64,000 nucleotides of DNA from Roseiarcus fermentans (GTDB taxonomy: Bacteria > Pseudomonadota > Alphaproteobacteria > Rhizobiales > Beijerinckiaceae): contig NZ_QNRK01000032.1 of assembly GCF_003315135.1 (NCBI RefSeq), positions 1 to 64,000 on the forward strand. Direction: 5' to 3'. Below the pieces are notes generated by a model, which saw nothing but the letters and a program-made list of their open reading frames with translations, was not told the DNA's origin and did no database searches. Within the stretch, counting starts at the first letter, position 1. Each line of letters begins with the position of its first letter. Made by a program: the position numbers and the translations under genes. Positions 1 through 64,000 of this stretch are shown here, in pieces.

Positions 1-186
1 ACGAAGACGCGGAGCAGCCCCGGACGCAACTCGGACATGCGGAACAAACCCGCGTATTAGAGTTTGATCACCGACGTCCAACAGGCTTCGCCCCCACCCC
101 TGCGCAATCATCCGAGGCCATCCTTCCTCCCAACAAGGAGCGGAGACGAGATCGCGTGTCCGACCTCTTGACGAAGGACATAAGAG

Positions 187-370
187 CAATCCATGCCGCC
201 GCTTGCTTCCTGCGGAAAAAATCGCTCCGTCTTCTGCTCGCAACGAAGGGCGGCGGGACGACCAGAGGGCGCGACAGCGGCCCAGCGGCCCTGGATCGCT
301 TCCCCCCGGGCTCTTCGACCCGGGGGTCGCTCGCGATGACGGCGCTATTCGCTGCCGGCTTGGGAGTTAC
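187..370. repeat. MITE-like palindromic repeat, copy A (left end missing)
   Basis: The right terminus GGCTTGGGAGTTAC at 357-370 matches the right ends of the copies at 54.7, 55.0 and 60.0 kb. The inner part, including the hairpin around CCCCCGGG..CCCGGGGG (about 304-336), is nearly the same as 55057-55210 and as the reverse complement of 60022-60140. The left terminal repeat is not visible; similarity starts near GCAATCCATG at 188. A long open frame crosses the element but has no protein-like character over it. Confidence 0.7.
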
Positions 371-534
371 AGGCGATCGTAATGACCAAGCCCGGCGTAC
401 GAGCGGCGGTCACGGCGCTCAACGGGAGCGGCGGCGTCTCGCCGCCGGGGCGCCCGAGACGCGCACCCTCCCAGGGCGCGCCCTGTTCGGCTCCGCGCGG
501 ACAGCCATCTTGGTCGTTACGGGCTCCGTGGGGC

Positions 535-806
535 GCAAGGTGGGCAAGCCCGTCTTCATGTTTCAAGAGGGGACGACCCCCGCCGTCGAGCGGGCGTTTC
601 AGGAGATCGCGGCGGGCACAGGAGGGGCTTACGCCAAGTACGACGCCGGGGCCGCGAAGCAGCTGGGAGAGCTGCTCAAGGCCGTCGTCCACTACGCGAC
701 AGGCGGAATGGCTGCGCTCAAGAAGAGGAGGAACGCCGGCAGCGCGCTTCTGATCGAACAACTGTGGGACGCGTCGACGCCGGGTCCGATGGCGCCGAAC
801 GAATAA
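535..806 (+). pseudogene. C-terminal remnant of a vWA-domain protein
   Basis: About 90 codons resemble the C-terminal end of an alphaproteobacterial vWA-domain protein family: a KPVFMFQEG segment, then an EIAAGTGGAYAKYDAG-type segment and LGELLKAVVHYATGG, ending in ALLIEQL. The N-terminal part, with the metal-binding DxSxS motif of the vWA fold, is absent. The same frame upstream runs into the repeat element at 187-370 and encodes nothing protein-like. I read it as a gene remnant left after rearrangement. The family match is from memory of its C-terminal pattern. Confidence 0.5.
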
Positions 807-808
807 CG

Positions 809-1321
809 TTACTCAATTACGCCTGAAGTACATGTCGATGTGCCGCTGTTGCCAGCAGCACTACCCTGCTGGGTCAATCCCCCACTTATTGTGGCGCCGG
901 ACCCGATAGTCATGGTCATATTTATAACTACATTGGTACAGCCGCCGCTTCCCGATTGGTCGCCGGTCAGTTTCTCTGTACGCCCCTTATCAAAACCGTT
1001 AATAAAAGCTTGAATGTAGGCAGGCATTCTCGCGTCTCGTAAGCTTTCAACAGGCCCGGTAACCGTCATAGTAAGTACATCACCATCCTTGCCTTTGACT
1101 TCAAATTGTAAGCCACCACTGACTGTCTTAACGAAATTTACGGGATGGCCTCCCGTAGTCTTGAAACCTGACAAATAATCCGGCTTTGATTTCATAAGCT
1201 CGGCAAGTTCTGCCTTGCTCGCTAGACGCGCTTGAACGGCTTCGGCCGGAATTGTATTCACGCCAAGCAAAACGGCTTCCGCTATAATCAAAGAAGTAAC
1301 AATGTTACGAATGCGATGCAT
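809..1321 (-). CDS. Low-GC secreted protein of unknown function
   Basis: This 170-residue protein opens with a clear signal peptide (charged MHRIRN, a hydrophobic core to about residue 22, cleavage near AEA-VQA). The mature part is hydrophilic. Its C-terminal third is rich in Gly, Ser and Thr with two Cys (GCTNVV and TSTCTSG) that could form a disulfide. GC content and codon use are visibly lower than in the surrounding genes, which suggests recent acquisition. It converges on the vWA remnant with 2 nt between the stops. No family recognised. Confidence 0.65.
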   Translation of the reverse strand: MHRIRNIVTSLIIAEAVLLGVNTIPAEAVQARLASKAELAELMKSKPDYLSGFKTTGGHPVNFVKTVSGGLQFEVKGKDGDVLTMTVTGPVESLRDARMPAYIQAFINGFDKGRTEKLTGDQSGSGGCTNVVINMTMTIGSGATISGGLTQQGSAAGNSGTSTCTSGVIE

Positions 1322-1404
1322 GAGCGGCCTCCTTGAAAAATGGAAAGCACCCCATCGAATATTGTATCAAATTATCAGTCTTGAACAACTGCCAATCCTG
1401 GCAC

Positions 1405-1487
1405 ACGGCAGACCACGTCGCTTTGCTCCTCGCGATGACGATCCACGTCGCTTGGCTCCTCGGGATGATGGCGGCTTGGGCGTTGCG
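1405..1487. repeat. Degenerate partial copy of the MITE-like repeat
   Basis: Two imperfect repeats of the motif CGTCGCTT(T/G)GCTCCTCG(C/G)GATGA lie in tandem, followed by GGCTTGGGCGTTGC (1473-1486). That last block is a degenerate form of the right terminal repeat GGCTTGGGAGTTAC of the complete copies. No left terminus or target duplication is visible. The remaining gene-free sequence of 1322-1747 shows no other feature apart from an AT-rich stretch near 1560-1600. Confidence 0.5.
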
Positions 1488-1759
1488 GGCGATGCTGCGC
1501 CCGCGGCCGCGCTGCGGCTCCGTCGCGGCGGATCCCGCGCTGTTTGGCGAAGTTCATGCTTTTCAATCTTTTCAATAGCTTGTGCTGAGATCTAGATCCT
1601 GAGCCAGAGCGCCGCCCGGGACGGCCGCCCGTTCCGGGCGCCGGGGCGGCGCGCCGCTGCCGCTTTCCCGCGTCGCCCCCCCGAGAAGCGACCCTCCACC
1701 TCGTCGGCCCGAGCAGCGCGTTCTTGTTTTGTACCGGGCTCCCGGCTATGATGGCCGCC

Positions 1760-1981
1760 ATGCCCGACGCCCTCACCCCCGCTTCCGCCGACGACCTCGT
1801 CGCCGCGCTCGCCTTCGCCCTGCGGTTTCAGGGGCGCAAGCGCGTCCACAACGCCGACGAGATCATGGCCGAAATCGTCGCCAGACGGCTCGCGGAGCAC
1901 CTTTCGCGCGCCGGCTTCGTGGTCATGAAGCGGCCGTCCGAGGTCGGCGCCGCGGCGCTCGGCAGGGGCTTCGAGGGGTAG
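1760..1981 (+). CDS. Conserved small protein of Rhizobiales, unknown function
   Basis: A 73-residue protein if translation starts at MPDALTPAS. In-frame ATG codons at 1724, 1748 and 1751 are possible, but the N-terminus from 1760 fits the family as I remember it. The body has the recurring pattern LAFALRFQGRKRVHNADE, IVARRLAEHL and AGFVVMKRP. It is predicted soluble and helical with no signal peptide. It stands alone between a repeat-rich gap and the DUF429 gene. No function is known to me. Confidence 0.6.
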   Translation: MPDALTPASADDLVAALAFALRFQGRKRVHNADEIMAEIVARRLAEHLSRAGFVVMKRPSEVGAAALGRGFEG

Positions 1982-2179
1982 GGGTCTCGCGGCGGTCAGC
2001 GTCCGCGGCGGCTCCGCGCGTCCTCGGGCCGCTCGCCGAAGTCGGGTCGGCGGCGCGTCGCAAACGGCCGCCGCCCGCCGGCGCCGCCCGGAGGACTCGC
2101 GGGCGCGGCCCGCGCGCGACTGCCGGCGCTTGCGCCGTCCGCGCGCCGAGCGCAACACTGCGCGACGGGGAGGAGGCCG

Positions 2180-2992
2180 ATGACCGGCGGGATGCGACCT
2201 CTGCGCGCGGTTCTCGGCGTCGACGCCGCCTGGACCGAAACGGAGCCGAGCGGCGTGGCGCTCGCCGTCGAGACGGACGCCGGCTGGCGGCTACACACCG
2301 TCGAAGCCTCGTATGATCATTTCTCCGCCCGGGCGCGCGGAACGCCCGCCGAGGGGCGGCCGGCCGGCTCGCCCCCCGACGCCGGCGCGCTTCTCGGCGC
2401 GGCTTTCCTGCTCGGCGGCCGGGCGCTCGACTGCGTCGCCCTCGACATGCCGGTCGGACCGCGGCCGATCGTCGGCCGGCGGCGTTGCGACGACCTCGTC
2501 TCGCGGGCCTACGGCGCGCGCAAGGCCGCGGTCCATTCGCCGAGCGCGGCGCGGCCGGGCGAGCTCAGCGACGCGCTGCGCGCCGACTTCGACGCCTTCG
2601 ACTTCGCCCTCCGCGTCGAGCCGCCCGCGGACGGCCTGATCGAGGTCTATCCCCACGCCGCGCTGATCGAGTTCATGGAGGCGCGCGAGCGGTTGCCCTA
2701 CAAGGCGGGCAAGACCACGACCTACTGGCCGGACCTGCCGGCCGACGCGCGCCGCGCCAAGCTGCGGGCGACCTGGGCGCGGATCGTCGCGGCGCTGGAC
2801 GCGCGCATCGCAGGGGTCGCGGCGGCCCTGCCGATCCCCGAGCCGGACGTTGGCGGCTGGCGCCTGAAAGCGTTCGAGGACAAGCTCGACGCGGTCGTCT
2901 GCGCCGCGGTCGCGATCGCCGCGCTGAACGGCGACGCCGCGCCTCACGGCGACGCGGACGGCGCGATCTGGATTCCGCGGGCAAAGGGCTAG
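2180..2992 (+). CDS. DUF429 domain protein (predicted RNase H-like fold)
   Basis: A 270-residue protein with the DUF429 signature: an N-terminal VLGVDAAW strand where the first acidic residue of an RNase H-like active site would sit, a central ALDMPVG, an EVYPHAAL segment, and the C-terminal KAFEDKLDAVVCA with DGAIWIP. Members are predicted nucleases of unproven substrate. The 5' part is extremely GC-rich. The stop is 2 nt before the start of the next gene, a cupin protein, so the two are probably co-transcribed. Confidence 0.75.
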   Translation: MTGGMRPLRAVLGVDAAWTETEPSGVALAVETDAGWRLHTVEASYDHFSARARGTPAEGRPAGSPPDAGALLGAAFLLGGRALDCVALDMPVGPRPIVGRRRCDDLVSRAYGARKAAVHSPSAARPGELSDALRADFDAFDFALRVEPPADGLIEVYPHAALIEFMEARERLPYKAGKTTTYWPDLPADARRAKLRATWARIVAALDARIAGVAAALPIPEPDVGGWRLKAFEDKLDAVVCAAVAIAALNGDAAPHGDADGAIWIPRAKG

Positions 2993-2994
2993 CC

Positions 2995-3342
2995 ATGCTT
3001 CGCAGCGGCAACGTGTTCGCCGGCGTTCGGCCCGACAGGGAGGCAGAAGCCTTCGCCACGCTCGCCGAACGGCCGGGCGCGGTCGTCGAGCGGATCGTCT
3101 CGACCGGGCAGGCGAGCCCCGCCGGCTTCTGGTACGATCAGGACTGGACGGAGTGGGTGGTCGTGCTCGCGGGCGAAGCGCGTCTCGCCATCGCGGGCGA
3201 AGCGGCTCTGCGGACGTTGCGTCCGGGCGACTGGCTCGAATTGCCGGAGCATGTCCGGCACCGGGTGGAATGGACGCTCGCGGATCCGCCGACGGTGTGG
3301 CTCGCCGTGCACTGGAAGGGCGGGCGCGCCGAGCCCGCGTGA
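2995..3342 (+). CDS. Small cupin-fold protein
   Basis: A 115-residue single-domain cupin. The second cupin motif is recognisable as LRPGDWLELPEHVRHRVEWT (about residues 67-86), giving His ligands in the EHVRHRV segment. The first motif (WYDQDWTEWVVVLAGEARL) is degenerate and lacks the usual HxH, so metal binding is uncertain. The start ATG at 2995 lies 2 nt after the DUF429 stop. The substrate cannot be deduced. Confidence 0.7.
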   Translation: MLRSGNVFAGVRPDREAEAFATLAERPGAVVERIVSTGQASPAGFWYDQDWTEWVVVLAGEARLAIAGEAALRTLRPGDWLELPEHVRHRVEWTLADPPTVWLAVHWKGGRAEPA

Positions 3343-3442
3343 GCGGGTCGCGGCCCGCGTCGCGGGCGAGAACCCTCGCCACGACGTCGGGCGCGACCGC
3401 CGCCCGCAACCGCCGGAGCGACCCGCGTCCGCCGGGACGCCT

Positions 3443-3547
3443 TCACGCGCCGAACGCGCGCGCCGCCAGCGCGATCATGGCCACAAAGGCGGCGAGCGAG
3501 ACCAGTTCCGCCGCGTCGCGCAGGGTGAGAAGGGCAGCTTCGCGCAT
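3443..3547 (-). CDS. 34-residue membrane protein, probable SOS-regulated peptide
   Basis: A short frame encodes 34 residues: an amphipathic N-terminus MREAALLTLRDAAEL, then a single membrane-spanning stretch VSLAAFVAMIALAARAF. A strong ribosome site GGAGGT lies 4 nt before the ATG. About 38 nt upstream is a sigma-70 type promoter overlapped by a LexA-type box (separate entry). The layout resembles that of the 29-residue SOS-induced division inhibitor SidA of Caulobacter, but I claim no sequence homology. Function is inferred only from control and topology. Confidence 0.6.
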   Translation of the reverse strand: MREAALLTLRDAAELVSLAAFVAMIALAARAFGA

Positions 3548-3584
3548 CAGGACCTCCGCTGGGTCGTGTGATCACGTTATGTGC

Positions 3585-3613
3585 GTTGTATGTTCTCTTT
3601 TCGTACGAGTCAA
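3585..3613 (-). promoter_or_regulatory. Sigma-70 promoter overlapped by a LexA-type box
   Basis: On the minus strand the sequence reads TTGACT, a 17-nt spacer, then TACAAC, close to the sigma-70 consensus with ideal spacing. Inside the spacer lies GTACGAAAAGAGAAC (3592-3606), which read from the other strand is GTTC-N7-GTAC. The LexA box of Rhizobiales and related alphaproteobacteria is the direct repeat GTTC-N7-GTTC, so this differs at one base. A repressor bound there would block RNA polymerase. It drives the 34-residue membrane protein at 3443-3547. Confidence 0.6.
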
Positions 3614-4023
3614 GCCGGCATTCGCCGAGCGGGCGAAAAGTTCCATGAAAAGTCGCCGGCGCGTCACGGGGCCGCGCTCGGCGCGAGGCCGGCGATAAGG
3701 TCGCGTCTGAGCCGTTCGAGGCGTCGCGACGAGGGATTCGGGGCAGGCGTCTTTGGCCGGGCGGGCGGGACGGCGAGCGAACTGCCGTTCGCGTTCGCAG
3801 CGCGCGCCGCGACCGCCTAGGTCGCGGCCTCGGGCCGGCGCCCCTTCGCGGCGACGACGAGCGGCCTGCGGCCGCGGCGCCTCGGTCCAGCAGGCGATCG
3901 ATGGGACCCATGGCCGGCCGCGCAGAAGCGTTCAGACCGGCGGCGTGTGTCCTCTATGCGGCCGGCAGCCGCAGCCAGCCGGCGTTCGGCGCGCGGCGAA
4001 GGCGCGCCGGACCGGGCCCGGGC
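3614..4023. other. Gene-free stretch
   Basis: High-GC sequence between the LexA-type promoter and the end of the GST gene. Open frames here are arginine-rich and look like noise. I see no RNA gene, repeat or convincing regulatory site. Confidence 0.5.
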
Positions 4024-4764
4024 TCAGCCGCGGTCCTTCGCCGCCGCCTGATCGAGCTCCGGATAATAGCGAAAGATTCCGGATTCGTTGAACGGCAGGC
4101 GCCGGTCGGACGCCAGATAGCGGGCGACGTTGGGACGCTTCTCGACCACAGCCGCGAGCGCCGCGACATGCGGCCAACGCTGCGGGGCGTCGGCGAAGGC
4201 GCGCGGGAAGGCATAGGCCATCCCGGCCCAGAGCTGGAACAGCGACAGGTCGACGGTGGTGAGCGCATCGCCCACGGCGTGCGCCGGTCCGGCCGGGTTG
4301 GCCGCCAGGGCCCGCTCGAAGTAGCCGAAGTATTTCGGGACGCGATGGTCGAGAAACGCCTTGGCGCGCTCCTTCGCCTCCGGTTTCTGGTCCTCGTAGT
4401 AGAGGTCGGTCGCGATCGGATGGTGGGTGTCGTGGACCTCGGCGACGAAATCCGTGATCGTCAGTTGCAGGCCATGAGCGTAGAGGCGCAGCGCCTCGTC
4501 CTTGGGCGCGAGGCCGAGCCGCGGGCCGAGCCAGGCCAGGATGTTGGCGACATGCGAGACGACGACGGCGCCGTCGCGCAGGAAGGGCGGCGCGAACGGG
4601 GCGAGCGGCGCGGCCCCCATCAACGCCGTCATCGCCTCGACGCCGCGCCCGGGCCCTCGCCCGCGCGCGACGTCGAGATAAGGCGCGCCCGCCTCCTCGA
4701 GCGCGAGTCGGACGAATTCGCCGCGACCCTGGATGCCGGGCCAGTAGAACAGTTCGTAGGGCAT
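4024..4764 (-). CDS. Glutathione S-transferase family protein
   Basis: 246 residues. The N-terminal thioredoxin-like domain (MPYELFYWPGIQGRGEFVRLALEEAG) has the Tyr-type GSTs' early Tyr and the GRGEFVRLAL helix; the proline loop is around LAPFAPPFL. An all-helical C-terminal domain follows from about residue 90, including ALTTVDLSLFQLWAG with the conserved N-capping Asp. It probably conjugates glutathione to electrophiles or peroxides in the cytoplasm; the substrate is unknown. It is the last gene of three on the minus strand (5942 to 4024) with gaps of about 80-120 nt. Confidence 0.8.
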   Translation of the reverse strand: MPYELFYWPGIQGRGEFVRLALEEAGAPYLDVARGRGPGRGVEAMTALMGAAPLAPFAPPFLRDGAVVVSHVANILAWLGPRLGLAPKDEALRLYAHGLQLTITDFVAEVHDTHHPIATDLYYEDQKPEAKERAKAFLDHRVPKYFGYFERALAANPAGPAHAVGDALTTVDLSLFQLWAGMAYAFPRAFADAPQRWPHVAALAAVVEKRPNVARYLASDRRLPFNESGIFRYYPELDQAAAKDRG

Positions 4765-4845
4765 GCGATGTCTCCGTCATCTGGCGGCGAATGGCGAGTG
4801 GAGAATGGACAGGTCGGCGCAAGACCACTCGCTATTCGCCGCGCC

Positions 4846-5238
4846 TCAGGTCTGCGGCCGCATGCGGTCTGCGGCCTCGGCGAAGCGGCGGGCGTGGTCG
4901 AGGAGTTCGCCGTCGGTCGGATGATCCGCGCTCTCGACCGCCTCGACCCGCGCGCGGATGGAGGGGTGCTTCTCGGCCAGGTATTTCGCCAGTTCGTCCT
5001 TCTCCTGCGCCGGACCGACGATCAGAATCGCGCCCGCGTCGGCGATCGCCGCGGCGACTTTTTCGAGAAACTCGCGGTCGATCGGGACCCGATGGCCGGT
5101 CCGCCGCTCGCCGTGACTGACGTCGTGGACCGAATGGTCGGGCCGGATCGTCGTCCCGTCCGCCTCGTCGAGGCTGAAGTGGAAGACGCGCGCGCGGGAC
5201 TGATCGATCCAGACGACTGCGTGGTAGTGACCGGGCAT
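4846..5238 (-). CDS. Translational machinery protein (eRF1 domain 3-like)
   Basis: 130 residues from MPGHYHAVVWIDQSRARVF; the frame is open further upstream, but this start matches the family. Features are the VVWIDQSRARVFHFS strand, a His-rich middle (PDHSVHDVSHGER), AGAILIVGPAQEKDELAKYL and the ending VESADHPTDGELLDHARRF. Databases call this alphaproteobacterial family 'translational machinery protein' from its resemblance to archaeal/eukaryotic release-factor domain 3. An actual translation role is unproven. Confidence 0.75.
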   Translation of the reverse strand: MPGHYHAVVWIDQSRARVFHFSLDEADGTTIRPDHSVHDVSHGERRTGHRVPIDREFLEKVAAAIADAGAILIVGPAQEKDELAKYLAEKHPSIRARVEAVESADHPTDGELLDHARRFAEAADRMRPQT

Positions 5239-5357
5239 GGCGAGTCTCCGAGGGTGAGGGGTCTGCGGACCACTCTGCGCCCGCTCCGCGGGCTGTCCAA
5301 TAGCTTTGGGCGCGCATTCGTGTCCCGGGGGCCGTGCGGCCAGGCGGAAATCGGCCC

Positions 5358-5942
5358 TCACGAGCCCCGGGGGTCGGCGCGCCGCTCTCCCGACCGCTCG
5401 CGGGTCAGCGTGAAGAAGAAGTAGTCCGGCGCCTCCGCGCCGCGCTGATCCATCAGTCCGAGAACCGTGTCGGCGTCCACCCGGCGGAACACGTCGTTGA
5501 TCGGGAGCTGATCATAGATCATGGTCGCGGTCACGACGCCGCGGAATTCGGTCATCCGAAGCCGCGCCTTCGGCTCGCGGGTGCTCAGGAGCGCCAGCGC
5601 GGGCGTCGCGAACCGGCTCGCCGACCGGGCGAGGCCGGGGTGGCCGAGCGCGAGCGGCGCCAGCGCGGGATTGACGCTGAAGGTCGCGCCCGGTTTGCCG
5701 AAGACGAGCGGATGGACGGCTTCCGGCCCGTCGAACCGCTTGCCGCGCCAGCCGACGGCTTCCAGCAGCCCGTCGAGCGGATGGCCGGTGTGAAGGCCCG
5801 CGCCTTCCCAGGCGCCGAGCATCTCCGTCGCCGGCATCGGCGGCAGGCGATCGAAGAACGCCAGCGCCTCCGCCGGCGTCGCGCGCCGCCTCAGCGCCGC
5901 GAGTTCGGACGCCCGCGGATCGACGACCACCCGCGCGGTCAT
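5358..5942 (-). CDS. GXWXG / DUF4334 domain protein
   Basis: 194 residues. The N-terminal GXWXG-type region contains TEMLGAWEGAGLHTGHPLDG and GWRGKRFDG. The C-terminal DUF4334 region has RLRMTEFRGVVTATMIYDQLPINDVFRRVD and DYFFFTLTRE. The two domains occur together in a small bacterial family of unknown function, possibly lipocalin-like ligand binders. It heads the minus-strand run toward the GST gene and is divergent from rluC. Confidence 0.8.
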   Translation of the reverse strand: MTARVVVDPRASELAALRRRATPAEALAFFDRLPPMPATEMLGAWEGAGLHTGHPLDGLLEAVGWRGKRFDGPEAVHPLVFGKPGATFSVNPALAPLALGHPGLARSASRFATPALALLSTREPKARLRMTEFRGVVTATMIYDQLPINDVFRRVDADTVLGLMDQRGAEAPDYFFFTLTRERSGERRADPRGS

Positions 5943-6050
5943 GGCTGCCTCCTCGTGACGAGGCTTCGAGTCTATCGCAACCGCCGCCGCCCCGCCATCC
6001 GGCTTCGCGCTCCCCTATCGCGCGCCCGGGCGCTGAGGTAAGAGCGCGCC

Positions 6051-7148
6051 ATGGTCAACCCCAAGAACCCGGACCGCGCGACGTCCGCCGCCCCGCCCGA
6101 AAAAGTCGCCGTCTACGCCATCGGCGAGGACGAGGCCGGGATGCGCCTCGACCGCTGGTTCCGCCGCCGCTTTCCCGACCTGCCGCAGTCGCACCTGAAC
6201 AAGATCGTGCGCAAGGGCGAAGTGCGGGTCGACGGCAAGCGCGCCGAGATCTCGACCCGTCTCGAGCTCGGCCAGACGGTGCGCGCGCCCCCCCTGCGCC
6301 TGCCGCCCCGCGCCGCGCCGGAAGTGAAGCGGGTCGACCCCGCCGACGCCGAGGCGATCCGGGCGATGACGCTCTACGAGGACAAGGACGTCATCGTCCT
6401 GAACAAGCCCTATGGGCTCGCCGTGCAGGGCGGCTCCGGCACGAAGCGCCACATCGACGGCATGCTGGAGGCGCTGGCGGACAAGGACGGGACGCGGCCC
6501 GTGCTCGTCCACCGGCTCGACCGGGACACGTCGGGCGTCCTCCTGCTGGCGAAGTCGCGAAAAATGGCGGCCGACCTCGGCGAGATTTTTCGTTCGCGCC
6601 AGGCGCGCAAGATCTACTGGGCGCTGGTCGAGGGCGTGCCGAAACCCGCGCAGGGGCGCATCTCCATGTTCCTCGCCAAGGGCGAGGGGATGGGCGACGA
6701 GCGCGGGGCGAAGGGGGCGGGCAGGGCGGACATCGAGCGCATGCGGGTGGCCAAGCACGGCGACCCCGACGCCCAGCATTCGCTGACCCTTTACGCCGTC
6801 GTCGACAAGGTCGCGCCGCGCCTCGCCTGGCTGTCGATGCGGCCGATTACCGGCCGCACCCATCAGCTGCGCGCCCATTGCGAGGCGATCGGCCATCCGA
6901 TCGTCGGCGACCCGAAATACAATCGCAAGCCAGTGAACGACCCGGCCCGCCACGATCCGCTGCGCGCCGTGCCGCCGGGGCTGGAGGCGAAGCTGCATCT
7001 CATGGCCCGCCGGCTGGTCCTGCCCCATCCGCGCGGCGGAACCATCGACGTGACCGCGCCGTTGCCGGAGCACATGAAGGCGAGCTTCGCCATGTTCGGC
7101 TTCGAGACGCCCGCGCGCGACCCGATCGAGGACGCGCCCGATGCCTGA
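6051..7148 (+). CDS. rluC: RluA-family 23S rRNA pseudouridine synthase
   Basis: 365 residues. An S4 RNA-binding domain at about 24-90 (MRLDRWFRRRFPDLPQSHLNKIVRKGEVRVDG) is followed by the pseudouridine synthase domain with the catalytic-Asp motif HRLDRDTSG (about residue 155) and the GRTHQLRAH motif (about 268). This matches RluC, which modifies U955/U2504/U2580 of E. coli 23S rRNA. A charged insert sits at about 205-230 (GEGMGDERGAKGAGRADIE). Its stop overlaps the ATP12 start by 8 nt (ATGCCTGA), implying translational coupling. Confidence 0.88.
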   Translation: MVNPKNPDRATSAAPPEKVAVYAIGEDEAGMRLDRWFRRRFPDLPQSHLNKIVRKGEVRVDGKRAEISTRLELGQTVRAPPLRLPPRAAPEVKRVDPADAEAIRAMTLYEDKDVIVLNKPYGLAVQGGSGTKRHIDGMLEALADKDGTRPVLVHRLDRDTSGVLLLAKSRKMAADLGEIFRSRQARKIYWALVEGVPKPAQGRISMFLAKGEGMGDERGAKGAGRADIERMRVAKHGDPDAQHSLTLYAVVDKVAPRLAWLSMRPITGRTHQLRAHCEAIGHPIVGDPKYNRKPVNDPARHDPLRAVPPGLEAKLHLMARRLVLPHPRGGTIDVTAPLPEHMKASFAMFGFETPARDPIEDAPDA

Positions 7149-7887
7149 CGACGGCCGCGACTCCATCCGCGCCGCCCAGGCGAACATGCGTCCCGCCCCG
7201 CTCAGGCGCTTCTACAAGACCGCGGAGGCGCGCGAGGCGGACGGCCTGTTCGCGCTGACGCTCGACGGGCGGGGCGCGCGCACCCCCGGCCGCAACCGGC
7301 TCGCCGCGAGGAGCCGGGCGGTGATGGAGCGCGTGGCGGAAGAGTGGGCGCGGCAGCGGGAAATCATCGACCCCGCCGACATGCCGATCACCCGGCTGGT
7401 CAATTCCGCCGTCGACGGGGTGGCGAAGGCGATGGAGGCGACGCGGGCGGAGATCGTCCGCTACGCCGGCTCCGACCTCCTGTGCTACCGCGCCGAAGCG
7501 CCGGAGGCGCTGGCCGAACGGCAGCGGCTCGCCTTCGATCCGATTCTCGACTGGGCCGCCGAAACGCTCGGGGCGCGCTTCGCGCTGGCCGGCGGAATCC
7601 TCCACGTCGAGCAGCCGGCCGAAACGCTCGCGGCGGTTCGCGCCGCGGTCGAGGCGGTCGACGATCCGGTGGCGCTCGCGGCGCTGAGCGTGGCGACGAC
7701 GCTGACCGGGTCGGCCGTGCTGGCGCTGGCTGTCGCGCGCGGTCGCCTCGCGCCCGAGGAGGCGTGGCGCCTCGCCCATGTCGACGAGGACTTCCAGATC
7801 GAGACGTGGGGCGCCGACGAGGAGGCGACGGCGCGCCGCGCCGCCCGCTGGCGGGACATGGAGGCCGCGGCCTCGGTCCTTGCCTGA
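7141..7887 (+). CDS. ATP12-family F1-ATPase assembly chaperone
   Basis: 248 residues with the ATP12 pattern: PLRRFYKTAEAREADGLFAL with LDGRGARTPGRNRL, VAEEWARQREIIDPADMPITRLVNSAVDG, SDLLCYRAEAPEALAERQ, and LAHVDEDFQIETWGAD with a C-terminal Arg-rich helix. In alphaproteobacteria and mitochondria, ATP12 holds the F1 alpha subunit during assembly. A HAD hydrolase gene often separates rluC and atp12 in relatives as I recall; here the genes overlap directly. Confidence 0.88.
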   Translation: MPDDGRDSIRAAQANMRPAPLRRFYKTAEAREADGLFALTLDGRGARTPGRNRLAARSRAVMERVAEEWARQREIIDPADMPITRLVNSAVDGVAKAMEATRAEIVRYAGSDLLCYRAEAPEALAERQRLAFDPILDWAAETLGARFALAGGILHVEQPAETLAAVRAAVEAVDDPVALAALSVATTLTGSAVLALAVARGRLAPEEAWRLAHVDEDFQIETWGADEEATARRAARWRDMEAAASVLA

Positions 7888-7946
7888 GGGCGCGCTTTCC
7901 GCGTAGGCTTCCCGTGGCTCGCTCCGGCGCCGTGGGAGGGGGAGAG

Positions 7947-8330
7947 ATGGGGAACAGGTTTGCGGCGGCCGCGTTCGCCGCGGCCTCGCTCGTGGCTTCG
8001 GAGGCTTGGGCGGGATCGGGATATCTGCTGTTGCCCGATAACGACGGGCGGCCGGTTCAGGCCAGCGACCTCGCCGGCAGGACGATCTGCTGGGACACGG
8101 GAGTCGTCGCCCGATACGGCAGGGACGGCCGTTTCGCCAACAGCGACGGCGACGAGGCCCACTGGCAGGTTGTCGAGCCGGGCGTCATCCAGATTGGGCG
8201 CGGCTACCGCGAGGTGGTCGTGCTGCCCAGCGGTCAGTTCCGGGTGCACGTCGCGAAAAGGAAGTACAATACTTATCACTTTGGCGATGTGTGCAAAAAG
8301 CCCGTCGACGAAGGCGAGGCGAACCGGTGA
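7947..8330 (+). CDS. Secreted protein of unknown function
   Basis: 127 residues starting MGNRFAAAAFAAASLVASEAWA, a signal peptide with cleavage after AWA. The ATG follows a GGAGGGGGAGAG ribosome site. The mature part is a small beta-rich domain (LAGRTICWDTG, HWQVVEPGVIQIG, YREVVVLPSGQFRVHV) with two Cys (TICWD and GDVCKK), probably a disulfide in the periplasm. No family recognised. It follows atp12 by 59 nt and may share its transcript. Confidence 0.65.
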   Translation: MGNRFAAAAFAAASLVASEAWAGSGYLLLPDNDGRPVQASDLAGRTICWDTGVVARYGRDGRFANSDGDEAHWQVVEPGVIQIGRGYREVVVLPSGQFRVHVAKRKYNTYHFGDVCKKPVDEGEANR

Positions 8331-8394
8331 CCGCCGCCGACGTGTCCAGTCGCCCCCTGCGTTCTCGGGGTTGACGGAGGCGGGTCCGCGGCCC

Positions 8395-8523
8395 GCGCGG
8401 CCGGTCGCGCAGGACGCCTGAGCGCCGTTGGCCGGGCCGAGTCAGGATCGCGACGCCGCAGAGCGCCATGCCGGCGAACCAGGCGAGCCGGCCCTGGCCG
8501 CCCGGCAGGCCGAAGAAGACGTC
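8395..8523 (-). pseudogene. Internal fragment of an Fsr-type MFS gene
   Basis: About 129 nt are closely similar to 12119-12247, the middle of the fosmidomycin-resistance-type transporter gene 3.6 kb away. On the minus strand one frame reads MALCGVAILTRPGQRRSGVL, against MALCGIAILTRLGQWYSGVL in the intact gene. Frames before and after are not maintained. It abuts the end of the PstS-like gene. This is a partial duplication or recombination scar. Confidence 0.8.
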
Positions 8524-8530
8524 GCAACCG

Positions 8531-9652
8531 CTACCTTATGCGCTCGATCTGATCGTGACTCAGCACCCAGACGTGCGCCGGCAAAGGGACAAAGTGGGCG
8601 TCGGCAAGGTATTTTTCGTTGGTTTCATCCGGCGCGATCGACCACAGCAGAAACCTGCGCAGCGCTTCCGCAACCTTGGGATCGGATTGTCTGGTCGAAA
8701 CGATCGCGTATTCATAATTGACGAGCGGATAAGCGTTTGCGCCGGGGGCGTTGACCAGCGTCAGGCGTTCGTCGGCTGGCGTGCGCGGCCACAGCGCCCG
8801 CGCGGCCGCGGCGATCGAATCGGCGGTCGGCAGAAGAAACGCGCCGTCGTAACTTTGCACCGCCGCGGTTCCCAATCCCGCTTTCTCGATTTCCTGATGA
8901 AAGCTGACGCCGACGTATCCGATCGAATAGGGAGTCTCACGGAGTTTCGCCACCACGTCGGTGTTGCCCGTGGCCTCCAACGCTCCCGGAACCGCAGGCC
9001 ACGCGACCGTGACGCCATAGCCGAGCCTCTTCTCCCACGATTCCGGGGAAACGAAGCCGATGCGGTTCTCCCACCGCTCGGTGGAAAACGTCAGATATTG
9101 AGTGAAGACAAACGTGTCGCCCGAGGGGTCGCTGCGGTGAATGGGCGCGATGTCGTTATGGGGCAGCTTGACGCCCGGATTGAGGGACGCGATCGCGGGA
9201 TCGTCCCATTGCCGGATCTTTCCGGTGTAGATTCCGGCGAGCGCGGGGCCGTTCAGCTTCAGAGTCTGATCGTTGAGGCCCGGGATATTGGTATTGATCG
9301 ACTGCGCGGAGATGGCCAACGCCACATTGACGATCTGCGGATTGCGCTTGATTTCGTCGTCCGACATGTAGGCGTCGGAAGCGCCAATCTGGACCGCGCC
9401 GGAAACCGCCTTCTCGATTCCCGCGCCGGAGTCGGTTGAATTGGCGTCGACGGCGACGCCGGGATGAGTCTTCGCGTATTCGTCGGCCCAGACCTTGAAC
9501 AGCGGATAAATCAGACTCGATCCCGTCTCCGTCAGCGTCAATTCCGCGGCGTGAACGGGCGCCATGGTCCCGAGCGCGAGGACGCAAACCGGGACCGCCG
9601 CGCGCATGCGGCCCGAGAGCCCGGTCGACGCCGGGCGGGCGGAGGAGATCAT
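8531..9652 (-). CDS. PstS-like phosphate-type substrate-binding protein
   Basis: 373 residues, with an N-terminal signal sequence (to about 36, VHA-AEL). The body follows the PstS fold: ETGSSLIYPLFKVWADEY, ANSTDSGAGIEKAVSG (TxSGxG phosphate-loop region), IGASDAYM, GPALAGIYTGKIRQWDDPAI, IHRSDPSGDTFVFTQYL and YSIGYVGVSF. It binds phosphate or a similar oxyanion in the periplasm. No PstC/A/B genes are nearby. Instead its ATG overlaps the stop of an MFS gene (ATGA at 9649-9652), so it is made with a secondary transporter. Confidence 0.82.
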   Translation of the reverse strand: MISSARPASTGLSGRMRAAVPVCVLALGTMAPVHAAELTLTETGSSLIYPLFKVWADEYAKTHPGVAVDANSTDSGAGIEKAVSGAVQIGASDAYMSDDEIKRNPQIVNVALAISAQSINTNIPGLNDQTLKLNGPALAGIYTGKIRQWDDPAIASLNPGVKLPHNDIAPIHRSDPSGDTFVFTQYLTFSTERWENRIGFVSPESWEKRLGYGVTVAWPAVPGALEATGNTDVVAKLRETPYSIGYVGVSFHQEIEKAGLGTAAVQSYDGAFLLPTADSIAAAARALWPRTPADERLTLVNAPGANAYPLVNYEYAIVSTRQSDPKVAEALRRFLLWSIAPDETNEKYLADAHFVPLPAHVWVLSHDQIERIR

Positions 9653-11151
9653 CGCAGGCTCCCGGGTTTGGCGCTCAGCGTTTCGAGATTCACGCCGGTC
9701 GTCTCGATCCGGTACAGCCAGGTGACGGCCGCGCCGAGCAGCGACGTGACGATCAGGCCGTAAAGCAGGGCCTGCGTGCCGATGGAGTCGAGCAGCACCG
9801 GGAAGAGGAAGGCGGTCAGCACCGCGCCGACCTTGGCGAAAGCCGCGGCGAAACCAGCGCCCTTGCCGCGGATCGCGGTCGGAAACACTTCGCCCGCGAG
9901 AAGGTAGGTCTGCGCGTTCGGACCGAGATTGGTCATGAAGTTGAACAGCATGAAGCCCGCGAAAATGAGCAGCAATTCCTCGCCGTCCGCGAAATACGCC
10001 GACAGAGACGCAAGGAACAAACCGACCGCGCAGCCGATGAAACCGAACACCTGGAGCCGAATTCGGCCGACCACGTCGGCCAGCAGAACCGCGAACAGGA
10101 TGCCGAGGATCAGCAGCGAGGTGATGAGCGCGGCGCCCTTCGCGGCGACCATATCCTGCAGGATCACGTCCGCGATGCTGCGGGCGTGGTCCGAGGTTCC
10201 GCCGACCGCCGCGGCCAATATGGTCGGCGTGAAAATTCCGATGCCGTAGGTTCCGAGATCCTGGAGGAACCAGGGAACCGAAGCGAGAATCGTCGCGCGC
10301 CGGTTGACGCTGTTGAACAGGGCGGCGAAGCTCTGTCCGGACTCGGCCGGGGATTGCGAAGCGGCTGCGGCCGCGAGTTTGATGTCTCCGGGATATTGCG
10401 GCTTGCGCACCAGAAGCCGCTTCGCCTCGTGCTCGGCCTTCGCGACCTCGCCACGACCAAGCAGCCAGTTCGCGCTCTCGACGATGTAGAAGCGGCCGAT
10501 CGTGACCAGCACCGCGGGAATGACGGCGCTCGCGTACATCCATCGCCACGCGCCCAGTTCGGGCAGGAGCGACAGCACCAGAAAGCCGATCCCGGTGCCG
10601 ACCAGCGCGCCGACCGCCTGGAATGCGAAGGCGCCCAGCACCAGCTTGCCGCGTTTGCTGCTCGGAATGTTCTCGGAAATGATCATGTGCGCGGTCGGGT
10701 AGTCGCAGCCCAGCGCGAGACCCTGCGCGAACAGGAAAAAAACCACCTGGATGTAATTGGTTGCGAAGCAGAGCGCGACCAGGAACGCCACGAAGATGAT
10801 CATCTCGATCACGAACATCGGCTTTCGCCCGAAGCGATCCGAAAGGCCGCCGAGCGTGATGGCGCCGACCAGAATGCCGAACAGGCTCGCCGCGCCGATG
10901 AGGCCGTGCTCGAAGGCGCCGATGTTGAACTCGCGCGAAAACAACGGCAGCGCGACGCCGGTCATGAAGACGACGTAACCCTCGAAGAACTTTCCCGCAG
11001 CGGCGAGCGACCAGATCAGCCATTGCATCCCGGTCATGGGGACGGAGGGAAGCGTCGTCCCATCGGCCCACATCGGCAATTCGTCGATATGATCCTGGAC
11101 CGTTCGCCTGAGCGTCGAATCGGTTCGGCTGAGAGATGCGTTGTCAGCCAT
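9649..11151 (-). CDS. MFS transporter of phosphate:H+ symporter (PHS) type
   Basis: 500 residues, 12 predicted membrane helices with a long cytosolic loop at about 225-275. The MFS motif A is GGLSDRFGRKP (loop 2-3). A segment LALGCDYPTAHMIISE (about 152-167) matches the DYPxxxxxxSE pattern of fungal and plant Pho84-like phosphate:H+ symporters. The second half carries LAGEVFPTAIRGKG. The 3' end overlaps the start of a PstS-like binding protein by 4 nt, which supports phosphate as substrate. Sugar or aromatic-acid transport is the alternative. Confidence 0.78.
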   Translation of the reverse strand: MADNASLSRTDSTLRRTVQDHIDELPMWADGTTLPSVPMTGMQWLIWSLAAAGKFFEGYVVFMTGVALPLFSREFNIGAFEHGLIGAASLFGILVGAITLGGLSDRFGRKPMFVIEMIIFVAFLVALCFATNYIQVVFFLFAQGLALGCDYPTAHMIISENIPSSKRGKLVLGAFAFQAVGALVGTGIGFLVLSLLPELGAWRWMYASAVIPAVLVTIGRFYIVESANWLLGRGEVAKAEHEAKRLLVRKPQYPGDIKLAAAAASQSPAESGQSFAALFNSVNRRATILASVPWFLQDLGTYGIGIFTPTILAAAVGGTSDHARSIADVILQDMVAAKGAALITSLLILGILFAVLLADVVGRIRLQVFGFIGCAVGLFLASLSAYFADGEELLLIFAGFMLFNFMTNLGPNAQTYLLAGEVFPTAIRGKGAGFAAAFAKVGAVLTAFLFPVLLDSIGTQALLYGLIVTSLLGAAVTWLYRIETTGVNLETLSAKPGSLR

Positions 11152-11287
11152 CGCGTTCTCCAGATCGCAAGCAAGATTGCCGTGACGCGAAGTTCGCAGG
11201 CCTGGGGACTTTCAACCCAGACGCGCCGCCTGCTCGATTCAAATGCTTTGGCGCTCGACGTCGCCGACGGCTGTCTTCGCGCCCGTG

Positions 11288-11306
11288 ATTGACACGGGTG
11301 TGACGC
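11288..11306 (-). promoter_or_regulatory. Possible degenerate PhoB box
   Basis: On the minus strand two GTCA cores (complements of TGAC at 11290-11293 and 11301-11304) are spaced 11 nt apart, as in the Pho box repeat CTGTCAT-N4-CTGTCAT. The match outside the cores is weak (about 9 of 14). It lies about 140 nt before the phosphate-type MFS/binding-protein pair. This is a suggestion only. Confidence 0.25.
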
Positions 11307-11357
11307 TCGGGCGGGCGGCGCGGCCGGGAACTGCGCCGGCGCGTCGGGCGGCGGAGC

Positions 11358-11377
11358 GCCGCTTGCGGCGGTTTTTT
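11358..11377 (+). terminator. Hairpin followed by T-run
   Basis: GCCGC-TT-GCGGC, then GG and six T. It has the form of an intrinsic terminator on the plus strand, but no plus-strand gene ends just upstream. It may shield the convergent region or be chance. The rest of 11152-11508 is featureless. Confidence 0.35.
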
Positions 11378-11508
11378 CGCGCCTGTCGTGCGAGTTCGCA
11401 GGCCGCGCCCCGTGACGGCGTCGCGGCGGCGCCGGCGCCGGGCCGCTCCCGTCAGCCGGCGGACGCCCGTGCGCCGGGCGCGCCGTGTGGGCTCGTGACG
11501 GCGGGCGG

Positions 11509-12726
11509 TCAGGCGGTCCCGCGCGTCGCGGCGCGGCGCGTCCGCGTCTCCGGCAGCAGCGCCGCCAGCATGCCGATCAGCGGCAGGAAGGCGCACACTC
11601 TGTAGACGAACACGATGCTGGTCGCGTCCGCGAGGACCCCGAGCACGGCGGCGCCGAGACCGGCCATGCCGAAGGCGAGGCCAAAGAACAGTCCCGACAC
11701 CATGCCGATCCGGTGCGGCATCAGCTCCTGCGCATAGACCACGATGGCCGAGAAGGCGGAGGCGAGGATCACCCCGATCACGGCGCTGAGCGCGATCGTG
11801 ACCGGCAGGGTCGCGTAAGGGAGGACGAGCGCGAAGGGCAGGATGCCGAGGATCGACCCCCAGATCACGGTCTTGCGGCCGATCCGGTCGCCCACGGGGC
11901 CGCCGATCAGCGTGCCCAGCGCGACCGCGCCGAGGAACACGAACAGGCACATCTGCGCGGTCCGCTGCGTCGTCTGAAAGCGCTGCTCGAGGTAGAACAC
12001 GTAGTAGCTGGTGAAGCTTGCGATATAGAAATACTTGGAGAAGATCAGCGCGGCGAGGATCGCCATCGCCCGGCCGACCCGCGCGGGGGGCGCCGCGTCC
12101 GCGGCGCGGGCGGCGCCGGCGCGCGGCCGCTCGCGCAGGACGCCCGAGTACCATTGGCCGAGCCGGGTCAGGATCGCGATGCCGCACAGCGCCATGCCGG
12201 CGAACCAGGCGAGCCGGCTCTGGCCGCCCGGCAGGACGAAGAAGACGACGAGCAGGGGGCCGACCGAGGCGCCGATGTTTCCGCCGACCTGGAAGATCGA
12301 CTGCGCCAGGCCGTGCGCGCCGCCGGAGGCGAGGCGCGCGAGGCGCGACGATTCGGGGTGGAAGATCGACGATCCCACGCCGAGCAGCGCCGCCCCGGCG
12401 ACGACGGCGGGATAGGTCGGCGCGAACGCCAGGGTGACCAGCGCCGCCGCCGAGATGCCCATGCCCACCGGAAGCGAATAGGGCGCCGGATGACGGTCGG
12501 TATACAGCCCGATCAGCGGCTGAAGGATCGAGGCCGAGAGCTGGTAGGCGAGCGTCAGGAGGCCGATCTGGGCAAAGCTCAGGTCGAAGCTCGAGCGGAA
12601 GATCGGATAGCTCGCGGTGAACAGCGACTGGGTCGCGTCGTTCAGGAAATGGCAGACGCTGGCGGCCAGGAGGACGGGCAGGGCGAGTCCGACAGGACCC
12701 CGGCGGGCCAGGGCGACAGGGGTCAT
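11509..12726 (-). CDS. fsr: Fosmidomycin-resistance-type MFS efflux transporter
   Basis: 405 residues, 12 predicted membrane helices. The start VLLAASVCHFLNDATQSLF and the segments SFAQIGLLTLAYQLSASILQPLIG, YTDRHPAPYSLPVGMG and GVGSSIFHPESSRLARLASGG are characteristic of Fsr. The family exports fosmidomycin and probably other small anionic drugs. It is divergent from an AraC-type regulator (12844) with a 117-nt intergenic region, a common arrangement that suggests local control. A broken copy of its middle lies at 8395-8523. Confidence 0.85.
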   Translation of the reverse strand: MTPVALARRGPVGLALPVLLAASVCHFLNDATQSLFTASYPIFRSSFDLSFAQIGLLTLAYQLSASILQPLIGLYTDRHPAPYSLPVGMGISAAALVTLAFAPTYPAVVAGAALLGVGSSIFHPESSRLARLASGGAHGLAQSIFQVGGNIGASVGPLLVVFFVLPGGQSRLAWFAGMALCGIAILTRLGQWYSGVLRERPRAGAARAADAAPPARVGRAMAILAALIFSKYFYIASFTSYYVFYLEQRFQTTQRTAQMCLFVFLGAVALGTLIGGPVGDRIGRKTVIWGSILGILPFALVLPYATLPVTIALSAVIGVILASAFSAIVVYAQELMPHRIGMVSGLFFGLAFGMAGLGAAVLGVLADATSIVFVYRVCAFLPLIGMLAALLPETRTRRAATRGTA

Positions 12727-12843
12727 GGAAGGCGTCTCCGTTCCCGGCGCCGCCAGCCTTGCCCGGCGCGGAGGACGCCCCTACTAGACTTTGGTCGACT
12801 GGCCCGCCACCGGGTCCGGGCCGTCTTCCTACGAGAGTGGGCC

Positions 12844-13701
12844 ATGCTCGAGCCGCACGCCGAAACATTCTTCGCCGAGGTCGGCCGGCCGGTGGTGGCG
12901 CGCAGCGCCGCCTATCCGGACGGCCATTCCATCCGTCCGCACCGCCACCGCCGCCATCAGCTGCTCACCAGCACGAGGGGCGTGGTGGTGGTGAGCGCGG
13001 CGGACGGCGCCTGGGTGGCGCCGCCACAACGGGGGATGTGGATCCCGGCCGGGATCACCCACAGCGTGCGCATGGTCGGCGCGGTGCGGGTCAACAGCCT
13101 CTATTTCGATCCCGAATCGATCGCCGGGATGCCGGAGCATTGCCAGGTGGTCGGCGTCTCGCCGTTCATGCGCAGCCTGATCGAGGAAGCGGTCCGGCTG
13201 CCGCGCGAATATGACGTCGACGGCCGCGAGGGCGCCTTGATGCGGCTCGTCGAGCACGAGATCCATCAGCTTCCGCATCTGCCGCTGTCTCTGCCGTTGC
13301 CGGCGCGCGAGGATCTGGCGCGCCGCTGCCGCGCCTTCCTTCGCCGGCCGGACGTGCACGAGACCATCGGCGCCTGGTGCGACGCGCTCGGCCTCAATCG
13401 CCGCAGCTTCACGCGACTGTTCCGGCGCGAGACCGGCATGACCTTCATGACCTGGCGCCAGCAGGCGTGCCTCGTCACGGCGCTGCCCAGGCTGGCGGCG
13501 GGGGAAACGGTGACGTCGGTCGCCATGGCGCTCGGCTACGACAATCCGGCGGCGTTCACCGCCATGTTCCAGCGCGCCCTCGGCGTTCCCCCGCGCAGCT
13601 ATTTTCGCGAGGCGCGAGCCGGAGACGACGCAGCGGGGAGCTCCGGGACCGGCGCGGCGCCCGCGACCCGGCGTCATGCGTTTCCGTCCGACCCGTGCTA
13701 G
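12844..13701 (+). CDS. AraC-family transcriptional regulator
   Basis: 285 residues starting at MLEPHAETF. The N-terminal cupin-type sensor (about 1-110) contains HRHRRHQLL and WIPAGITHSVRM. The C-terminal pair of helix-turn-helix motifs (about 170-265) has WCDALGLNRRSFTRLFRRETGM and the AraC signature SVAMALGYDNPAAFTAMFQRALGVPP. The Fsr-type pump is transcribed divergently, so it probably controls that gene in response to a small molecule. A long open frame extends upstream of the ATG but overlaps the pump gene. Confidence 0.85.
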   Translation: MLEPHAETFFAEVGRPVVARSAAYPDGHSIRPHRHRRHQLLTSTRGVVVVSAADGAWVAPPQRGMWIPAGITHSVRMVGAVRVNSLYFDPESIAGMPEHCQVVGVSPFMRSLIEEAVRLPREYDVDGREGALMRLVEHEIHQLPHLPLSLPLPAREDLARRCRAFLRRPDVHETIGAWCDALGLNRRSFTRLFRRETGMTFMTWRQQACLVTALPRLAAGETVTSVAMALGYDNPAAFTAMFQRALGVPPRSYFREARAGDDAAGSSGTGAAPATRRHAFPSDPC

Positions 13702-13777
13702 CCTCGCCCTGTCGAGGAATCCCGGCCGTGACGGCCGGATGCATTGGCCCTTCGGGGTCGCCAGGGAGGAACGATCG

Positions 13778-13984
13778 ATGAAGACGATTCGCATGGCCGC
13801 GGCGGCGGCGCTGGTCGCGATGATCGGGGGTGGGGCGACGCTCGCGACGACGGCGCCGGCCGGCGCCGTCGTCTATTGCAAGACGGTGGGCTATCCGAAG
13901 GGCTGCGTGGCGCGTCCGGCCGTCGCCCGACCGGTCGTCTACTGCAAGCGGGTCGGTTACCCGAAAGGTTGCGTGGTGCGTTGA
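13778..13984 (+). CDS. Small secreted Cys-repeat protein
   Basis: 68 residues with a strong ribosome site (AGGGAGGA) and signal peptide ([24 protein letters not shown]). The mature peptide consists of two copies of VVYCK(T/R)VGYPKGCV, about 26 residues apart, giving four Cys. Related one-repeat proteins are common in Rhizobiales and Methylobacterium. Function unknown; probably periplasmic with disulfides. Confidence 0.7.
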
Positions 13985-14156
13985 ACCGCCAGGGGCGCGC
14001 TTCGCCCGTCGTGGGGGGGCGCCTCCGTGCGGGCGCGGGCGCGAGCCGCTTCGGGCCGGCGCCCCTGTCATGCGAACGTCGCAGGCGGAAGCCGTTCCGG
14101 CGCCGCCTGCGACGTGCTATTCCGGGGCGACGCAAGGTTTCGGAGCCAAGAAGACC

Positions 14157-15689
<1,533 letters not shown>

Positions 15690-15843
15690 GGGCAGCGTGA
15701 GCGCCGCGCTGCGCCCTCGTCGCGCTCCCCGGGCTTCCTGATCGCGGGGGACGCGGCGACCTTAGCGGGCGCCGTCATGGCCGAGCCGATCGCGTCAGGG
15801 AGGACCACTCCCCGGCGCTCGCCGCCAAGGTTTCGGGTCGCCA

Positions 15844-16614
15844 ATGAAACTCATCTGCCTGAACACCTGGGGCGGCCGCGCCGGCAGGGAAAACCTGCTC
15901 GGCTTCTTCGACGCCCATCGCGACGCGGATTTTTTCTGCCTGCAGGAGATCTGGTCGGCGCCCTACGCCGGGCTCGAAGGCGCGCCGGCCGGCGGCGCGC
16001 CGCTCGCCCACGACGCCATCATGGTCACCGGCAAGCAGGAGATCGGCGCGCGGCTCGGCGGCCACGCGGCGTTCTTCCACCCGCATCATCTCGACGACTA
16101 CGGGCTGATGACGCTGGTCTCGAAGCGCCTCGACGTGGTCGAGTCCGGCGACGTCTTCGTCCACCGCGAGCGCGGCTACGTTCCCGAGGGCGACATCGGC
16201 CATCACGCCCGCAACGTCCAGTTCGTCACGGTCGCGACAGCGCGCGGCCGGGTCGGGGTGATGAATTTCCACGGCCTGTGGAACGGGCGGGGGAAGGGCG
16301 ACAGCGACGACCGGCTCGCCCAGTCGCGGCGGCTCGTCGCCTTCCTCGCCGGCCGGCGCGAGCCGTTCGTGCTGTGCGGCGACTTCAACCTCGCCCCGGG
16401 CACGCAAAGCCTGAGAATGCTGGAGGCGGCGGGCCTCAGGAACCTCGTCGCCGAATTCGGCGTCGCCTCGACCCGGACGCGCCTCTACCGGCGGCCGGAG
16501 CGATTCGCCGACTATGTGTTCGTCAGCCCCGGCGTCGACGTGCGCGCCTTCGCCGTGCTGCCCGACGAGGTCTCCGACCACGTCCCGCTGAGGCTGGAAT
16601 TCGACCTCAGCTGA
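15844..16614 (+). CDS. Endonuclease/exonuclease/phosphatase (EEP) superfamily hydrolase
   Basis: 256 residues: KLICLNTWGGRAG at the N-terminus with the early Asn, FFCLQEIW with the metal-binding Glu (about residue 38), GVMNFHGLWNG, LCGDFNLAPGT (Asp/Asn pair) and the terminal SDHVPLRLEF with the catalytic Asp-His. All core EEP residues appear present. The substrate may be nucleic acid or a phosphoester; no signal peptide. The last codons overlap the end of bamE on the other strand by 8 nt. Confidence 0.82.
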   Translation: MKLICLNTWGGRAGRENLLGFFDAHRDADFFCLQEIWSAPYAGLEGAPAGGAPLAHDAIMVTGKQEIGARLGGHAAFFHPHHLDDYGLMTLVSKRLDVVESGDVFVHRERGYVPEGDIGHHARNVQFVTVATARGRVGVMNFHGLWNGRGKGDSDDRLAQSRRLVAFLAGRREPFVLCGDFNLAPGTQSLRMLEAAGLRNLVAEFGVASTRTRLYRRPERFADYVFVSPGVDVRAFAVLPDEVSDHVPLRLEFDLS

Positions 16615-17083
16615 ACCGGAACAGCCCGCCCATCATGTTGCGCAGGAAGTCGGGTTCCGTGCCGCCGGTGGGGGTCGTGCGCGAGACGTAGTCGAACACC
16701 TTTCCGTCCTGCATGCCGTAATTGGCGATCCGGTCGACCTTGCCGCTCTTGTCGAAATAGACGGCGACGACGTGCTGGTCGGTCAACTGCGCCGGCAGGA
16801 AGGCCAGCGCGCGGTGGTATTTCTGGCCGATGTAGTACCAGGCGTCGCCGCCGACGGTGGACGTGGTCGACGGGGTCCCGAGGATCGCCAGCGCCTCCGG
16901 CTTGGTGGTCGCGCCGAGCTTGATCTGCCCCATCGACTCCTGGTCGACCTGATAGCCGCGATCGAAGTCGCCGTCATAACCGATGCAGCCGCCGAGCGCG
17001 GCGCCGAGCGTCAGCGCGCTCCCCAGCGCCAGCCCCCGCGCGGCGCGGGCTTTCGACTTGCCGCCCTTCGACTTGCCGCCCAT
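16607..17083 (-). CDS. bamE: Outer membrane assembly lipoprotein BamE
   Basis: 158 residues from the ATG at 17083, chosen because GGAG lies 7 nt upstream; an ATG at 17101 has no such site. A Lys-rich N-terminus leads to a lipobox LGAALGGC, so it is a lipoprotein. The SmpA/OmlA domain follows: GYQVDQESMGQIKLGATTKPEALAILGTP, GDAWYYIGQKYH and VVAVYFDKSGKVDRIANYGM. It is part of the Bam complex that inserts outer-membrane proteins. It is divergent from the cytochrome c chaperone gene, the usual Rhizobiales arrangement. Confidence 0.87.
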   Translation of the reverse strand: MGGKSKGGKSKARAARGLALGSALTLGAALGGCIGYDGDFDRGYQVDQESMGQIKLGATTKPEALAILGTPSTTSTVGGDAWYYIGQKYHRALAFLPAQLTDQHVVAVYFDKSGKVDRIANYGMQDGKVFDYVSRTTPTGGTEPDFLRNMMGGLFRFS

Positions 17084-17206
17084 TGCAACACTCCGGTTCA
17101 TCGCGCCCGTTTTGGTCTTGCCAGCGCGACCCGGGATGCCTAACCCATGCGGTCGAACAAATGCAAGGCGACGGCGGACGTCCGACCGTCGCATGAAGGC
17201 GCCCTC

Positions 17207-17752
17207 ATGATCTTCGCCCGATGGCGCGCGCGGCGCGCCAGCCTCGCCCTCATCGAAGAGCTTCGCGGCGAGATCGTGGCCGCCGCCCGCCGTCCGGCGC
17301 TCTATGCCGCGCTCGGGGCGCCCGACCGGGTCGACGGGCGTTTCGAGCTCCTCGCCCTGCATGCCGGTCTCGCGCTGCGGCGTCTGATGACGCTCGGCGG
17401 TCTCGGCGAGCCGATGGCGCAGGATCTGGTGAACGCCCTCTTCATGCATCTCGACGATACGTTGCGCGAGCAGGCGCTGAGCGATGTGTCCGTGTCGAAG
17501 CGGCTCTCCGCCATGAAGAGCGCTTTCTACGGCCGCAACGCGGCTTACGCCGAAGCGCTCGATTCGGGCTCGCGCGAACGGCTCGAAGCCGCGCTTTCGC
17601 GCAACGTCTACGGCGCGCCGGCCGGCGACGGCCATGCTGCGGCGCTCGCCGACTACGTGCTCGCGCTCGAGGCCGCGCTCGCGCGCACGCCGATCGAGGA
17701 TTTCGCTGCCGGCCGGTTCCGCTACCCGGACGGCGCGCTCGCCGGAGACTAG
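17207..17752 (+). CDS. Ubiquinol-cytochrome c chaperone family protein
   Basis: 181 residues from MIFARWRARR; an in-frame upstream ATG at 17147 is less likely. Pattern: ALYAALGAPDRVDGRFELLALHAGL, QDLVNALFMHLDDTLREQALSDVSVSKRL, MKSAFYGRNAAYAEAL and EDFAAGRFRYPDG. This matches the bacterial CBP3/UQCC1 family that assists cytochrome b/bc1 assembly. Only 3 nt separate its stop from the YceD/DUF177 gene. Confidence 0.87.
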   Translation: MIFARWRARRASLALIEELRGEIVAAARRPALYAALGAPDRVDGRFELLALHAGLALRRLMTLGGLGEPMAQDLVNALFMHLDDTLREQALSDVSVSKRLSAMKSAFYGRNAAYAEALDSGSRERLEAALSRNVYGAPAGDGHAAALADYVLALEAALARTPIEDFAAGRFRYPDGALAGD

Positions 17753-17755
17753 ATC

Positions 17756-18292
17756 ATGCAGGAGCCGCTCAGCCGCATCGTCAGGGTCGACAAGCTGCCG
17801 CGGGACGGCGAGACCGTGACGATCGAAGCCACCCCCGCCGAGCGCGAGGCGCTCGCCGGATTCCTCAAACTGCCGTCGATCGAGCGGCTGACCGCCACGC
17901 TCACCGTCCGGAAAGCGGCGAGGGGCGGCGCGCGCGTCACCGGAATGGTGCGCGGAGCGCTCACCCAGACCTGCATCGTCAGCCTCGACCCGTTCCCCGC
18001 CACGGTCGAGGAGGCGGTCGACGTCCGCTTCGCGCCGCCCGACGACGACCGTCCGCGCCGGCCGGGCGAGGCGCCGGAGGTCGTTTCGATGATCGGCGAG
18101 GACGAGCCGGACCCGATCATCGACGGCAAGATCGACCTCGGGGCGCTGGCGGCCGAGTTCTTCGCCCTCGGCCTCGACCCCTATCCACGCAAGCCCGAGG
18201 TCGCGTTCGAGCCCCCGGCCGAGCCGGAGCCCGAGGCCGCGGCGACGCCGTTCGCGGTGTTGCGCGGCGGCAAGCCGGCGAATGACGACTGA
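17756..18292 (+). CDS. YceD/DUF177 family protein
   Basis: 178 residues. Typical segments are PLSRIVRVDKLP at the N-terminus, VTGMVRGALTQTCIVSLDPFPATVEE with the conserved single Cys, DPIIDGKIDLGALAAEFFALGLDPYPRKPE and a Pro/Glu-rich tail. The family includes the 23S rRNA accumulation protein YceD. Relatives usually have plsX-fabH downstream; here the next gene overlaps by 11 nt and encodes an iron-sulfur protein. Confidence 0.85.
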   Translation: MQEPLSRIVRVDKLPRDGETVTIEATPAEREALAGFLKLPSIERLTATLTVRKAARGGARVTGMVRGALTQTCIVSLDPFPATVEEAVDVRFAPPDDDRPRRPGEAPEVVSMIGEDEPDPIIDGKIDLGALAAEFFALGLDPYPRKPEVAFEPPAEPEPEAAATPFAVLRGGKPANDD

Positions 18293-18983
18293 GGCGCGGC
18301 CGACGATCGGCGCCGTCCTCGCGGCCATCGAGGCGGCCGGCCTCGCGCCCCGCGGCGCCTTCTCGCTCACGCCCGGGGAGCGCGTCGGGGCGCTCGCCGG
18401 GGTGCGCACGATCGCGCTCGTCGGGGTCGCGGGCGGCGAGGGCTGGGACGCGTTCGCGGCGGCGCCGGAGGCGCAGGACGGCGAGGCCGATCCGCTCGAC
18501 CGGTTCAGCCGTCGCGTCATCGGCGCGCTGGCGCAAAGCTTCGGCGCGGTCGCCCTCTATCCGTTCGGCGGGCCGCCCCGCTCTCCGTTCCAGCAATGGG
18601 CGCAGAGGGCCGAGCCCGTCCATCCCTCGCCGATCGGCTTCCTGATCCACTCGACCTACGGCCTGTGGCACAGCTATCGCGGCGCGCTCGGGTTTTTCGA
18701 CGCCCTTTCGCTTCCGGAGGCCGATCGGCGGCCGAGCCCCTGCGCCGCCTGCGTTGCAAGACCGTGTCTCGCCGCCTGTCCCGTCGGCGCTTTTACGCAG
18801 GGCGGTTACGACGTCCCGGCCTGCGCCCGCCATCTCGGCGCGCCTGACGGCGCCGACTGCATGGGGCGCGGCTGTCTCGCCCGCCGCGCCTGTCCGGTCG
18901 GGGCGGAATACGCCTACGGGGCCGCGCAGGCGTCGTTCGCCATGCGCGCGTTCCTGCGCGCCCGCGCCGCCCTGGCGGGGTAG
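18282..18983 (+). CDS. Ferredoxin-like 4Fe-4S protein
   Basis: 233 residues. The N-terminal two thirds are cofactor-free in appearance (GVRTIALVGVAGGEGWDAF, AVALYPFGGPPRSPFQQW). The C-terminus has one cluster motif CAACVARPCLAACPVGAF (about 158-175) and a second Cys set CMGRGCLARRACPVG (about 196-210), suggesting two [4Fe-4S] clusters. The overall layout recalls the iron-sulfur end of epoxyqueuosine reductase-like proteins. It starts inside the YceD gene, so it is co-translated. Function unknown; electron transfer is inferred. Confidence 0.75.
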   Translation: MTTEARPTIGAVLAAIEAAGLAPRGAFSLTPGERVGALAGVRTIALVGVAGGEGWDAFAAAPEAQDGEADPLDRFSRRVIGALAQSFGAVALYPFGGPPRSPFQQWAQRAEPVHPSPIGFLIHSTYGLWHSYRGALGFFDALSLPEADRRPSPCAACVARPCLAACPVGAFTQGGYDVPACARHLGAPDGADCMGRGCLARRACPVGAEYAYGAAQASFAMRAFLRARAALAG

Positions 18984-19026
18984 CGGGCGAAAGCTGGGCG
19001 GCGAGACGCCGCCCCGCCCTTGCCGA

Positions 19027-19890
19027 TCAGTCCGGGTTGCGGGCGGTGACGAACCAGACCGCGGCGCCGAGCGGCACGCGGTCGCCGTCGGCATGCCGGG
19101 CGAACGCGTCCCGGATCGCGGCCGCCGCCGCCGCGCGCGCCGGCTCCGGCTGGTCTTCCAGCATCCGGCTCGCCGGCCCCAGAGACAGCGCCGCGTCGAC
19201 GGCCGCGTCCAGGCCTCCGCCGAGCGCGATGTCGAGTTGGTAATCTTCCGGCTCGACGTCGACGTCGAGGAAGCCGGCGTCGAACAGAATGCGCCGCACC
19301 CGGTTTTCGTCGGCGAAGGCGAACGGGCCGGGGTCCTCCGGCCCGAGTTCGGGCAGGGGCGGGGCGTGACCGGCGGCCGCGCGCAAGGGGACGATCATCC
19401 ATGGATTCTCGCGCGCCGCCCGCCAGCAGGCGAAGGCGAGCCGCCCGCCGGGCTTCATCCCGGCGCGGAGATTGGCGAACGACCGCGTCGGGTCGGCGAA
19501 GAACATCACCCCGAACCGCGAGGCGACGAGATCGATCTCGCCCGGCGGCGCCTCGTAGAGCGTGGCGTCGGCGTGGATGAAACGCGCCGGCACGTCCTCG
19601 GGCGCGCGCTCGCGGGCGTGCCGCAGCAGGGTTTCGGAAACGTCCACCCCGAGCGCCTCGCCCTCGGGCGCGACGCGCGCGGCGAACTCGATCGTCGTCG
19701 CCCCGCTGCCGCAGCCGATGTCGAGCACGAACTCGCCGGGGCGCGCGTCGGCCACGTCGATCAGCCGGTCGGAGATCGGCCTGAACAGCGCCTCGTGCCG
19801 ATCGAGATGGTCGGCCCAGCGCCGGCCGCCGGCGCCGTTCCAGTACGCGGCCTGAGCCGTGTTAAGAAAGTCGATGGAAGCCATGGACAT
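19027..19890 (-). CDS. Class I SAM-dependent methyltransferase
   Basis: 287 residues. The motif I region VLDIGCGSGATTIEFAARV (about 54-72) is followed by the acidic EALGVDVSETLLRHA, ARFIHADATLYEAP, DLVASRFGVMFFADP and LKPGGRLAFACWR-type motifs. The opening (AAYWNGAGGRRWADHLDRHEALF) is typical of a small-molecule methyltransferase subfamily. The substrate is not deducible. It is transcribed with the cupin and MFS genes upstream on the minus strand (21-nt gap). Confidence 0.82.
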   Translation of the reverse strand: MSMASIDFLNTAQAAYWNGAGGRRWADHLDRHEALFRPISDRLIDVADARPGEFVLDIGCGSGATTIEFAARVAPEGEALGVDVSETLLRHARERAPEDVPARFIHADATLYEAPPGEIDLVASRFGVMFFADPTRSFANLRAGMKPGGRLAFACWRAARENPWMIVPLRAAAGHAPPLPELGPEDPGPFAFADENRVRRILFDAGFLDVDVEPEDYQLDIALGGGLDAAVDAALSLGPASRMLEDQPEPARAAAAAAIRDAFARHADGDRVPLGAAVWFVTARNPD

Positions 19891-19911
19891 CGTGTTACCT
19901 CCCTTGCCTTC

Positions 19912-20307
19912 TTATGCCGGCGACGCCAGCGGCTTGCCTTTTTCGACCACGTAGGTGTCGGCGAGCACGGTCTTGGCCGCGCCCGTCCTGGCGCTGTGCG
20001 GCCGCGCGGTCGGAACCTGGAACGCCTCGCCGGCCCTCAGCGCGATCGGGGTCTCGCCTTCGACGCTGAGTTCGATGTCGCCTTCGAGCACGTAGCCGGA
20101 TTCGACGCCCGGATGGGTATGCCGCGGCACGACCGTCCCGGGGTCGAACTCGACCCGCATCTCCAGGGTCTCGTAGCCGTCGATCGGCCCGTCGGTCCGC
20201 TTCATCAGAATGCGCCGGAGCCCGGGCGTCTGCGCCTCGGCCGCGGTCGCCAGAAAGCCGCCGGCCGCGCACAGGGCGCAGGCGGCGAAAGCGCGTCGCG
20301 TCAACAT
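19912..20307 (-). CDS. Exported cupin-domain protein
   Basis: 131 residues starting MLTRRAFAACALCAAGGFLATAAEA, a signal peptide with twin Arg, so Tat export is possible. The cupin motif 1 VVPRHTHPGVESGYVLEGDIEL (about 62-83) has the HxH and Glu metal ligands, and motif 2 is LRAGEAFQVPTARPHSARTG. Small periplasmic cupins of this type are of unknown function. It lies between an MFS transporter and a methyltransferase on the same strand. Confidence 0.75.
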   Translation of the reverse strand: MLTRRAFAACALCAAGGFLATAAEAQTPGLRRILMKRTDGPIDGYETLEMRVEFDPGTVVPRHTHPGVESGYVLEGDIELSVEGETPIALRAGEAFQVPTARPHSARTGAAKTVLADTYVVEKGKPLASPA

Positions 20308-20351
20308 GGGGGTCGTCCTGCTCGTCACGCCATTCGTCCTTTCGCGAAACC

Positions 20352-21680
20352 TCATTCCGCCGCCTCCGGCGCGCGCTCGAGATGCGGGTCGTGCCCGAGC
20401 GCCAGCGTGATGCCGAGCGCGACGACCGCGCAGGCGGCGATCGACACGAGTCCCCAGACGAAGCCGCCGGTCGCGTCCTTGATCCAGCCGATCACGAACG
20501 GGCCGAAATATCCCGACAGGTTTCCGATCGAGTTGATCGCCGCAATGCCCGGCGCGACCGCCGCCCCGGCGAGGAACGCGGTCGGCAAGGTCCAGAAGAT
20601 CGGCAGCGAGGCGAACACGCCGAAGGCGCCGACGGTCAGCGCAATCATCTTGAACGTCGGGTCGGCGAGGAAGGCCGAGGAACCGACGCCGATCGCCGCC
20701 AGCGCCAGGGCGACCGCCAGATGCATCGTCCGCTCGCCCTCGCGGTCGGAGCGCAGCCCCCACCACACCATGCCGACGAAGCCGACGGCGTAGGGGATGG
20801 CGTTGACCCATCCGGTCATCGCGATCGTGAGGCCGAAGCCCTTGACGATCGTGGGCAGCCAGAAGCCGACGCCGTAGAGGCAGGCCACCGCGCCGAAATA
20901 GACGAGCGACAGCGCGAGCACGCGCGGATCGGCGAGGCTCGCGAGCGCGCTCTTGGGCGAGACGTGTTCGCGCCGCTGGTCCTCGAGCGCGAGGCGGCGC
21001 TGCAGCCAGGCGCGTTCTCGCGGGTCGAGCCAGGTCGCGTCGGCCGGCCGGTCGGTCAGATACCAGAAGACGACGAACGCCAGCACGATCGAGGGCAGGG
21101 CCTCGATGATGAACAGCCACTGCCAGCCGCGTAAGGACATCAGGCCGTTGAGGCCGAGCGCCCACGCCGACACCGGCGAGCCCAGCGCCGAGGACAGCGG
21201 GATCGCGGCCATGAAATAGCCGACGATGCGCGCCCGGTGCGAGGCCGGAAACCACAGGGTGAGGAAGAAGATGATGCCGGGGAAGAAGCCGGCCTCGGCG
21301 AAGCCTAGCAGGACGCGCAGCAGGTAGAACGTGTGCTCGGCGCTCAAGGTCGTCGCCGCGGCGATCTGCGGGATGAAGGCCATCATGCCGGAGATCACCC
21401 CCCAGCTCAGCATGATGCGCGCGATCCACACCCGCGCGCCGACCTTGTCCATGATGATGTTGGAGGGCACCTCGAACAGGAAATAGGCGAGAAAGAACAC
21501 CCCGGCGCCGAAGCCGAAGGCCGTCTCCGACAGGCCGAGGTCGGCGTCCATGGTCAGCTTGGCGAAGCCGACGTTCACCCGGTCGAGATAAGCGACGAAA
21601 TAGCACAGCACGAGAAACGGTATGAACCGCCTCGCGACCCGGCCGAGCGTGCGCGCCTCGATGGCGTCCGCCTCCGCCAT
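20352..21680 (-). CDS. MFS transporter, anion:cation symporter (ACS) family
   Basis: 442 residues from an ATG with an excellent site (AGGAGGAAGG). The N-terminus RRFIPFLVLCYFVAYLDRVNVGFAKLTM is diagnostic of ACS/tartrate-phthalate type carriers, followed by FFLAYFLFEVPSNIIMDKVGAR and GFAEAGFFPGIIFFLTLWFPASHRAR. Twelve helices predicted. Likely substrates are organic anions such as dicarboxylates or sugar acids. First gene of the minus-strand group with a cupin and a methyltransferase. Confidence 0.85.
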   Translation of the reverse strand: MAEADAIEARTLGRVARRFIPFLVLCYFVAYLDRVNVGFAKLTMDADLGLSETAFGFGAGVFFLAYFLFEVPSNIIMDKVGARVWIARIMLSWGVISGMMAFIPQIAAATTLSAEHTFYLLRVLLGFAEAGFFPGIIFFLTLWFPASHRARIVGYFMAAIPLSSALGSPVSAWALGLNGLMSLRGWQWLFIIEALPSIVLAFVVFWYLTDRPADATWLDPRERAWLQRRLALEDQRREHVSPKSALASLADPRVLALSLVYFGAVACLYGVGFWLPTIVKGFGLTIAMTGWVNAIPYAVGFVGMVWWGLRSDREGERTMHLAVALALAAIGVGSSAFLADPTFKMIALTVGAFGVFASLPIFWTLPTAFLAGAAVAPGIAAINSIGNLSGYFGPFVIGWIKDATGGFVWGLVSIAACAVVALGITLALGHDPHLERAPEAAE

Positions 21681-21874
21681 TCCTTCCTCCTGTCGTTCCA
21701 GCCCGCGCCCGGTCTTTCGCCGGGTCCGCCGGTCAAGTGTGCGGAAATTCGCCCGACCGCGCAAGCACAATCCGCCGCGAGGCAGGGGAACGTTGCCCAA
21801 TCGGCGACGATCCGGCACAGTCCCTCCTTTGGGAACGGCCTGGTCGTCGAGTCGGATGTCGAAAGGATCAAGTC

Positions 21875-22069
21875 ATGGCGAAGAGTTCGAAGCCCGCGGC
21901 CGAGCGGGCGCCCGCTCCCCCCGAGGCGGCGCCGCGCGTGCCGACGGAAGCCGAAGTGCGCGAGCGCGCGCACGCGATCTGGCTCGCCGAAGGCACGCCC
22001 GAAGGGCGGGAAGTCGACCACTGGATGCGGGCGCGCCGCGAGCTCGAACGGGAGGCCGGGCTCGAGTGA
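21875..22069 (+). CDS. DUF2934 small protein
   Basis: 64 residues from MAKSSKPAAE. After a Pro/Ala-rich linker it carries the DUF2934 pattern EVRERAHAIWLAEGTPEGRE with DHWMRARRELE. Function is unknown; such proteins are frequent in Rhizobiales near stress and central-metabolism genes. A second DUF2934 gene follows 72 nt downstream, and phosphoketolase after that. Confidence 0.72.
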   Translation: MAKSSKPAAERAPAPPEAAPRVPTEAEVRERAHAIWLAEGTPEGREVDHWMRARRELEREAGLE

Positions 22070-22141
22070 CGCGACAATGTCACATTGCGACCGGATGCTC
22101 CGCGCCATTGTCCAGACGATGTCCTGGCGGAGACGGACGCG

Positions 22142-22363
22142 ATGACCGACGGTAAGACCCTCTACGAAATCCCCGGACTCGATATGGCGGGCGAGGACGT
22201 CCGCATCCAGAGACGCGCCTACCAGATCTGGGAGGAGGAGGGCCGGCCTCAGGGGCGCTCGCTCGAGCACTGGACCCGGGCCGAGCAGGACCTGAGGGCG
22301 GAGTCGGAGCAGAAGCTGCGGTTCGCCGAAGGAGAAACTTCGTCACTGAGCGAGTCGGACTGA
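22142..22363 (+). CDS. Second DUF2934 small protein
   Basis: 73 residues from MTDGKTLYEIPGL, an in-frame ATG inside a longer open frame. The DUF2934 core reads IQRRAYQIWEEEGRPQGRSL followed by EHWTRAEQDLR, clearly paralogous to the preceding gene. The Ser-rich tail ends 42 nt before phosphoketolase, so the three genes may be one transcript. Confidence 0.7.
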   Translation: MTDGKTLYEIPGLDMAGEDVRIQRRAYQIWEEEGRPQGRSLEHWTRAEQDLRAESEQKLRFAEGETSSLSESD

Positions 22364-22405
22364 CGAGTCGGCTCCGCTTTGCTTTACAACCCGGAGGAAT
22401 GCGGA

Positions 22406-24805
22406 ATGACGAACGTCCTGTCGGACAAAGAATCGGCGCTGATCGACGCCTACTGGCGCGCGGCCAACTATCTGTCCGTCGGCCAGATCTACCTGTTCGA
22501 CAATCCGCTGCTCAAGGCCCCGCTGGAAAGGCGGCACGTCAAGCCGCGCCTGCTCGGCCACTGGGGCACCACCCCCGGCCTCAACTTCATTTACGTGCAC
22601 CTCAACCGGCTGATCAAGAAATACGACCTCGATATGATCTACGTCACCGGGCCGGGCCACGGCGGCCCGGCGCTGGTCGCCAACGCCTATCTCGAGGGAA
22701 CCTACAGCGAGGTCTACCCCAACGTGTCGCAGGACGAGGAGGGGATGAAGCGGCTGTTCACCCAGTTCTCGTTCCCGGGCGGGATCCCGAGCCACGTGGC
22801 GCCGGAGACGCCGGGCTCGATCCACGAGGGCGGCGAACTCGGCTATGCGATGTCGCACGCTCACGGCGCCGCTTTCGACAATCCGAATCTGATCGTCGCC
22901 TGCGTGGTCGGCGACGGCGAGGCCGAGACCGGCCCGATGGCGACGAGCTGGCACTCGAACAAGTTCCTCAATCCCGTCGCCGACGGCGCGGTGCTGCCGA
23001 TCCTGCACCTGAACGGCTACAAGATCGCCAACCCGACCGTGCTGGCGCGCATCCCGCACGACGAGCTCGAGGCGCTGTTCCGCGGCTACGGCTACGATCC
23101 GCGGTTCGTCGAGGGCGACGACCCGAACACGATGCATCCGCTGATGGCGGAAACGCTGGAAAAGGCGGTCAACGACATCCGCGCCATCCAGGCCGACGCG
23201 CGCGCCAACGGGTTCAGCAAGCGGCCCAAGTGGCCGATGATCGTCATGCGCACGCCGAAGGGCTGGACCTGCCCCAAGTTCATCGACGGCAAGCGCGAGG
23301 AGGGATACTGGCGCTCCCACCAGGTGCCGATGGGCGACATGGACAAGCCCGGGCACGTCGGCATCCTCGAAGACTGGATGAAGAGCTATCGCCCGGAGGA
23401 GCTGTTCGAGTCGGGCAGGCTCAAGGCGGAGCTCGCGGCGCTGGCGCCGTCGGGCGTGCGGCGCATGAGCGCCAACCCGCACACCAACGGCGGCGCCCTC
23501 TTGCGCGAGCTCAGGCTGCCGGATTTCCGCGACTACGCCGTCGCCGTCCCGTCGCCCGGCGCCGCGATCGCCGAGGCGACGCGCGTGATGGGAACGTTTC
23601 TGCGCGACGTGATGAAGCTCAACCTCGAGTTCCGCAATTTCCGCCTGTTCAGCCCCGACGAGAGCAATTCCAACCGCTGGCAGGACGTGCTCGAGGTCAC
23701 CAAACGCGCCTGGGTCGCCGAGACGCTTCCCTACGACGACCACCTCGCCCCGGACGGCCGCATCATGGAGATGCTGTCGGAGCACCAGTGCCAGGGCTGG
23801 CTCGAGGGCTACCTGCTCACCGGCCGGCACGGCTTCTTCTCGTGCTACGAGGCCTTTATCCACATCATTGACTCGATGTTCAACCAGCACGCCAAGTGGC
23901 TCAAGGTGTGCAAGGACATCGAGTGGCGCCGGCCGATCTCGTCGCTGAACTACCTGTTGTCGAGCCTCGTCTGGCGGCAGGACCACAACGGCTTCTCGCA
24001 CCAGGATCCGGGCTTCATCGATCACGTCATCAACAAGAAGGCGGAGGTGGTGCGGGTCTATCTGCCGCCGGACGCCAACTGCCTGCTGTCGGTGACGGAC
24101 CATTGCCTGAGAAGCCGCAACTGCGTGAACGTCGTGGTCGCCGGCAAGCAGCCGTCGCCGCAGTGGCTCGACATGGACCAGGCGATCAAGCACTGCACCG
24201 CGGGGCTCGGCATCTGGGAATGGGCGAGCAACGACAAGGAGGACGGGCCCGACGTGGTGATGGCCTGCTGCGGCGACGTGCCGACCATCGAGACGCTGGC
24301 GGCGGTCGACCTCCTGCGCCATTACTTCCCGCAGCTGAAGGTGCGGGTCGTCAACATCGTCGACCTGATGCGGCTCCAGCCGCCGAGCGAGCATCCGCAC
24401 GGGATCCCCGACCGCGACTTCGACGCTTTGTTCACCGTGGACAAGCCGATCATCTTCGCCTTCCACGGCTATCCGTGGCTCATCCACCGGCTGACCTACC
24501 GCCGCCACGGCCACGACAACATCCACGTGCGCGGCTACAAGGAGGAGGGGACGACGACCACGCCGTTCGACATGTGCGTGCTCAACGACCTCGACCGCTT
24601 CCACCTGGTCAACGACGTGATCGACCGCGTGCCCGGCCTCGCCTCGCACGCCGCCTACGTCAAGCAGGCGATCCGCGACAAGCTGATCGAGCACAAGGAA
24701 TACATCCGCCGCGTCGGCGACGACCTGCCCGAGATCAAGAACTGGACGTGGGGCGGCAAGACCGTCGCCTCGCAGCACAGCTCGACCGGCGGCGACAACG
24801 TGTAG
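22406..24805 (+). CDS. xfp: Phosphoketolase
   Basis: 799 residues, full family length, from [10 protein letters not shown] with GGAGG 9 nt upstream. Typical signatures are [64 protein letters not shown] and the ThDP-binding [20 protein letters not shown]. It cleaves xylulose 5-phosphate and/or fructose 6-phosphate with phosphate to acetyl phosphate, using ThDP and Mg2+. Acetate kinase or phosphotransacetylase genes are not in the window. Two DUF2934 genes precede it. Confidence 0.94.
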
Positions 24806-24886
24806 GCGGATGGGTGGCGGGGGGCGCGTCGGTGACGCGCCCGGCGTCGGGGTTGCGGTGACCGGCCGCCGAGTTAGAAAAGGCCC

Positions 24887-25183
24887 ATGAAGCAGCCGAT
24901 CTTTTCCGATCCCGCCGCGCTCCGCCGTCGCGACCGCATCCGCACGCTCTCCCTGTTCGGCTCGACGCTCAGGGGGACCGCCGGGCCGGACAGCGACGTC
25001 GATCTCCTGGTCGCGTTCGAGCCGGATGCGACCCCGGGACTCCTGACGATGGCGCAAATCGAGATCGACCTGTCGGAGCTTCTGGGCGGGCGCCGCGTCG
25101 ATCTCCGCACGGCCGAAGACTTGAGCCGATATGTTCGCGATGACGTCGTGCGCCGGGCGGAGCCCCAGTTTGACGCCCGATGA
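24887..25183 (+). CDS. MntA-type nucleotidyltransferase antitoxin
   Basis: 98 residues of the minimal nucleotidyltransferase fold. The catalytic signature GSTLRGTAGPDSDVDLLVAF (about 26-45) has the GSxxxG and DxD elements, and a later Asp is in RRVDLRTAEDL. MntA proteins AMPylate and so neutralise the HepT RNase toxin. The gene overlaps the beginning of a HepT frame as usual, but that partner is truncated, so this is an orphaned antitoxin or is used otherwise. Confidence 0.8.
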   Translation: MKQPIFSDPAALRRRDRIRTLSLFGSTLRGTAGPDSDVDLLVAFEPDATPGLLTMAQIEIDLSELLGGRRVDLRTAEDLSRYVRDDVVRRAEPQFDAR

Positions 25184-25340
25184 CGCCATCCGCATCCGTC
25201 ATAGGATCGAGGCCGCGCAAGAGGCCTGCAGCTTCGTCGACGGAAGGCGCCGTGAAGCGCTTGGAACAGATGCGATGCTGGTGTTCGCAGGTGTGCAGGC
25301 CCTTCAGATCGTCGGCGAGGCGGCATCGAAGGTTTCCGCG
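25170..25340 (+). pseudogene. Truncated HepT toxin gene
   Basis: From a TTG overlapping the mntA stop the frame reads LTPDDAIRIRHRIEAAQEA, SFVDGRRREAL and MLVFAGVQALQIVGEAASKVS, the N-terminal half of a HepT RNase. Similarity stops near 25340. The diagnostic catalytic RxxxxHxY motif of the C-terminal helix bundle is missing; the frame then runs into the next gene out of register. The toxin should be inactive. Confidence 0.75.
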
Positions 25341-25381
25341 CGCCCAGGCGGATTTCCGTCCATAGCGAAAGGCGCTCAATC

Positions 25382-26269
25382 ATGCCCAAACGGATCGTAT
25401 TCACCGGCGGAACCGGCAAGGCGGGCCGCCATGTCGTCCCGTATCTTCTTGGGAAAGGCTACAAGATCCTCAACGTCGATCTGAAGCCGCTGGAGCAGAA
25501 GGGCGTCAACACGCTGATCGCCGATCTCACCGACAACGGGCAGGCCTTCAACGCGCTGACGTCCCATTTCGGCCTCGACGGCTTCGAGGCTGGGCGGCCC
25601 GCTCCGCCGCCTGACGCCGTCGTTCATTTCGCCGCCATCCCGCGGGTGCTGATCGAGCCCGACAACAAGACCTTCACGGCCAACGTGGTCAGCACCTACA
25701 ACGTCATCGAAGCGGCGATGAAGCTCGGCGTCCGCAAGGTGATCGTCGCGTCCTCGGAGACGACCTACGGCGTCTGCTTCGCCGAGGGCGACAAGGACTT
25801 TCACCACTTCCCGCTGGAGGAGGACTACGACTCCGACCCGCAGGATTCTTATGGCCTTTCGAAGGTCTGCAACGAAAAGACGGCGCGCGCCTTCGCCATG
25901 CGCTACCATGCCGACATCTATGCGTTGCGCATCGGCAATGTGATCGAGCCGCACGAATATTCGATGTTCAAGGGCTTTCTCGACAATCCGATGTCGCGCA
26001 AGCGCAACGCGTGGAGCTATATCGACGCGCGCGATCTCGGCGAGATCGTGCATCTCTGCCTCGAGAAGGACGGCCTCGGCTATCAGGCGTTCAACGCGGT
26101 CAACGACACGATCACCTTGAACACGCCGACCGAGGCGTTTCTTCGCAAGGCCTGTCCCAATGTCGAGATCCGCCGTCCGATCGAAGGGTTCGCGGCGCCG
26201 CTCTCCAATCGAAAGATCCGCGAAGTCTTGGGTTTCCGGGAGAGTCACGACTGGCGCAAGTACGTGTAG
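25382..26269 (+). CDS. NAD(P)-dependent epimerase/dehydratase (extended SDR)
   Basis: 295 residues. The N-terminal nucleotide motif is TGGTGKAGRHVVPYLLGKGY, followed by VHFAAIPR, NVVSTYNVIEAAMKLGVRKVIVASS and the catalytic Tyr/Lys in DSYGLSKVCNEKTARAFA (YxxxK about residue 158). This is an NAD(P)-linked sugar or uronate-type oxidoreductase; the substrate is unknown. It begins 40 nt after the similarity to HepT stops, so its insertion or a deletion may have removed the toxin's 3' half. Confidence 0.82.
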   Translation: MPKRIVFTGGTGKAGRHVVPYLLGKGYKILNVDLKPLEQKGVNTLIADLTDNGQAFNALTSHFGLDGFEAGRPAPPPDAVVHFAAIPRVLIEPDNKTFTANVVSTYNVIEAAMKLGVRKVIVASSETTYGVCFAEGDKDFHHFPLEEDYDSDPQDSYGLSKVCNEKTARAFAMRYHADIYALRIGNVIEPHEYSMFKGFLDNPMSRKRNAWSYIDARDLGEIVHLCLEKDGLGYQAFNAVNDTITLNTPTEAFLRKACPNVEIRRPIEGFAAPLSNRKIREVLGFRESHDWRKYV

Positions 26270-26311
26270 CGCCGCGGCCGTCGCCACGTCGGGCGCGCCG
26301 CGCCACAGCGC

Positions 26312-26560
26312 TCATGCCGCCGACCTCGCCCAATCCACCAAACTGAGCCCCGTCACGCGCTCGAACGCGCGCCTGTTGGCGGTGACGAGCGTCGCGCCGC
26401 GCCGCCGCGCCTGCGCGGCGACGAAGACGTCGTAAGGTCCGATCGGCGCGCCGGTCCGCCTGAGATGGGCGCGAATGTCGGCGGCCTCGCGCGGATCCTC
26501 GTCGTCGAGCGGCAGGAGCGTGAAGCCGCCCGCGCCGTCGTAAGAATGATGGTTCCACAA
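26312..26560 (-). pseudogene. N-terminally truncated PIN-domain (VapC-like) toxin
   Basis: The frame encodes the C-terminal half of a PIN nuclease: LDDEDPREAADIRAHLRRTG, GPYDVFVAAQARRRGATLVTANRR and a terminal TGLSLVDWAR. The conserved Asp in the PYDVFVAAQA helix is kept, but the N-terminal strand with the first catalytic Asp (normally near residue 5) and about 60 residues are absent. No antitoxin gene adjoins it. Non-functional remnant. Confidence 0.65.
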
Positions 26561-26588
26561 CCGGGATCAGCGTGAGTCCGACAATCGG

Positions 26589-26880
26589 TTAGCGTGCGGC
26601 GCGCACGTCCGTTGCGGTGAAATCGTAACCCTTATACAATAGACGCGCGTTCATTGCCTTGGCGAGCGCATAGGCCGCGCAATCGCAGAAATTGAGCCGC
26701 GCCTTCGGGTCGACGCCCTTTCCGTAACGCTGGAACGCTGCGACGGCGAACGCGGCCAGATGCACGTCATGGGGGACGATTTCGGCCTTGATAAGGGCGA
26801 GAAAGTCCTCGAAGTCGTAAAGTCCGTTCCGGTTCGTCGTTGAGCATCGCCACGAATGCCGATGTATCGATGACGATCAT
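26589..26880 (-). pseudogene. VapC toxin with internal deletion and frameshift
   Basis: The gene starts normally with MIVIDTSAFVAMLNDEPER, containing the first PIN Asp, then shifts frame. In a second frame the C-terminal part continues: DFEDFLALIKAEIVP, LAAFAVAAFQRYGKG, LNFCDCAAYALAKA and LLYKGYDFTATDVRAAR to the stop at 26589. About 40-50 family residues are missing at the junction. Its ATG overlaps the vapB stop (ATGA), the classic VapBC arrangement. The toxin should be dead. Confidence 0.75.
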
Positions 26881-27158
26881 CGCGGCAAGCCGAAATCATC
26901 GTAGCCAATGATTTCGTCAGCAGACCTCGGGTCAACCAGAGGCCTCGCCGCGCTACGCGCTGCAATTTCCTCCATGCCCGCGATCAGTTCCTCTTTTGTC
27001 CCGGAAGGCGGCAGCGGCCTCGCGGGGCTACGCCACGGCAGAATGTCGCCGGTACGAGAGACGGCGTCGCGCACGATTTCGTCGGGCGTACGGCCTGTGC
27101 GGGCGGCCTTCGCCTCGATAAGAGCCTCGGTTTCCTGAGAAAGACTCGTCATATTCAC
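26877..27158 (-). CDS. VapB-type antitoxin
   Basis: 93 residues. The N-terminal part LSQETEALIEAKAARTGRTP followed by DEIVRDAVS is a ribbon/helix DNA-binding antitoxin of the Rv0623/PSK type. The C-terminal tail (EEIAARSAARPLVDPRSADEI) would occupy the toxin groove. It is intact although the VapC partner that overlaps its stop is broken. It probably represses its own promoter just upstream (AT-rich 27160-27240). Confidence 0.7.
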   Translation of the reverse strand: MNMTSLSQETEALIEAKAARTGRTPDEIVRDAVSRTGDILPWRSPARPLPPSGTKEELIAGMEEIAARSAARPLVDPRSADEIIGYDDFGLPR

Positions 27159-27301
27159 AGTTTAGCACAGCTCTCTGTAAGAGCCCAGAGAAGCTCGAGT
27201 TCTCAGCGAGTTCCGATTAAGAGAGCGTTCTCATTTCTGAGCCTCGGAATTCTCGATACTCGTTTCCCAATGAGCCGAGCCGAGCGTCTGCCGCCAGCGA
27301 C

Positions 27302-27520
27302 TGGCGCCCGTAACGGCCAGGGCGGGGCTCGCTTCGGCCGTCATCGCGAGGAGCGAAGCGACGTGGCGATCCAGGAGTCCGGGACGCCGACGCCTGCCGC
27401 CAGTGGAGTCCGGCGCTCCGGCAGCCGGCAGCGCAGACGGCTCCTGGATCGCCGCGTCGCCCTTCGGGCTCCTCGCGATGACGAAGGGCAAGGACCCCAC
27501 CTTGGCAGATACTCGCGCCC
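27302..27520. repeat. MITE-like palindromic repeat, copy B, with target duplication
   Basis: Large inverted repeat: GTCATCGCGAGGAGCGAAG.. near 27340 pairs with ..CTCCTCGCGATGACG near 27480, each arm continuing into GGCGATCCAGGAG/CTCCTGGATCGCC. The outer ends are divergent (GTAACGGCCAGG at 27310; CCTTGGCAGATAC ending 27512). The flanks TGGCGCCC (27302-27309) and TCGCGCCC (27513-27520) match at 7 of 8 positions, like the 8-bp duplications of other copies. The gene-free remainder of 27159-27783 shows nothing else. Confidence 0.65.
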
Positions 27521-27783
27521 GCAAAGGTCGCCGGAAGCGGTTGGAATCGCGCGAAGCCGGCCGGGGCCAGCGGGGCGCCCGCACGCTCGCGAGCCTCAGA
27601 GCCAGGGCCTCGTCGAAGCGGCGTGGCCGGCGATGAACCCGGCGGGCGCCGGCGCGGCGGCCGGCGGGGGCGCGGATCCGGGCGCGGTGGCGACAGACTT
27701 GCATGTCGCGCGCGCGTCATGCGACCGACATCGGGTTGGTTCAAAACAGGAATTCCAGACCGAATCATCCGGGAGTGCGAACC

Positions 27784-30303
27784 ATGGCGCAGGGCAGGGC
27801 GACGGGCGGCGGACCGAAAGGGCCGAAGCCGCAGGCGATCGACGAGGCGGTCATTCTCGAACGCTACGGCTCGAACGCGCTGCGCTTCGCTGGCGCGCCC
27901 GACGCGCTCTACGAGCGGCGACTCAAGCTCGACAACGTCGTCGAGCCCGACCGCGCCGACGCCCGCGAGCGCTACGAGGCCGCCGCGCGCGCGGTGCGCG
28001 ACATCGTCGCCGACCGCTGGCTGCGCACGGACGAGACCTACGCGCGGGAGAATCCGAAGCGCGTCTACTACCTCTCGATCGAGTTTCTCATCGGCCGCTC
28101 GCTCGGCAACAACGTGATGAACCTGATGCTCGATCCGGTGATCGAGCGGGCTTTCGGCGAGGACAGCCACCAGTGGGCGGAGATCCTGCACCAGGAGCCC
28201 GACGCCGGCCTCGGCAACGGCGGCCTCGGCCGTCTGGCGGCCTGCTTCCTCGATTCGATGGCCACGCTGCAACTGCCGGCGATGGGTTACGGACTGCGCT
28301 ACGAGCACGGCATCTTCCGTCAGACGATTCGCAACGGCTGGCAGGACGAGCGCCCCGACAATTGGCTGCGTCATCCCGACCCCTGGGAAGTGGTGCGTCC
28401 GAGCGAAAGCGTCGAGGTGACGTTCGGCTGCTCGTTCGAATTGCGCGCCGGCGCGCTGCGCATGATCCCCAACAGCCCCTCGTCGCTGGTGGGCATCCCT
28501 TACGACCGGCCGGTGATCGGCTACGGCGGCGAGACGGTGAACACGCTGCGGCTGTGGAGCGCGACCGCCCTGCACGCGTTCGACTTCCAGCGCTTCAGCG
28601 GCGGCGATTTCGTGGCCTCTATCGCCGAGGCCCTGAACGCGGAATCGCTGACCCGCGTCCTCTATCCGGACGACACCACGGTGCAGGGGCGCGAACTGAG
28701 GCTGATGCAGGAATATTTCCTGGTCGCCTGCTCGCTCGGCGACATCGTTCGCCGGTTCCGCGAGACCAATGACGACTGGCGGACGCTGCCCGACAAGGCG
28801 GCGATCCAGATGAACGACACCCATCCGACGCTCGCCGTGCCGGAGCTGATGCGCATTCTGCTCGACGAAGCGCGCCTTGACTGGGACGAGGCGTGGGACA
28901 TCACCCGCCGCACGCTCGCCTACACCAACCACACGCTCCTGCCGGAGGCGCTCGAGCGCTGGCCGGTCGACTGGATGCAGCTCCTCATCCCGCGCCATCT
29001 CGAGCTCATCTACGAGATCAACCGCCGCCTCGTCGCCGACATTCGCGCCCGCTTTCCGGGCGACGAGGCGCGCGTGGCGCGCACCAGCCTGATCGAGGAA
29101 GGCCAGACGAAGCACATCCGCATGGCGAACCTGGCGATCGTCGGCTCCCACAGCACCAATGGCGTGGCCGCGATCCATTCCCGGCTTCTGCGCACGACCA
29201 CGGTCAAGGACCTCGCCGAGGCCTTTCCCGAGCGCTTCAACAACAAGACCAACGGCGTCACGCCGAGACGCTGGCTGCGCCTCGCCAATCCCTGGCTCGC
29301 GGAGGCGATCACCGCCAGCATCGGCGACGCGTGGATCACCGACCTGGCCGAACTGAAGAAGCTGAAGCCGCTGGCCGAGGACGCCGCCTTCCGCGCCGAG
29401 CTTCACAAGGCGCAGCGCGCCTGCAAGGCCCGGTTCGCCGACTGGGTCAAGCGGCACACGGACGTCGTGGTCGATCCGGACTCGATGTTCGACTGCCAGA
29501 TCAAGCGCATCCACGAATACAAGCGGCAGCTCCTGAACGCGCTCCGGATCGTCGTCCTCTATGACCGGCTGCGCGAGAATCCGAAGCTCGACATGCGTCC
29601 GCGCACCTTCTTCTTCGCCGGCAAGGCGGCCCCCGCCTATCATCTGGCGAAAGTGATCATCAAGTTCATCAACAACCTCGGCCAGACGCTCGACGAGGAC
29701 CCGGTGGTCGGCGGCAAGCTGAAAGTGGTGTTCCTGCCGGAATACAACGTCACGCTCGCCGAGCGCTGCATTCCGGCGGCCGACGTCTCGAACCAGATCT
29801 CGACCGCCGGCTACGAGGCGAGCGGCACCAGCAACATGAAGTTCATGATGAACGGCGCCTTGACCCTCGGCACTCGCGACGGCGCGACCATCGAGATGGC
29901 GGAGGAGGCGGGGGAGGAGAATTTCTTCCTGTTCGGCCTGACCGCGGCCGAGGTCGCCAACAGCCGCCCGTGGTACAGCCCCTACTGGCACTACGAGAAC
30001 GAGGCGGAAACGCGCAAGGCGCTGGACCTGATCTTCTCCGATCATTTCAGCCGCGAGGAGCGCGGCGTGTTCGAGCCGCTGCGCGGCGCGCTCTTGACCA
30101 ACGGCGACCCGTACATGCACCTCGCCGACCTGACGTCCTATCTCGCAGCCGACGCGGCGCTGTCGGCGCTCCACCGCCAGCCCGACGAATGGGCGCGAAA
30201 AGTCATCCACAACATCGCCGCCTCCGGCAAGTTCTCGAGCGACCGCACGATCCACGAATACGCCACCGAGATCTGGGGCGCGAAGCCTTGCCCGGCGGGG
30301 TAG
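27784..30303 (+). CDS. glgP: Glycogen/maltodextrin phosphorylase
   Basis: 839 residues, full length. Signatures are RVYYLSIEFLIGRSLGNNVMNL, DAGLGNGGLGRLAACFLDSMAT, IQMNDTHPTLAVPELMRILLD and the pyridoxal-phosphate site EASGTSNMKFMMNG with Lys about 686. It releases glucose 1-phosphate from storage glucan. It stands alone; other glg genes are not in the window. The ATG at 27784 is chosen over an upstream in-frame ATG at 27703. Confidence 0.94.
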   Translation: MAQGRATGGGPKGPKPQAIDEAVILERYGSNALRFAGAPDALYERRLKLDNVVEPDRADARERYEAAARAVRDIVADRWLRTDETYARENPKRVYYLSIEFLIGRSLGNNVMNLMLDPVIERAFGEDSHQWAEILHQEPDAGLGNGGLGRLAACFLDSMATLQLPAMGYGLRYEHGIFRQTIRNGWQDERPDNWLRHPDPWEVVRPSESVEVTFGCSFELRAGALRMIPNSPSSLVGIPYDRPVIGYGGETVNTLRLWSATALHAFDFQRFSGGDFVASIAEALNAESLTRVLYPDDTTVQGRELRLMQEYFLVACSLGDIVRRFRETNDDWRTLPDKAAIQMNDTHPTLAVPELMRILLDEARLDWDEAWDITRRTLAYTNHTLLPEALERWPVDWMQLLIPRHLELIYEINRRLVADIRARFPGDEARVARTSLIEEGQTKHIRMANLAIVGSHSTNGVAAIHSRLLRTTTVKDLAEAFPERFNNKTNGVTPRRWLRLANPWLAEAITASIGDAWITDLAELKKLKPLAEDAAFRAELHKAQRACKARFADWVKRHTDVVVDPDSMFDCQIKRIHEYKRQLLNALRIVVLYDRLRENPKLDMRPRTFFFAGKAAPAYHLAKVIIKFINNLGQTLDEDPVVGGKLKVVFLPEYNVTLAERCIPAADVSNQISTAGYEASGTSNMKFMMNGALTLGTRDGATIEMAEEAGEENFFLFGLTAAEVANSRPWYSPYWHYENEAETRKALDLIFSDHFSREERGVFEPLRGALLTNGDPYMHLADLTSYLAADAALSALHRQPDEWARKVIHNIAASGKFSSDRTIHEYATEIWGAKPCPAG

Positions 30304-30326
30304 GGCGGCGCCCGCGAGGCTTGCGC

Positions 30327-33002
30327 TCAGGCGCTCATCATGCGTGCGACCGCCCGGCGAAGGATCTCCGATCCGATCGGCTTGTGCAGGACTTCGAATC
30401 CGCTCGCTGCGATTTCGGCGATGTTCTCCCTGGCGGTGTCTCCGGTGAGAACCAGCGTCGGCAGCGCGCGGCCCGAGCGGCGCAGAATCTCCTTCGCGGT
30501 CTCGACGCCGGTCCGGCCCGCGCCGAGCCGCTGGTCGGTGACGATGCAGCCGAAGCGCCAGCCGTCCCGGTCCGCGACGGCGACCGCCTGTTCGCCGTCG
30601 GACGCCGAGACGGTCTCGTAGCCCCATCGCCCCAACAGCGCCTCGAGGCTCTCCCGCACGATCAGGTTGTCTTCGATGATCAGAACGCGCCCGCCCGGGT
30701 CCTGCACGTCGTCGGCGGCGGCGTTGCGACCATCGGCCGGGGCAGCCTTGGCCGACGGCAGCGCCAATGAGAACCGCGATCCCTTTCCCTCGTTCGAATC
30801 GACCTCGATCGTCGCGCCCATGAGCTTCGCGATCCGATCGACGATCGCGAGCCCGAGGCCCAGGCCCAGGCCCAATTGGCGCCCGGGATTGCCGAGTTGC
30901 ACGAACTCTCCGAAAATGTCGGCGCGTTTGTGCTTCGGCACCCCGATGCCGGTGTCGACGACGTCGATGCGGACGCGGTCCCCTCTCCGCCTGAGCCCGA
31001 CCAGAACGCCGCCTGCAAGCGTGTAGCGCAACGCGTTCTCGATCAGGTTTCGCAAGGCGCGCTCGAGCAGCGTCGGATCGGCGTCGACCCAGAGTTTTCG
31101 CGGAACCGGCCGGAAGACGAGCCCACGCGCCCTGGCCTTCGGCCGGTATTCGAGCGCAAGACGGCCGATGAGGTCTTCGAGGTCGACCGCCTCCGACCGG
31201 GCCTCGACCCCTGAGTCGAGCCGCGAGACGTCGAGAATGGCGTTCAGCAGCCCGTTCAGCCCATCGAGCGACCCCCGCATCTTTCCGAGCGTTTCGAGCG
31301 CCGGCGGATTGGCGGCGTTCTGGCGCTCCGCCAGCGCCATCAAAAGGACGAGCGACTGCACCGGCTGACGCAGATCGTGGCTCGCAGCCGCGAGGAACTT
31401 CGACTTGGCCTCGTTTGCGCGCTCGGCCTCCGCCTTCGCCGCGGCGAGTTCGCTCTCGATGCGCTTCTGCTCGGTGATGTCGAGAACGAGCCCCGATACC
31501 CGGAGCGGCGTCCCATCGTCGGCGAACTCCGCCTTGCCGAGCGCGGCGAGCCACCGGATTTCGCCGGATCGCAGAGCGACGCGGTACTCGAATCTCGCTT
31601 CCGGCAGGCGCTTTTCCAGGCCGGCTTCGATGCGGGCGAGGACGACGGCGCGATCGTCGGCATGCATGCTCGCCAGCCACTGGTCACGCGTCGGCGGTGC
31701 GCGGTCCGGATCGCATTCGTGGAGCGCGCACGCCTCGGGCGACCACTCCGTTTCCCCGGTGACGAAGTCGACTCGCATCGCGCCTGCGCGCGCGCCCTGC
31801 AAAGCCAGTCTGAGCTGCTCCTCGCTTCTCCTCAGCGCTTCCTGCGCGCGCCGGCGGTCGGTGACGTCGAGGAAACTGGCGCGAACCAGCCGGACATCGT
31901 CCCGCAGTCGGACAAGGGCGACGCGGCACACCCGTATTTCCCCGGAGGGCCTGCGGATTCGCCGCTCGAAACTCACTTCCTCGCCGGCCAGGGCGCGTGT
32001 GTTGCGCTCCAAAAAGGAATCCGCCACCGGTCGCCCGTCTGGTTGCTCCAATGTGTAGTAGTGCGCCGGTCCATGCCGGCAAATTTCCTGGCGCGGAACG
32101 CCGAACAGCCGCTCTGCGGCCTTGTTCGCAGCAACGACGCGGTCGTGGTCGAAGTCGTAAAGCAGGATCGCGTCGGGCGCCGCCTCGACCAGCATCCGGA
32201 AGCGCGCCTCGCTGGCGCGCAGCGAGTCCTCCGCCTTCCTGTGTTCCGTGATGTCGACCAGGCTGGAGCGCAGCAGGCGGGCGCTCGACGGCAGCCGGAC
32301 GAGCGTCACGCGACACAAGCGGTCCTCGCCCGACGGCCGGCGGATCAGCCGCTCGAACGTCACCGCATCGCCGCCGAGCGCCCGGCTGTTGTGCTCCGGA
32401 AAGGTCTCCGCCGCCGGCCGGCCGTCCGGTTGTTCGGGCGCGTAGAGGCGTTGCGGCTCGACTTTGAACAAGTCGTCCCGGGACAGGCCGAACAGGCGTT
32501 CGGCGGCCTTGTTGACGGCGAGCAGCCGGCTCTTGTCGACATCGTAGAGCAGGATCGCGTCGGGCGCTTCCTCGACCAGCGTGCGAAACCGTTCCTCGCT
32601 GGCCCGCAGGGATCGCGCGGCCTCGGCCTCCCGCTCCTTGCGCGCCGTGATGTCCTCGGTCGTCAGGATGAGGCCGCCTACGCGTCCGTCGCCGTCGCGC
32701 CAGGGACAGGCCGTCCACTTCACCCATTGGACTCGTCCATCGGCGCGCTGGAACGCTTCGCCCTCCGAACTCTCGCTTGCTCCCGCGAGGCATCGGCGAT
32801 GCGCGGCCTTCCATGCCTCCGGGATGTCCGGAAAGACGTCGTAATGACAGAGGCCGACCGGCGAGCGGGTGAGGGCGTAGTCTGTCAGCCAGCGCTCGCT
32901 GACCGCGAGATAGCGCATCTCCGGGTCGAACATCGCCATCGCGCCCGGCGCGTAGGTGAGGAAGGCGCCGAGCTGGACATCGGGACCGTGTCCGATCGTC
33001 AA
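30327..33002 (-). CDS. Hybrid histidine kinase with four PAS domains and a receiver
   Basis: 891 residues without membrane segments. Four PAS/PAC units (about 10-125, 130-255, 262-385, 395-510) are followed by HisKA with the phospho-acceptor His in AASHDLRQPVQ (H542), an HATPase_c domain (NLIENALRYT, VDTGIGVPKHKRADIF, GLGLGLAIVDRI) and a receiver with phospho-acceptor Asp in IVTDQRLG (D823) and Lys in HKPIG. PAS 2 and 3 are close copies. No response-regulator gene adjoins it. It probably senses a cytosolic or redox signal. Confidence 0.88.
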   Translation of the reverse strand: MTIGHGPDVQLGAFLTYAPGAMAMFDPEMRYLAVSERWLTDYALTRSPVGLCHYDVFPDIPEAWKAAHRRCLAGASESSEGEAFQRADGRVQWVKWTACPWRDGDGRVGGLILTTEDITARKEREAEAARSLRASEERFRTLVEEAPDAILLYDVDKSRLLAVNKAAERLFGLSRDDLFKVEPQRLYAPEQPDGRPAAETFPEHNSRALGGDAVTFERLIRRPSGEDRLCRVTLVRLPSSARLLRSSLVDITEHRKAEDSLRASEARFRMLVEAAPDAILLYDFDHDRVVAANKAAERLFGVPRQEICRHGPAHYYTLEQPDGRPVADSFLERNTRALAGEEVSFERRIRRPSGEIRVCRVALVRLRDDVRLVRASFLDVTDRRRAQEALRRSEEQLRLALQGARAGAMRVDFVTGETEWSPEACALHECDPDRAPPTRDQWLASMHADDRAVVLARIEAGLEKRLPEARFEYRVALRSGEIRWLAALGKAEFADDGTPLRVSGLVLDITEQKRIESELAAAKAEAERANEAKSKFLAAASHDLRQPVQSLVLLMALAERQNAANPPALETLGKMRGSLDGLNGLLNAILDVSRLDSGVEARSEAVDLEDLIGRLALEYRPKARARGLVFRPVPRKLWVDADPTLLERALRNLIENALRYTLAGGVLVGLRRRGDRVRIDVVDTGIGVPKHKRADIFGEFVQLGNPGRQLGLGLGLGLAIVDRIAKLMGATIEVDSNEGKGSRFSLALPSAKAAPADGRNAAADDVQDPGGRVLIIEDNLIVRESLEALLGRWGYETVSASDGEQAVAVADRDGWRFGCIVTDQRLGAGRTGVETAKEILRRSGRALPTLVLTGDTARENIAEIAASGFEVLHKPIGSEILRRAVARMMSA

Positions 33003-33451
33003 GGTCTGACCTCCCCGTCAAGGGCTTGCCGCAACGGATCCATCCGCGCCAGACTAGCGGCTCATTGTGGCGCGTGTCGTCAACTTTGGGAGCAATCGAC
33101 GAGAAACCTGCGTCACGCCGCCCCGGCGCCTTTCGGGCGTTGACATCCCGCGGAGGAATCCCGCCTCGGCTCGGTCGGCGCACGCCAATGAAGATCCTCG
33201 TCGCGGGACCCGCCCAACGAATTTACGAGGTCGGCTTCCCAGGCGCGGCCGTGGCGCCATCTCCTGATCAGGTTCTTGCACGGTCCGAGGTGCGGCGAGC
33301 GCGGTTTCCCCGGGCGGGGCGACGGAGCCTTGGCGAACCCCCCAACGCCCGCGGCCAGCGCGCGCGGCAGTCCCCGACCTCCCGATTTGCCGGTTGACTT
33401 GGCCCTGCCTTTCCGGCCCAAGTCGCCGAACCTCGAGAGCAATTTTTGGGA
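33003..33451. other. Gene-free stretch between kinase and Nramp genes
   Basis: Divergent intergenic region that must hold both promoters. Frames here have no protein-like character; I see no repeat or RNA gene. Confidence 0.4.
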
Positions 33452-34693
33452 ATGGACCAGGCGCGCGCGAAGATGACTCCGGCGTCCGTCCTGCGTGCGC
33501 TCGCCGTCTGGGGGCCGGGCGTCCTGGTGATGCTCGCCGACACCGACGCCGGCAACGTCGTCACGGCGGCGCAAGCCGGGGCGCAATGGGGCTATCGCCT
33601 GCTGCCGCTCGTCCTCCTGCTCGCCCCGATGCTCTATCTCGTTCAGGAACTGACCGCGCGGCTCGGCGTCTTCACCGGACGCGGCCACGCGGAACTGATC
33701 CGCGAGCGCTACGGCCTCGGCTGGGCGCTGCTCGCGGTGGCGGGCCTGGCGGCGGCGGCGATCGGCTCGCTCGTCACCGAGTTCACCGGCGTCGCCGGCA
33801 TCGGCGAATTGTTCGGCCTCGGGCGCAGCGTCACGCTGCCGCTGGCGGCCGCCGCCATCCTGGCGATCGTCGGCACCGGCTCCTACCGGCGGGTCGAGCG
33901 CGCGGCGCTGCTGATCGGCCTGTTCGAACTGGCGTTCTTCGCCGTCGCCTGGGCGGCGCAGCCGAAGCTGTCGCAGATCGCGGCCGACGCGGCGAGCTTT
34001 CCGGTCGGCGACCGGGCGTTCCTCTACATGGTCGCGGCGATCATCGGCGCGACCTTCAACCCGTGGATGGTGTTCTACCAGCAGTCGGCGACCGTCGACA
34101 AAAGGCTGCAGCCCGCCGACCTCGGGCACGCGCGCGTCGACACGGCGATCGGCGCCGCGCTCACCCAATGTCTGACCGGCGCGGTGTTGATCGCCGGCGC
34201 CGCCGCCTTCGCCTACGGCGCGCAGCCGAAAGCCCTGACCAGCGTCGGCGACGTCAGCGCCGCGCTGACGCCGGCGCTGGGCGCCGTCGCGGGAAAGGTG
34301 GTGTTCGGGGCGGGGGTGCTCGGCGCCTCGATGGTGGCCGCGATCGTCGCCTCGCTGGCGCTCGCCTGGGGGGTCGGCGAGATCGCCGGCTACAAGCGCG
34401 CGCTGGAACGGCGCCCGTTCGCCGCCGGCTGGTTCACCGGCGTCTACGCGCTTCTGGTCGTCGGCGCAGCCTTCGCCGTCTGGGCCGCCTCGGACCTCGT
34501 CTGGCTCAACATCGCGGCGCAGGTGCTGAACGCCTTCCTGATGCCGCTGGTGGTCGGCTTCCTCGTCGCGCTCGCCGCGACCGCGCTTCCGGAAGCCCAT
34601 CGGCTGCGGCGGGGCCGGCTGGCGCTGACCGTCGCCGTCTGCGCGCTCGTGTCGGCGCTGGCAGTGGCGAGCGGGATCGCCGGGCTGATGTGA
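33452..34693 (+). CDS. Nramp-like metal ion transporter with altered metal-site motifs
   Basis: 413 residues, about 11 membrane helices. The start ATG lies two codons after an in-frame TTG. Helix 1 reads GPGVLVMLADTDAGNVVTAA, where Nramp has DPGN, so the Asp and Asn stay but Pro becomes Ala. The helix 6 region reads GATFNPWMVFYQQSA, where Mn/Fe Nramps have MPH(N), so the metal-binding Met is absent. The fold is clear, but Mn2+ selectivity should not be assumed; Mg2+ or another role is possible. The domain order is otherwise normal. Confidence 0.8.
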   Translation: MDQARAKMTPASVLRALAVWGPGVLVMLADTDAGNVVTAAQAGAQWGYRLLPLVLLLAPMLYLVQELTARLGVFTGRGHAELIRERYGLGWALLAVAGLAAAAIGSLVTEFTGVAGIGELFGLGRSVTLPLAAAAILAIVGTGSYRRVERAALLIGLFELAFFAVAWAAQPKLSQIAADAASFPVGDRAFLYMVAAIIGATFNPWMVFYQQSATVDKRLQPADLGHARVDTAIGAALTQCLTGAVLIAGAAAFAYGAQPKALTSVGDVSAALTPALGAVAGKVVFGAGVLGASMVAAIVASLALAWGVGEIAGYKRALERRPFAAGWFTGVYALLVVGAAFAVWAASDLVWLNIAAQVLNAFLMPLVVGFLVALAATALPEAHRLRRGRLALTVAVCALVSALAVASGIAGLM

Positions 34694-34944
34694 GGGGGCG
34701 GCGCCCGGTGAGGACGCCGTGCCGGCGTGGATTCAGGCCGGCCGGGGTGGCGCGACCGCATCCGGGGTCAGCGCAAGGTGCGGTATGGCCCTGTTGACTG
34801 CGCCTCGTCAGCGCCGGGATCGCGCCAGGCGCTCGCCCTCTTCTCTTGTTGCTCCGGATTTCGGATTGGGCAAGATGATCATGTTTCATGTCGGGGGGCG
34901 CGGGCGTTCGCGACCAACCGCTGCCGGCTGAAAATGGGGCCGCG

Positions 34945-35220
34945 GTGGAGATCGAATTTGATCCGGCCAAGAGCCACAGGAACCGGGTGGAGCGGGGCCT
35001 GCCATTTGAACTCGTGGTCGAGGCCGATTGGTCGGCGGCTCTCACTGTTGTTGACAATCGTCAGGACTATGGCGAGACGCGTTTTGTCGCCTATGTCCCG
35101 ATCGAGAGGCGGTTGCATGTGGTATGCTACACGATGCGCGGCGCCGCGTTTCGCATTATCAGTTTTCGCAAGGCCAACTCACGCGAGATGGAGCAATATG
35201 CGCAGGCCACTGACCGATGA
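34945..35220 (+). CDS. brnT: BrnT-family ribonuclease toxin
   Basis: 91 residues if the GTG at 34945 starts (VEIEFDPAKSHRN, the family N-terminus); an ATG at 34888 is in frame. The BrnT pattern is FDPAKSHRNRVERGLPFELV, ETRFVAYVPIERRLHVVCYT and FRIISFRKANSREMEQYAQ, including the conserved C-terminal Arg/Lys and Glu of the RelE-like RNase fold. It appears intact. The antitoxin gene overlaps by 23 nt. Confidence 0.8.
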   Translation: MEIEFDPAKSHRNRVERGLPFELVVEADWSAALTVVDNRQDYGETRFVAYVPIERRLHVVCYTMRGAAFRIISFRKANSREMEQYAQATDR

Positions 35221-35569
35221 GGACGGCGAAGTCATTCGGCCGTTGACGCGCGCCGAAGGCAAGCGCCTGCGCCCGATCGGAGAGGTCACGCCCGGATTCA
35301 CCGAGGCGGTGGAGCGTCTCCGCATGCGACTGACGATGGAGGTCGAGCCCACTGCGGTCACGAAGGCGGTCGCGCGCGCCCCGACTGTCGAGACGACAGG
35401 GACGGTCACGCGGCCGGGCGCGGTCAAGTCCGCGATTGCGCGGCCGGGCGCAATCGAGCGTAAGGGGGCGGTCACGAAAGCCCCTGGGACCGGCAAAGCC
35501 CCGGCGATTGTTGACGGCGCCAGGCCAGTGAAGCCGCCCGGCGTCCGAAAAAGGCGGGGCGCTTCGTAA
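35198..35569 (+). CDS. BrnA-like antitoxin with unusual C-terminus
   Basis: 123 residues. The N-terminal MRRPLTDEDGEVIRPLTRAE..RLRPIGEVTP resembles the toxin-binding start of BrnA. Canonical BrnA then ends in a ribbon-helix-helix DNA-binding domain (..RLDxDVVxxF..). Here, after a short helix (FTEAVERLRMRLTMEVEPT), the rest is a low-complexity Pro/Ala/Lys/Thr tail with repeats of the type (A/T)RPGA and GAVTKAP. It may neutralise BrnT without DNA binding, or be degenerate. It overlaps brnT. Confidence 0.65.
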   Translation: MRRPLTDEDGEVIRPLTRAEGKRLRPIGEVTPGFTEAVERLRMRLTMEVEPTAVTKAVARAPTVETTGTVTRPGAVKSAIARPGAIERKGAVTKAPGTGKAPAIVDGARPVKPPGVRKRRGAS

Positions 35570-35696
35570 CGGCGTCCGGCGATCAGCGCGGCGGCCATTT
35601 GAGACCGCGTAAGCGCCGGTATGGTCCGATCTCGCGCGGGGTCGCCTTTCCCGCGTTCAGCGGTAGAGCAGAACAAGAGTCAACGAGGGGAAACGA

Positions 35697-37388
35697 TTGA
35701 ACGTCATCGTCTATGCGATCCCTGTCTTCGTCGTCCTGATGGCGGCGGAGTTCGCGATCGGGGTCGCGACCGGGCGCAACGTCTACCGGCTCAACGACGC
35801 GATCGGGTCGCTGACCGCGGGCATCCTCAGCCAGATCAGCGGCGTGTTCATGCTGGCGCTCAGCGTCGGCATCTATGTCCTTGTCTATAAGCATTTTTCT
35901 TTAGTCGCAATGCGGGCGGACGACTGGCGGGTGTGGGTCGGCGCGCTGATCGCCTACGATTTCCTGTACTACTGGAACCATCGCATCGACCACGAGGTCG
36001 GCCTGTTCTGGGCGGCCCACGTCGTCCACCACCAGAGCGACCATTTCAACCTGTCGACGGCGCTGCGGCAGTCGAGCACGGGCAGCCTGCTCGGCTGGAT
36101 CTTCTATCTGCCGATGGCGGTGGCGGGCGTGCCGCCGGTGGTGTTCGTCGGCGTCGGCCTGATCGATCTCCTCTACCAGTTCTGGATTCACACCGAGCTC
36201 GTGGGCAGGCTCGGCTGGTTCGACCGGCTGTTCGCCTCGCCCTCGAATCACCGGGTGCATCACGGCGTCAACGACCGCTACCTCGACAAGAATTACGGCG
36301 GCATCTTCATCCTGTGGGACCGCCTGTTCGGCACCTTCGAGGTGGAAGAGGAAAAGCCGGTGTTCGGCGTGCGCGGCGGCTTGGGCTCGTTCGACGCGAT
36401 CGGCGCCAACCTCGCCTATTACGCCACCATGGCCGACCTTTGCCGGCGCGCGACCGATCCGCGGGACAAGCTGAAAGTGTGGTTCGCGCCGCCGGGCTGG
36501 TTGCCGGCCAACCTCCGGCCGGCGGCGCCTCCGCCGCCGTTCGACCCCCGCGCTTCCGCCCCATACGATCCGCCCGCCGGACCCGCGGCGTCGGGCCTCG
36601 CCTTCGCGGCGCTGATCGCGATGGTGTGCGCCACGGCTGCGTTCCTCGCCGGCGGCCCGAGCCTGCCGCTCGCCAACGCCCTCGCGGTGTTCTTCGCGCT
36701 CGCGGCGACCCTCTCGGCGATCGGCGCGCTGCTCGACGGGCGCCTGTCCGTCCTCGAGGCGGCGTTCGTTTTCGCCGCCGCGCTGACCTCGGCCGCCTTT
36801 TCCCTCGGCTGGCCGACGGTGGAGATGGTGGCCAAGCCGCTCGCGCTCGCCTTGCTGATCGCCTCGTTCGCGCCGCGCCGCGGCGAGCCGTGGGTGAAGC
36901 GGCTGGTCCTGGCGGCGCTCGTCGCGTCGTTGGCCGGCGACGTCCTGCTGCTCTGGCCGGCGCTGTTCCTGCCCGGGCTGGTCGCGTTCCTGATCGCGCA
37001 GGTCCTCTACGGGCTCGCCTTTTCGCGCGGCGTCGGCTTTCTCCCGTCGCGCGCGGCGCTCGCCGCCGTGGCGGCGTTTGCGATTGTCGTGCTCGCGACG
37101 CTGTGGCCGGACATCGAGGCGGGCTTGCGCGCGCCGGTCGCTGCCTATGTCGCGATGCTCGGGCTGATGGTCGCGCAGGGCGCGGGCCGGGCGACGGCGC
37201 TCGCCGACCGTGCGTCGGCGCTCGTCGCGGTCGGCGCGGCCGTGTTCATGGCCTCCGATCTGACGCTGGCCCTGACGACCTTCGCCGGCGCGCCCGCTTT
37301 CGTCGCCCAGGCGACCTTGCCGACCTACTATCTGGCGCAGGCGCTGATCGCGTTCTTCGTCCTGCCGAGGAGCGGAGTCGATGGCTGA
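35697..37388 (+). CDS. Fusion: fatty acid hydroxylase (AGMO/sterol desaturase type) + YhhN lysoplasmalogenase-like
   Basis: 563 residues from a TTG start (GAGGGGAAACGA upstream). Residues 1-270 are a membrane di-iron hydroxylase: NHRIDHE (H95, H99), AAHVVHHQSDHFN (H108, H111, H112), WIHTELV (H165) and SNHRVHHGVND (H185, H188, H189), closest in pattern to alkylglycerol monooxygenase/TMEM195. After a Pro-rich linker (about 270-295), about eight helices to the C-terminus match YhhN/TMEM86, whose animal members hydrolyse lysoplasmalogens. Both halves point to ether-lipid chemistry. It overlaps the next gene by 8 nt. Confidence 0.78.
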   Translation: MNVIVYAIPVFVVLMAAEFAIGVATGRNVYRLNDAIGSLTAGILSQISGVFMLALSVGIYVLVYKHFSLVAMRADDWRVWVGALIAYDFLYYWNHRIDHEVGLFWAAHVVHHQSDHFNLSTALRQSSTGSLLGWIFYLPMAVAGVPPVVFVGVGLIDLLYQFWIHTELVGRLGWFDRLFASPSNHRVHHGVNDRYLDKNYGGIFILWDRLFGTFEVEEEKPVFGVRGGLGSFDAIGANLAYYATMADLCRRATDPRDKLKVWFAPPGWLPANLRPAAPPPPFDPRASAPYDPPAGPAASGLAFAALIAMVCATAAFLAGGPSLPLANALAVFFALAATLSAIGALLDGRLSVLEAAFVFAAALTSAAFSLGWPTVEMVAKPLALALLIASFAPRRGEPWVKRLVLAALVASLAGDVLLLWPALFLPGLVAFLIAQVLYGLAFSRGVGFLPSRAALAAVAAFAIVVLATLWPDIEAGLRAPVAAYVAMLGLMVAQGAGRATALADRASALVAVGAAVFMASDLTLALTTFAGAPAFVAQATLPTYYLAQALIAFFVLPRSGVDG

Positions 37389-38124
37389 ATCGCAACGACG
37401 CGGCGTCTGCGTGGTGATCGGGGCGGGTGACGGCCTCGGGGCGGCGGTCGCGCGGGCCTTCGCCCGCGAGGGACTCGCCGCCGTCGTCACCCGCCGACCG
37501 CGCCATCTCGACGCGCTGGAAACCCTCGCCGAAACCATCCGCGCCGCGGGCGGCGATGCGCACGCTTTCGGGCTCGACGCGCGCAACGAGGCCGACGTGG
37601 TCGCCTTCTTCAGCGAGGTCGAGCGAAGCATCGGGCCGATCGAGGTCGTGGTCTTCAACATCGGCGCCAACGTGCGGTTTCCCGTGGTCGAGACCACGGC
37701 GCAGGTCTATTCCAAGGTGTGGGAGATGGGGGCCTTCGCGGGCTTCCTCGCCGGCCGCGAGGCGGCGCGGGCGATGGCGCCTCGGGGCAGGGGGACGGTG
37801 CTGTTCACCGGCGCGACCGCGAGCCTCAGGGGCGGCGCCGGCTTTTCGGCCTTCGCCGGCGCCAAGCACGCGCTTCGGGCGCTGGCGCAGAGCCTCGCCC
37901 GCGAACTCGGGCCGAAGGGGATTCACGTCGCCCACATCGTCATCGACGGGGCGATCGACGGCGCCTTCATCCGCTCGCTCATGCCCGACGCCGCCGAGAA
38001 GCGCGGGCGCGAGGAGATCCTGGTCCCGGACGCGATCGCGAAGAACTATGTCTGGCTGCACCGCCAGGAGCGGAGCGCCTGGACGTTCGAGATGGACCTG
38101 CGGCCCTGGACGGAGTCCTTTTGA
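37381..38124 (+). CDS. SDR-family oxidoreductase with Phe in the catalytic Tyr position
   Basis: 247 residues of a classical SDR: VVIGAGDGLGAAVARAFA (cofactor), VVVFNIGANVRFP (NxG strand), TGATASLRGGAGFSAFAGAKHA. The YxxxK position reads FAGAK, so the usual Tyr is Phe, a variant I remember from a whole SDR subgroup. It overlaps the hydroxylase/YhhN fusion upstream and the isomerase downstream, forming a three-gene operon. Confidence 0.82.
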   Translation: MAESQRRGVCVVIGAGDGLGAAVARAFAREGLAAVVTRRPRHLDALETLAETIRAAGGDAHAFGLDARNEADVVAFFSEVERSIGPIEVVVFNIGANVRFPVVETTAQVYSKVWEMGAFAGFLAGREAARAMAPRGRGTVLFTGATASLRGGAGFSAFAGAKHALRALAQSLARELGPKGIHVAHIVIDGAIDGAFIRSLMPDAAEKRGREEILVPDAIAKNYVWLHRQERSAWTFEMDLRPWTESF

Positions 38125-38741
38125 TGCAACCGGTGATCGAATTCATCTTCGACTTCGCCAGCCCCAACGCCTATCTGGCCTATCGGGCGCTGCCGCCGAT
38201 CCTCGCGCGAACCGGGGCGCGGCTCGACATCAACCCCTGCCTGCTCGGCGGCATCTTCCAGGCGACCGGCAACAGGGCGCCGTTCGCAGCCTTCGCCGAG
38301 ATCAAGGGCAAGTTGGAATACGAGATTCTGGAGATCCGGCGCTTCGTCGCGCGGCACGGGCTCGACCGCTACGCCCTCAACCCCAACTTCCCGGTCAATT
38401 CGCTGATGCTGATGCGCGGCTACATCGCAGCCTGCGATGAGGGCGTCGGCCCGGCCTATCTCGAGATGGGCCTCAGGGGCATGTGGGAGGAGGGTCTCAA
38501 GCTCGACGACCGGCACGTGCTGGCCGACGCGATCGACGCCGCGGGGCTCGATTCGGGAAGCCTGATGGCGGCCGTGCGGAGCGATCGCGTAAAGCAGAAG
38601 CTGGCCGACACCACCGCGGCGGCCGTGGCGCGCGGGGTGTTCGGCATTCCGACCTTCTTCGTCGGCCCGGAGATGTTTTTCGGCAAGGACCGGCTCGGTC
38701 AGGTCGAGGAGGCCGTCGAGGCGGCGAAGGCTTCGGCGTAG
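38124..38741 (+). CDS. 2-hydroxychromene-2-carboxylate isomerase / DsbA-like (GST kappa) protein
   Basis: 205 residues: EFIFDFASPNAYLAYRAL at the N-terminus has the Ser-Pro active site of the kappa GST/HCCA isomerase family, with LGGIFQATGN, NFPVNSLMLMRGY and the terminal ARGVFGIPTFFVGPEMFFGKDRL. It is glutathione-dependent in known members of naphthalene degradation. Here it sits behind an ether-lipid-type enzyme and an SDR (stop/start overlap TGATG), so its substrate may be different. Confidence 0.85.
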   Translation: MQPVIEFIFDFASPNAYLAYRALPPILARTGARLDINPCLLGGIFQATGNRAPFAAFAEIKGKLEYEILEIRRFVARHGLDRYALNPNFPVNSLMLMRGYIAACDEGVGPAYLEMGLRGMWEEGLKLDDRHVLADAIDAAGLDSGSLMAAVRSDRVKQKLADTTAAAVARGVFGIPTFFVGPEMFFGKDRLGQVEEAVEAAKASA

Positions 38742-38759
38742 GCTGCGTCGCGAAGGCCG

Positions 38760-41039
38760 TCACCAACTCGGCGAGACGGTTGTCGCCGCGTTCCTCGCGA
38801 TCACGTCGCGGATCGTTTCGACGCTCGCGGGTTTGTTGATATGGAGGTCGAAACCGGCGGCCCTGGCCGCCTCGGCCGTCTCCTCGCCCTCGCGCCGGGC
38901 GAGGCCCGACAGGGCGACGAGAGTGGGCCTGTGTGCGAGCGGCAGCGCGCGGATGCGGCGCGCCGTCTCATAGCCGTCGATGCCGGGCATGCGGATGTCG
39001 ATGAAGGCGATGTCGGGGCCGAAGTCGGCCGCCGCCGCGACGCCGGCCTTTCCGCTATAAGCGACCCGGACTGGGACTCGGAAGCTCCTCAGCAACGTCG
39101 CGAAGCTGTCGGCGACGTCCCGATTGTCGTCGATGACCAGGACCTTGACGCCCATGTCCGCGCCGTCGTGATTCCCCTCGTCCCCCGGGACGCTCGACTC
39201 GGGCGTTTGGCTCTGGAGTGGAAGACGGACGGTGAAGACGCTTCCCTGGTGCAGCCCGGGGCTGTTCGCCTCGATGGTCCCGCCGTGTAACTCCACCAGT
39301 CGCTTCGACAGCATGAGGCCGATGCCGAGGCCGCTCATCGGAGCGGGATCGGCCTGCATGAACAGGTCGAACACCCGCGGCAGAATCTCCGGGGCGATGC
39401 CGACGCCGTTGTCGGCGACCGTCACCAGCGCATGCTCGTCCTCGCGCTCGACGCGGATCCGGATCGAGCCGTCGTCGTCCGTATACTTGATTGCATTGTG
39501 GATCAGGTTGGTGACGACCTGCGAGAGACGGGTGGGATCGCCGGTCACCGTCAGCGGCTCGGCGGGGAGCGTCACGTCGACGCGCAGGCGCTTGTCGTCG
39601 CGTTGCGGCCGGGTCGTCTCCAACGCCTCGCGCACCGCGAAACCGATGTCCACGGGCTCGCGGCGCAGTTCGATCTTGTCCCGGTTGATGCGCGAAACGT
39701 CGAGGAGGTCGTCGACGAGGCGGCCGAGATGGGCCGCCTGGCGCGCCATGAGGTCGATGATCCGTCCCGCCGTGTCCGGGTCGGCGGGCCCGTTCCCCAA
39801 TCTCAGCGTCGAGACGCCGTTCTGAATCGACGCCAGGGGGTTGCGCAGTTCGTGGCCGAGGACGGCGAGGAACTGGTCCTTGCGACGGTCCGCCTCCTGC
39901 AGGGATTCCTCCGCCCGCTTGTGCTCGGTGATGTCGGTGGCCGTGCACAGGAGCCCGACGATCTCCCCGCTGGCGTTCCGGCGCGGCTGAACGATCAGAT
40001 CGTACCAGCGCGCCACGCCCCTGAACGGAATTTGCAAGTCCTGCCGCGCCGGAACGCCGGTTTCGAGCACGCGCTGCTTGATCGCTATGACGGGACGAGC
40101 GTCCTCGGGGCTTTCGATGACCTCGGAGACGGTCTTGCCGACGACGTCCTCGGGCCTGAAGTCGGGGGCGGGATTCTGGATCCAGATGAAGCGCAGCTCC
40201 CGGTCGTGTTCGAAGGCCACGACCGGCGACGCGCGCAGGGCGGCCGCCATGCGTTCGTGCGCAAGGGACAGCCGCTCCTCGCTTTCGCGAATGGCGTCCT
40301 TGGCCTTCTCGCGCGCGGTGACGTCGATCGCGGTCCCGACCATTCGGACAGGGCGCCGGGGTTGTTCGGAAAAGCGGACGCGCGCGGAAATCTGGAGCCA
40401 GCGGATCGTCCCGTCCGGCCACGGAACGCGCACGTCCTCGCACAGGCGGCCGTCGCCGGCCGGGTCGCGCGCGCGGGCAAGCGCGTCCGCGAACCGCTGG
40501 CGATCCTCAGGGTGAAGGTCCCGCTCGATCGCCGAGTTCAGGGACAGGGAGCCGTCCGGCGGGCGGCCGAACAGTTCGAGCATGCGCGCGTCGCGCTCGC
40601 AGCGTTCCTGTTCGAGGTCCCAGACGAACGTGCCCATCTCGGCCGCCGCGAGTGCGAGCCGGAGCTTCTCTTCCTTGTCGCTCAGAGCGCGCCGCGCCGC
40701 GCGGCTGTGGTGGATGTCGAGGATCGCGCCGGCGAAACCGACGAATCCCAGGGCGTCGAAGCGCGGCGCGCCCGCGCCGAGCATCCATCGGTAGGAGCCG
40801 TTCCGCAATCGCACCCGCGCCGCGTGGCGAAAGGCGGTCCGCTGCGCGAGGCACGCCCTCAATTCATCGGCCGCGGCGGGCGCGTCCTCCGGGTGTATGG
40901 CGTCCAGCCAGCCGCATGGCGAAGCCTCCGACGGCGTCTGACCGGTCAGGTCCGACCATGTCTCGTCAAAGCTGGCGGCGCCGGCGCCGTCCGTCGTCCA
41001 CCTGACGACCCACAATTCATCTTTCGCGGTGTCGACCAT
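38760..41039 (-). CDS. Hybrid histidine kinase, PAS-PAS-PAS-HisKA-HATPase-receiver
   Basis: 759 residues, soluble. Three PAS/PAC units (about 5-115, 120-250, 260-375) precede HisKA with the acceptor His in LGHELRNPLASIQNG (H396). HATPase_c follows (NLIHNAIKYTDDDG, VADNGVGIAPEILPRVFDLF, GLGIGLMLSKRLVELHGG) and then a receiver with VLVIDDN, the acceptor Asp in AFIDIRMPGIDG (D681) and NKPAS. Its end converges on the isomerase gene. The 41040-41308 region upstream is AT-rich and probably holds its promoter. Confidence 0.88.
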   Translation of the reverse strand: MVDTAKDELWVVRWTTDGAGAASFDETWSDLTGQTPSEASPCGWLDAIHPEDAPAAADELRACLAQRTAFRHAARVRLRNGSYRWMLGAGAPRFDALGFVGFAGAILDIHHSRAARRALSDKEEKLRLALAAAEMGTFVWDLEQERCERDARMLELFGRPPDGSLSLNSAIERDLHPEDRQRFADALARARDPAGDGRLCEDVRVPWPDGTIRWLQISARVRFSEQPRRPVRMVGTAIDVTAREKAKDAIRESEERLSLAHERMAAALRASPVVAFEHDRELRFIWIQNPAPDFRPEDVVGKTVSEVIESPEDARPVIAIKQRVLETGVPARQDLQIPFRGVARWYDLIVQPRRNASGEIVGLLCTATDITEHKRAEESLQEADRRKDQFLAVLGHELRNPLASIQNGVSTLRLGNGPADPDTAGRIIDLMARQAAHLGRLVDDLLDVSRINRDKIELRREPVDIGFAVREALETTRPQRDDKRLRVDVTLPAEPLTVTGDPTRLSQVVTNLIHNAIKYTDDDGSIRIRVEREDEHALVTVADNGVGIAPEILPRVFDLFMQADPAPMSGLGIGLMLSKRLVELHGGTIEANSPGLHQGSVFTVRLPLQSQTPESSVPGDEGNHDGADMGVKVLVIDDNRDVADSFATLLRSFRVPVRVAYSGKAGVAAAADFGPDIAFIDIRMPGIDGYETARRIRALPLAHRPTLVALSGLARREGEETAEAARAAGFDLHINKPASVETIRDVIARNAATTVSPSW

Positions 41040-41308
41040 GTGTCACTCGTCAAAACAGTCGAGGCGCAATCGCATCAGCGTGGGCGGACAGAGTCGCCCA
41101 AGACAATCGAAACATTGGCAAAGTTGTTGAACGAACGATACGCCCACACGCAATCGACAGCAAAAACCAATGGATGTTACGCTTGAATCGGTGTTTACAA
41201 AATAGGAATTCATGAATGCGCCTGAAAATATCCGATCGTCGGGCGCGCCGGCCTTGTATTATCCGCCGGTTCGGCGATCCGGTCGGGGACCACGGCGTTC
41301 GCCCGCAC

Positions 41309-42394
41309 TCATTGCAGTTCGGGCAACGCGAACACCGCGCACGGCGCCGGGATTCCGCGCAACGCGTAGGTTCCGAGCGCCGACAGCGGCGCGTCGGTTT
41401 CCGCCGCGAGCGCGCCCGACGCCAGCGCCGTCCTGTGAAGCGGTCGGCACAGGCCTTCGAGGCGGCTGACCAGATTGACTGCGGGGCCGATCGCGGTGAA
41501 GTCGAGACGGTCGGCGGCGCCGATATTGCCCCAGACCATCTCGCCCAGATGCAGCGCCGCGCCGAACGGCAGCGCCGGCAGCCCTTGGGCGCGCCTTTCG
41601 GTGTCCAGATGCGCCATGCCGAGCCGGGCGGCCGAGACGGCGCTGATCGCCGCGTCGCAGGCCACCCGCGGTTCCCGGACGACCGGGAAGATCGCCAGGA
41701 CGCCGTCGCCGATGAATTTCAGCACCTCGCCGCCGTAGGCGTGGACGGCGCCGGCGATGCGCTCGAACCATTGATTGAGCGCGGCGATCACCGCGACCGC
41801 GGGCTGGCTTTCGGAGAGCGCGGTGAAGGCGCGCAGATCGGCGTAGAGGAGCGCCGCCGCGATGGTCTCGCCTTCGTCGCGCCGGAGCGGCGCGGCGAGC
41901 ACCCGGGCCGCGCTCCGCCGGCCGATGTAGGCTTCCAGCGCCGCCGTCAGGGTCGCCCGGGCCGCGAGCGCCGAGAGCGGCGCGGCGCTGAAACGCGCCA
42001 CGAGATCGAGTTCGTCTTCCTCTTCCGGCGTAAACGGCCGCGGTCCGACCCACGCCAGCGTCGGCCCATCCGGTCGCCGGCCGACCGGGGTTTCGCGCGC
42101 CGGGCCTGCCGCCACGCCAGCGAGCCAGCGCCGAGCCGCCCAGCCCCGCGGGCTCGCGGGCGCTATGCCTTCCGAGGCGAAGCCAACACGCTCGATGACG
42201 TCGCCGCTCACGGAGCGCCACAGAAAGGCGCGGCGGGCGACGAGCGGATGGGGGACGTCGAGGACGAGGGCGCCGCCGGCGAGCGGCAGGCGGTCGGCGA
42301 CGAGGCGGGCCGCGAGGGCGGCCAGGAACTGGCCGGCGTCGGCCGCGTCCGCCGCGTCGTCCACGAGCCAAGCGAGGGTCGAGGTCATGCGCAT
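41309..42394 (-). CDS. Class III adenylate/guanylate cyclase
   Basis: 361 residues from MRMTSTLAW; a further in-frame ATG at 42430 would run close to the divergent gene. The N-terminal half is a variable sensor region. The cyclase domain (about 175-350) has the metal Asp in LLYADLRAFTALSE (D186), GGEVLKFIGDGVLAIFP with the second Asp, and FGAALHLGEMVWGNIG..LDFTAIGPAVNLVSRLEGL. Lys in LKFIG and Asp in LDFTAIG would favour ATP. It is soluble and makes cyclic AMP. Confidence 0.85.
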   Translation of the reverse strand: MRMTSTLAWLVDDAADAADAGQFLAALAARLVADRLPLAGGALVLDVPHPLVARRAFLWRSVSGDVIERVGFASEGIAPASPRGWAARRWLAGVAAGPARETPVGRRPDGPTLAWVGPRPFTPEEEDELDLVARFSAAPLSALAARATLTAALEAYIGRRSAARVLAAPLRRDEGETIAAALLYADLRAFTALSESQPAVAVIAALNQWFERIAGAVHAYGGEVLKFIGDGVLAIFPVVREPRVACDAAISAVSAARLGMAHLDTERRAQGLPALPFGAALHLGEMVWGNIGAADRLDFTAIGPAVNLVSRLEGLCRPLHRTALASGALAAETDAPLSALGTYALRGIPAPCAVFALPELQ

Positions 42395-42450
42395 GCCGCG
42401 ATTGTCGGCTTGGCTGGGCGCTCTTGTCACGGGGTTAATCGGAGGCGCCC

Positions 42451-42918
42451 ATGTCGGACCCCCTCGTCGTCCGGCGCGAGACCTACATTGCGGCGCCGCG
42501 CGCCACGGTCTTCGCCTTCCTGACCGATCCGGAAAGGATCATCAGCTGGATGGGCGCCGAGGCGGCGACGGAGCCGCATCCCGACGGGCTCTATCTGGTC
42601 AGGGGGGTTGGCGGCGATCACGCGCGCGCGGCGCGCGGCGCGTTCCGCGAGGTCGTGCCGGTCCATCGCCTCGCCTACAGTTTCGGCTGGGACGCGAACG
42701 ACGCGGTTCCGCCGGGATCGAGCCTCGTCGAGATCGACCTCGTGGAGAGCAACGGCGGCACGCTGCTGCGCCTCACCCACAGCGGGCTGCCCGACGCGCT
42801 CCAGTGCGCCAGCCACAGCGCCGGATGGGCGCATTACCTCGACCGGCTCGGCGCCGCGGCGTCCGGCGACGATCCGGGCGAGGATCGCGGCCCGGCCGGA
42901 ATTCACGCGGCCCGATAA
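42451..42918 (+). CDS. SRPBCC/AHSA1-domain protein
   Basis: 155 residues with the START-like SRPBCC fold: RRETYIAAPRATVFAFLTDPERIISWMG, FREVVPVHRLAYSFGWD and the C-terminal SHSAGWAHYLDRLGAAASG helix. Proteins of this type often partner ArsR-type regulators; none adjoins it. Ligand unknown. Divergent from the adenylate cyclase with a 56-nt gap. Confidence 0.82.
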   Translation: MSDPLVVRRETYIAAPRATVFAFLTDPERIISWMGAEAATEPHPDGLYLVRGVGGDHARAARGAFREVVPVHRLAYSFGWDANDAVPPGSSLVEIDLVESNGGTLLRLTHSGLPDALQCASHSAGWAHYLDRLGAAASGDDPGEDRGPAGIHAAR

Positions 42919-43166
42919 GGCCGACCATCCTGCCGATGGTCTGGATTCGCAGCGGGACGCGGCCCGCCGCGCCCGTGTGGCGCGGCGCCGCGATGGCGAT
43001 CCTCGGCATGGCCCTGATCGGCGAACCGTGACCGCGACCCGGTCGGGCGCGTCATCGACAATGGGCTGTTGGGTTTCGCTCCCTTCTGTCGGCAAAACGC
43101 CAACGCCGGTGTCCGCCTCCGGCCGCAGGCTGGCTCAGGGCAATGAAAACACAGGGTTTTCTCCTT

Positions 43167-43182
43167 TGGCCCGCGGCTTGCT
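43167..43182 (+). promoter_or_regulatory. Sigma-54 (RpoN) -24/-12 type promoter
   Basis: TGGCCCGCGGCTTGCT matches the consensus TGGCACGRNNNTTGCW at all but two positions, with the invariant GG and GC at the correct spacing. It lies about 50 nt before the ferredoxin-ferritin fusion gene. A perfect NifA site (TGT-N10-ACA) was not found upstream in 42919-43160. No other feature is seen in that gap. Confidence 0.55.
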
Positions 43183-43231
43183 CGGGAAGGGCGACGTCAT
43201 GGTCGGCGTCGCGCCGCCCCAGAGGAGAGTC

Positions 43232-44119
43232 ATGGCCAACATTACCTTTTCATCCCCGTCGATGGCGCGGGACGTCACCGTCTACGCCGTCGCGGGCGAC
43301 CGCGGCACCGTGCTGGCGATCGCCAAGGCCAACAAAATTCCGATTCCGTTCGACTGTCAGGACGGCGAATGCGGCTCGTGCCTGATCGAGGTGAAGCACC
43401 TCGATCCGCTGGCGCGCCACGCGATCGCGCTGACGGAGAAAGAAAAGGAGATGCTGAAGCAGCTCGGCAAGATCACCAAGAAGGAAATCGTCGACGCCGA
43501 AGTCAACGACATGCCGCCGCGGCATCGTCTCGCCTGCCAGTGCTTCGTGCGCCACGAGGACATTCTCGTCAGCTTCGAGGGCGACAAGTCGCTCCCCGCG
43601 GTGGCTCCGCATACGACGCCGGCGGCGCGCCGCTACAAGGGCGGCATGGTGATCGCGACCGTCCCCGACTTCCTCGGCTACGTCGCCAAGGTGGAGGCCG
43701 ACGCCGCCCTGCATTTCGACGACCTCGCCAAGGCGATGACCGCGAGCAAGGCCGACGATCTCGCAACCCTGTTCACCCAGCTCGCCGGTCAGTCGCGCAC
43801 GCTGGCCGAGGGCGCCAAGGCGCAGGCGGCCGGCGCCGACGCGGACAAGGAGGTCCCCGACGACTACGTCTGGCCGCACTATGCGACGCCGGAGGCCGAC
43901 GCCCTGTGGGCGGGCGACGCCACGCTGTCGCGGCTCGACGCGCTCAAGGCGTCGCTGATGGGCGAGCGCCGGTGCTACGAGTTCTACGTCGCCGCCGAGG
44001 CGACGGCGAAATCGCCCGAGGTCGCCAAGGCCGCGCGCCCGTTCATCAAGGCCGAGGGCGAGCGGGTGAAGGTGCTCGAGGCCTGGATCACCCGTGAGGA
44101 ATGGGCGGCCAAGCACTGA
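43232..44119 (+). CDS. Fusion: 2Fe-2S ferredoxin + degenerate ferritin-like domain
   Basis: 295 residues, ATG preceded by AGAGGAGAG. Residues 1-115 are a plant-type [2Fe-2S] ferredoxin with CQDGECGSCLIEV (C42, C47, C50) and RLACQCF (C102/C104). After KGGMVIATVPDFLGYVAKVE, residues about 140-290 align in layout with the rubrerythrin-like protein encoded next, including DYVWPHYATPEADALWAGD. At the ExxH position of the last helix it reads AEGERV, so the di-iron site is probably lost. A sigma-54 type promoter precedes it. Confidence 0.8.
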   Translation: MANITFSSPSMARDVTVYAVAGDRGTVLAIAKANKIPIPFDCQDGECGSCLIEVKHLDPLARHAIALTEKEKEMLKQLGKITKKEIVDAEVNDMPPRHRLACQCFVRHEDILVSFEGDKSLPAVAPHTTPAARRYKGGMVIATVPDFLGYVAKVEADAALHFDDLAKAMTASKADDLATLFTQLAGQSRTLAEGAKAQAAGADADKEVPDDYVWPHYATPEADALWAGDATLSRLDALKASLMGERRCYEFYVAAEATAKSPEVAKAARPFIKAEGERVKVLEAWITREEWAAKH

Positions 44120-44195
44120 GCGCCGGCCGCAGGTTTCCCGCTTCCACGCCCCGGCGGCTCGCCGCCGGGGCGTGGATACGTTCGTTGGAGGAGAG

Positions 44196-44678
44196 ATGAT
44201 GGAATCGGTCGAGGAATTTCTCGCTTATGCGGTCAAGCTCGAAAGCGAAGCCGCCGACCGCTTCGGCCAGCTCGCCGACGCGATGCTGGCGAGCGGCAAC
44301 GCCGCCGTCGCCAAGCTGTTCCGGCGTTTGTCAGACTACTCGCGGATGCACCAGGCCGAGGCCCAGGCGCGCTCCGGCTTCCGCGACATCCCGAAGCTCA
44401 GCCCGTCCGACTTCGTCTGGCCGGACCTCGAGAGCCCGGAGGCGGCGGCGATCTGGGCGGCCGACCCGATGCTCGGGCGCGGCGAGGCGCTCGAGGTCGC
44501 GCTGCAGGCGGAACTGGCGGGCCTGCGCTATTATCAGGCCGTGCTGGATACCACCGACGACCCGGAGATCAAGGTGCTGGCGAAGGAATTCGTCGCAGAG
44601 GAATCCGAGCACGTCGCCGCGCTCGAGAAGTGGATCGCGGCGCACAAGGCCGGGCGGCCGCTGCCGATCGACGCCTGA
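44196..44678 (+). CDS. Rubrerythrin-like ferritin-family protein
   Basis: 160 residues, ATG with GGAGGAGAG upstream. Four-helix bundle: VEEFLAYAVKLESEAADRFG (Glu ligands), LSDYSRMHQAEAQARSGF, EVALQAELAGLRYYQAVLD, and EFVAEESEHVAALEKWIAAH with ExxH (E136/H139). The second-helix ExxH reads SRMH, so one canonical Glu is replaced. No rubredoxin domain; electrons could come from the ferredoxin fusion 77 nt upstream. Probable role in peroxide or oxygen protection or iron handling. Confidence 0.82.
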   Translation: MMESVEEFLAYAVKLESEAADRFGQLADAMLASGNAAVAKLFRRLSDYSRMHQAEAQARSGFRDIPKLSPSDFVWPDLESPEAAAIWAADPMLGRGEALEVALQAELAGLRYYQAVLDTTDDPEIKVLAKEFVAEESEHVAALEKWIAAHKAGRPLPIDA

Positions 44679-44764
44679 GCGGCCGAACGCCCGGACAAAT
44701 TGCCCGGCGCGCGCGAATCCGGCTATGATCGCCCGAAAGGCAAAGGGCTTTCCGGGGGTCCCCG

Positions 44765-45922
44765 ATGCGTCGCGCCTGTACGCCAGGGTCGAGGGCTTGC
44801 GCGGCCGCGCGCGGCGAGCCTGCGCGCCGAACCCGCCGATGGCGCGCCGCGGCCGTCGCCTTCCTGGTCGCAGCGCCGGCTGGGGCGGCGGAGCGGCTCG
44901 GCCCGCTGCCGATCGACGCTGCGCAGGTTACGGTCGCGGGGTTCTCGTCCGGCGCCTTCATGGCGAACCAGATTCACATCGCCCATTCCGCCGGGGTGGC
45001 GGGCGCGGCGCTGGTCGCCGGCGGCCTCTACGGCGTCGCCGTCGAGTCCGTGACCGCCGACGGCGTGACGGCGAGCGCAACGCTCGCGACCCTGCGCTGC
45101 ATGACGCCGCCGGTCATGCTCGGCGACGTCGGCCCCTACAAGGCGACCGTCGAGACGTTCGCGGCCAGGGGCTGGATCGACCAGCCCTCGAACCTCGGGC
45201 GGGCGAAGGTCTATCTCTTCAGCGGCGGCTCGGACGCCTTCGTCGGTTCCGCGACGGTCGGCATGGCGCGCGACCTCTATCTCGCCCTCGGCGTGCGGCC
45301 GGCCAACGTGACCTTCGTCGACCATTCCGGGCCGGCCGCCGGCGCCGGACACGGCTGGGTGACCAAAACCTTCGGCGGCGCCTGCGCTTCCAACGCGCCC
45401 CCGTTCGTCAACGCCTGCGGCTACGACCAGGCCGGGGCGGAATTTTCGGCGCTCTACGGGCCGCGCCTGAAACCCGCCGCGGCGGCGGCGACCGGCCGCA
45501 TTGTCCCGTTCGACCAGAGCGAATTCGTCTCCGGCCGGGACGCGCTCGCCAACGGCCTGTCGGAGACCGGCTATCTCTACGTGCCGAAGGCGTGCGAGGC
45601 GGGCGCGCCCGAACGATGCCGCCTCCAGGTCGTGCTGCACGGCTGCACGCAATCGGCGGAAACGGTCGGCGACACGGTCTACGGAAAGATCGGGCTCGAC
45701 CCGTGGGCGGACGCGAATCGGATCGTGCTGCTCTACCCGCAGGCGCACGCGACCAACCTGTCCGAGGCGCCCGCGGCCCTCGTGCGCTTCGGCCCGTCGG
45801 CCCTGAACCCGATGGGGTGCTGGAACTGGTGGGGCTACGCGGGCGACACGCAGTATCTGACGAGGAAGGGCGTGCAGGTCGAGGCGATCTGGAGGATGAT
45901 CGAGCGGCTCGAGGGGAGGTGA
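44765..45922 (+). CDS. PHB depolymerase-family esterase
   Basis: 385 residues. A basic N-terminus with a hydrophobic stretch (RRWRAAAVAFLVAAPAGAAE) is a signal peptide. The catalytic Ser is in VAGFSSGAFMANQIH (S61, lipase box GFSSG), and the family segments VVLHGCTQSAETVGD and CWNWWGYAGDTQYLTRKG follow. This is the layout of secreted/periplasmic polyhydroxybutyrate depolymerases such as that of Rhodospirillum. It may instead act on oligomers or other polyesters. Confidence 0.82.
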   Translation: MRRACTPGSRACAAARGEPARRTRRWRAAAVAFLVAAPAGAAERLGPLPIDAAQVTVAGFSSGAFMANQIHIAHSAGVAGAALVAGGLYGVAVESVTADGVTASATLATLRCMTPPVMLGDVGPYKATVETFAARGWIDQPSNLGRAKVYLFSGGSDAFVGSATVGMARDLYLALGVRPANVTFVDHSGPAAGAGHGWVTKTFGGACASNAPPFVNACGYDQAGAEFSALYGPRLKPAAAAATGRIVPFDQSEFVSGRDALANGLSETGYLYVPKACEAGAPERCRLQVVLHGCTQSAETVGDTVYGKIGLDPWADANRIVLLYPQAHATNLSEAPAALVRFGPSALNPMGCWNWWGYAGDTQYLTRKGVQVEAIWRMIERLEGR

Positions 45923-46100
45923 GGCGCGACGCCCGGCCGCGGCCTCCCCCGGCTGTGCTTCTGGACGTGTCGCCACCCGTACCGCCGAACCCCTTCCAAG
46001 CCCCGTCTTTGAGTTGAAATATGACAATGTCCTGTATTGTATGCGCGAGGATTTCAAATGGGCATTGAGGACGTAACGCGCGACGGGGGTTGTCGCAGCA

Positions 46101-46355
46101 ATGGCTGAGCAAGAACGTCTCGGCGAGGACGAGTTCTTGCACCGCCACGAATTCCGCCAAGCTAGAACCCACTTTGTGCTCTTCGATGGCAAAGCCTACT
46201 CATCCATGGCGGTCCTTGGTGTTGGGCAAAAGTACTCTGGAGAGGCATGGCAGCCGCTCGGGCGGAATGACTTCCACGGCGGAAAGCCAACGATCAAGCG
46301 TTGCGCTTCACGGAATTCACAGTCCGACCCACATCAAGCCGATGCCTACGTTTAG
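46101..46355 (+). pseudogene. Remnant of a ScoMcrA-type restriction protein head domain
   Basis: 84 codons show the pattern of the N-terminal head domain found in ScoMcrA-like and HNH restriction proteins: EDEFLHRHEFRQARTHFVLF, DGKAYSSMAVLGVGQKYSGE and a DFHGGKPTIKR variant of the usual DFSGGxxTV box. The remaining domains, including any nuclease, are absent. It sits at the edge of a low-GC island. The family assignment is from pattern memory. Confidence 0.45.
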
Positions 46356-46396
46356 GGCGAACGGCAAAGCAGGGGAACTCTATCATCTCAAACTTG

Positions 46397-46726
46397 CTAA
46401 TCCGCGACCGATCGCAGCGTCTCGCCATTCCATCCGTACGGGAACCACCTGACACGTTCCCTTACAGCTGAGGGCGGCTCGACCGTGTGCCATCGCGCAT
46501 CAAATCGTGCTGCATATTCGACGTCAAATAAATTTATCCAAGAAACATATCTGGCTCTCGGAGGTGTGAAGTTATAGTCGATCACAACAAACGCGTTTAT
46601 AGCTGGACCTTCCGGCGTTTCATCTGATTGTGTGACAACAATTGACATATAGCTGGCTTCGCTTCTTTCATGACCTCTTTCCCCAAGCATATTACCGCAG
46701 AGCACCGTATCCAATCGTGCCTCCAT
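46397..46726 (-). CDS. Low-GC protein of unknown function (second gene of a pair)
   Basis: 109 residues from ATG 46726; a TTG at 46732 overlaps the upstream gene. Soluble, with aromatic-rich segments NAFVVIDYNFTPPRARYVSW and DARWHTVEPPSAVRERVRWF. No family recognised. It follows the 46729-47409 gene directly (stop and start 2 nt apart) and shares its low GC content, so the two are probably an operon and came together by transfer. Confidence 0.6.
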   Translation of the reverse strand: MEARLDTVLCGNMLGERGHERSEASYMSIVVTQSDETPEGPAINAFVVIDYNFTPPRARYVSWINLFDVEYAARFDARWHTVEPPSAVRERVRWFPYGWNGETLRSVAD

Positions 46727-46728
46727 CT

Positions 46729-47409
46729 TCAAAATAGCCCGAGTTTTACGGTCGGAAATAGTTCAAAGAACGTATAGTACTCCGATACGTCGTCCGACAA
46801 AAATATCGTGACATCATACGGTGCGATTGGTGTTTCTTTAGGCTCAATCCATGTGGCCTGAAAATGCTGATCCACCCGAAGCCCATTGCCAATGACTGCC
46901 TTTAGTTCGTCTGCAGTATATTTTCGTAATCGACGCTCATCAAGATCGCTGGTAGAGAACCCTATGAATCTTACATTTGGCGAAATTGTACGGCCGGTTG
47001 CTTGATACAATTCGGTCGCTTTTTTCGCGACCTCGTCATCGTGTACCCAATGCACATCTTGCCCGGCTATCTTAAGGCAAATGCCCTCTCCGTTATTACC
47101 TTTTGCCACGAACACCGGATTGCAATCTACCCGTTGAGAAACATCGATCGCCATTGCCACTTGGAGAGCAGTTCCGCTGTCCGGAATGAAATGCAGAGGC
47201 TGAGCGGGAAGTTCAAAACCATACCTGATATGCATATGATATAGATGATCATGAAGATGTTCGGCAATATGTTTGTGTGGCGGATGAGATGCTATCAAGG
47301 TGTCTGGGCCTAGGTGGAAAATTCCGTCATAAATTGGCAACCGTGGCCTGATTACTAGGGATTGATCAAAGGTTCGTGAGAAAGGCGGGTCTGAAAGGCC
47401 GTTGGCCAT
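46729..47409 (-). CDS. Low-GC protein of unknown function (first gene of a pair)
   Basis: 226 residues from MANGLSDPPFSRTF, chosen because GGAGG lies 7 nt upstream; an in-frame ATG at 47415 is possible. Notable is a His cluster ASHPPHKHIAEHLHDHLYHM (about 45-64), which could bind metal. Further segments are LQVAMAIDVSQRVDCNPVFV and RRLRKYTADELKAVIGNGL. No signal peptide or membrane helix. GC content is far below the neighbours. No family recognised. Confidence 0.62.
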   Translation of the reverse strand: MANGLSDPPFSRTFDQSLVIRPRLPIYDGIFHLGPDTLIASHPPHKHIAEHLHDHLYHMHIRYGFELPAQPLHFIPDSGTALQVAMAIDVSQRVDCNPVFVAKGNNGEGICLKIAGQDVHWVHDDEVAKKATELYQATGRTISPNVRFIGFSTSDLDERRLRKYTADELKAVIGNGLRVDQHFQATWIEPKETPIAPYDVTIFLSDDVSEYYTFFELFPTVKLGLF

Positions 47410-47424
47410 TGTCATTCCTCCCAC

Positions 47425-48141
47425 TGAAAAATTGGCACAAAGTAAAATAGGTTATTGCAGTGTGTTTCAGGAGCGCTGTAAAGTTTTCCGCGCCGCGCTG
47501 GGGTCAGACGGTCAAGCGTTGGACTAGAAAGAGTCTGCCGGCGATAGGGGGAGCCGAGGAGGTACTGTGGCGGTATCTTCCGCGGAGAGCGGTCTTGGTG
47601 TCAAGCGACATGCGGAACTGCCTCGGAACCGCCCCCTTCTGCCTGGGGATGCGCCGCTCCTCGAAACGCGACGGAACGCCTAACCCTTCTCCAAACATGG
47701 CCAACCCTCCTAAAACGACAGGGGGCAGTTACTCCTGTCGCCAAGGGGGCAGTCTTCCGTGTCGCCCGACAGCGCCAAGGCGGGACCGGGCGAAAAGCCT
47801 CCCCACCGCGCCGCCCGCAAGGCACTGAAAAGTCTTATTCCGCAGGAGGAAATCTAAGAAAGACCCAATGCCTCCGGGCCATGTTTCGGCCGCCCTGGCC
47901 CACGGGCGCGGCGCGGCGGCGGAAGGCGGAGGCGACTCCAAGTTCGCGCGATCCCACCGCCCCGGGCCGCACGCGCCCTCCCCGGCGGGGCCTGGGGAAG
48001 GGGAGAAGCCTTGCGGACCCACGCCGCCGCCGACCGTCGGGGTGAGCGCGTGCTGAGGCTGGAAACCGGCGGCGCGACTCCGTATGAACGTCGTCGCCGA
48101 CACGGGCGCTTTTCCAGCACGCCCGGGCAGGGGGCGAAGAC
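47425..48141. other. Gene-free stretch with insertion-sequence scars
   Basis: 47460-47700 contains a short minus-strand frame with ribosome site (AGGAGGGTTGGCC-ATG) that I cannot assign. 47721-47766 holds the IS21-like repeats (separate entry). 47960-48110 is very GC-rich with hairpins of the CCCCGGCGGGG type, and GGGGAGAAGC near 48001. The terC start follows. Confidence 0.4.
47715..47773. mobile_element. Possible IS21-family terminal repeat remnant
   Basis: Two 22-bp imperfect direct repeats begin GGGGGCAGT and end TGTCGCC (47721-47742, 47745-47766), followed by CGACA. Multiple repeats of this kind near a TGTCG..-type end, then a ribosome site and ATG reading inward, recall the left end of IS21-family elements. 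No istA or istB coding sequence follows, so at most a remnant remains. Confidence 0.35.
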
Positions 48142-48873
48142 ATGGAAGAGATCACCCGGCTCGTCGCCGAACCATCCGCCTGGGCGGCGCTCGCGACCCT
48201 GATCGCCATGGAGGTGGTGCTCGGGGTCGACAATCTCGTCTTCATCGCCATTCTCGCCAATCGCGTCGACAAGAGCCGCCGCGCGCTCGCCCGCACCCTC
48301 GGCCTTGCGCTGGCGCTGGTGTTCCGGCTCGTCCTGCTCGCCTTCGCCGCCGAAATCGTCCACCTCAAGCAGCCGCTCGCGACGGTCTGGGGCCACGCCT
48401 TCTCGGGGCGGGACTTTCTGCTGCTCGCCGGCGGCCTGTTCCTGGTGTGGAAGGCGACCGGGGAGATTCACGAGCGCGTCGATCCCGACGGCGAACAGGA
48501 GGGCGCGCAGACCGGCCCGCGCCTCGGCGTGCTGGCGGCGCTCGTCCAGATCATTCTGATCGACATCGTGTTCTCGGTCGACAGCATCATCACCGCGGTC
48601 GGCATGACCGACCATTTCCCGATCATGGTGGTCGCCGTGACCGTCGCCGTTGTCCTGATGATGATCGCCTCGGCGCCGCTCGGCGAATTCGTCCACCGCA
48701 ACCCGACGGTGCTGATGCTGGCCCTGAGCTTCCTCTTGATGATCGGCATGACTTTGATCGCCGACGGCTTCGGCTTCCATATCGAGAGGGGCTATATTTA
48801 CGCGGCGATGTTCTTCTCCTCGCTGGTCGAGACGCTCAACACCCTCGCCCGGCGCAAGCAGCGGAAGGTCTGA
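48142..48873 (+). CDS. TerC-family integral membrane protein
   Basis: 243 residues, about seven membrane helices. The two family repeats are visible: MEVVLGVDNLVFIAILANRV and IILIDIVFSVDSIITAVGM, each with the conserved acidic residue in a membrane helix. TerC proteins are linked to tellurite resistance and to metal (Mn2+) export or loading of secreted metalloproteins. Its stop overlaps the LysE-type start (TGATG). Confidence 0.87.
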   Translation: MEEITRLVAEPSAWAALATLIAMEVVLGVDNLVFIAILANRVDKSRRALARTLGLALALVFRLVLLAFAAEIVHLKQPLATVWGHAFSGRDFLLLAGGLFLVWKATGEIHERVDPDGEQEGAQTGPRLGVLAALVQIILIDIVFSVDSIITAVGMTDHFPIMVVAVTVAVVLMMIASAPLGEFVHRNPTVLMLALSFLLMIGMTLIADGFGFHIERGYIYAAMFFSSLVETLNTLARRKQRKV

Positions 48874-49481
48874 TGACGCCCGGTTCGCTTCTTCTCTTCG
48901 CCGCGGTCTATTTCGCCGCCGTGGCCACGCCCGGCCCCGGCCTCGCGGCGCTGGTGGCGCGGGTGCTCGCCTACGGCCTGGTCGGCGTCGCCCCGTTCAT
49001 CCTCGGCTACGTGGTCGGCGACATGATCTGGCTGCTCGTCGCCGGGACCGGCCTCGCCGCGCTCGCCAACGCCTTCGCCGGCGCCTTCACTGCGGTCAAA
49101 TACGCCGGCGCCGCCTATCTGCTTTATCTCGCCTGGCGCACGGCGACCGCGCCGGCCGCGCGGGGCGAAGCGCCGCCGCCCGCCTCGCGTGGGGCTCGCG
49201 CATTCCTGGGCTCGCTCTCCCTGACGCTCGGCAACCCGAAGGTGATGGTGTTCTTCCTGTCGATCATGCCGCTCGTGGTCGACGTGAAAAGCCTGACGGC
49301 GGCGGGCATCGCGGTTCTGCTCGCCATCTCGATTCCGGTGATCGCGGGAACGCTCGCGGCCTATGCGCTGGCCGCCAACCGGGCGCGCGCGCTGTTCCGG
49401 TCGGCCAAAGCCATGCGCATCGCCCACCGCACAGCCGCGGGCGTGATGGCCGGGGTCGCGGTCGCGGTGGCGACGCGATGA
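48873..49481 (+). CDS. LysE/RhtB-family amino-acid exporter
   Basis: 202 residues, five to six membrane helices. Family motifs are AVATPGPGLAALVARVLAYG near the N-terminus, VKYAGAAYLLYLAWRT and GSLSLTLGNPKVMVFFLSIMP. Probably exports an amino acid or derivative. It is coupled at both ends, with terC before and the sugar kinase after (ATGA at 49478). Confidence 0.85.
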   Translation: MTPGSLLLFAAVYFAAVATPGPGLAALVARVLAYGLVGVAPFILGYVVGDMIWLLVAGTGLAALANAFAGAFTAVKYAGAAYLLYLAWRTATAPAARGEAPPPASRGARAFLGSLSLTLGNPKVMVFFLSIMPLVVDVKSLTAAGIAVLLAISIPVIAGTLAAYALAANRARALFRSAKAMRIAHRTAAGVMAGVAVAVATR

Positions 49482-50398
49482 GCGTGTCCGACCTGCTCGC
49501 GATCGGCGAACCGCTGGTCGAACTCAATCAGGCGAACGACGCCGCGCCGTTCGTGCAGGGGTTCGGCGGCGACACCTCGAACGCGATGATCGCGGCGGCC
49601 CGCCTCGGGGCGGACGCCGCCTATTTCACCGCCATCGGCGCCGACCGGTTCGGTCACGCGCTGACCGAACTGTGGCTCCGGGAAGGGGTGGACGCGAGCC
49701 GGGTCGTCATCAACGGCGGGGCGCACACCGGGCTCTATTTCGTCACCCACGGGACCGACGGCCACCAGTTCTCCTACCTGCGGGCGGGCTCGGCGGCGAG
49801 CCGGATCGGCGAGAGCGACCTGCCGGTCGATCGGATCAAGGCCACGCAGATCCTTCACGTCTCCGGCGTCAGCCAGGCGATCTCGTCCTCGGCCGCCGAT
49901 GCGGTGTTCGCCGCCATCGACATCGCCCACGAGGCCGGGCGGCTCGTCTCCTACGATCCCAATCTGCGGCTGAAGCTCTGGCCGCTGCGGCGGGCCCGCG
50001 CGGTGATCCACGAGGCGATGCGGTCGTGCGACATCGCCCTTCCCGGCCTCGACGACGCGCGCGAGCTCGCGGGGCTGACGGACCCGGACGCAATCGCCGA
50101 CTTCTACCTCCGCCTCGGCGCGCGCCTCGTCGTGGTGAAACTCGGCAAGGCGGGCGCGCTGGCGGCGACCGCTTCGCGGCGCGAGCGGATCGCGCCGCGC
50201 GCGGTCGCGGCCGTCGACGCGACCGGCGCCGGCGACTGTTTCGACGGCGCTTTCCTCGGCGAATTCGTGCGCACCGCCGATCCCTTCGCCGCCGCCCGCT
50301 TCGCCAATGTCGCGGCGGCGCTGTCGACCTTGGGCTACGGCGCCGTCGCGCCGCTGCCGCGGAGGGCGGAGGTCGAGGCGGCGCTGGCGGGCGGGTGA
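49478..50398 (+). CDS. kdgK: PfkB-family sugar kinase, probable 2-keto-3-deoxygluconate kinase
   Basis: 306 residues. The N-terminal LLAIGEPLVELNQ, the GGDTSNAMIAAARLGADAAYF segment, YFVTHGTDGHQFSYLRAGSAAS and the C-terminal PfkB signature DATGAGDCFDGAFLGEF with the catalytic Asp fit KdgK. It phosphorylates KDG for the Entner-Doudoroff branch; other 2-keto sugars are possible. The terC-lysE-kdgK trio overlaps end to end. Confidence 0.82.
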   Translation: MSVSDLLAIGEPLVELNQANDAAPFVQGFGGDTSNAMIAAARLGADAAYFTAIGADRFGHALTELWLREGVDASRVVINGGAHTGLYFVTHGTDGHQFSYLRAGSAASRIGESDLPVDRIKATQILHVSGVSQAISSSAADAVFAAIDIAHEAGRLVSYDPNLRLKLWPLRRARAVIHEAMRSCDIALPGLDDARELAGLTDPDAIADFYLRLGARLVVVKLGKAGALAATASRRERIAPRAVAAVDATGAGDCFDGAFLGEFVRTADPFAAARFANVAAALSTLGYGAVAPLPRRAEVEAALAGG

Positions 50399-50462
50399 AG
50401 CTTCATGGGAGGGCGCGCGTCTCGCGCACCCCTTGTCCGTCGAAAGACGGGCGCCTCTCGCC

Positions 50463-50574
50463 CCTTCTCCCCGCCTGCGGGGAGAAGGCCGGGATGAGGG
50501 GCTTGGGGGACGAGCCGCCGCGGCCAATCCCCGCGCCCCTCACCCTAACCCTCTCCCCGCAAGCGGGGAGAGGG
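50463..50574. repeat. Pair of REP-like palindromes
   Basis: Two perfect 12-bp stems with 2-nt loops: CCTTCTCCCCGC-CT-GCGGGGAGAAGG (split arms at 50463-50488) and CCCTCTCCCCGC-AA-GCGGGGAGAGGG (50549-50574). They face each other around GATGAGGGGC/GCCCCTCACC, like a BIME. They lie between kdgK and the convergent gltS and may act as a bidirectional transcription barrier. Confidence 0.75.
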
Positions 50575-50606
50575 AATAGACGGCCGCTCTCCGCGCTCGT
50601 CCGCCC

Positions 50607-51812
50607 CTACCTCACCATCAGCCCGATCGCGACCGCGTTGGCGATGTCGATGAAGAAGGCCGAGACCAGCGGCAGGATGATGAAGGCGCGGGCGCAGGCG
50701 CCGTGCAGCTTGGTGACCGCGGTCATGTTGGCGATCGCGGTCGGCGTCGCGCCCAGCGTGATGCCGGTGAAGCCGGCGGAGATCACCGCCGCCTCATAGG
50801 TTCGCCCCATCAGCGGGAAGACCGCGAACAGGATGTAGGCGACCGCCGCGGCGGTCTGGACCGCGAGCACCGCGACCAGCGCGAGGCCGAGCCCGCCGAG
50901 CGTCCAGAGCTGCATGCTCATCAGCGACATGGCGAGGAACACGTTGAGCGACAGGTCGGACACGAGCGCCAGCGCGCGCGACCGGGTCGGCCATTGCATG
51001 GCGGGGAGCAATCTCGGGACGATGTTGGTGACGACGATGCCGACCAGCAGGCAGATGACGAACAGCGGCAGCTTGATCGGGCCGCGATCGACGAGTTCCT
51101 GCAACGCGAAGCCGATCAGGATCACCAGGTTGAGAATCAGCAAGGTGCGCAAAAAGGTGATGTGGTTGAGGTCGTCGGCGTATTTGTCGGCCGGATCGTC
51201 CGGCACGCCGACCACCGGATCCGGCGCCTTCGGCCCTGCGAGGGCGTAGCGTCGGATCAGATATCCGGCGATCGGGCCGCCGACGAGGCTCGCGACCACG
51301 AGCCCGAGCGTCGCGGTGGCGACGCCGACCTCGAGCGCGTTGCTCAGGCCGAACCGCTCGGCGATGATCGGCGCCCAGGCGATCGTCGTGCCGTGGCCGC
51401 CGATCAGGGCGGCGGAGCCGAGCAGCGGGGTCATGCCGGCGGGAAGGCCGAGCGCGAAAACCCCGCCCGCCGCGATGACGTTCTGGAGCACGAGATAGAC
51501 CAGCGTCAGCCCGAGCAGGATCAGGAACGGTTTTCCGCCCGAGATCAGGTCGTCGAGCCGGGCGTTGAGGCCGATGCCGGTGAAGAAATAGAGCAGCAGC
51601 ATGTCGCGCGCTTCGAGCGAGAAATTCACCTCGATCCCGAAGACGAGATAGGCGGCCAGCGTCGCCGCCGCCGCCAGCATGCCGCCGGTCACCGCCTCCG
51701 GGATGTTCCAGGTCTTCAGCGGCTTGATCGCGCTGTTGACGCCCGCGCCGACGAAGAACACGACGATGGCGATGGTGAAGCTCAGAAGCCCGGGGACCTG
51801 AATCGACGTCAT
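50607..51812 (-). CDS. gltS: Sodium/glutamate symporter GltS
   Basis: 401 residues, about 10-12 helices. Signatures are IVVFFVGAGVNSAIKPLKTW, LLLYFFTGIGLNARLDDL, the pore-loop-like GSAALIGGHGTTIAWAP and its second copy GFTGITLGATPTAIANMTAVT. It imports glutamate with Na+. The glutaminase gene lies 58 nt upstream on the same strand, so glutamine hydrolysis and glutamate transport may be co-regulated. A second gltS is at 63711. Confidence 0.9.
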   Translation of the reverse strand: MTSIQVPGLLSFTIAIVVFFVGAGVNSAIKPLKTWNIPEAVTGGMLAAAATLAAYLVFGIEVNFSLEARDMLLLYFFTGIGLNARLDDLISGGKPFLILLGLTLVYLVLQNVIAAGGVFALGLPAGMTPLLGSAALIGGHGTTIAWAPIIAERFGLSNALEVGVATATLGLVVASLVGGPIAGYLIRRYALAGPKAPDPVVGVPDDPADKYADDLNHITFLRTLLILNLVILIGFALQELVDRGPIKLPLFVICLLVGIVVTNIVPRLLPAMQWPTRSRALALVSDLSLNVFLAMSLMSMQLWTLGGLGLALVAVLAVQTAAAVAYILFAVFPLMGRTYEAAVISAGFTGITLGATPTAIANMTAVTKLHGACARAFIILPLVSAFFIDIANAVAIGLMVR

Positions 51813-51870
51813 GTTCGGTTTCGTCTCCGGACCCCGGGCGCCCGCGTCGACTCCGCGGCCGGCGCTTCAA

Positions 51871-52866
51871 TCACGCTTCGGCGCTGGAGGCAAACAGGCT
51901 CAGGCCCAGTCCCTCGGACAGAAAGCGGGCCGCGAGCTGCCCCTTGACGCTGTTGCCGGCGGCGTCGAGGCGCGGCGCGAAGGCGCCGAGCGCCCCCTTG
52001 CCGGGCGAGACGGCGACGATCCCGCCGGCGATGCCGCTCTTGCCCGGCAGGCCGACGTCATAGAGCCAGTCGCCGGAGGTTTCGTACAGGCCCGCCGTCG
52101 CCATGACCGCGAGCGCGCGCTTGCCGCTCTCCGGCTCGACCACCCGCGTCCGGGTCAGCGGATTGACCCCTCCGTCGGCCAGCGTCGCGCCCATGACGGC
52201 GAGGTCCTTCGCCGTCACGGTCAGCGCGCATTGCCGGGTGTAGAGCTCGAGCGCCTCCGCCGGATCGCCGGCGATCCGGCCGTAGCTGTGCAGAAGCTGG
52301 GCGATCGCCCGGTTGCGCGCGTTGCTTTCGAGCGCGCAGGCGAGCACCTCCTCGTCGAGCGCCAGCGCGTGGCCGGCGAAGCGCGACAGCCCGTCCCGCA
52401 GGAAGGCCCAGCGTTCGTCGAGGCGAGCGCCCGGGACGAGGCTGGTCGTGGCGACGGCGCCGGGATTGACCATCGGATTGGTGCGGCCGTGCGCGTCGCG
52501 CTCGATCGCCGCGAGCGCGTTGAACGGCAGGCCGGTGGCGTTGACGCCGATGGCTTCGCGCGCAGCGTCTGCGCCGAGGCGGTCGCAGACGAGCGCGAAC
52601 ACGAACGGTTTTGATACGCTCATGATTGTAAAGGGCGTGTCCCAGTCGCCGGCGGTGTGAACGGCCCCGTTCGTTCCGGCGACGCACAGGCCAAAGCCGT
52701 CGGCGGGCGCGCGGGCCAGCGTCGGATAGACGCTCGAGACGGCGCCGTCGGTATCGCCCCGGAAGCGTGCGAAGGCCTCGTCGACCAGGGCCGCGACCGT
52801 TTCGGGGGCCGGCAGGCGCCCGGTCGAGACGAAGCCCGGCGTCGCGCGGGCGTCGCCGGCGCTCAC
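51871..52866 (-). CDS. glsA: Glutaminase
   Basis: 331 residues from a GTG that overlaps the transglutaminase stop (GTGA). The serine-beta-lactamase-like fold has the catalytic S-x-x-K in TIMSVSKPF (S83/K86), NPMVNPGAVATTSL with the conserved Asn, CALESNARNRAIAQLLHSYG and GDWLYDVGLPGKSGIAGGI. It hydrolyses glutamine to glutamate and ammonia. It is slightly longer than the usual 305-310 residues at the N-terminus. Followed by gltS. Confidence 0.88.
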   Translation of the reverse strand: MSAGDARATPGFVSTGRLPAPETVAALVDEAFARFRGDTDGAVSSVYPTLARAPADGFGLCVAGTNGAVHTAGDWDTPFTIMSVSKPFVFALVCDRLGADAAREAIGVNATGLPFNALAAIERDAHGRTNPMVNPGAVATTSLVPGARLDERWAFLRDGLSRFAGHALALDEEVLACALESNARNRAIAQLLHSYGRIAGDPAEALELYTRQCALTVTAKDLAVMGATLADGGVNPLTRTRVVEPESGKRALAVMATAGLYETSGDWLYDVGLPGKSGIAGGIVAVSPGKGALGAFAPRLDAAGNSVKGQLAARFLSEGLGLSLFASSAEA

Positions 52867-53747
52867 GATTTCGCTCCCGTGACCGTCACGTCGACCCACA
52901 GGCCCTCGGAATCGTCGGCGCCGCCGACATAACCGCCGGCGACCGGGATCGCCTGCGCCGCGGTGCGCGTCATGCCGACGCGGATCAGGTTCGCGCCGGC
53001 GATCAGGCCGTTGGTCGGGTCGTATTCGACCCAGCCCGCGCCCGGCAGGTAGACGCCGCACCAGGCGTGGGTGCTGCCGCCGCCGCGCGTCTCGCCGCTG
53101 AGGTCGTCGTAGAGGTAGCCGGTGACGAAGCGCGTCGCGACTCCGAAGCTCCGCAACGCCTCCATCATCAGCACCGCGAGGTCGCGGCAGGTGCCCGTGC
53201 CGAGCGCCAGCGTCTCGGCCGCCGTCTGCGTGCCTTCCTCGTGCCGCGCGCCGTAGCGGAACTCGGCCTTGATCGCGTGGGTCATCGCCTCGAGGACGTG
53301 GAGGGTGCGGGCGTTGCGCACGTCGGCGACGAAGCGGCGCGCCCAGGCGTGAACCGTCCGGTTGCGATCGGGCAATTGCCGCTCGGCGAGCCGGGCGACG
53401 TCGGGAAGGTCCTCGAGGTCGTAGGAAAAGGGGAAGAACTCGGCGCTCGGGTCGAGGCTGTAGACCGGCGCCGGCGGCCCGTCCGGGTGATGGGTCAGGT
53501 CGAGGGTCGAAACGATGGTCAGGCGGTCGGCGCGCAGCGTCTCCGGCCATTCGAGGAAGCACACCGAATTGTCGTAGGCGTCGTGGGTCCAGTGGATCAG
53601 CGACGGCTTCGGATCGACCGCGAGAACGGCCTCGTGGAGTCTCAGGTCGTGGCTGTCGTCCGGGCGCAGCATCAGCCGGTGGCGGCCGAGGCCGACCGGA
53701 TTGCGGTAGCGGTATTCCGTCGTGTGGACGATTTTGATTCTGGCCAT
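52863..53747 (-). CDS. Transglutaminase-like cysteine protease family protein
   Basis: 294 residues from MARIKIVHTTEYRY. The N-terminal beta domain (YRNPVGLGRHRLMLRP) is followed by a transglutaminase core with the catalytic Cys in GTGTCRDLAVLMMEALRSFG, His in STHAWCGVYLPGAGWVEYD and the Asp that follows. Bacterial members are thought to be cytoplasmic proteases or amidases. Translational overlap with glutaminase suggests action on protein or glutamine substrates. Confidence 0.85.
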   Translation of the reverse strand: MARIKIVHTTEYRYRNPVGLGRHRLMLRPDDSHDLRLHEAVLAVDPKPSLIHWTHDAYDNSVCFLEWPETLRADRLTIVSTLDLTHHPDGPPAPVYSLDPSAEFFPFSYDLEDLPDVARLAERQLPDRNRTVHAWARRFVADVRNARTLHVLEAMTHAIKAEFRYGARHEEGTQTAAETLALGTGTCRDLAVLMMEALRSFGVATRFVTGYLYDDLSGETRGGGSTHAWCGVYLPGAGWVEYDPTNGLIAGANLIRVGMTRTAAQAIPVAGGYVGGADDSEGLWVDVTVTGAKS

Positions 53748-53804
53748 GGCCGCCACTATAGCAAGGCCGCGCGCCGACGTGTCGAGCGGCGCCGGCGCGC
53801 AGAG

Positions 53805-53974
53805 CCTTCCCCAGCCTTGCTGGGGAAGGTGGCCGAAGGCCGGATGGGGCGTGGGCCGCCGACGCGACCTCGGGTCGGATTGCACGACCGTCACCGCGAA
53901 CCTCGCTCGGGCCATACCTGCTTTCCGCACCCCATCCGGCGCTTCGCGCCACCTTCCCCGCTTCGCGGAGAAGG
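53805..53974. repeat. REP-like palindrome pair
   Basis: CCTTCCCCAGC-CTT-GCTGGGGAAGG (arms at 53805-53829) and CCTTCCCCGC-TTC-GCGGAGAAGG (53952-53974) enclose GGATGGGGCG and its inverse near 53935, as in the pair at 50463-50574. The palindromes lie in the divergent gap between the transglutaminase and LysE genes. Confidence 0.7.
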
Positions 53975-54015
53975 GCCTTTGACCCCGGCCGCCTTCGGCG
54001 CCACCCTCGGCGCCC

Positions 54016-54657
54016 ATGGCTCCGTTCTTTCCCAGCCCCGCGCTCGCCCTCGGCTATGGCCTCGCCTGCGTGCTGCTCGCCGCGACCCCGGGCGCCGACA
54101 TGGCGCTGTTCCTGTCGCGTACGCTCGCCGGCGGCAGAGGGCAGGGGTTCGCCGCGCAGGCCGGGGCCAACGCCGGCCTCGTCGTCCATAGCTGCGCGGC
54201 CGCGCTCGGGCTCTCGGCGCTGCTCGCGGCCTCGGCCGCAGGCTATCAGGCGGTCAGAATCGCCGGCGCGCTCTATCTCCTTTGGCTCGCCGTCGCTGCG
54301 CTGCGCCACGGGACGGCGCTCAAGGTCAAGGCCGGGACCGGGGCGGGGGGGCTCCGCGGCGCATTTTTGAACGGCCTCCTGATCAACCTCACGAACCCGA
54401 AGATCGTGATCTTCTTCGTGACCTTCCTGCCGCAGTTCATCGAAGCGCGCGATCCCCACGCCGGCGCGAAGCTGTTCGTGCTCGGCCTCGGCTTCATCGC
54501 CATCACGACCGCGGTCAATGCGGTCGTCATCCTGGTCGCTGGCCGCTTCGTCGCCGCCGCCAGGGCCAATCCGCGCGCGCTGCGCCTGTTCGACTACGCC
54601 TTCGCCGCGCTGATGAGCGCCTTCGCGCTGAGGCTGGCGTTCAGCCGCGGCCGCTGA
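54016..54657 (+). CDS. LysE/RhtB-family exporter
   Basis: 213 residues, six predicted helices: ACVLLAATPGADMALFLSRTLAGG with the family PG(A/P)D element, AVRIAGALYLLWLAVAALR and LLINLTNPKIVIFFVTFLPQF. Amino acid or metabolite export is likely. A second family member is at 48873 with quite different sequence, so they are not recent duplicates. Confidence 0.85.
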   Translation: MAPFFPSPALALGYGLACVLLAATPGADMALFLSRTLAGGRGQGFAAQAGANAGLVVHSCAAALGLSALLAASAAGYQAVRIAGALYLLWLAVAALRHGTALKVKAGTGAGGLRGAFLNGLLINLTNPKIVIFFVTFLPQFIEARDPHAGAKLFVLGLGFIAITTAVNAVVILVAGRFVAAARANPRALRLFDYAFAALMSAFALRLAFSRGR

Positions 54658-54746
54658 CCGCGGCGACGCGGCATCCGTGCGCGCCACCGGGCCTCGGGCG
54701 CGGAATCAATCCTTTCAGACGGTTGCGCGGGATTTTTCGGGCGGTT

Positions 54747-54984
54747 GCAACTCCCAAGCCATGGCGCGCCTTGGGAATGACGGGCGGTCGTCAATGCCGA
54801 GGTGGGGGCGATGACGCTTCCCGCCGTCCTCGCGAGGAGCCCGAAGGGCGACGCGGCGATCCAGGGGCCGCCTGCGACGACGTTGAAGCGCGGCGCCGCC
54901 CGGCCAGACGGCAGACCTCGGCCCCGCCCCTGGATCGCCACGTCGCTTCGCTCCTCGCGATGACGGCGGCGGCTTGGGTGTTAC
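54747..54984. repeat. MITE-like element, copy C, both ends present
   Basis: Left end GCAACTCCCAAGCC (54747-54760) and right end GGCTTGGGTGTTAC (54971-54984) are inverted repeats. Internally CTCGCGAGGAGCCCGAAGGG.. pairs with ..CTTCGCTCCTCGCGATGACG, with GGCGATCCAGGGGC/GCCCCTGGATCGCC inside. The flanks are GGGCGGTT at 54739-54746 and again at 54985-54992, a perfect 8-bp direct repeat. Confidence 0.78.
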
Positions 54985-54992
54985 GGGCGGTT

Positions 54993-55238
54993 GCAACTCG
55001 CAACCCCGTCTTTGCGAGGAGCAACCCCCGGGTCGAAGAGCCCGGGGGGACGAAGCAACCCATGCCGCCGGTTGCTGACTGCGGAAAAAATTGCTCCGTC
55101 TTCTGCTCGCGACGAAGGGCGGCGGGACGATCAGAGGGCGCAACAGCGGCCCAGCGGCCCTGGATCGCTTCCCCCCGGGCTCTTCGACCCGGGGGTCGCT
55201 CGCGATAACGGCGTTCTTCACCCCACCTTGGGAGTTAC
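54993..55238. repeat. MITE-like element, copy D, adjacent to copy C
   Basis: Left end GCAACTCGCAACCC (54993), right end CCTTGGGAGTTAC (55226-55238). The right flank is GGGCGGTT (55239-55246), the same 8-bp word that lies before copy C and between C and D. The core (55057-55210) is almost identical to copy A at 187-350, including the CCCCCGGG/CCCGGGGG hairpin. Confidence 0.75.
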
Positions 55239-55248
55239 GGGCGGTTGT

Positions 55249-55612
55249 CGCGCGGTTCGCCGGTTGTGAGCGCATTCCGAAGCGGCGCGCCTCCGGCGCG
55301 CTGGGCACAAATTCAATCTTTTCAGATGGTTGCGCCAGAGTCTTCAAGTTAATACCATGTTTTCAGCGTAGAACGCCGTCCTTGCGGGCAGCAAAGCGAC
55401 TAGCCATCCACGCCGCCGCGCCCGCGCGCCGCCGACGGGGTATGGCGAAGCACTCGCGCACGAGCGGATCCTTCCCGACAGCGACCATGGAACGAACATA
55501 GAACAAAGAAGACCAAATCCAAAGACATTGTCGTCGTTTTTGACCACGAGGCGCGGGGCGAAGGACACGGATCCCTTTGACCGCGCCCTCGTTCGGCGCC
55601 ACGCTGGCGGCC
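55249..55612. other. Gene-free stretch
   Basis: Contains CAATCTTTTCAGATGGTTGCG (55314), echoed as CAATCCTTTCAGACGGTTGCG at 54708, i.e. on either side of copies C and D. This hints that the flanking unique sequence was duplicated too. Nothing else recognised. Confidence 0.4.
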
Positions 55613-55909
55613 ATGGACCTCGCCGCCTTCCGCGCCTCGCTCGCCGCCCCCGCGCCGCCCGACGCCCTCGGCCTCGCGCTGACGGCCTTGTGGCGCGACG
55701 GCAAGGGCGACTGGGACGGCGCGCACCAGGCCGCTCAGGACGACGAAAGCCGGGAGGGGGACTGGGTTCACGCCTATCTGCACCGCAAGGAGGGCGACGC
55801 CGGCAACGCCGCCTACTGGTACCGCCGCGCCGGCAGGCCGGTGTGCCGGACGACGCTCGAGGAGGAGTGGGCGGCGATCGCGGCGGCCCTGCTTGCGCGA
55901 CCGGCCTGA
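55613..55909 (+). CDS. Conserved hypothetical protein
   Basis: 98 residues from MDLAAFRASLAA; the frame is open to a TTG at 55577. The characteristic string is GDWDGAHQAAQDDESREGDW followed by VHAYLHRKEGDAGNAAYWYR and RAGRP. This family is widespread in alphaproteobacteria with no known function. Soluble, helical. 48 nt before the next gene. Confidence 0.7.
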   Translation: MDLAAFRASLAAPAPPDALGLALTALWRDGKGDWDGAHQAAQDDESREGDWVHAYLHRKEGDAGNAAYWYRRAGRPVCRTTLEEEWAAIAAALLARPA

Positions 55910-55957
55910 GCGCGCTTCGATGCGGCGCCGGGCTTCGCCGGCGCCGGGAGGGGCAAG

Positions 55958-56761
55958 ATGGTTTTCCTGTATCGCGCCGCGATCGTCGCGCTCGTGACCT
56001 TCGCGTTCGCGCTGGTCGGATTCGGTCTCGGGGACCTGTTGCCGGCCGATTACGTCACCGCGTCCAAGGGCATGATCGGCTCGGTGGTCGGGCTCGACGC
56101 GACGCTGCTCGCGCTCGTCCTCGGTCTGCTGATCTGGACGGCGCACGGGCAGTTCATGGGGCAGCAGGCCGAACTTCAGACGATCGGGCGCGCGATCGTG
56201 CTGCTCGACCTCGCCTTGGCGGGCTATGGTCCGGAAGCCGCGGCGGGCCGGCGCGAGATCCATCAGATCCTGAAGCGCGCGCGGGCGCGGCTCTGGATCG
56301 ACGATCCCAAGGGGCGGCGCATGGTCGCGGTCGGCGACCTGCCGGCGGAAGTTCTGCCGATGCGGGCCGTCTTCACCGCGCTGCGCCCGGTCAACGACGA
56401 CCAGCGCCAGCATCTCGCCGCTGCGAGGGACCATTTCAGCACGATCGTCGATACCCAACTGACGATGATCCGCAGCCTGGTCGATCCGATCCCGAACCTT
56501 CTGCTCACCGTGGTCGTCGGCTGGTCGTGCGTCCTGTTCTTCGGCTACGGCCTGGGGTCGCCGGCCAACACCCTGACCATCGTGATGGCGGCGCTCGGCG
56601 CGCTGTCGGTCGGAAGCGCGGCGTTTCTCATTCTGGAATTGAGCGACCCCTATGTCGGCGTGTTCCGGCTGCCGCGGACCGGCTTCGACGGCGTGCTCGG
56701 CGCCCTGGCGCTGGGGGACGAGATCACCGCCGAGACGGAGCGCCGTTCGGGCGCGGGCTGA
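55958..56761 (+). CDS. DUF4239 / bestrophin-like membrane protein
   Basis: 267 residues. Two helices near the N-terminus (AAIVALVTFAFALVGFGLG; LDATLLALVLGLLIWTAHGQ), a cytosolic middle (about 70-175), two C-terminal helices and the family ending FLILELSDPYVGVFRLPRTG. Annotated in relatives as DUF4239 or bestrophin-like. An ion-channel role is conjectural. Confidence 0.75.
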   Translation: MVFLYRAAIVALVTFAFALVGFGLGDLLPADYVTASKGMIGSVVGLDATLLALVLGLLIWTAHGQFMGQQAELQTIGRAIVLLDLALAGYGPEAAAGRREIHQILKRARARLWIDDPKGRRMVAVGDLPAEVLPMRAVFTALRPVNDDQRQHLAAARDHFSTIVDTQLTMIRSLVDPIPNLLLTVVVGWSCVLFFGYGLGSPANTLTIVMAALGALSVGSAAFLILELSDPYVGVFRLPRTGFDGVLGALALGDEITAETERRSGAG

Positions 56762-56892
56762 ACCGCGCATGGCTCGCGGCGCACCCGGATTCGGCGCCGG
56801 GCAGGGGCGCTCGCCGGCCGCGCTCCATACCAAATGTGGTCGGCGGCGGCAGGCCCCGGGGCGGCGCATTTTTGCTGAAACGGGAATAACTC

Positions 56893-56921
56893 TTGAAAAA
56901 GACCTGATCCTAATCTAGAAG
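56893..56921 (+). promoter_or_regulatory. Possible promoter of the cold-shock gene
   Basis: TTGAAA, a 17-nt spacer and TAGAAG. If used, the transcript would have a 5' leader of about 140 nt, as is usual for cold-shock genes. No other feature is seen in 56762-56892. Confidence 0.35.
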
Positions 56922-57019
56922 CGCGTATCGAAGTTTTGGCCGAAGGGCTGTAGATTACGTCTCCGCGTCGCGCGGGTGTCGTGGCGTTTCTTTTATCCGA
57001 ACCTCGATTGGACTGACCT

Positions 57020-57060
57020 CCTGCGCTTCGCGGCGCAGGAATAGATGCGCCTCGGGCGCA
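57020..57060 (+). promoter_or_regulatory. Two hairpins in the csp leader
   Basis: CCTGCGC..GCGCAGG (57020-57040) and TGCGCC-TCG-GGCGCA (57046-57060) stand immediately before the ribosome site AGGA (57061) of the cold-shock gene. Such structures could mediate temperature-dependent translation. Inference only. Confidence 0.4.
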
Positions 57061-57070
57061 AGGAACTAAA

Positions 57071-57283
57071 ATGAAGACGACTGGTACTGTAAAGTGGTTC
57101 AACTCCGACAAGGGCTTCGGTTTCATCCAGCCGAACGACGGGGGAGCCGACGTATTCGTTCACGCCAGCGCGGTTGAGCGCGCCGGCATGCAAAGCCTGA
57201 AAGAGGGCCAGAAGATCAGCTACGAGATCATCGCCGACCGGCGCACGGGCAAGAGCGCGGCCGGCAACCTCGAGGCCGCCTGA
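57071..57283 (+). CDS. Cold-shock protein (CspA family)
   Basis: 70 residues, single OB-fold cold-shock domain with [20 protein letters not shown] (RNP1 KGFGFI) and [10 protein letters not shown] (RNP2 VFVHAS). It binds single-stranded RNA/DNA as a chaperone. Length is normal. AGGA lies 6 nt before the ATG, and a structured leader precedes it. Confidence 0.93.
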
Positions 57284-57667
57284 GACCGACCGCCGTGCGC
57301 ACGGCGTCGATCGCGGATGCGCGGGCGACGCCGGCCGGCGAAGATGTTCTGCTGTTGACCTCCGGCCTGCGAGCGCCTCGCGGGCCGGAGACGTTCTGGA
57401 CGAGCGGGTTCGAGCGGAGATCCCGGCGGCAGCCGTGTCCGAGTCGAGACGCAGCGACGCGAGCGCGCGCCGCCTCAGCGCCTTCGGGGCCTGCGAAAGA
57501 CCTCGGACGATCCGCAAACCCATGCGCGAAGCCATTCGTCGCGCCCGACTGCGCGCATGATCCGCGGGGGTCCAATCGCGGCGGCGAAGATGCGAACGCC
57601 CGGCGCGACGCGCTGAGCCGGGCCTGCTGCTCCGCCCGGCCGAGACCGGTGACCACGAGAGAACCTC
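57284..57667. other. Gene-free stretch
   Basis: High GC. CTCCGGCCTGCGAGCG..CGCGGGCCGGAG (57360-57390) is an imperfect palindrome that could terminate csp transcription. No gene recognised. Confidence 0.4.
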
Positions 57668-57895
57668 ATGCGCATTTTCGTCTTTGAGTCGCAGACCCGC
57701 CAGGGCCTTCACGCTTTCGCCGGCGACATCGCCGGAACCCGGCTGCCCGATCGCGCCGGCCCGTGGCGACTGGTCTCCGGATCGCCGCCGGGCGCGTCGC
57801 TGCCGCATGGGATTCCCCGCCGGATGATCGAGCGCGCAATCGGCACAGCGGGCTTTCAGATGTGGCGGTTGAAGCCCGAAGCGGCCCAGGCGTAA
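57668..57895 (+). CDS. Conserved small protein of Rhizobiales
   Basis: 75 residues: MRIFVFESQTRQGLHAFAGD, GTRLPDRAGPWRLV, LPHGIPRRMIERAIGTAGF and QMWRLK. The same skeleton (LxAFAxD..LP..PW..LPH..IExAI..GFQLWR) recurs in Methylobacterium and Bradyrhizobium as I remember. Function unknown; sometimes near cold-shock or stress genes. Confidence 0.7.
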   Translation: MRIFVFESQTRQGLHAFAGDIAGTRLPDRAGPWRLVSGSPPGASLPHGIPRRMIERAIGTAGFQMWRLKPEAAQA

Positions 57896-58078
57896 CGGCC
57901 GCGGCGCTCGCGCTCGGCCCTCGATCGCGCCGCCGGCGTTCCGAGCGGCTCGTCCGCCCGCGGCCGGGCCGCGGGCCTCGCGGCGCTGTCACGGGCGCCG
58001 CCCGCCGCGGCGGCCGAAAAGCCCGCATGCGACAGCGCGCCGTCTGGACCGGGGGTTCGCGGCGGGCTAGCGCACAGC

Positions 58079-58636
58079 ATGATCGCCGCCGTCACGCCGC
58101 CGCCCGTCGTCCGTGTCGCCGCCCGCCGGGCGCTCGCCCTTTGCGCCCCCGCCTACGAAGCGCTGCTGCGCGGCATGTTCGCCGACATGAAGGCGTTTCC
58201 CGGCTTCGTCAGCGCCGACGTCATCCCGCCCGCGACCGAGGCCGGCGCCTATCAGGTGGTGACGAAATTCGCGACCGAGGCCGATCTTGAGCGCTGGGAC
58301 GCGTCGGACGCCCACGCCGCATGGCTCGGCCGGCTCGCGACGGTCGCCGAGGGCGAGCCGGACTACCGCGTCATCACCGGGCTCGAGGCGTGGTTCTCGC
58401 CCGAGGTCGTGCCGGCGAGCGTCAACCCGCCGCGCTGGCGGATGACGCTGGCGACCTGGCTCGGCATCTTCCCGACCGCGAGCCTCGTTCTCTGGTTCGT
58501 CGCGCCGCTGCTCGGCTTCCTGCCGTTCTTGCTGCGCACGGCGCTGCTCACCGGCCTGATCACCTTCGCCATGAGCTACGGGGTGATGCCGCGCCTCGCC
58601 CGCTGGCTGAGGCCGTGGCTGACCCGGAAACCCTAG
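58079..58636 (+). CDS. Antibiotic biosynthesis monooxygenase (ABM)-domain membrane protein
   Basis: 185 residues. The N-terminal ABM-type ferredoxin-like domain (about 10-110; YEALLRGMFADMKAFPGFVS, YQVVTKFATEADLERWDAS) is followed by two C-terminal helices (LGIFPTASLVLWFVAPLLGF; LLTGLITFAMSYGVMPRL). This domain-plus-helices type is a known bacterial family with no defined substrate. Confidence 0.78.
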   Translation: MIAAVTPPPVVRVAARRALALCAPAYEALLRGMFADMKAFPGFVSADVIPPATEAGAYQVVTKFATEADLERWDASDAHAAWLGRLATVAEGEPDYRVITGLEAWFSPEVVPASVNPPRWRMTLATWLGIFPTASLVLWFVAPLLGFLPFLLRTALLTGLITFAMSYGVMPRLARWLRPWLTRKP

Positions 58637-58774
58637 ATCGCCGGTCGCCGGCTTCGCCATGTCGCCTTCGGCCCGGGGCGCGGCCCGGGATCGCGCGCAG
58701 CGCTATCCCCTCGCGCCCCTCTCCCTTGCGCGGGCGGGGTTACGGCCAACGCGCCGCCAGCCGCGCCCGTACGC

Positions 58775-59300
58775 TTATCTCGGGCAGGGCTGACCGGGCG
58801 GGCCGCAGGGAGGTCCGTGTGCGGCGCCTGCCGGCGGCGCGGGAACGACGGGCGCCGCAGGAGGCGGGGCCGCGTGGACGACGGGCGCCGGCGGAGAGGG
58901 CGGGGCGGCGTGAACGACGGGTGGCGGCGCAGGCGGCGGGGCCGCGTGAGCGACGGGCGCCGCTGGGGCGGGCGGCGCATGAACGACGGGCGCCGGGTTC
59001 GGCGCGATGGTCTGGGCCGGGCCCCGGGGAACGAGCGGCGGCTTGGCCGTCGTCGGCGCCGCTGGCGCTCCAGCGGGCGGTTTCCCGGCCGGTGGAACGC
59101 CAACCGGCGCCGGCAGCGGTTTGCCGAGCGGCGGCGGCGTTCGGGGCGGCGTTCCGGGCGACTTCTCCACAGGGGTCGTCGAGGCCGGCGGCGCGGGAGC
59201 GCCCGCGGCCGGGCGCCCGGCCGGCGGAACGGGATTGCCGGGAGGGCAGAGGGCGGCTGATGTGTCGCTCCCGACCGCGGATCGTGATAAGGATGCGCTT
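58775..59300 (-). CDS. Pro/Ala/His-rich repeat protein, start uncertain
   Basis: A minus-strand frame ends in a long Pro-rich stretch with tandem units of the type PVVHAAPPP (about 58845-58995 at DNA level, units of 33-36 bp), finishing CGPPGQPCPR. The upstream part, CPPGNPVPPAGRPAAGAPAP, is also Pro-rich. No convincing start codon or signal peptide is found; the frame is open into the Uma2 gene. It may be a real envelope protein with an unrecognised start, or a remnant. The opposite strand gives a Gly/Arg-rich frame that I reject. Confidence 0.4.
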
Positions 59301-59302
59301 CG

Positions 59303-59893
59303 ATGACCCTCGCCCTTCGAAAGCCCATGACGTTCGCCGAATTCCTCGCCTGGGAGGAGCGGCAGGAGCTGCGCCACGAATTCGACGGCGTCGGCCCCGT
59401 CGCCATGACCGGCGGAACCCGCGCCCACGCGGCCATTCAGCGCAATCTCGCATTCGCCCTGACCGCCCGCCTTCGCGGCCAGCCGTGCCAATACTTCGGC
59501 AGCGACCTCAAGATCAGGACCGCCGACGATCACATCCGCTATCCGGACGGCTTCGTCACTTGCACGGGCGGCGACAACGCGAGCAGGATGGTCGCCGATC
59601 CCGTGGTCATCTTCGAGGTTCTGAGCCCGAGCACGGCGGCGAGCGACCGCATCGTCAAGGCCCGCGAATACCAGGCCATGCCCTCGGTGCAGCGCTACGT
59701 CATGCTCGAACAGGATCGCGTCGGCGCCACTGTCCACGTCCGCTCGGGCGAGACGTGGACGCTCGAGATCATCGCCGAGGAGTCCGTCCTCACCCTTCCC
59801 GAGATCGGAGTCTCGCTGCCGCTCGCCGAGTTGTACGAAGGTCTCGTGTTCGAGGCGGACCAGGAGGAGGGGCCGGCGCCGGAGGGCGGCTGA
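59303..59893 (+). CDS. Uma2-family (DUF820) putative endonuclease
   Basis: 196 residues with the PD-(D/E)xK-like DUF820 fold: MTFAEFLAWEERQELRHEFD, MTGGTRAHAAIQRNLAFAL, IRYPDGFVTC (Asp) and PVVIFEVLSPSTAASDR (Glu), then YRVML-type and LPLAELYEG ending. The family is frequent in cyanobacteria and in bacteria with many mobile elements; its function is unproven. It stands next to copy E of the MITE-like repeat. Confidence 0.8.
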   Translation: MTLALRKPMTFAEFLAWEERQELRHEFDGVGPVAMTGGTRAHAAIQRNLAFALTARLRGQPCQYFGSDLKIRTADDHIRYPDGFVTCTGGDNASRMVADPVVIFEVLSPSTAASDRIVKAREYQAMPSVQRYVMLEQDRVGATVHVRSGETWTLEIIAEESVLTLPEIGVSLPLAELYEGLVFEADQEEGPAPEGG

Positions 59894-59992
59894 CCTCAGG
59901 CGACCACGACATCGTCACGGTCTTGCATCGTCTGGCTCGGCGCAAAGGTTTTGGCCTGCGGAAGCTTAAACATCGTGTGCTCGCTGTGCAAC

Positions 59993-60185
59993 GTAACTCC
60001 CAAGCCGGCAGCGAATAGCGCCGTCATCGCGAGCGAAGCGAAGCGATCCAGGGCCGCTGGGCCGCTGTCGCGCCCTCTGGTCGTCCCGCCGTCCTTCCTT
60101 GCGAGCAATTTCTTCCGCAGGAAGCAAGCGGCCGCATGGATTGCTTCGTCGCTTTGCTCCTCGCAATGACGGGGTTGGGAGTTAC
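59993..60185. repeat. MITE-like element, copy E, complete with target duplication
   Basis: Left end GTAACTCCCAAGCC (59993-60006); right end GGGGTTGGGAGTTAC (60171-60185). 193 bp. The flanks TGTGCAAC (59985-59992) and TGTGCGAC (60186-60193) are an 8-bp direct repeat with one mismatch. The interior is the reverse complement of copies A and D. It lies between the Uma2 gene and copy F. Confidence 0.8.
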
Positions 60186-60243
60186 TGTGCGACCAAAAAA
60201 TCGCCTCAGGGCCTTGATGTTCCGAGCCATTCGCGGACCATTG

Positions 60244-60462
60244 GTAACTCCCGACCCCGTCATTGCGAGGCGCAACCCCCGGGTCGAAGAGCCCGGAAGG
60301 ACGAAGCGATCCACGACGCCGTTTGCGTCCGTTTTGCAAGGATTGCTCCGACTTCTGCTTGCAACGAAGCCCGAGGCACGACGGGACGATCCACGAGCCG
60401 CAACAGCAGCCAGGTGGCCTCTGGATCGCAGCGCTTCGCTCGCGATGACGGCGTTCTTCTTC
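60244..60462. repeat. MITE-like element, copy F, right end degenerate
   Basis: Left end GTAACTCCCGACCCC (60244). Inner arms GTCATTGCGAGG.. and ..CTTCGCTCGCGATGACG (to 60450). The right terminal repeat is not recognisable, but GACCATTG (60236-60243) and GTCCATTG (60463-60470) match at 7 of 8 positions. The glutamate dehydrogenase start follows 58 nt later, so the element forms part of its upstream region. Confidence 0.6.
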
Positions 60463-60520
60463 GTCCATTGAGCGTGGTAGAAGGTCTGGCGCCGACGCTC
60501 CCCGGAGGACAACCACCCCC

Positions 60521-61783
60521 ATGCTCCACCTCTATGCCGGCCCCGTGTTCGACATGGCGCGGGAACAGTTCCACCTGATCGCCGACCACCTCGCGATCCC
60601 CGAGGCCGAGCGCGACCGGCTCCTGCTTCCCAAGCGCGCCATCGTCGTCTCCTGCCCGATCCACATGGACGACGGACGGACCCGGGTGTTCCCCGGCTAC
60701 CGGGTCCAGCATCACCTGACCCTCGGGCCGGCCAAGGGCGGGACACGCTTCGCTCCCAACGTCGACATCGGCGAGATCGCGGCGCTCGCGATCTGGATGA
60801 GCTGGAAATGCGCGCTCGCCGATCTGCCCTACGGCGGCGCCAAGGGCGGGGTGACGGTCGATCCGCACACGCTGTCGATGCGCGAGCTGGAGGGGCTGTC
60901 GCGCCGCTACATGCAGGAGATGATCCCGTTCGTCGGCCCGCGCGTCGATGTCATGGCGCCAGACATGGGCACCAACGAGCAGGTGATGGCGTGGTTCATG
61001 GACACCTATTCCATGTACCAGGGGGTGACCGTGCCGGAGATCGTCACCGGCAAGCCGGTCGACACCGGCGGCACGCTCGGGCGGCGCGAGGCGACCGGCC
61101 ACGGCGTCGCCTTCCTCGCCTTCCGCGCCATGGAGGCGCTGGAGATCGATCCGGTCGGCGCGACCGCGATCGTGCAGGGCTTCGGCAACGTTGGCGCGCA
61201 CGCGGCGCTCGGCCTCGCCGCGCGCGGAGTCAAGATCGTCGGCGTGTGCGACCACACCGCCGCCTACTACGACCCGAAGGGCCTCGACGCGCGCGAGCTC
61301 GTCAGCCACGCCCAGCGGACCGGCGCGCTCGCCGGCTGGTCGACGGAGGCGGCGATCGACCCGCGCGCGGTGATGGAGCAGCCGTGCGACGTGCTCGCGC
61401 CGTGCGCGGTCGAGCGGGTGATCGACGCCGACCTCGCCCGCGTTCTCCGCTGCCGGATCATCGCCGAAGGCGCCAACGGCCCGACCACTCCCGAGGCCGA
61501 CAAGATTCTCGCCGAGCGCAACGACGGGATCTTCGTCATCCCGGACATCCTGTGCAACGCCGGCGGCGTCATCGTCAGCTATTTCGAGTGGGTGCAGGAC
61601 TTGCAGCAGTATTTCTGGTCGCGCGACGAGGTGATGGACCGCCTCGAGCGGGCGCTCGACCGCAGCTGGGCGACGGTCGTGGCGCGCGCCAAACGCGACG
61701 GCGTGTCGAACCGCACGGCGGCCCAGGCGATCGGGGTCGAGCGGGTGATGAAGGCGAAACAGGCGCGGGGGCTGTTTCCGTGA
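60521..61783 (+). CDS. gdhA: Glutamate dehydrogenase (Glu/Leu/Phe/Val family)
   Basis: 420 residues. Substrate region GYRVQHHLTLGPAKGGTRF (K72), catalytic Lys in DLPYGGAKGGV (K108), nucleotide-binding TAIVQGFGNVGAHAALGLA and the C-terminal IPDILCNAGGVIVSYFEWVQ are all present. The size fits hexameric NAD(H)-type enzymes. It links glutamate and 2-oxoglutarate plus ammonia. Its stop overlaps the GTG of the GNAT gene. The promoter must lie within or next to the repeat copy F. Confidence 0.92.
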   Translation: MLHLYAGPVFDMAREQFHLIADHLAIPEAERDRLLLPKRAIVVSCPIHMDDGRTRVFPGYRVQHHLTLGPAKGGTRFAPNVDIGEIAALAIWMSWKCALADLPYGGAKGGVTVDPHTLSMRELEGLSRRYMQEMIPFVGPRVDVMAPDMGTNEQVMAWFMDTYSMYQGVTVPEIVTGKPVDTGGTLGRREATGHGVAFLAFRAMEALEIDPVGATAIVQGFGNVGAHAALGLAARGVKIVGVCDHTAAYYDPKGLDARELVSHAQRTGALAGWSTEAAIDPRAVMEQPCDVLAPCAVERVIDADLARVLRCRIIAEGANGPTTPEADKILAERNDGIFVIPDILCNAGGVIVSYFEWVQDLQQYFWSRDEVMDRLERALDRSWATVVARAKRDGVSNRTAAQAIGVERVMKAKQARGLFP

Positions 61784-62331
61784 CCGACGCAGACGTTTCG
61801 CGGCTCGACCTGGTCGTGCGCGACGCACATGGCGACGACATGCCGTCGGTGCAGCGCATCTATGCGCACTACGTTCTCGGCGCGCTCGCCACGTTCGAGG
61901 AAACGCCGCCGACGCTCGACGAGATGATCGCGAGACGGCGAAAGTCGGTCGATTGCGGCTTGCCGTATCTCGTCGCCGAACAGAACGGCGAAACGCTCGG
62001 CTTCGCTTACGCCGCCCCTTACCACGTGCGCCCGGCCTATCGGTTCGCGATCGAGGATTCGGTCTACGTCGCCGACGGCCTCGCCCGCCGCGGGGTCGGC
62101 GCCGCCATGCTCGGGGAACTGGTCGCCCGTTGCGAGCGCGGGCCGTGGCGGCAGATGGTCGCCATCGTCGGCGACAGCGCCAACGCGGGCTCGATCGGAC
62201 TGCACCGGCGGTTCGGGTTCGAGCCTGTCGGCGTGTTGAGAGCGGTCGGGTTCAAGTTCGGCCGCTGGATCGACACGCCGATTCTGCAACGTCGGCTGGG
62301 GCCGGGCGACGCCTCGAATCCCGACCTCTGA
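61780..62331 (+). CDS. GNAT N-acetyltransferase, phosphinothricin acetyltransferase-like
   Basis: 183 residues from a GTG overlapping the gdhA stop (GTGA). Pattern: VRDAHGDDMPSVQRIYAHYV, ATFEETPPTLDEM, GFAYAAPYHVRPAYRFAIEDSVYV, the acetyl-CoA loop ARRGVGAAMLGEL, and IGLHRRFGFEPVGVLRAVGFKFGRW. This matches Pat/Bar-type acetyltransferases, which acetylate phosphinothricin or methionine sulfoximine, glutamate analogues. That fits its coupling to glutamate dehydrogenase. Confidence 0.87.
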   Translation: MTDADVSRLDLVVRDAHGDDMPSVQRIYAHYVLGALATFEETPPTLDEMIARRRKSVDCGLPYLVAEQNGETLGFAYAAPYHVRPAYRFAIEDSVYVADGLARRGVGAAMLGELVARCERGPWRQMVAIVGDSANAGSIGLHRRFGFEPVGVLRAVGFKFGRWIDTPILQRRLGPGDASNPDL

Positions 62332-62477
62332 CCGCGTCGCCGTCCCGCGACCGCGTCGCCGCCGCTGTTGCGGGATACGCCACGACCGCCGTCGAGGCGC
62401 CGCCGCGTGTCTTTCGCTTCGCCCGCCCGCGCTGTCGGCGACGCGCCGGCTCGGCGGACCCATGAGAGAGTTTCGCG

Positions 62478-62696
62478 ATGGATGCGTTGACGCTGTTCGG
62501 CCTCTTCGCGGTTTCCGCCATGCTCGTCACCTACGCGCTCGAAGCCCGCAGCCACTGGTTCGTCCTGCTGTTCGCCTTATCGTGCGCGTTGGGCTCGGCC
62601 TATGGGTTCTTGCAGGGCGCGTGGCCCTTCGGCCTGGTCGAGGCGATCTGGTCGCTCGTCGCGCTCAGGCGGTGGCTGTCGGCGCGGATCTCCTGA
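62478..62696 (+). CDS. Conserved small membrane protein
   Basis: 72 residues with two hydrophobic segments: LTLFGLFAVSAMLVTYALEA and HWFVLLFALSCALGSAYGFL, then QGAWPFGLVEAIWSLVALRRW. The second half is strongly conserved in alphaproteobacteria as far as I recall. Function unknown. Confidence 0.7.
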   Translation: MDALTLFGLFAVSAMLVTYALEARSHWFVLLFALSCALGSAYGFLQGAWPFGLVEAIWSLVALRRWLSARIS

Positions 62697-62748
62697 TCGT
62701 TTCGTGAGCGCGGCCGGCGCGTTCGACGAATCGCCCCGGAAAGGCGCG

Positions 62749-62813
62749 ACCGCGCCAGAAGCCCGATCGCCGCCGCGTTGGCGAGGTCGATGAAGAAGGC
62801 CGAGACGAGCGGC
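62749..62813 (-). pseudogene. 3'-end fragment of a gltS gene
   Basis: About 60 nt are almost identical to 63713-63775, the terminal codons of the second gltS gene, and encode PLVSAFFIDLANAAAIG on the minus strand. The stop codon is altered and nothing of the gene precedes it. A duplication or recombination scar about 960 nt from the intact end. The rest of 62697-62975 shows nothing. Confidence 0.75.
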
Positions 62814-62975
62814 TTCGTGGAGCGGAACGGACGGGACCGCCATTCGCGGGCGAAGCATCTCCCGACCTTCTCCCACCCGCGCACGCGCGTTGCTGCGCCT
62901 GCGCGGGCGGATGTTCGGAAAGGGCGGGCGTTTCGCCGTCCTTCCCGGCAAGTTTGGTTTAACCCGCAAATCGTC

Positions 62976-63455
62976 TTAGGCGGTCTGGGTCGCCGAACGG
63001 CGGCTGCGATGACCGGCGAAAGCGAGACCGGCGAAGCCGAGACCCAACATCGCCCAGGTCGAGAGCTCCGGGGCGGGCGCCGCAAGGGTGAAGCTGCCGA
63101 AGTAGTCGGACGGCCCGCTGTACGGCGAGGCGGTATAGTAAGAAGGCAGGAAGTTGTAGATGTTCCAGGCGTTTCCGTCGTTCGTGTCGAAGGAGAGTCC
63201 ATTGCCGTCCAGATAGGGCTGGTTCGGATAGGAGATCGTATTGCTCGGTTGCCCCCAGGAACCCAGGCCGGTGACGATTGCGCCGTTGAACGTCCCTGTG
63301 ATGGCGGTGACGTCGCCGGAGGAGTCGGCGGTCAGCGTGCCCGACCCGGAATACGACGCGCCGGCATAGCTCCAATCCAAAAGCGTCGCGCCGGCCGGCG
63401 CGGAAGCCGTCAGGGCAGCCGCCAGGCAGCCGGCGGCTAAGAGTTGCATTCTCAT
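62976..63455 (-). CDS. Secreted protein with PEP-CTERM-like (PELSTWAM) sorting tail
   Basis: 159 residues from MRMQLLAAGCL (GGGGG upstream). Signal peptide to about SAPAGA, then a Ser/Gly/Tyr-rich beta-type body (YSGSGTLTADSSGDVTAITG). The C-terminal sorting signal is PELSTWAMLGLGFAGLAFAG followed by HRSRRS: motif, helix, basic cluster. Such proteins are exported and usually handled by an exosortase, which is not in this window. Its sequence is less GC-biased than the neighbours. Confidence 0.8.
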   Translation of the reverse strand: MRMQLLAAGCLAAALTASAPAGATLLDWSYAGASYSGSGTLTADSSGDVTAITGTFNGAIVTGLGSWGQPSNTISYPNQPYLDGNGLSFDTNDGNAWNIYNFLPSYYTASPYSGPSDYFGSFTLAAPAPELSTWAMLGLGFAGLAFAGHRSRRSATQTA

Positions 63456-63710
63456 GTTTTGCCCCCATGACAAGTTGCAACAGTGTTACAATGTCAATAT
63501 GCGGAAGCCATCAGCGATGTCAAGAACAATCGGCGGAGATCCTGGTTTACCTAAGGTCATTCATCTGACCGCGATCGCTCGCGACGGGAACGTAATCTTC
63601 CGTTCCCGGGCCGCTATGGCGTCGATAGCCCGCCGTTGCTTTGCGTCGGTCTTGACGCGGCGCTGCTGGAGCGGCCTCGTGGCCGGGTCGATCCAGGCGC
63701 GGGCCGCCTC

Positions 63711-64000
63711 CTACCGCACCAGAAAGCCGATCGCCGCCGCGTTGGCGAGGTCGATGAAGAAGGCCGAGACGAGCGGCAAGATGATGAAGGCCATCGGCGC
63801 CTGCCCATGCGCCTTGGTGACCGAGGTCATGTTGGCGATCGCGGTCGGGGTGGCGCCGAGGGTCACGCCGACGAACCCCGCGGTCAGCACCGCGGCGTCG
63901 TAGTTGCGGCCCATCGCCGGGAACACGGCGAAGGCTGCGAACAGCACGGACGCCAGCGTCTGAAGCGCCAGCACCACGATCAGCGTCGGCCCGAGTTCCG
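63711..64000 (-). CDS. gltS: Second GltS sodium/glutamate symporter, partial
   Basis: The C-terminal 96 codons are visible; the gene continues beyond the window end. The segments FPAMGRNYDAAVLTAGFVGV, TLGATPTAIANMTSVTKAHG and FIILPLVSAFFIDLANAAAI match the end of the GltS at 50607 residue for residue in most positions. The two copies are therefore paralogues 12 kb apart on the same strand. Confidence 0.85.
   Translation of the reverse strand, partial: ELGPTLIVVLALQTLASVLFAAFAVFPAMGRNYDAAVLTAGFVGVTLGATPTAIANMTSVTKAHGQAPMAFIILPLVSAFFIDLANAAAIGFLVR

Follow-up and report, generated by a model that had tools for sequence, protein, structure and literature searches.

The window, by which we mean the whole 64,000-nucleotide stretch of Roseiarcus fermentans DNA analysed here, carries copies A to F of a dispersed palindromic repeat (Table 1). 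Throughout, flank columns are counted outward from an element, columns 1-8 being the target duplication. Element E ends in 14-bp inverted termini, GTAACTCCCAAGCC and GTAACTCCCAACCC (reverse complement), and the 8-mers just outside them, TGTGCAAC and TGTGCGAC, match at 7/8 positions, as the preliminary description had read them. It folds into a single long hairpin (-102.4 kcal/mol, z -6.87), and a search of its own genome with E as query returned 53 matches, the majority covering query bases 1-193. The genes to the left and right of E match different contigs of relatives among the matches listed. The same architecture had been claimed for B, C, D and F, and it held for B, with flanks matching at 7/8, and for C and D, each flanked by GGGCGGTT/GGGCGGTT at 8/8, the middle 8-mer being common to both. 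Beside B, the profile of the target motif discussed below scores 18.8 at 27513, yet column 29 reads TTGG, not TTGA. F fits the claim in part: its left end lies at 60244 with GACCATTG and a second 8-mer, GTCCATTG (7/8), stands at 60463-60470, but the right inverted end is missing before that 8-mer, and F is therefore doubtful under the duplication rule. Copy A had been said to keep only its right end, which we place at 357-370; the left is cut by a contig break, probably within an IS110-type insertion, since the window starts at the first base of its contig (C32).

Table 1. Repeat elements, target duplications and target motifs in the window
Feature	Positions	Strand	Basis
IS110-family element within A, probable 3' end	1..184	+	Inferred: 77% match beside the G027 IS110 transposase
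Copy A, right 186 bp of the MITE	185..370	+	Shared contig ends
Old copy of the second, 142-bp MITE family, 8 bp from A	379..520		Sequence comparison
Element B, degenerate ends, duplication TGGCGCCC/TCGCGCCC 7/8	27310..27512		Window reading
Target motif CAACCGTCTGAAAG, columns 22-35 outward of the C/D array	54712..54725	-	Flank columns, profile
Element C, 238 bp	54747..54984		Duplication 8/8 GGGCGGTT
Element D, 246 bp, arrayed with C (three GGGCGGTT)	54993..55238		Duplication 8/8
E left target duplication TGTGCAAC	59985..59992		Read from window
Element E, 193-bp MITE with CGTC-REP dimer	59993..60185	+	53 own-genome matches; fold z -6.87
E right target duplication TGTGCGAC, 7/8	60186..60193		Read from window
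Target motif TTGATGT, columns 29-35 outward of E	60214..60220	+	Flank columns
Copy F, left end present, right inverted end absent	60244..60462		Window reading

Allowing up to two mismatches, the 14-bp end occurs 153 + 144 times in the genome, compared with 19 + 10 occurrences of a reversed-pattern control. Stretches around the end matches, 254 kb in all, gave 100 end-bounded elements; three overlapping readings were dropped, leaving 97, and 96 of these have both flanks, one element at a contig edge having no left flank. Flanks taken in register match at 8/8 in 57/96 elements and at 7/8 in 23/96, while each of 18 off-register offsets gave 0-1/96. With 80/96 elements matching at 7/8 or better, the flanks do show 8-bp repeats genome-wide. 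Six of the 16/96 elements below 7/8 lie in contigs C14 and C36 and seem to belong to a two-element unit that moved together; the remaining ten appear decayed or have no evident cause. These two-element units (G000 C14:17480-17917 and C36:37795-38233) have an internal spacer of 9 bp, and the one in C14 carries an outer 8-bp duplication, GGGCGGCG, the two-MITE composite seeming to have moved as one.

Two of the three insertion sites queried proved empty in same-genus genomes. At C20:123889 the joined flanks align ungapped to G007 (226/272 identical); the 8-mer in G007 is a diverged one, and the gene that the element interrupts belongs to an ABC-transporter type of which many paralogues exist. 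At C7:182060 they align ungapped to G004 (197/272), where TGTCGAGC occurs once. For the third site (contig C2) no spanning match was seen among the matches listed. MITEs read in relatives (n=6) have duplications of 8/8 in 4 cases, 7/8 in 1 and 2/8 in 1. The MITE structure first proposed from the window is supported by the many copies, by their duplications, by the empty sites and by a full-length relative that shares the ends (see below), and it is near certain that E and its relatives are MITEs. At G000 C23:90248 a MITE interrupts an ORF that resembles a BrnT-type toxin-antitoxin gene.

Most elements carry a head-to-head CGTC-REP dimer, which is cargo of the MITE. The core is present on both strands in 85/97 elements (up to two mismatches), on one strand in 1/97 and on neither in 11/97, and 71/97 have exactly one core per strand. 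The preliminary description had presented the copies as repeats of the 'GTCATTGCGAG' type; the core does lie inside most elements, but GTCATTGCGAG is the CGTC REP and also occurs outside MITEs. Exact CGTCATYGCGAG cores number 190 + 190 (380) in the genome, against 0 for the control. We sampled 20 unread regions among the first 100 places listed, accepting ends with up to 3 mismatches each and flanks of at least 7/8: 17/20 had no recognisable end pair with flanking repeat and 3/20 had one, a count that may miss composite places because this simple search treated the cores of each region together and sought one end pair enclosing them all. The same-genus genome G009 has many CGTC cores among the matches listed, and the exact 12-bp MITE end is absent from it. 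Since cores stand outside MITEs and G009 has cores without the ends, palindrome and MITE can be separated, and the palindrome is probably the older of the two. The core is CGTC, not the GTAG-tagged core of the REPIN/RAYT systems. Cores without MITE ends, mainly short head-to-head dimers, were read at L226 466-566, L228 476-535, L227, L229 and L234 475, part of them between imperfect inverted TGAATTGAGGT and CCTGATTTCA, which may mark a further family of palindromic elements.

The MITEs are very probably mobilised by the IS66 family, of ISBst12-like type, as the ends are common with an IS66 transposase-bearing element and the target duplication is 8 bp. Four contig ends of the genome (C16, C64, C43 and C13) read GTAACTCCCAAGCCG and then, close by, the stop of an ORF. 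The 50-residue C-terminus of those ORFs matches NCBIfam IS66 (E 3.3e-7, positions 345-385 of 387) at 29.7 bits, far below the whole-protein cut-off of 180, and a Pfam search with it did not match IS66. Contig ends C11, C48 and C25 have the same 15 bp with another interior. The flanking 8-mers pair these ends as C43-C11, C16-C48 and C13-C25, which is what the two ends of one inserted element should show; for C64 no partner was seen. A single IS66 remnant in G004 has both end types and mismatching 8-mers, and its ORF matches both Pfam IS66 and NCBIfam IS66. A search for a full-length transposon with the MITE ends, suggested at the outset, succeeded in Octadecabacter (the comparison covering 2 of the six IS66 places listed in two records), where plasmid copies of 1605 bp are bounded by GTAACTCCCAAG on either side, encode a single transposase annotated as IS66 and show an 8/8 duplication. 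The own genome gave such ends at contig breaks only: no complete autonomous IS66 copy with them was read there, the interior being missing at the breaks. An IS66 element of 1547 bp from Bradyrhizobium has GTAACTGCCCAG ends and an 8/8 duplication, and ISDge4 of the ISBst12 group has, in the accessible text of PMC12898284, ends GTGACTACTCAGCA / GTAACTGCTCAGCA and an 8-bp repeat. A peptide scan of genome contigs confirmed at least two loci, in Caldilineaceae and Psychromonas. The IS66 elements in C72 and C12, with two long transposase ORFs, were considered as the source and set aside, matching ends being absent from the stretches read. Because ends, duplication length and target motif are shared, the IS66 transposase would be expected to move the MITEs in trans.

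That target motif lies to one side of the insertion. Of the 71 loci entering the flank counts (2/73 lacked a full flank), 37/71 have [CT]TGA at column 29, exactly 20 bp outside the duplication, against a mean of 0.64 and a maximum of 6 for other columns, and 0/71 have it there on both sides. CAA occupies column 22 in 33/71 loci. Expectation maximisation with the side left free reached a log-likelihood of 743 versus 230 +/- 14 (maximum 255) for 10 random sets, using 20 restarts for the data and 5 for the random sets. Element orientation relative to the motif is unbiased (18 vs 15). Searching with the core motif found 21 places in G000 and 0 for the control; at least 10/14 end letters lie exactly 8 bp upstream in 14/20 of the G000 rows listed, compared with 0/8 in relatives, and with the four already-used rows removed 10/16 G000 places have an end 8 bp away. 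IS66 copies of the own genome have the motif at 3/4 insertions. It is missing at 34/71 loci, at 1/4 own-genome IS66 insertions, at 4/6 MITEs of relatives and at 13/15 single IS66 ends of other genomes, the motif-bearing 2/15 being 1/7 in G043 and one in G004; by eye, it is also absent from the three plasmid copies, two of Octadecabacter and one of Bradyrhizobium. Its absence at many loci, in relatives' MITEs and at foreign IS66 ends means that the motif is a preference, which may be lineage-specific. The offset can be read directly from the flanks; the motif would be recognised by the transposase or by a partner protein.

Arrays of 2-4 elements no more than 20 bp apart make up 16/73 loci and 40/97 elements. 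In most, a single 8-mer is repeated between and around differing element types, as in the C18 array, where five copies of AATTGGAC surround and separate four elements; other spacers measure 7, 9 and 16 bases. In all 8 of the 8 arrays with a one-sided [CT]TG at column 29 the motif-proximal element has fewer end mismatches, and in 5/5 of these arrays with varying 8-mers (the C14 composite excluded) the variant 8-mer is on the far side. The array in C2, with its motif shifted by one base, has the opposite order of decay, and in 7 further arrays the motif was not seen in exact register, one side being unread in two. The arrays apparently grew at the motif side, an order of growth that we infer, and they are most simply read as the product of successive insertions into the 8-mer on the side of the motif.

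It might be argued that the flanks are an older dispersed repeat that tolerates insertion and that the transposase reads no motif at all. About half of the loci do have flanks belonging to repeated families; three such families recur, and in relatives they lack the inverted ends (the 0/8 rows above), the first of them occurring there without MITE ends. However, the motif persists outside the three families, where 11/35 loci, E among them, keep [CT]TGA at column 29 (mean 0.45, largest other column 4, Poisson P 2.5e-12) with a pairwise flank identity of at most 0.46, and its register is exact to one base. We therefore consider the older repeat an unlikely explanation, and directed insertion the better one. 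In the three dispersed flank families, read in G000 and also at G001 L193 and L197, a direct repeat recurs after about 42 bp (CGCCCGG...CGCCCGG; CGGAACCGA...CGGAGCCGA). At this lag the repeat value is a clear 0.357 over the 71 loci and 0.312 in the 36 loci that the filter of this count places outside the families, other lags mostly giving about 0.26, and being weak outside the families it is not claimed as general.

Related elements are able to recombine, and the arrays could accordingly have arisen by homologous recombination or slippage rather than by re-insertion; mixed lengths and families (142, 205, 226 and 236 bp) standing under one 8-mer, for example AATTGGAC, speak against this, and we judge it improbable. 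Still harder to sustain is the idea that CGTC REPs are moved by an enzyme of their own and that the GTAACT ends and 8-mers are incidental. The abundance of exact cores genome-wide, some outside MITEs, would suit it, but in 12/97 same-ended elements the two-strand core is missing, 11 having no core at all, and the duplications are located at the GTAACT ends; the chance that it is right seems very slight.

The preferred reading, to which we give a probability of roughly 0.8, joins cross-mobilised MITEs, a CGTC-REP dimer as cargo, motif-directed insertion and polarised arrays. An ISBst12-like IS66 transposase would recognise the end GTAACTCCCAAGCC(G), cross-mobilise the MITEs and cut the target with an 8-bp stagger. 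Insertion would be directed: at many sites CAA is found at 13 bp and (C/T)TGAAAA at 20 bp from the duplicated 8-mer, and on a single side of it. After an insertion, the 8-mer copy nearer the motif keeps its register, and it could therefore receive later elements, each lodging between the motif and its predecessor, so that the arrays become polarised. We also favour, with more reserve, the wider proposition that an ISBst12-type IS66 system has a one-sided, sequence-directed choice of target (20 bp from YTGAAAA, 13 bp from CAA), builds polarised, time-ordered arrays of miniature transposons and serves as a vehicle of CGTC REPs.

Tn7-type insertion keeps a constant spacing from the site that is recognised, and dif-directed insertion by the IS1202 family reportedly does so too. 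The fixed offset here is alike, but the motif is looser, the sites are dispersed and no targeting protein is known. The ISBst12 group, as represented by ISDge4 (PMC12898284, accessible text) and the Octadecabacter IS66 copies, shares GTAACT.C.CAG-like ends, the 8-bp duplication and a single transposase ORF, whereas the one-sided motif is absent from that part of the account and from the two Octadecabacter copies, and small non-coding derivatives dominate here. The closest published case that we found, judged by the accessible text of PMC5896051, is QMITE2 of Coxiella burnetii, also a REP-containing MITE, with a REP that is targeted by IS1111 and direct repeats of variable sequence (7-11 nt); its REP is GTAG while ours is a CGTC dimer, and that text mentions no IS66-type ends, arrays or target motif. 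Alphaproteobacterial CGTC REPs are described in the accessible text of PMC3733652 as CGTC-tagged hairpins, mostly head-to-head dimers as here, which apparently lack a dedicated transposase, whereas many of those studied here lie inside an IS66-ended MITE. The combination of MITEs, IS66 ends, target motif, arrays and CGTC repeats was not recognised among the open PMC papers listed, as far as their accessible text extends. As CGTC REPs are widespread in alphaproteobacteria and reported to be apparently without a dedicated transposase (PMC3733652, same text), IS66-ended MITEs offer a testable vehicle for them. A fixed-offset motif together with arrays would make the order of insertions readable from sequence, and would provide a concrete substrate for testing how the ISBst12 group chooses its targets; the accessible text of PMC12898284 calls the transposition of this group insufficiently characterised.

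Copy A has a history of its own. Bases 1-370 of the window are common to seven contig ends at 93-100% identity; their left part is foreign and joins the MITE at one identical point in all seven. Bases 16-108 have a 77% relative in G027, where an IS110-family transposase (NCBIfam E 1.6e-75) lies about 110 bp upstream of it. Given that adjoining transposase, an IS110-type element has most likely interrupted the MITE of copy A, and did so at one fixed point of its palindrome, the right junction being the one seen. IS elements that target REPs include the IS110 family (PMC1525189, accessible text). The likeness here is an IS110-type end at a fixed palindrome point in 7 contig ends, with the REP lying inside a MITE. 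The second MITE family, represented next to A, is 142 bp long and GC-rich; its ends are of the same type, but it lacks a CGTC core. Eight of the 97 elements, measuring 138-142 bp, belong to it, the copy at 379-520 not counted, and the outer 8-mer of that copy, GGGCTCCG, is unlike AGGCGATC. Elsewhere in the window, at 58832-58996, there are GC-rich imperfect repeats spaced 33 and 39 bp (family D3).
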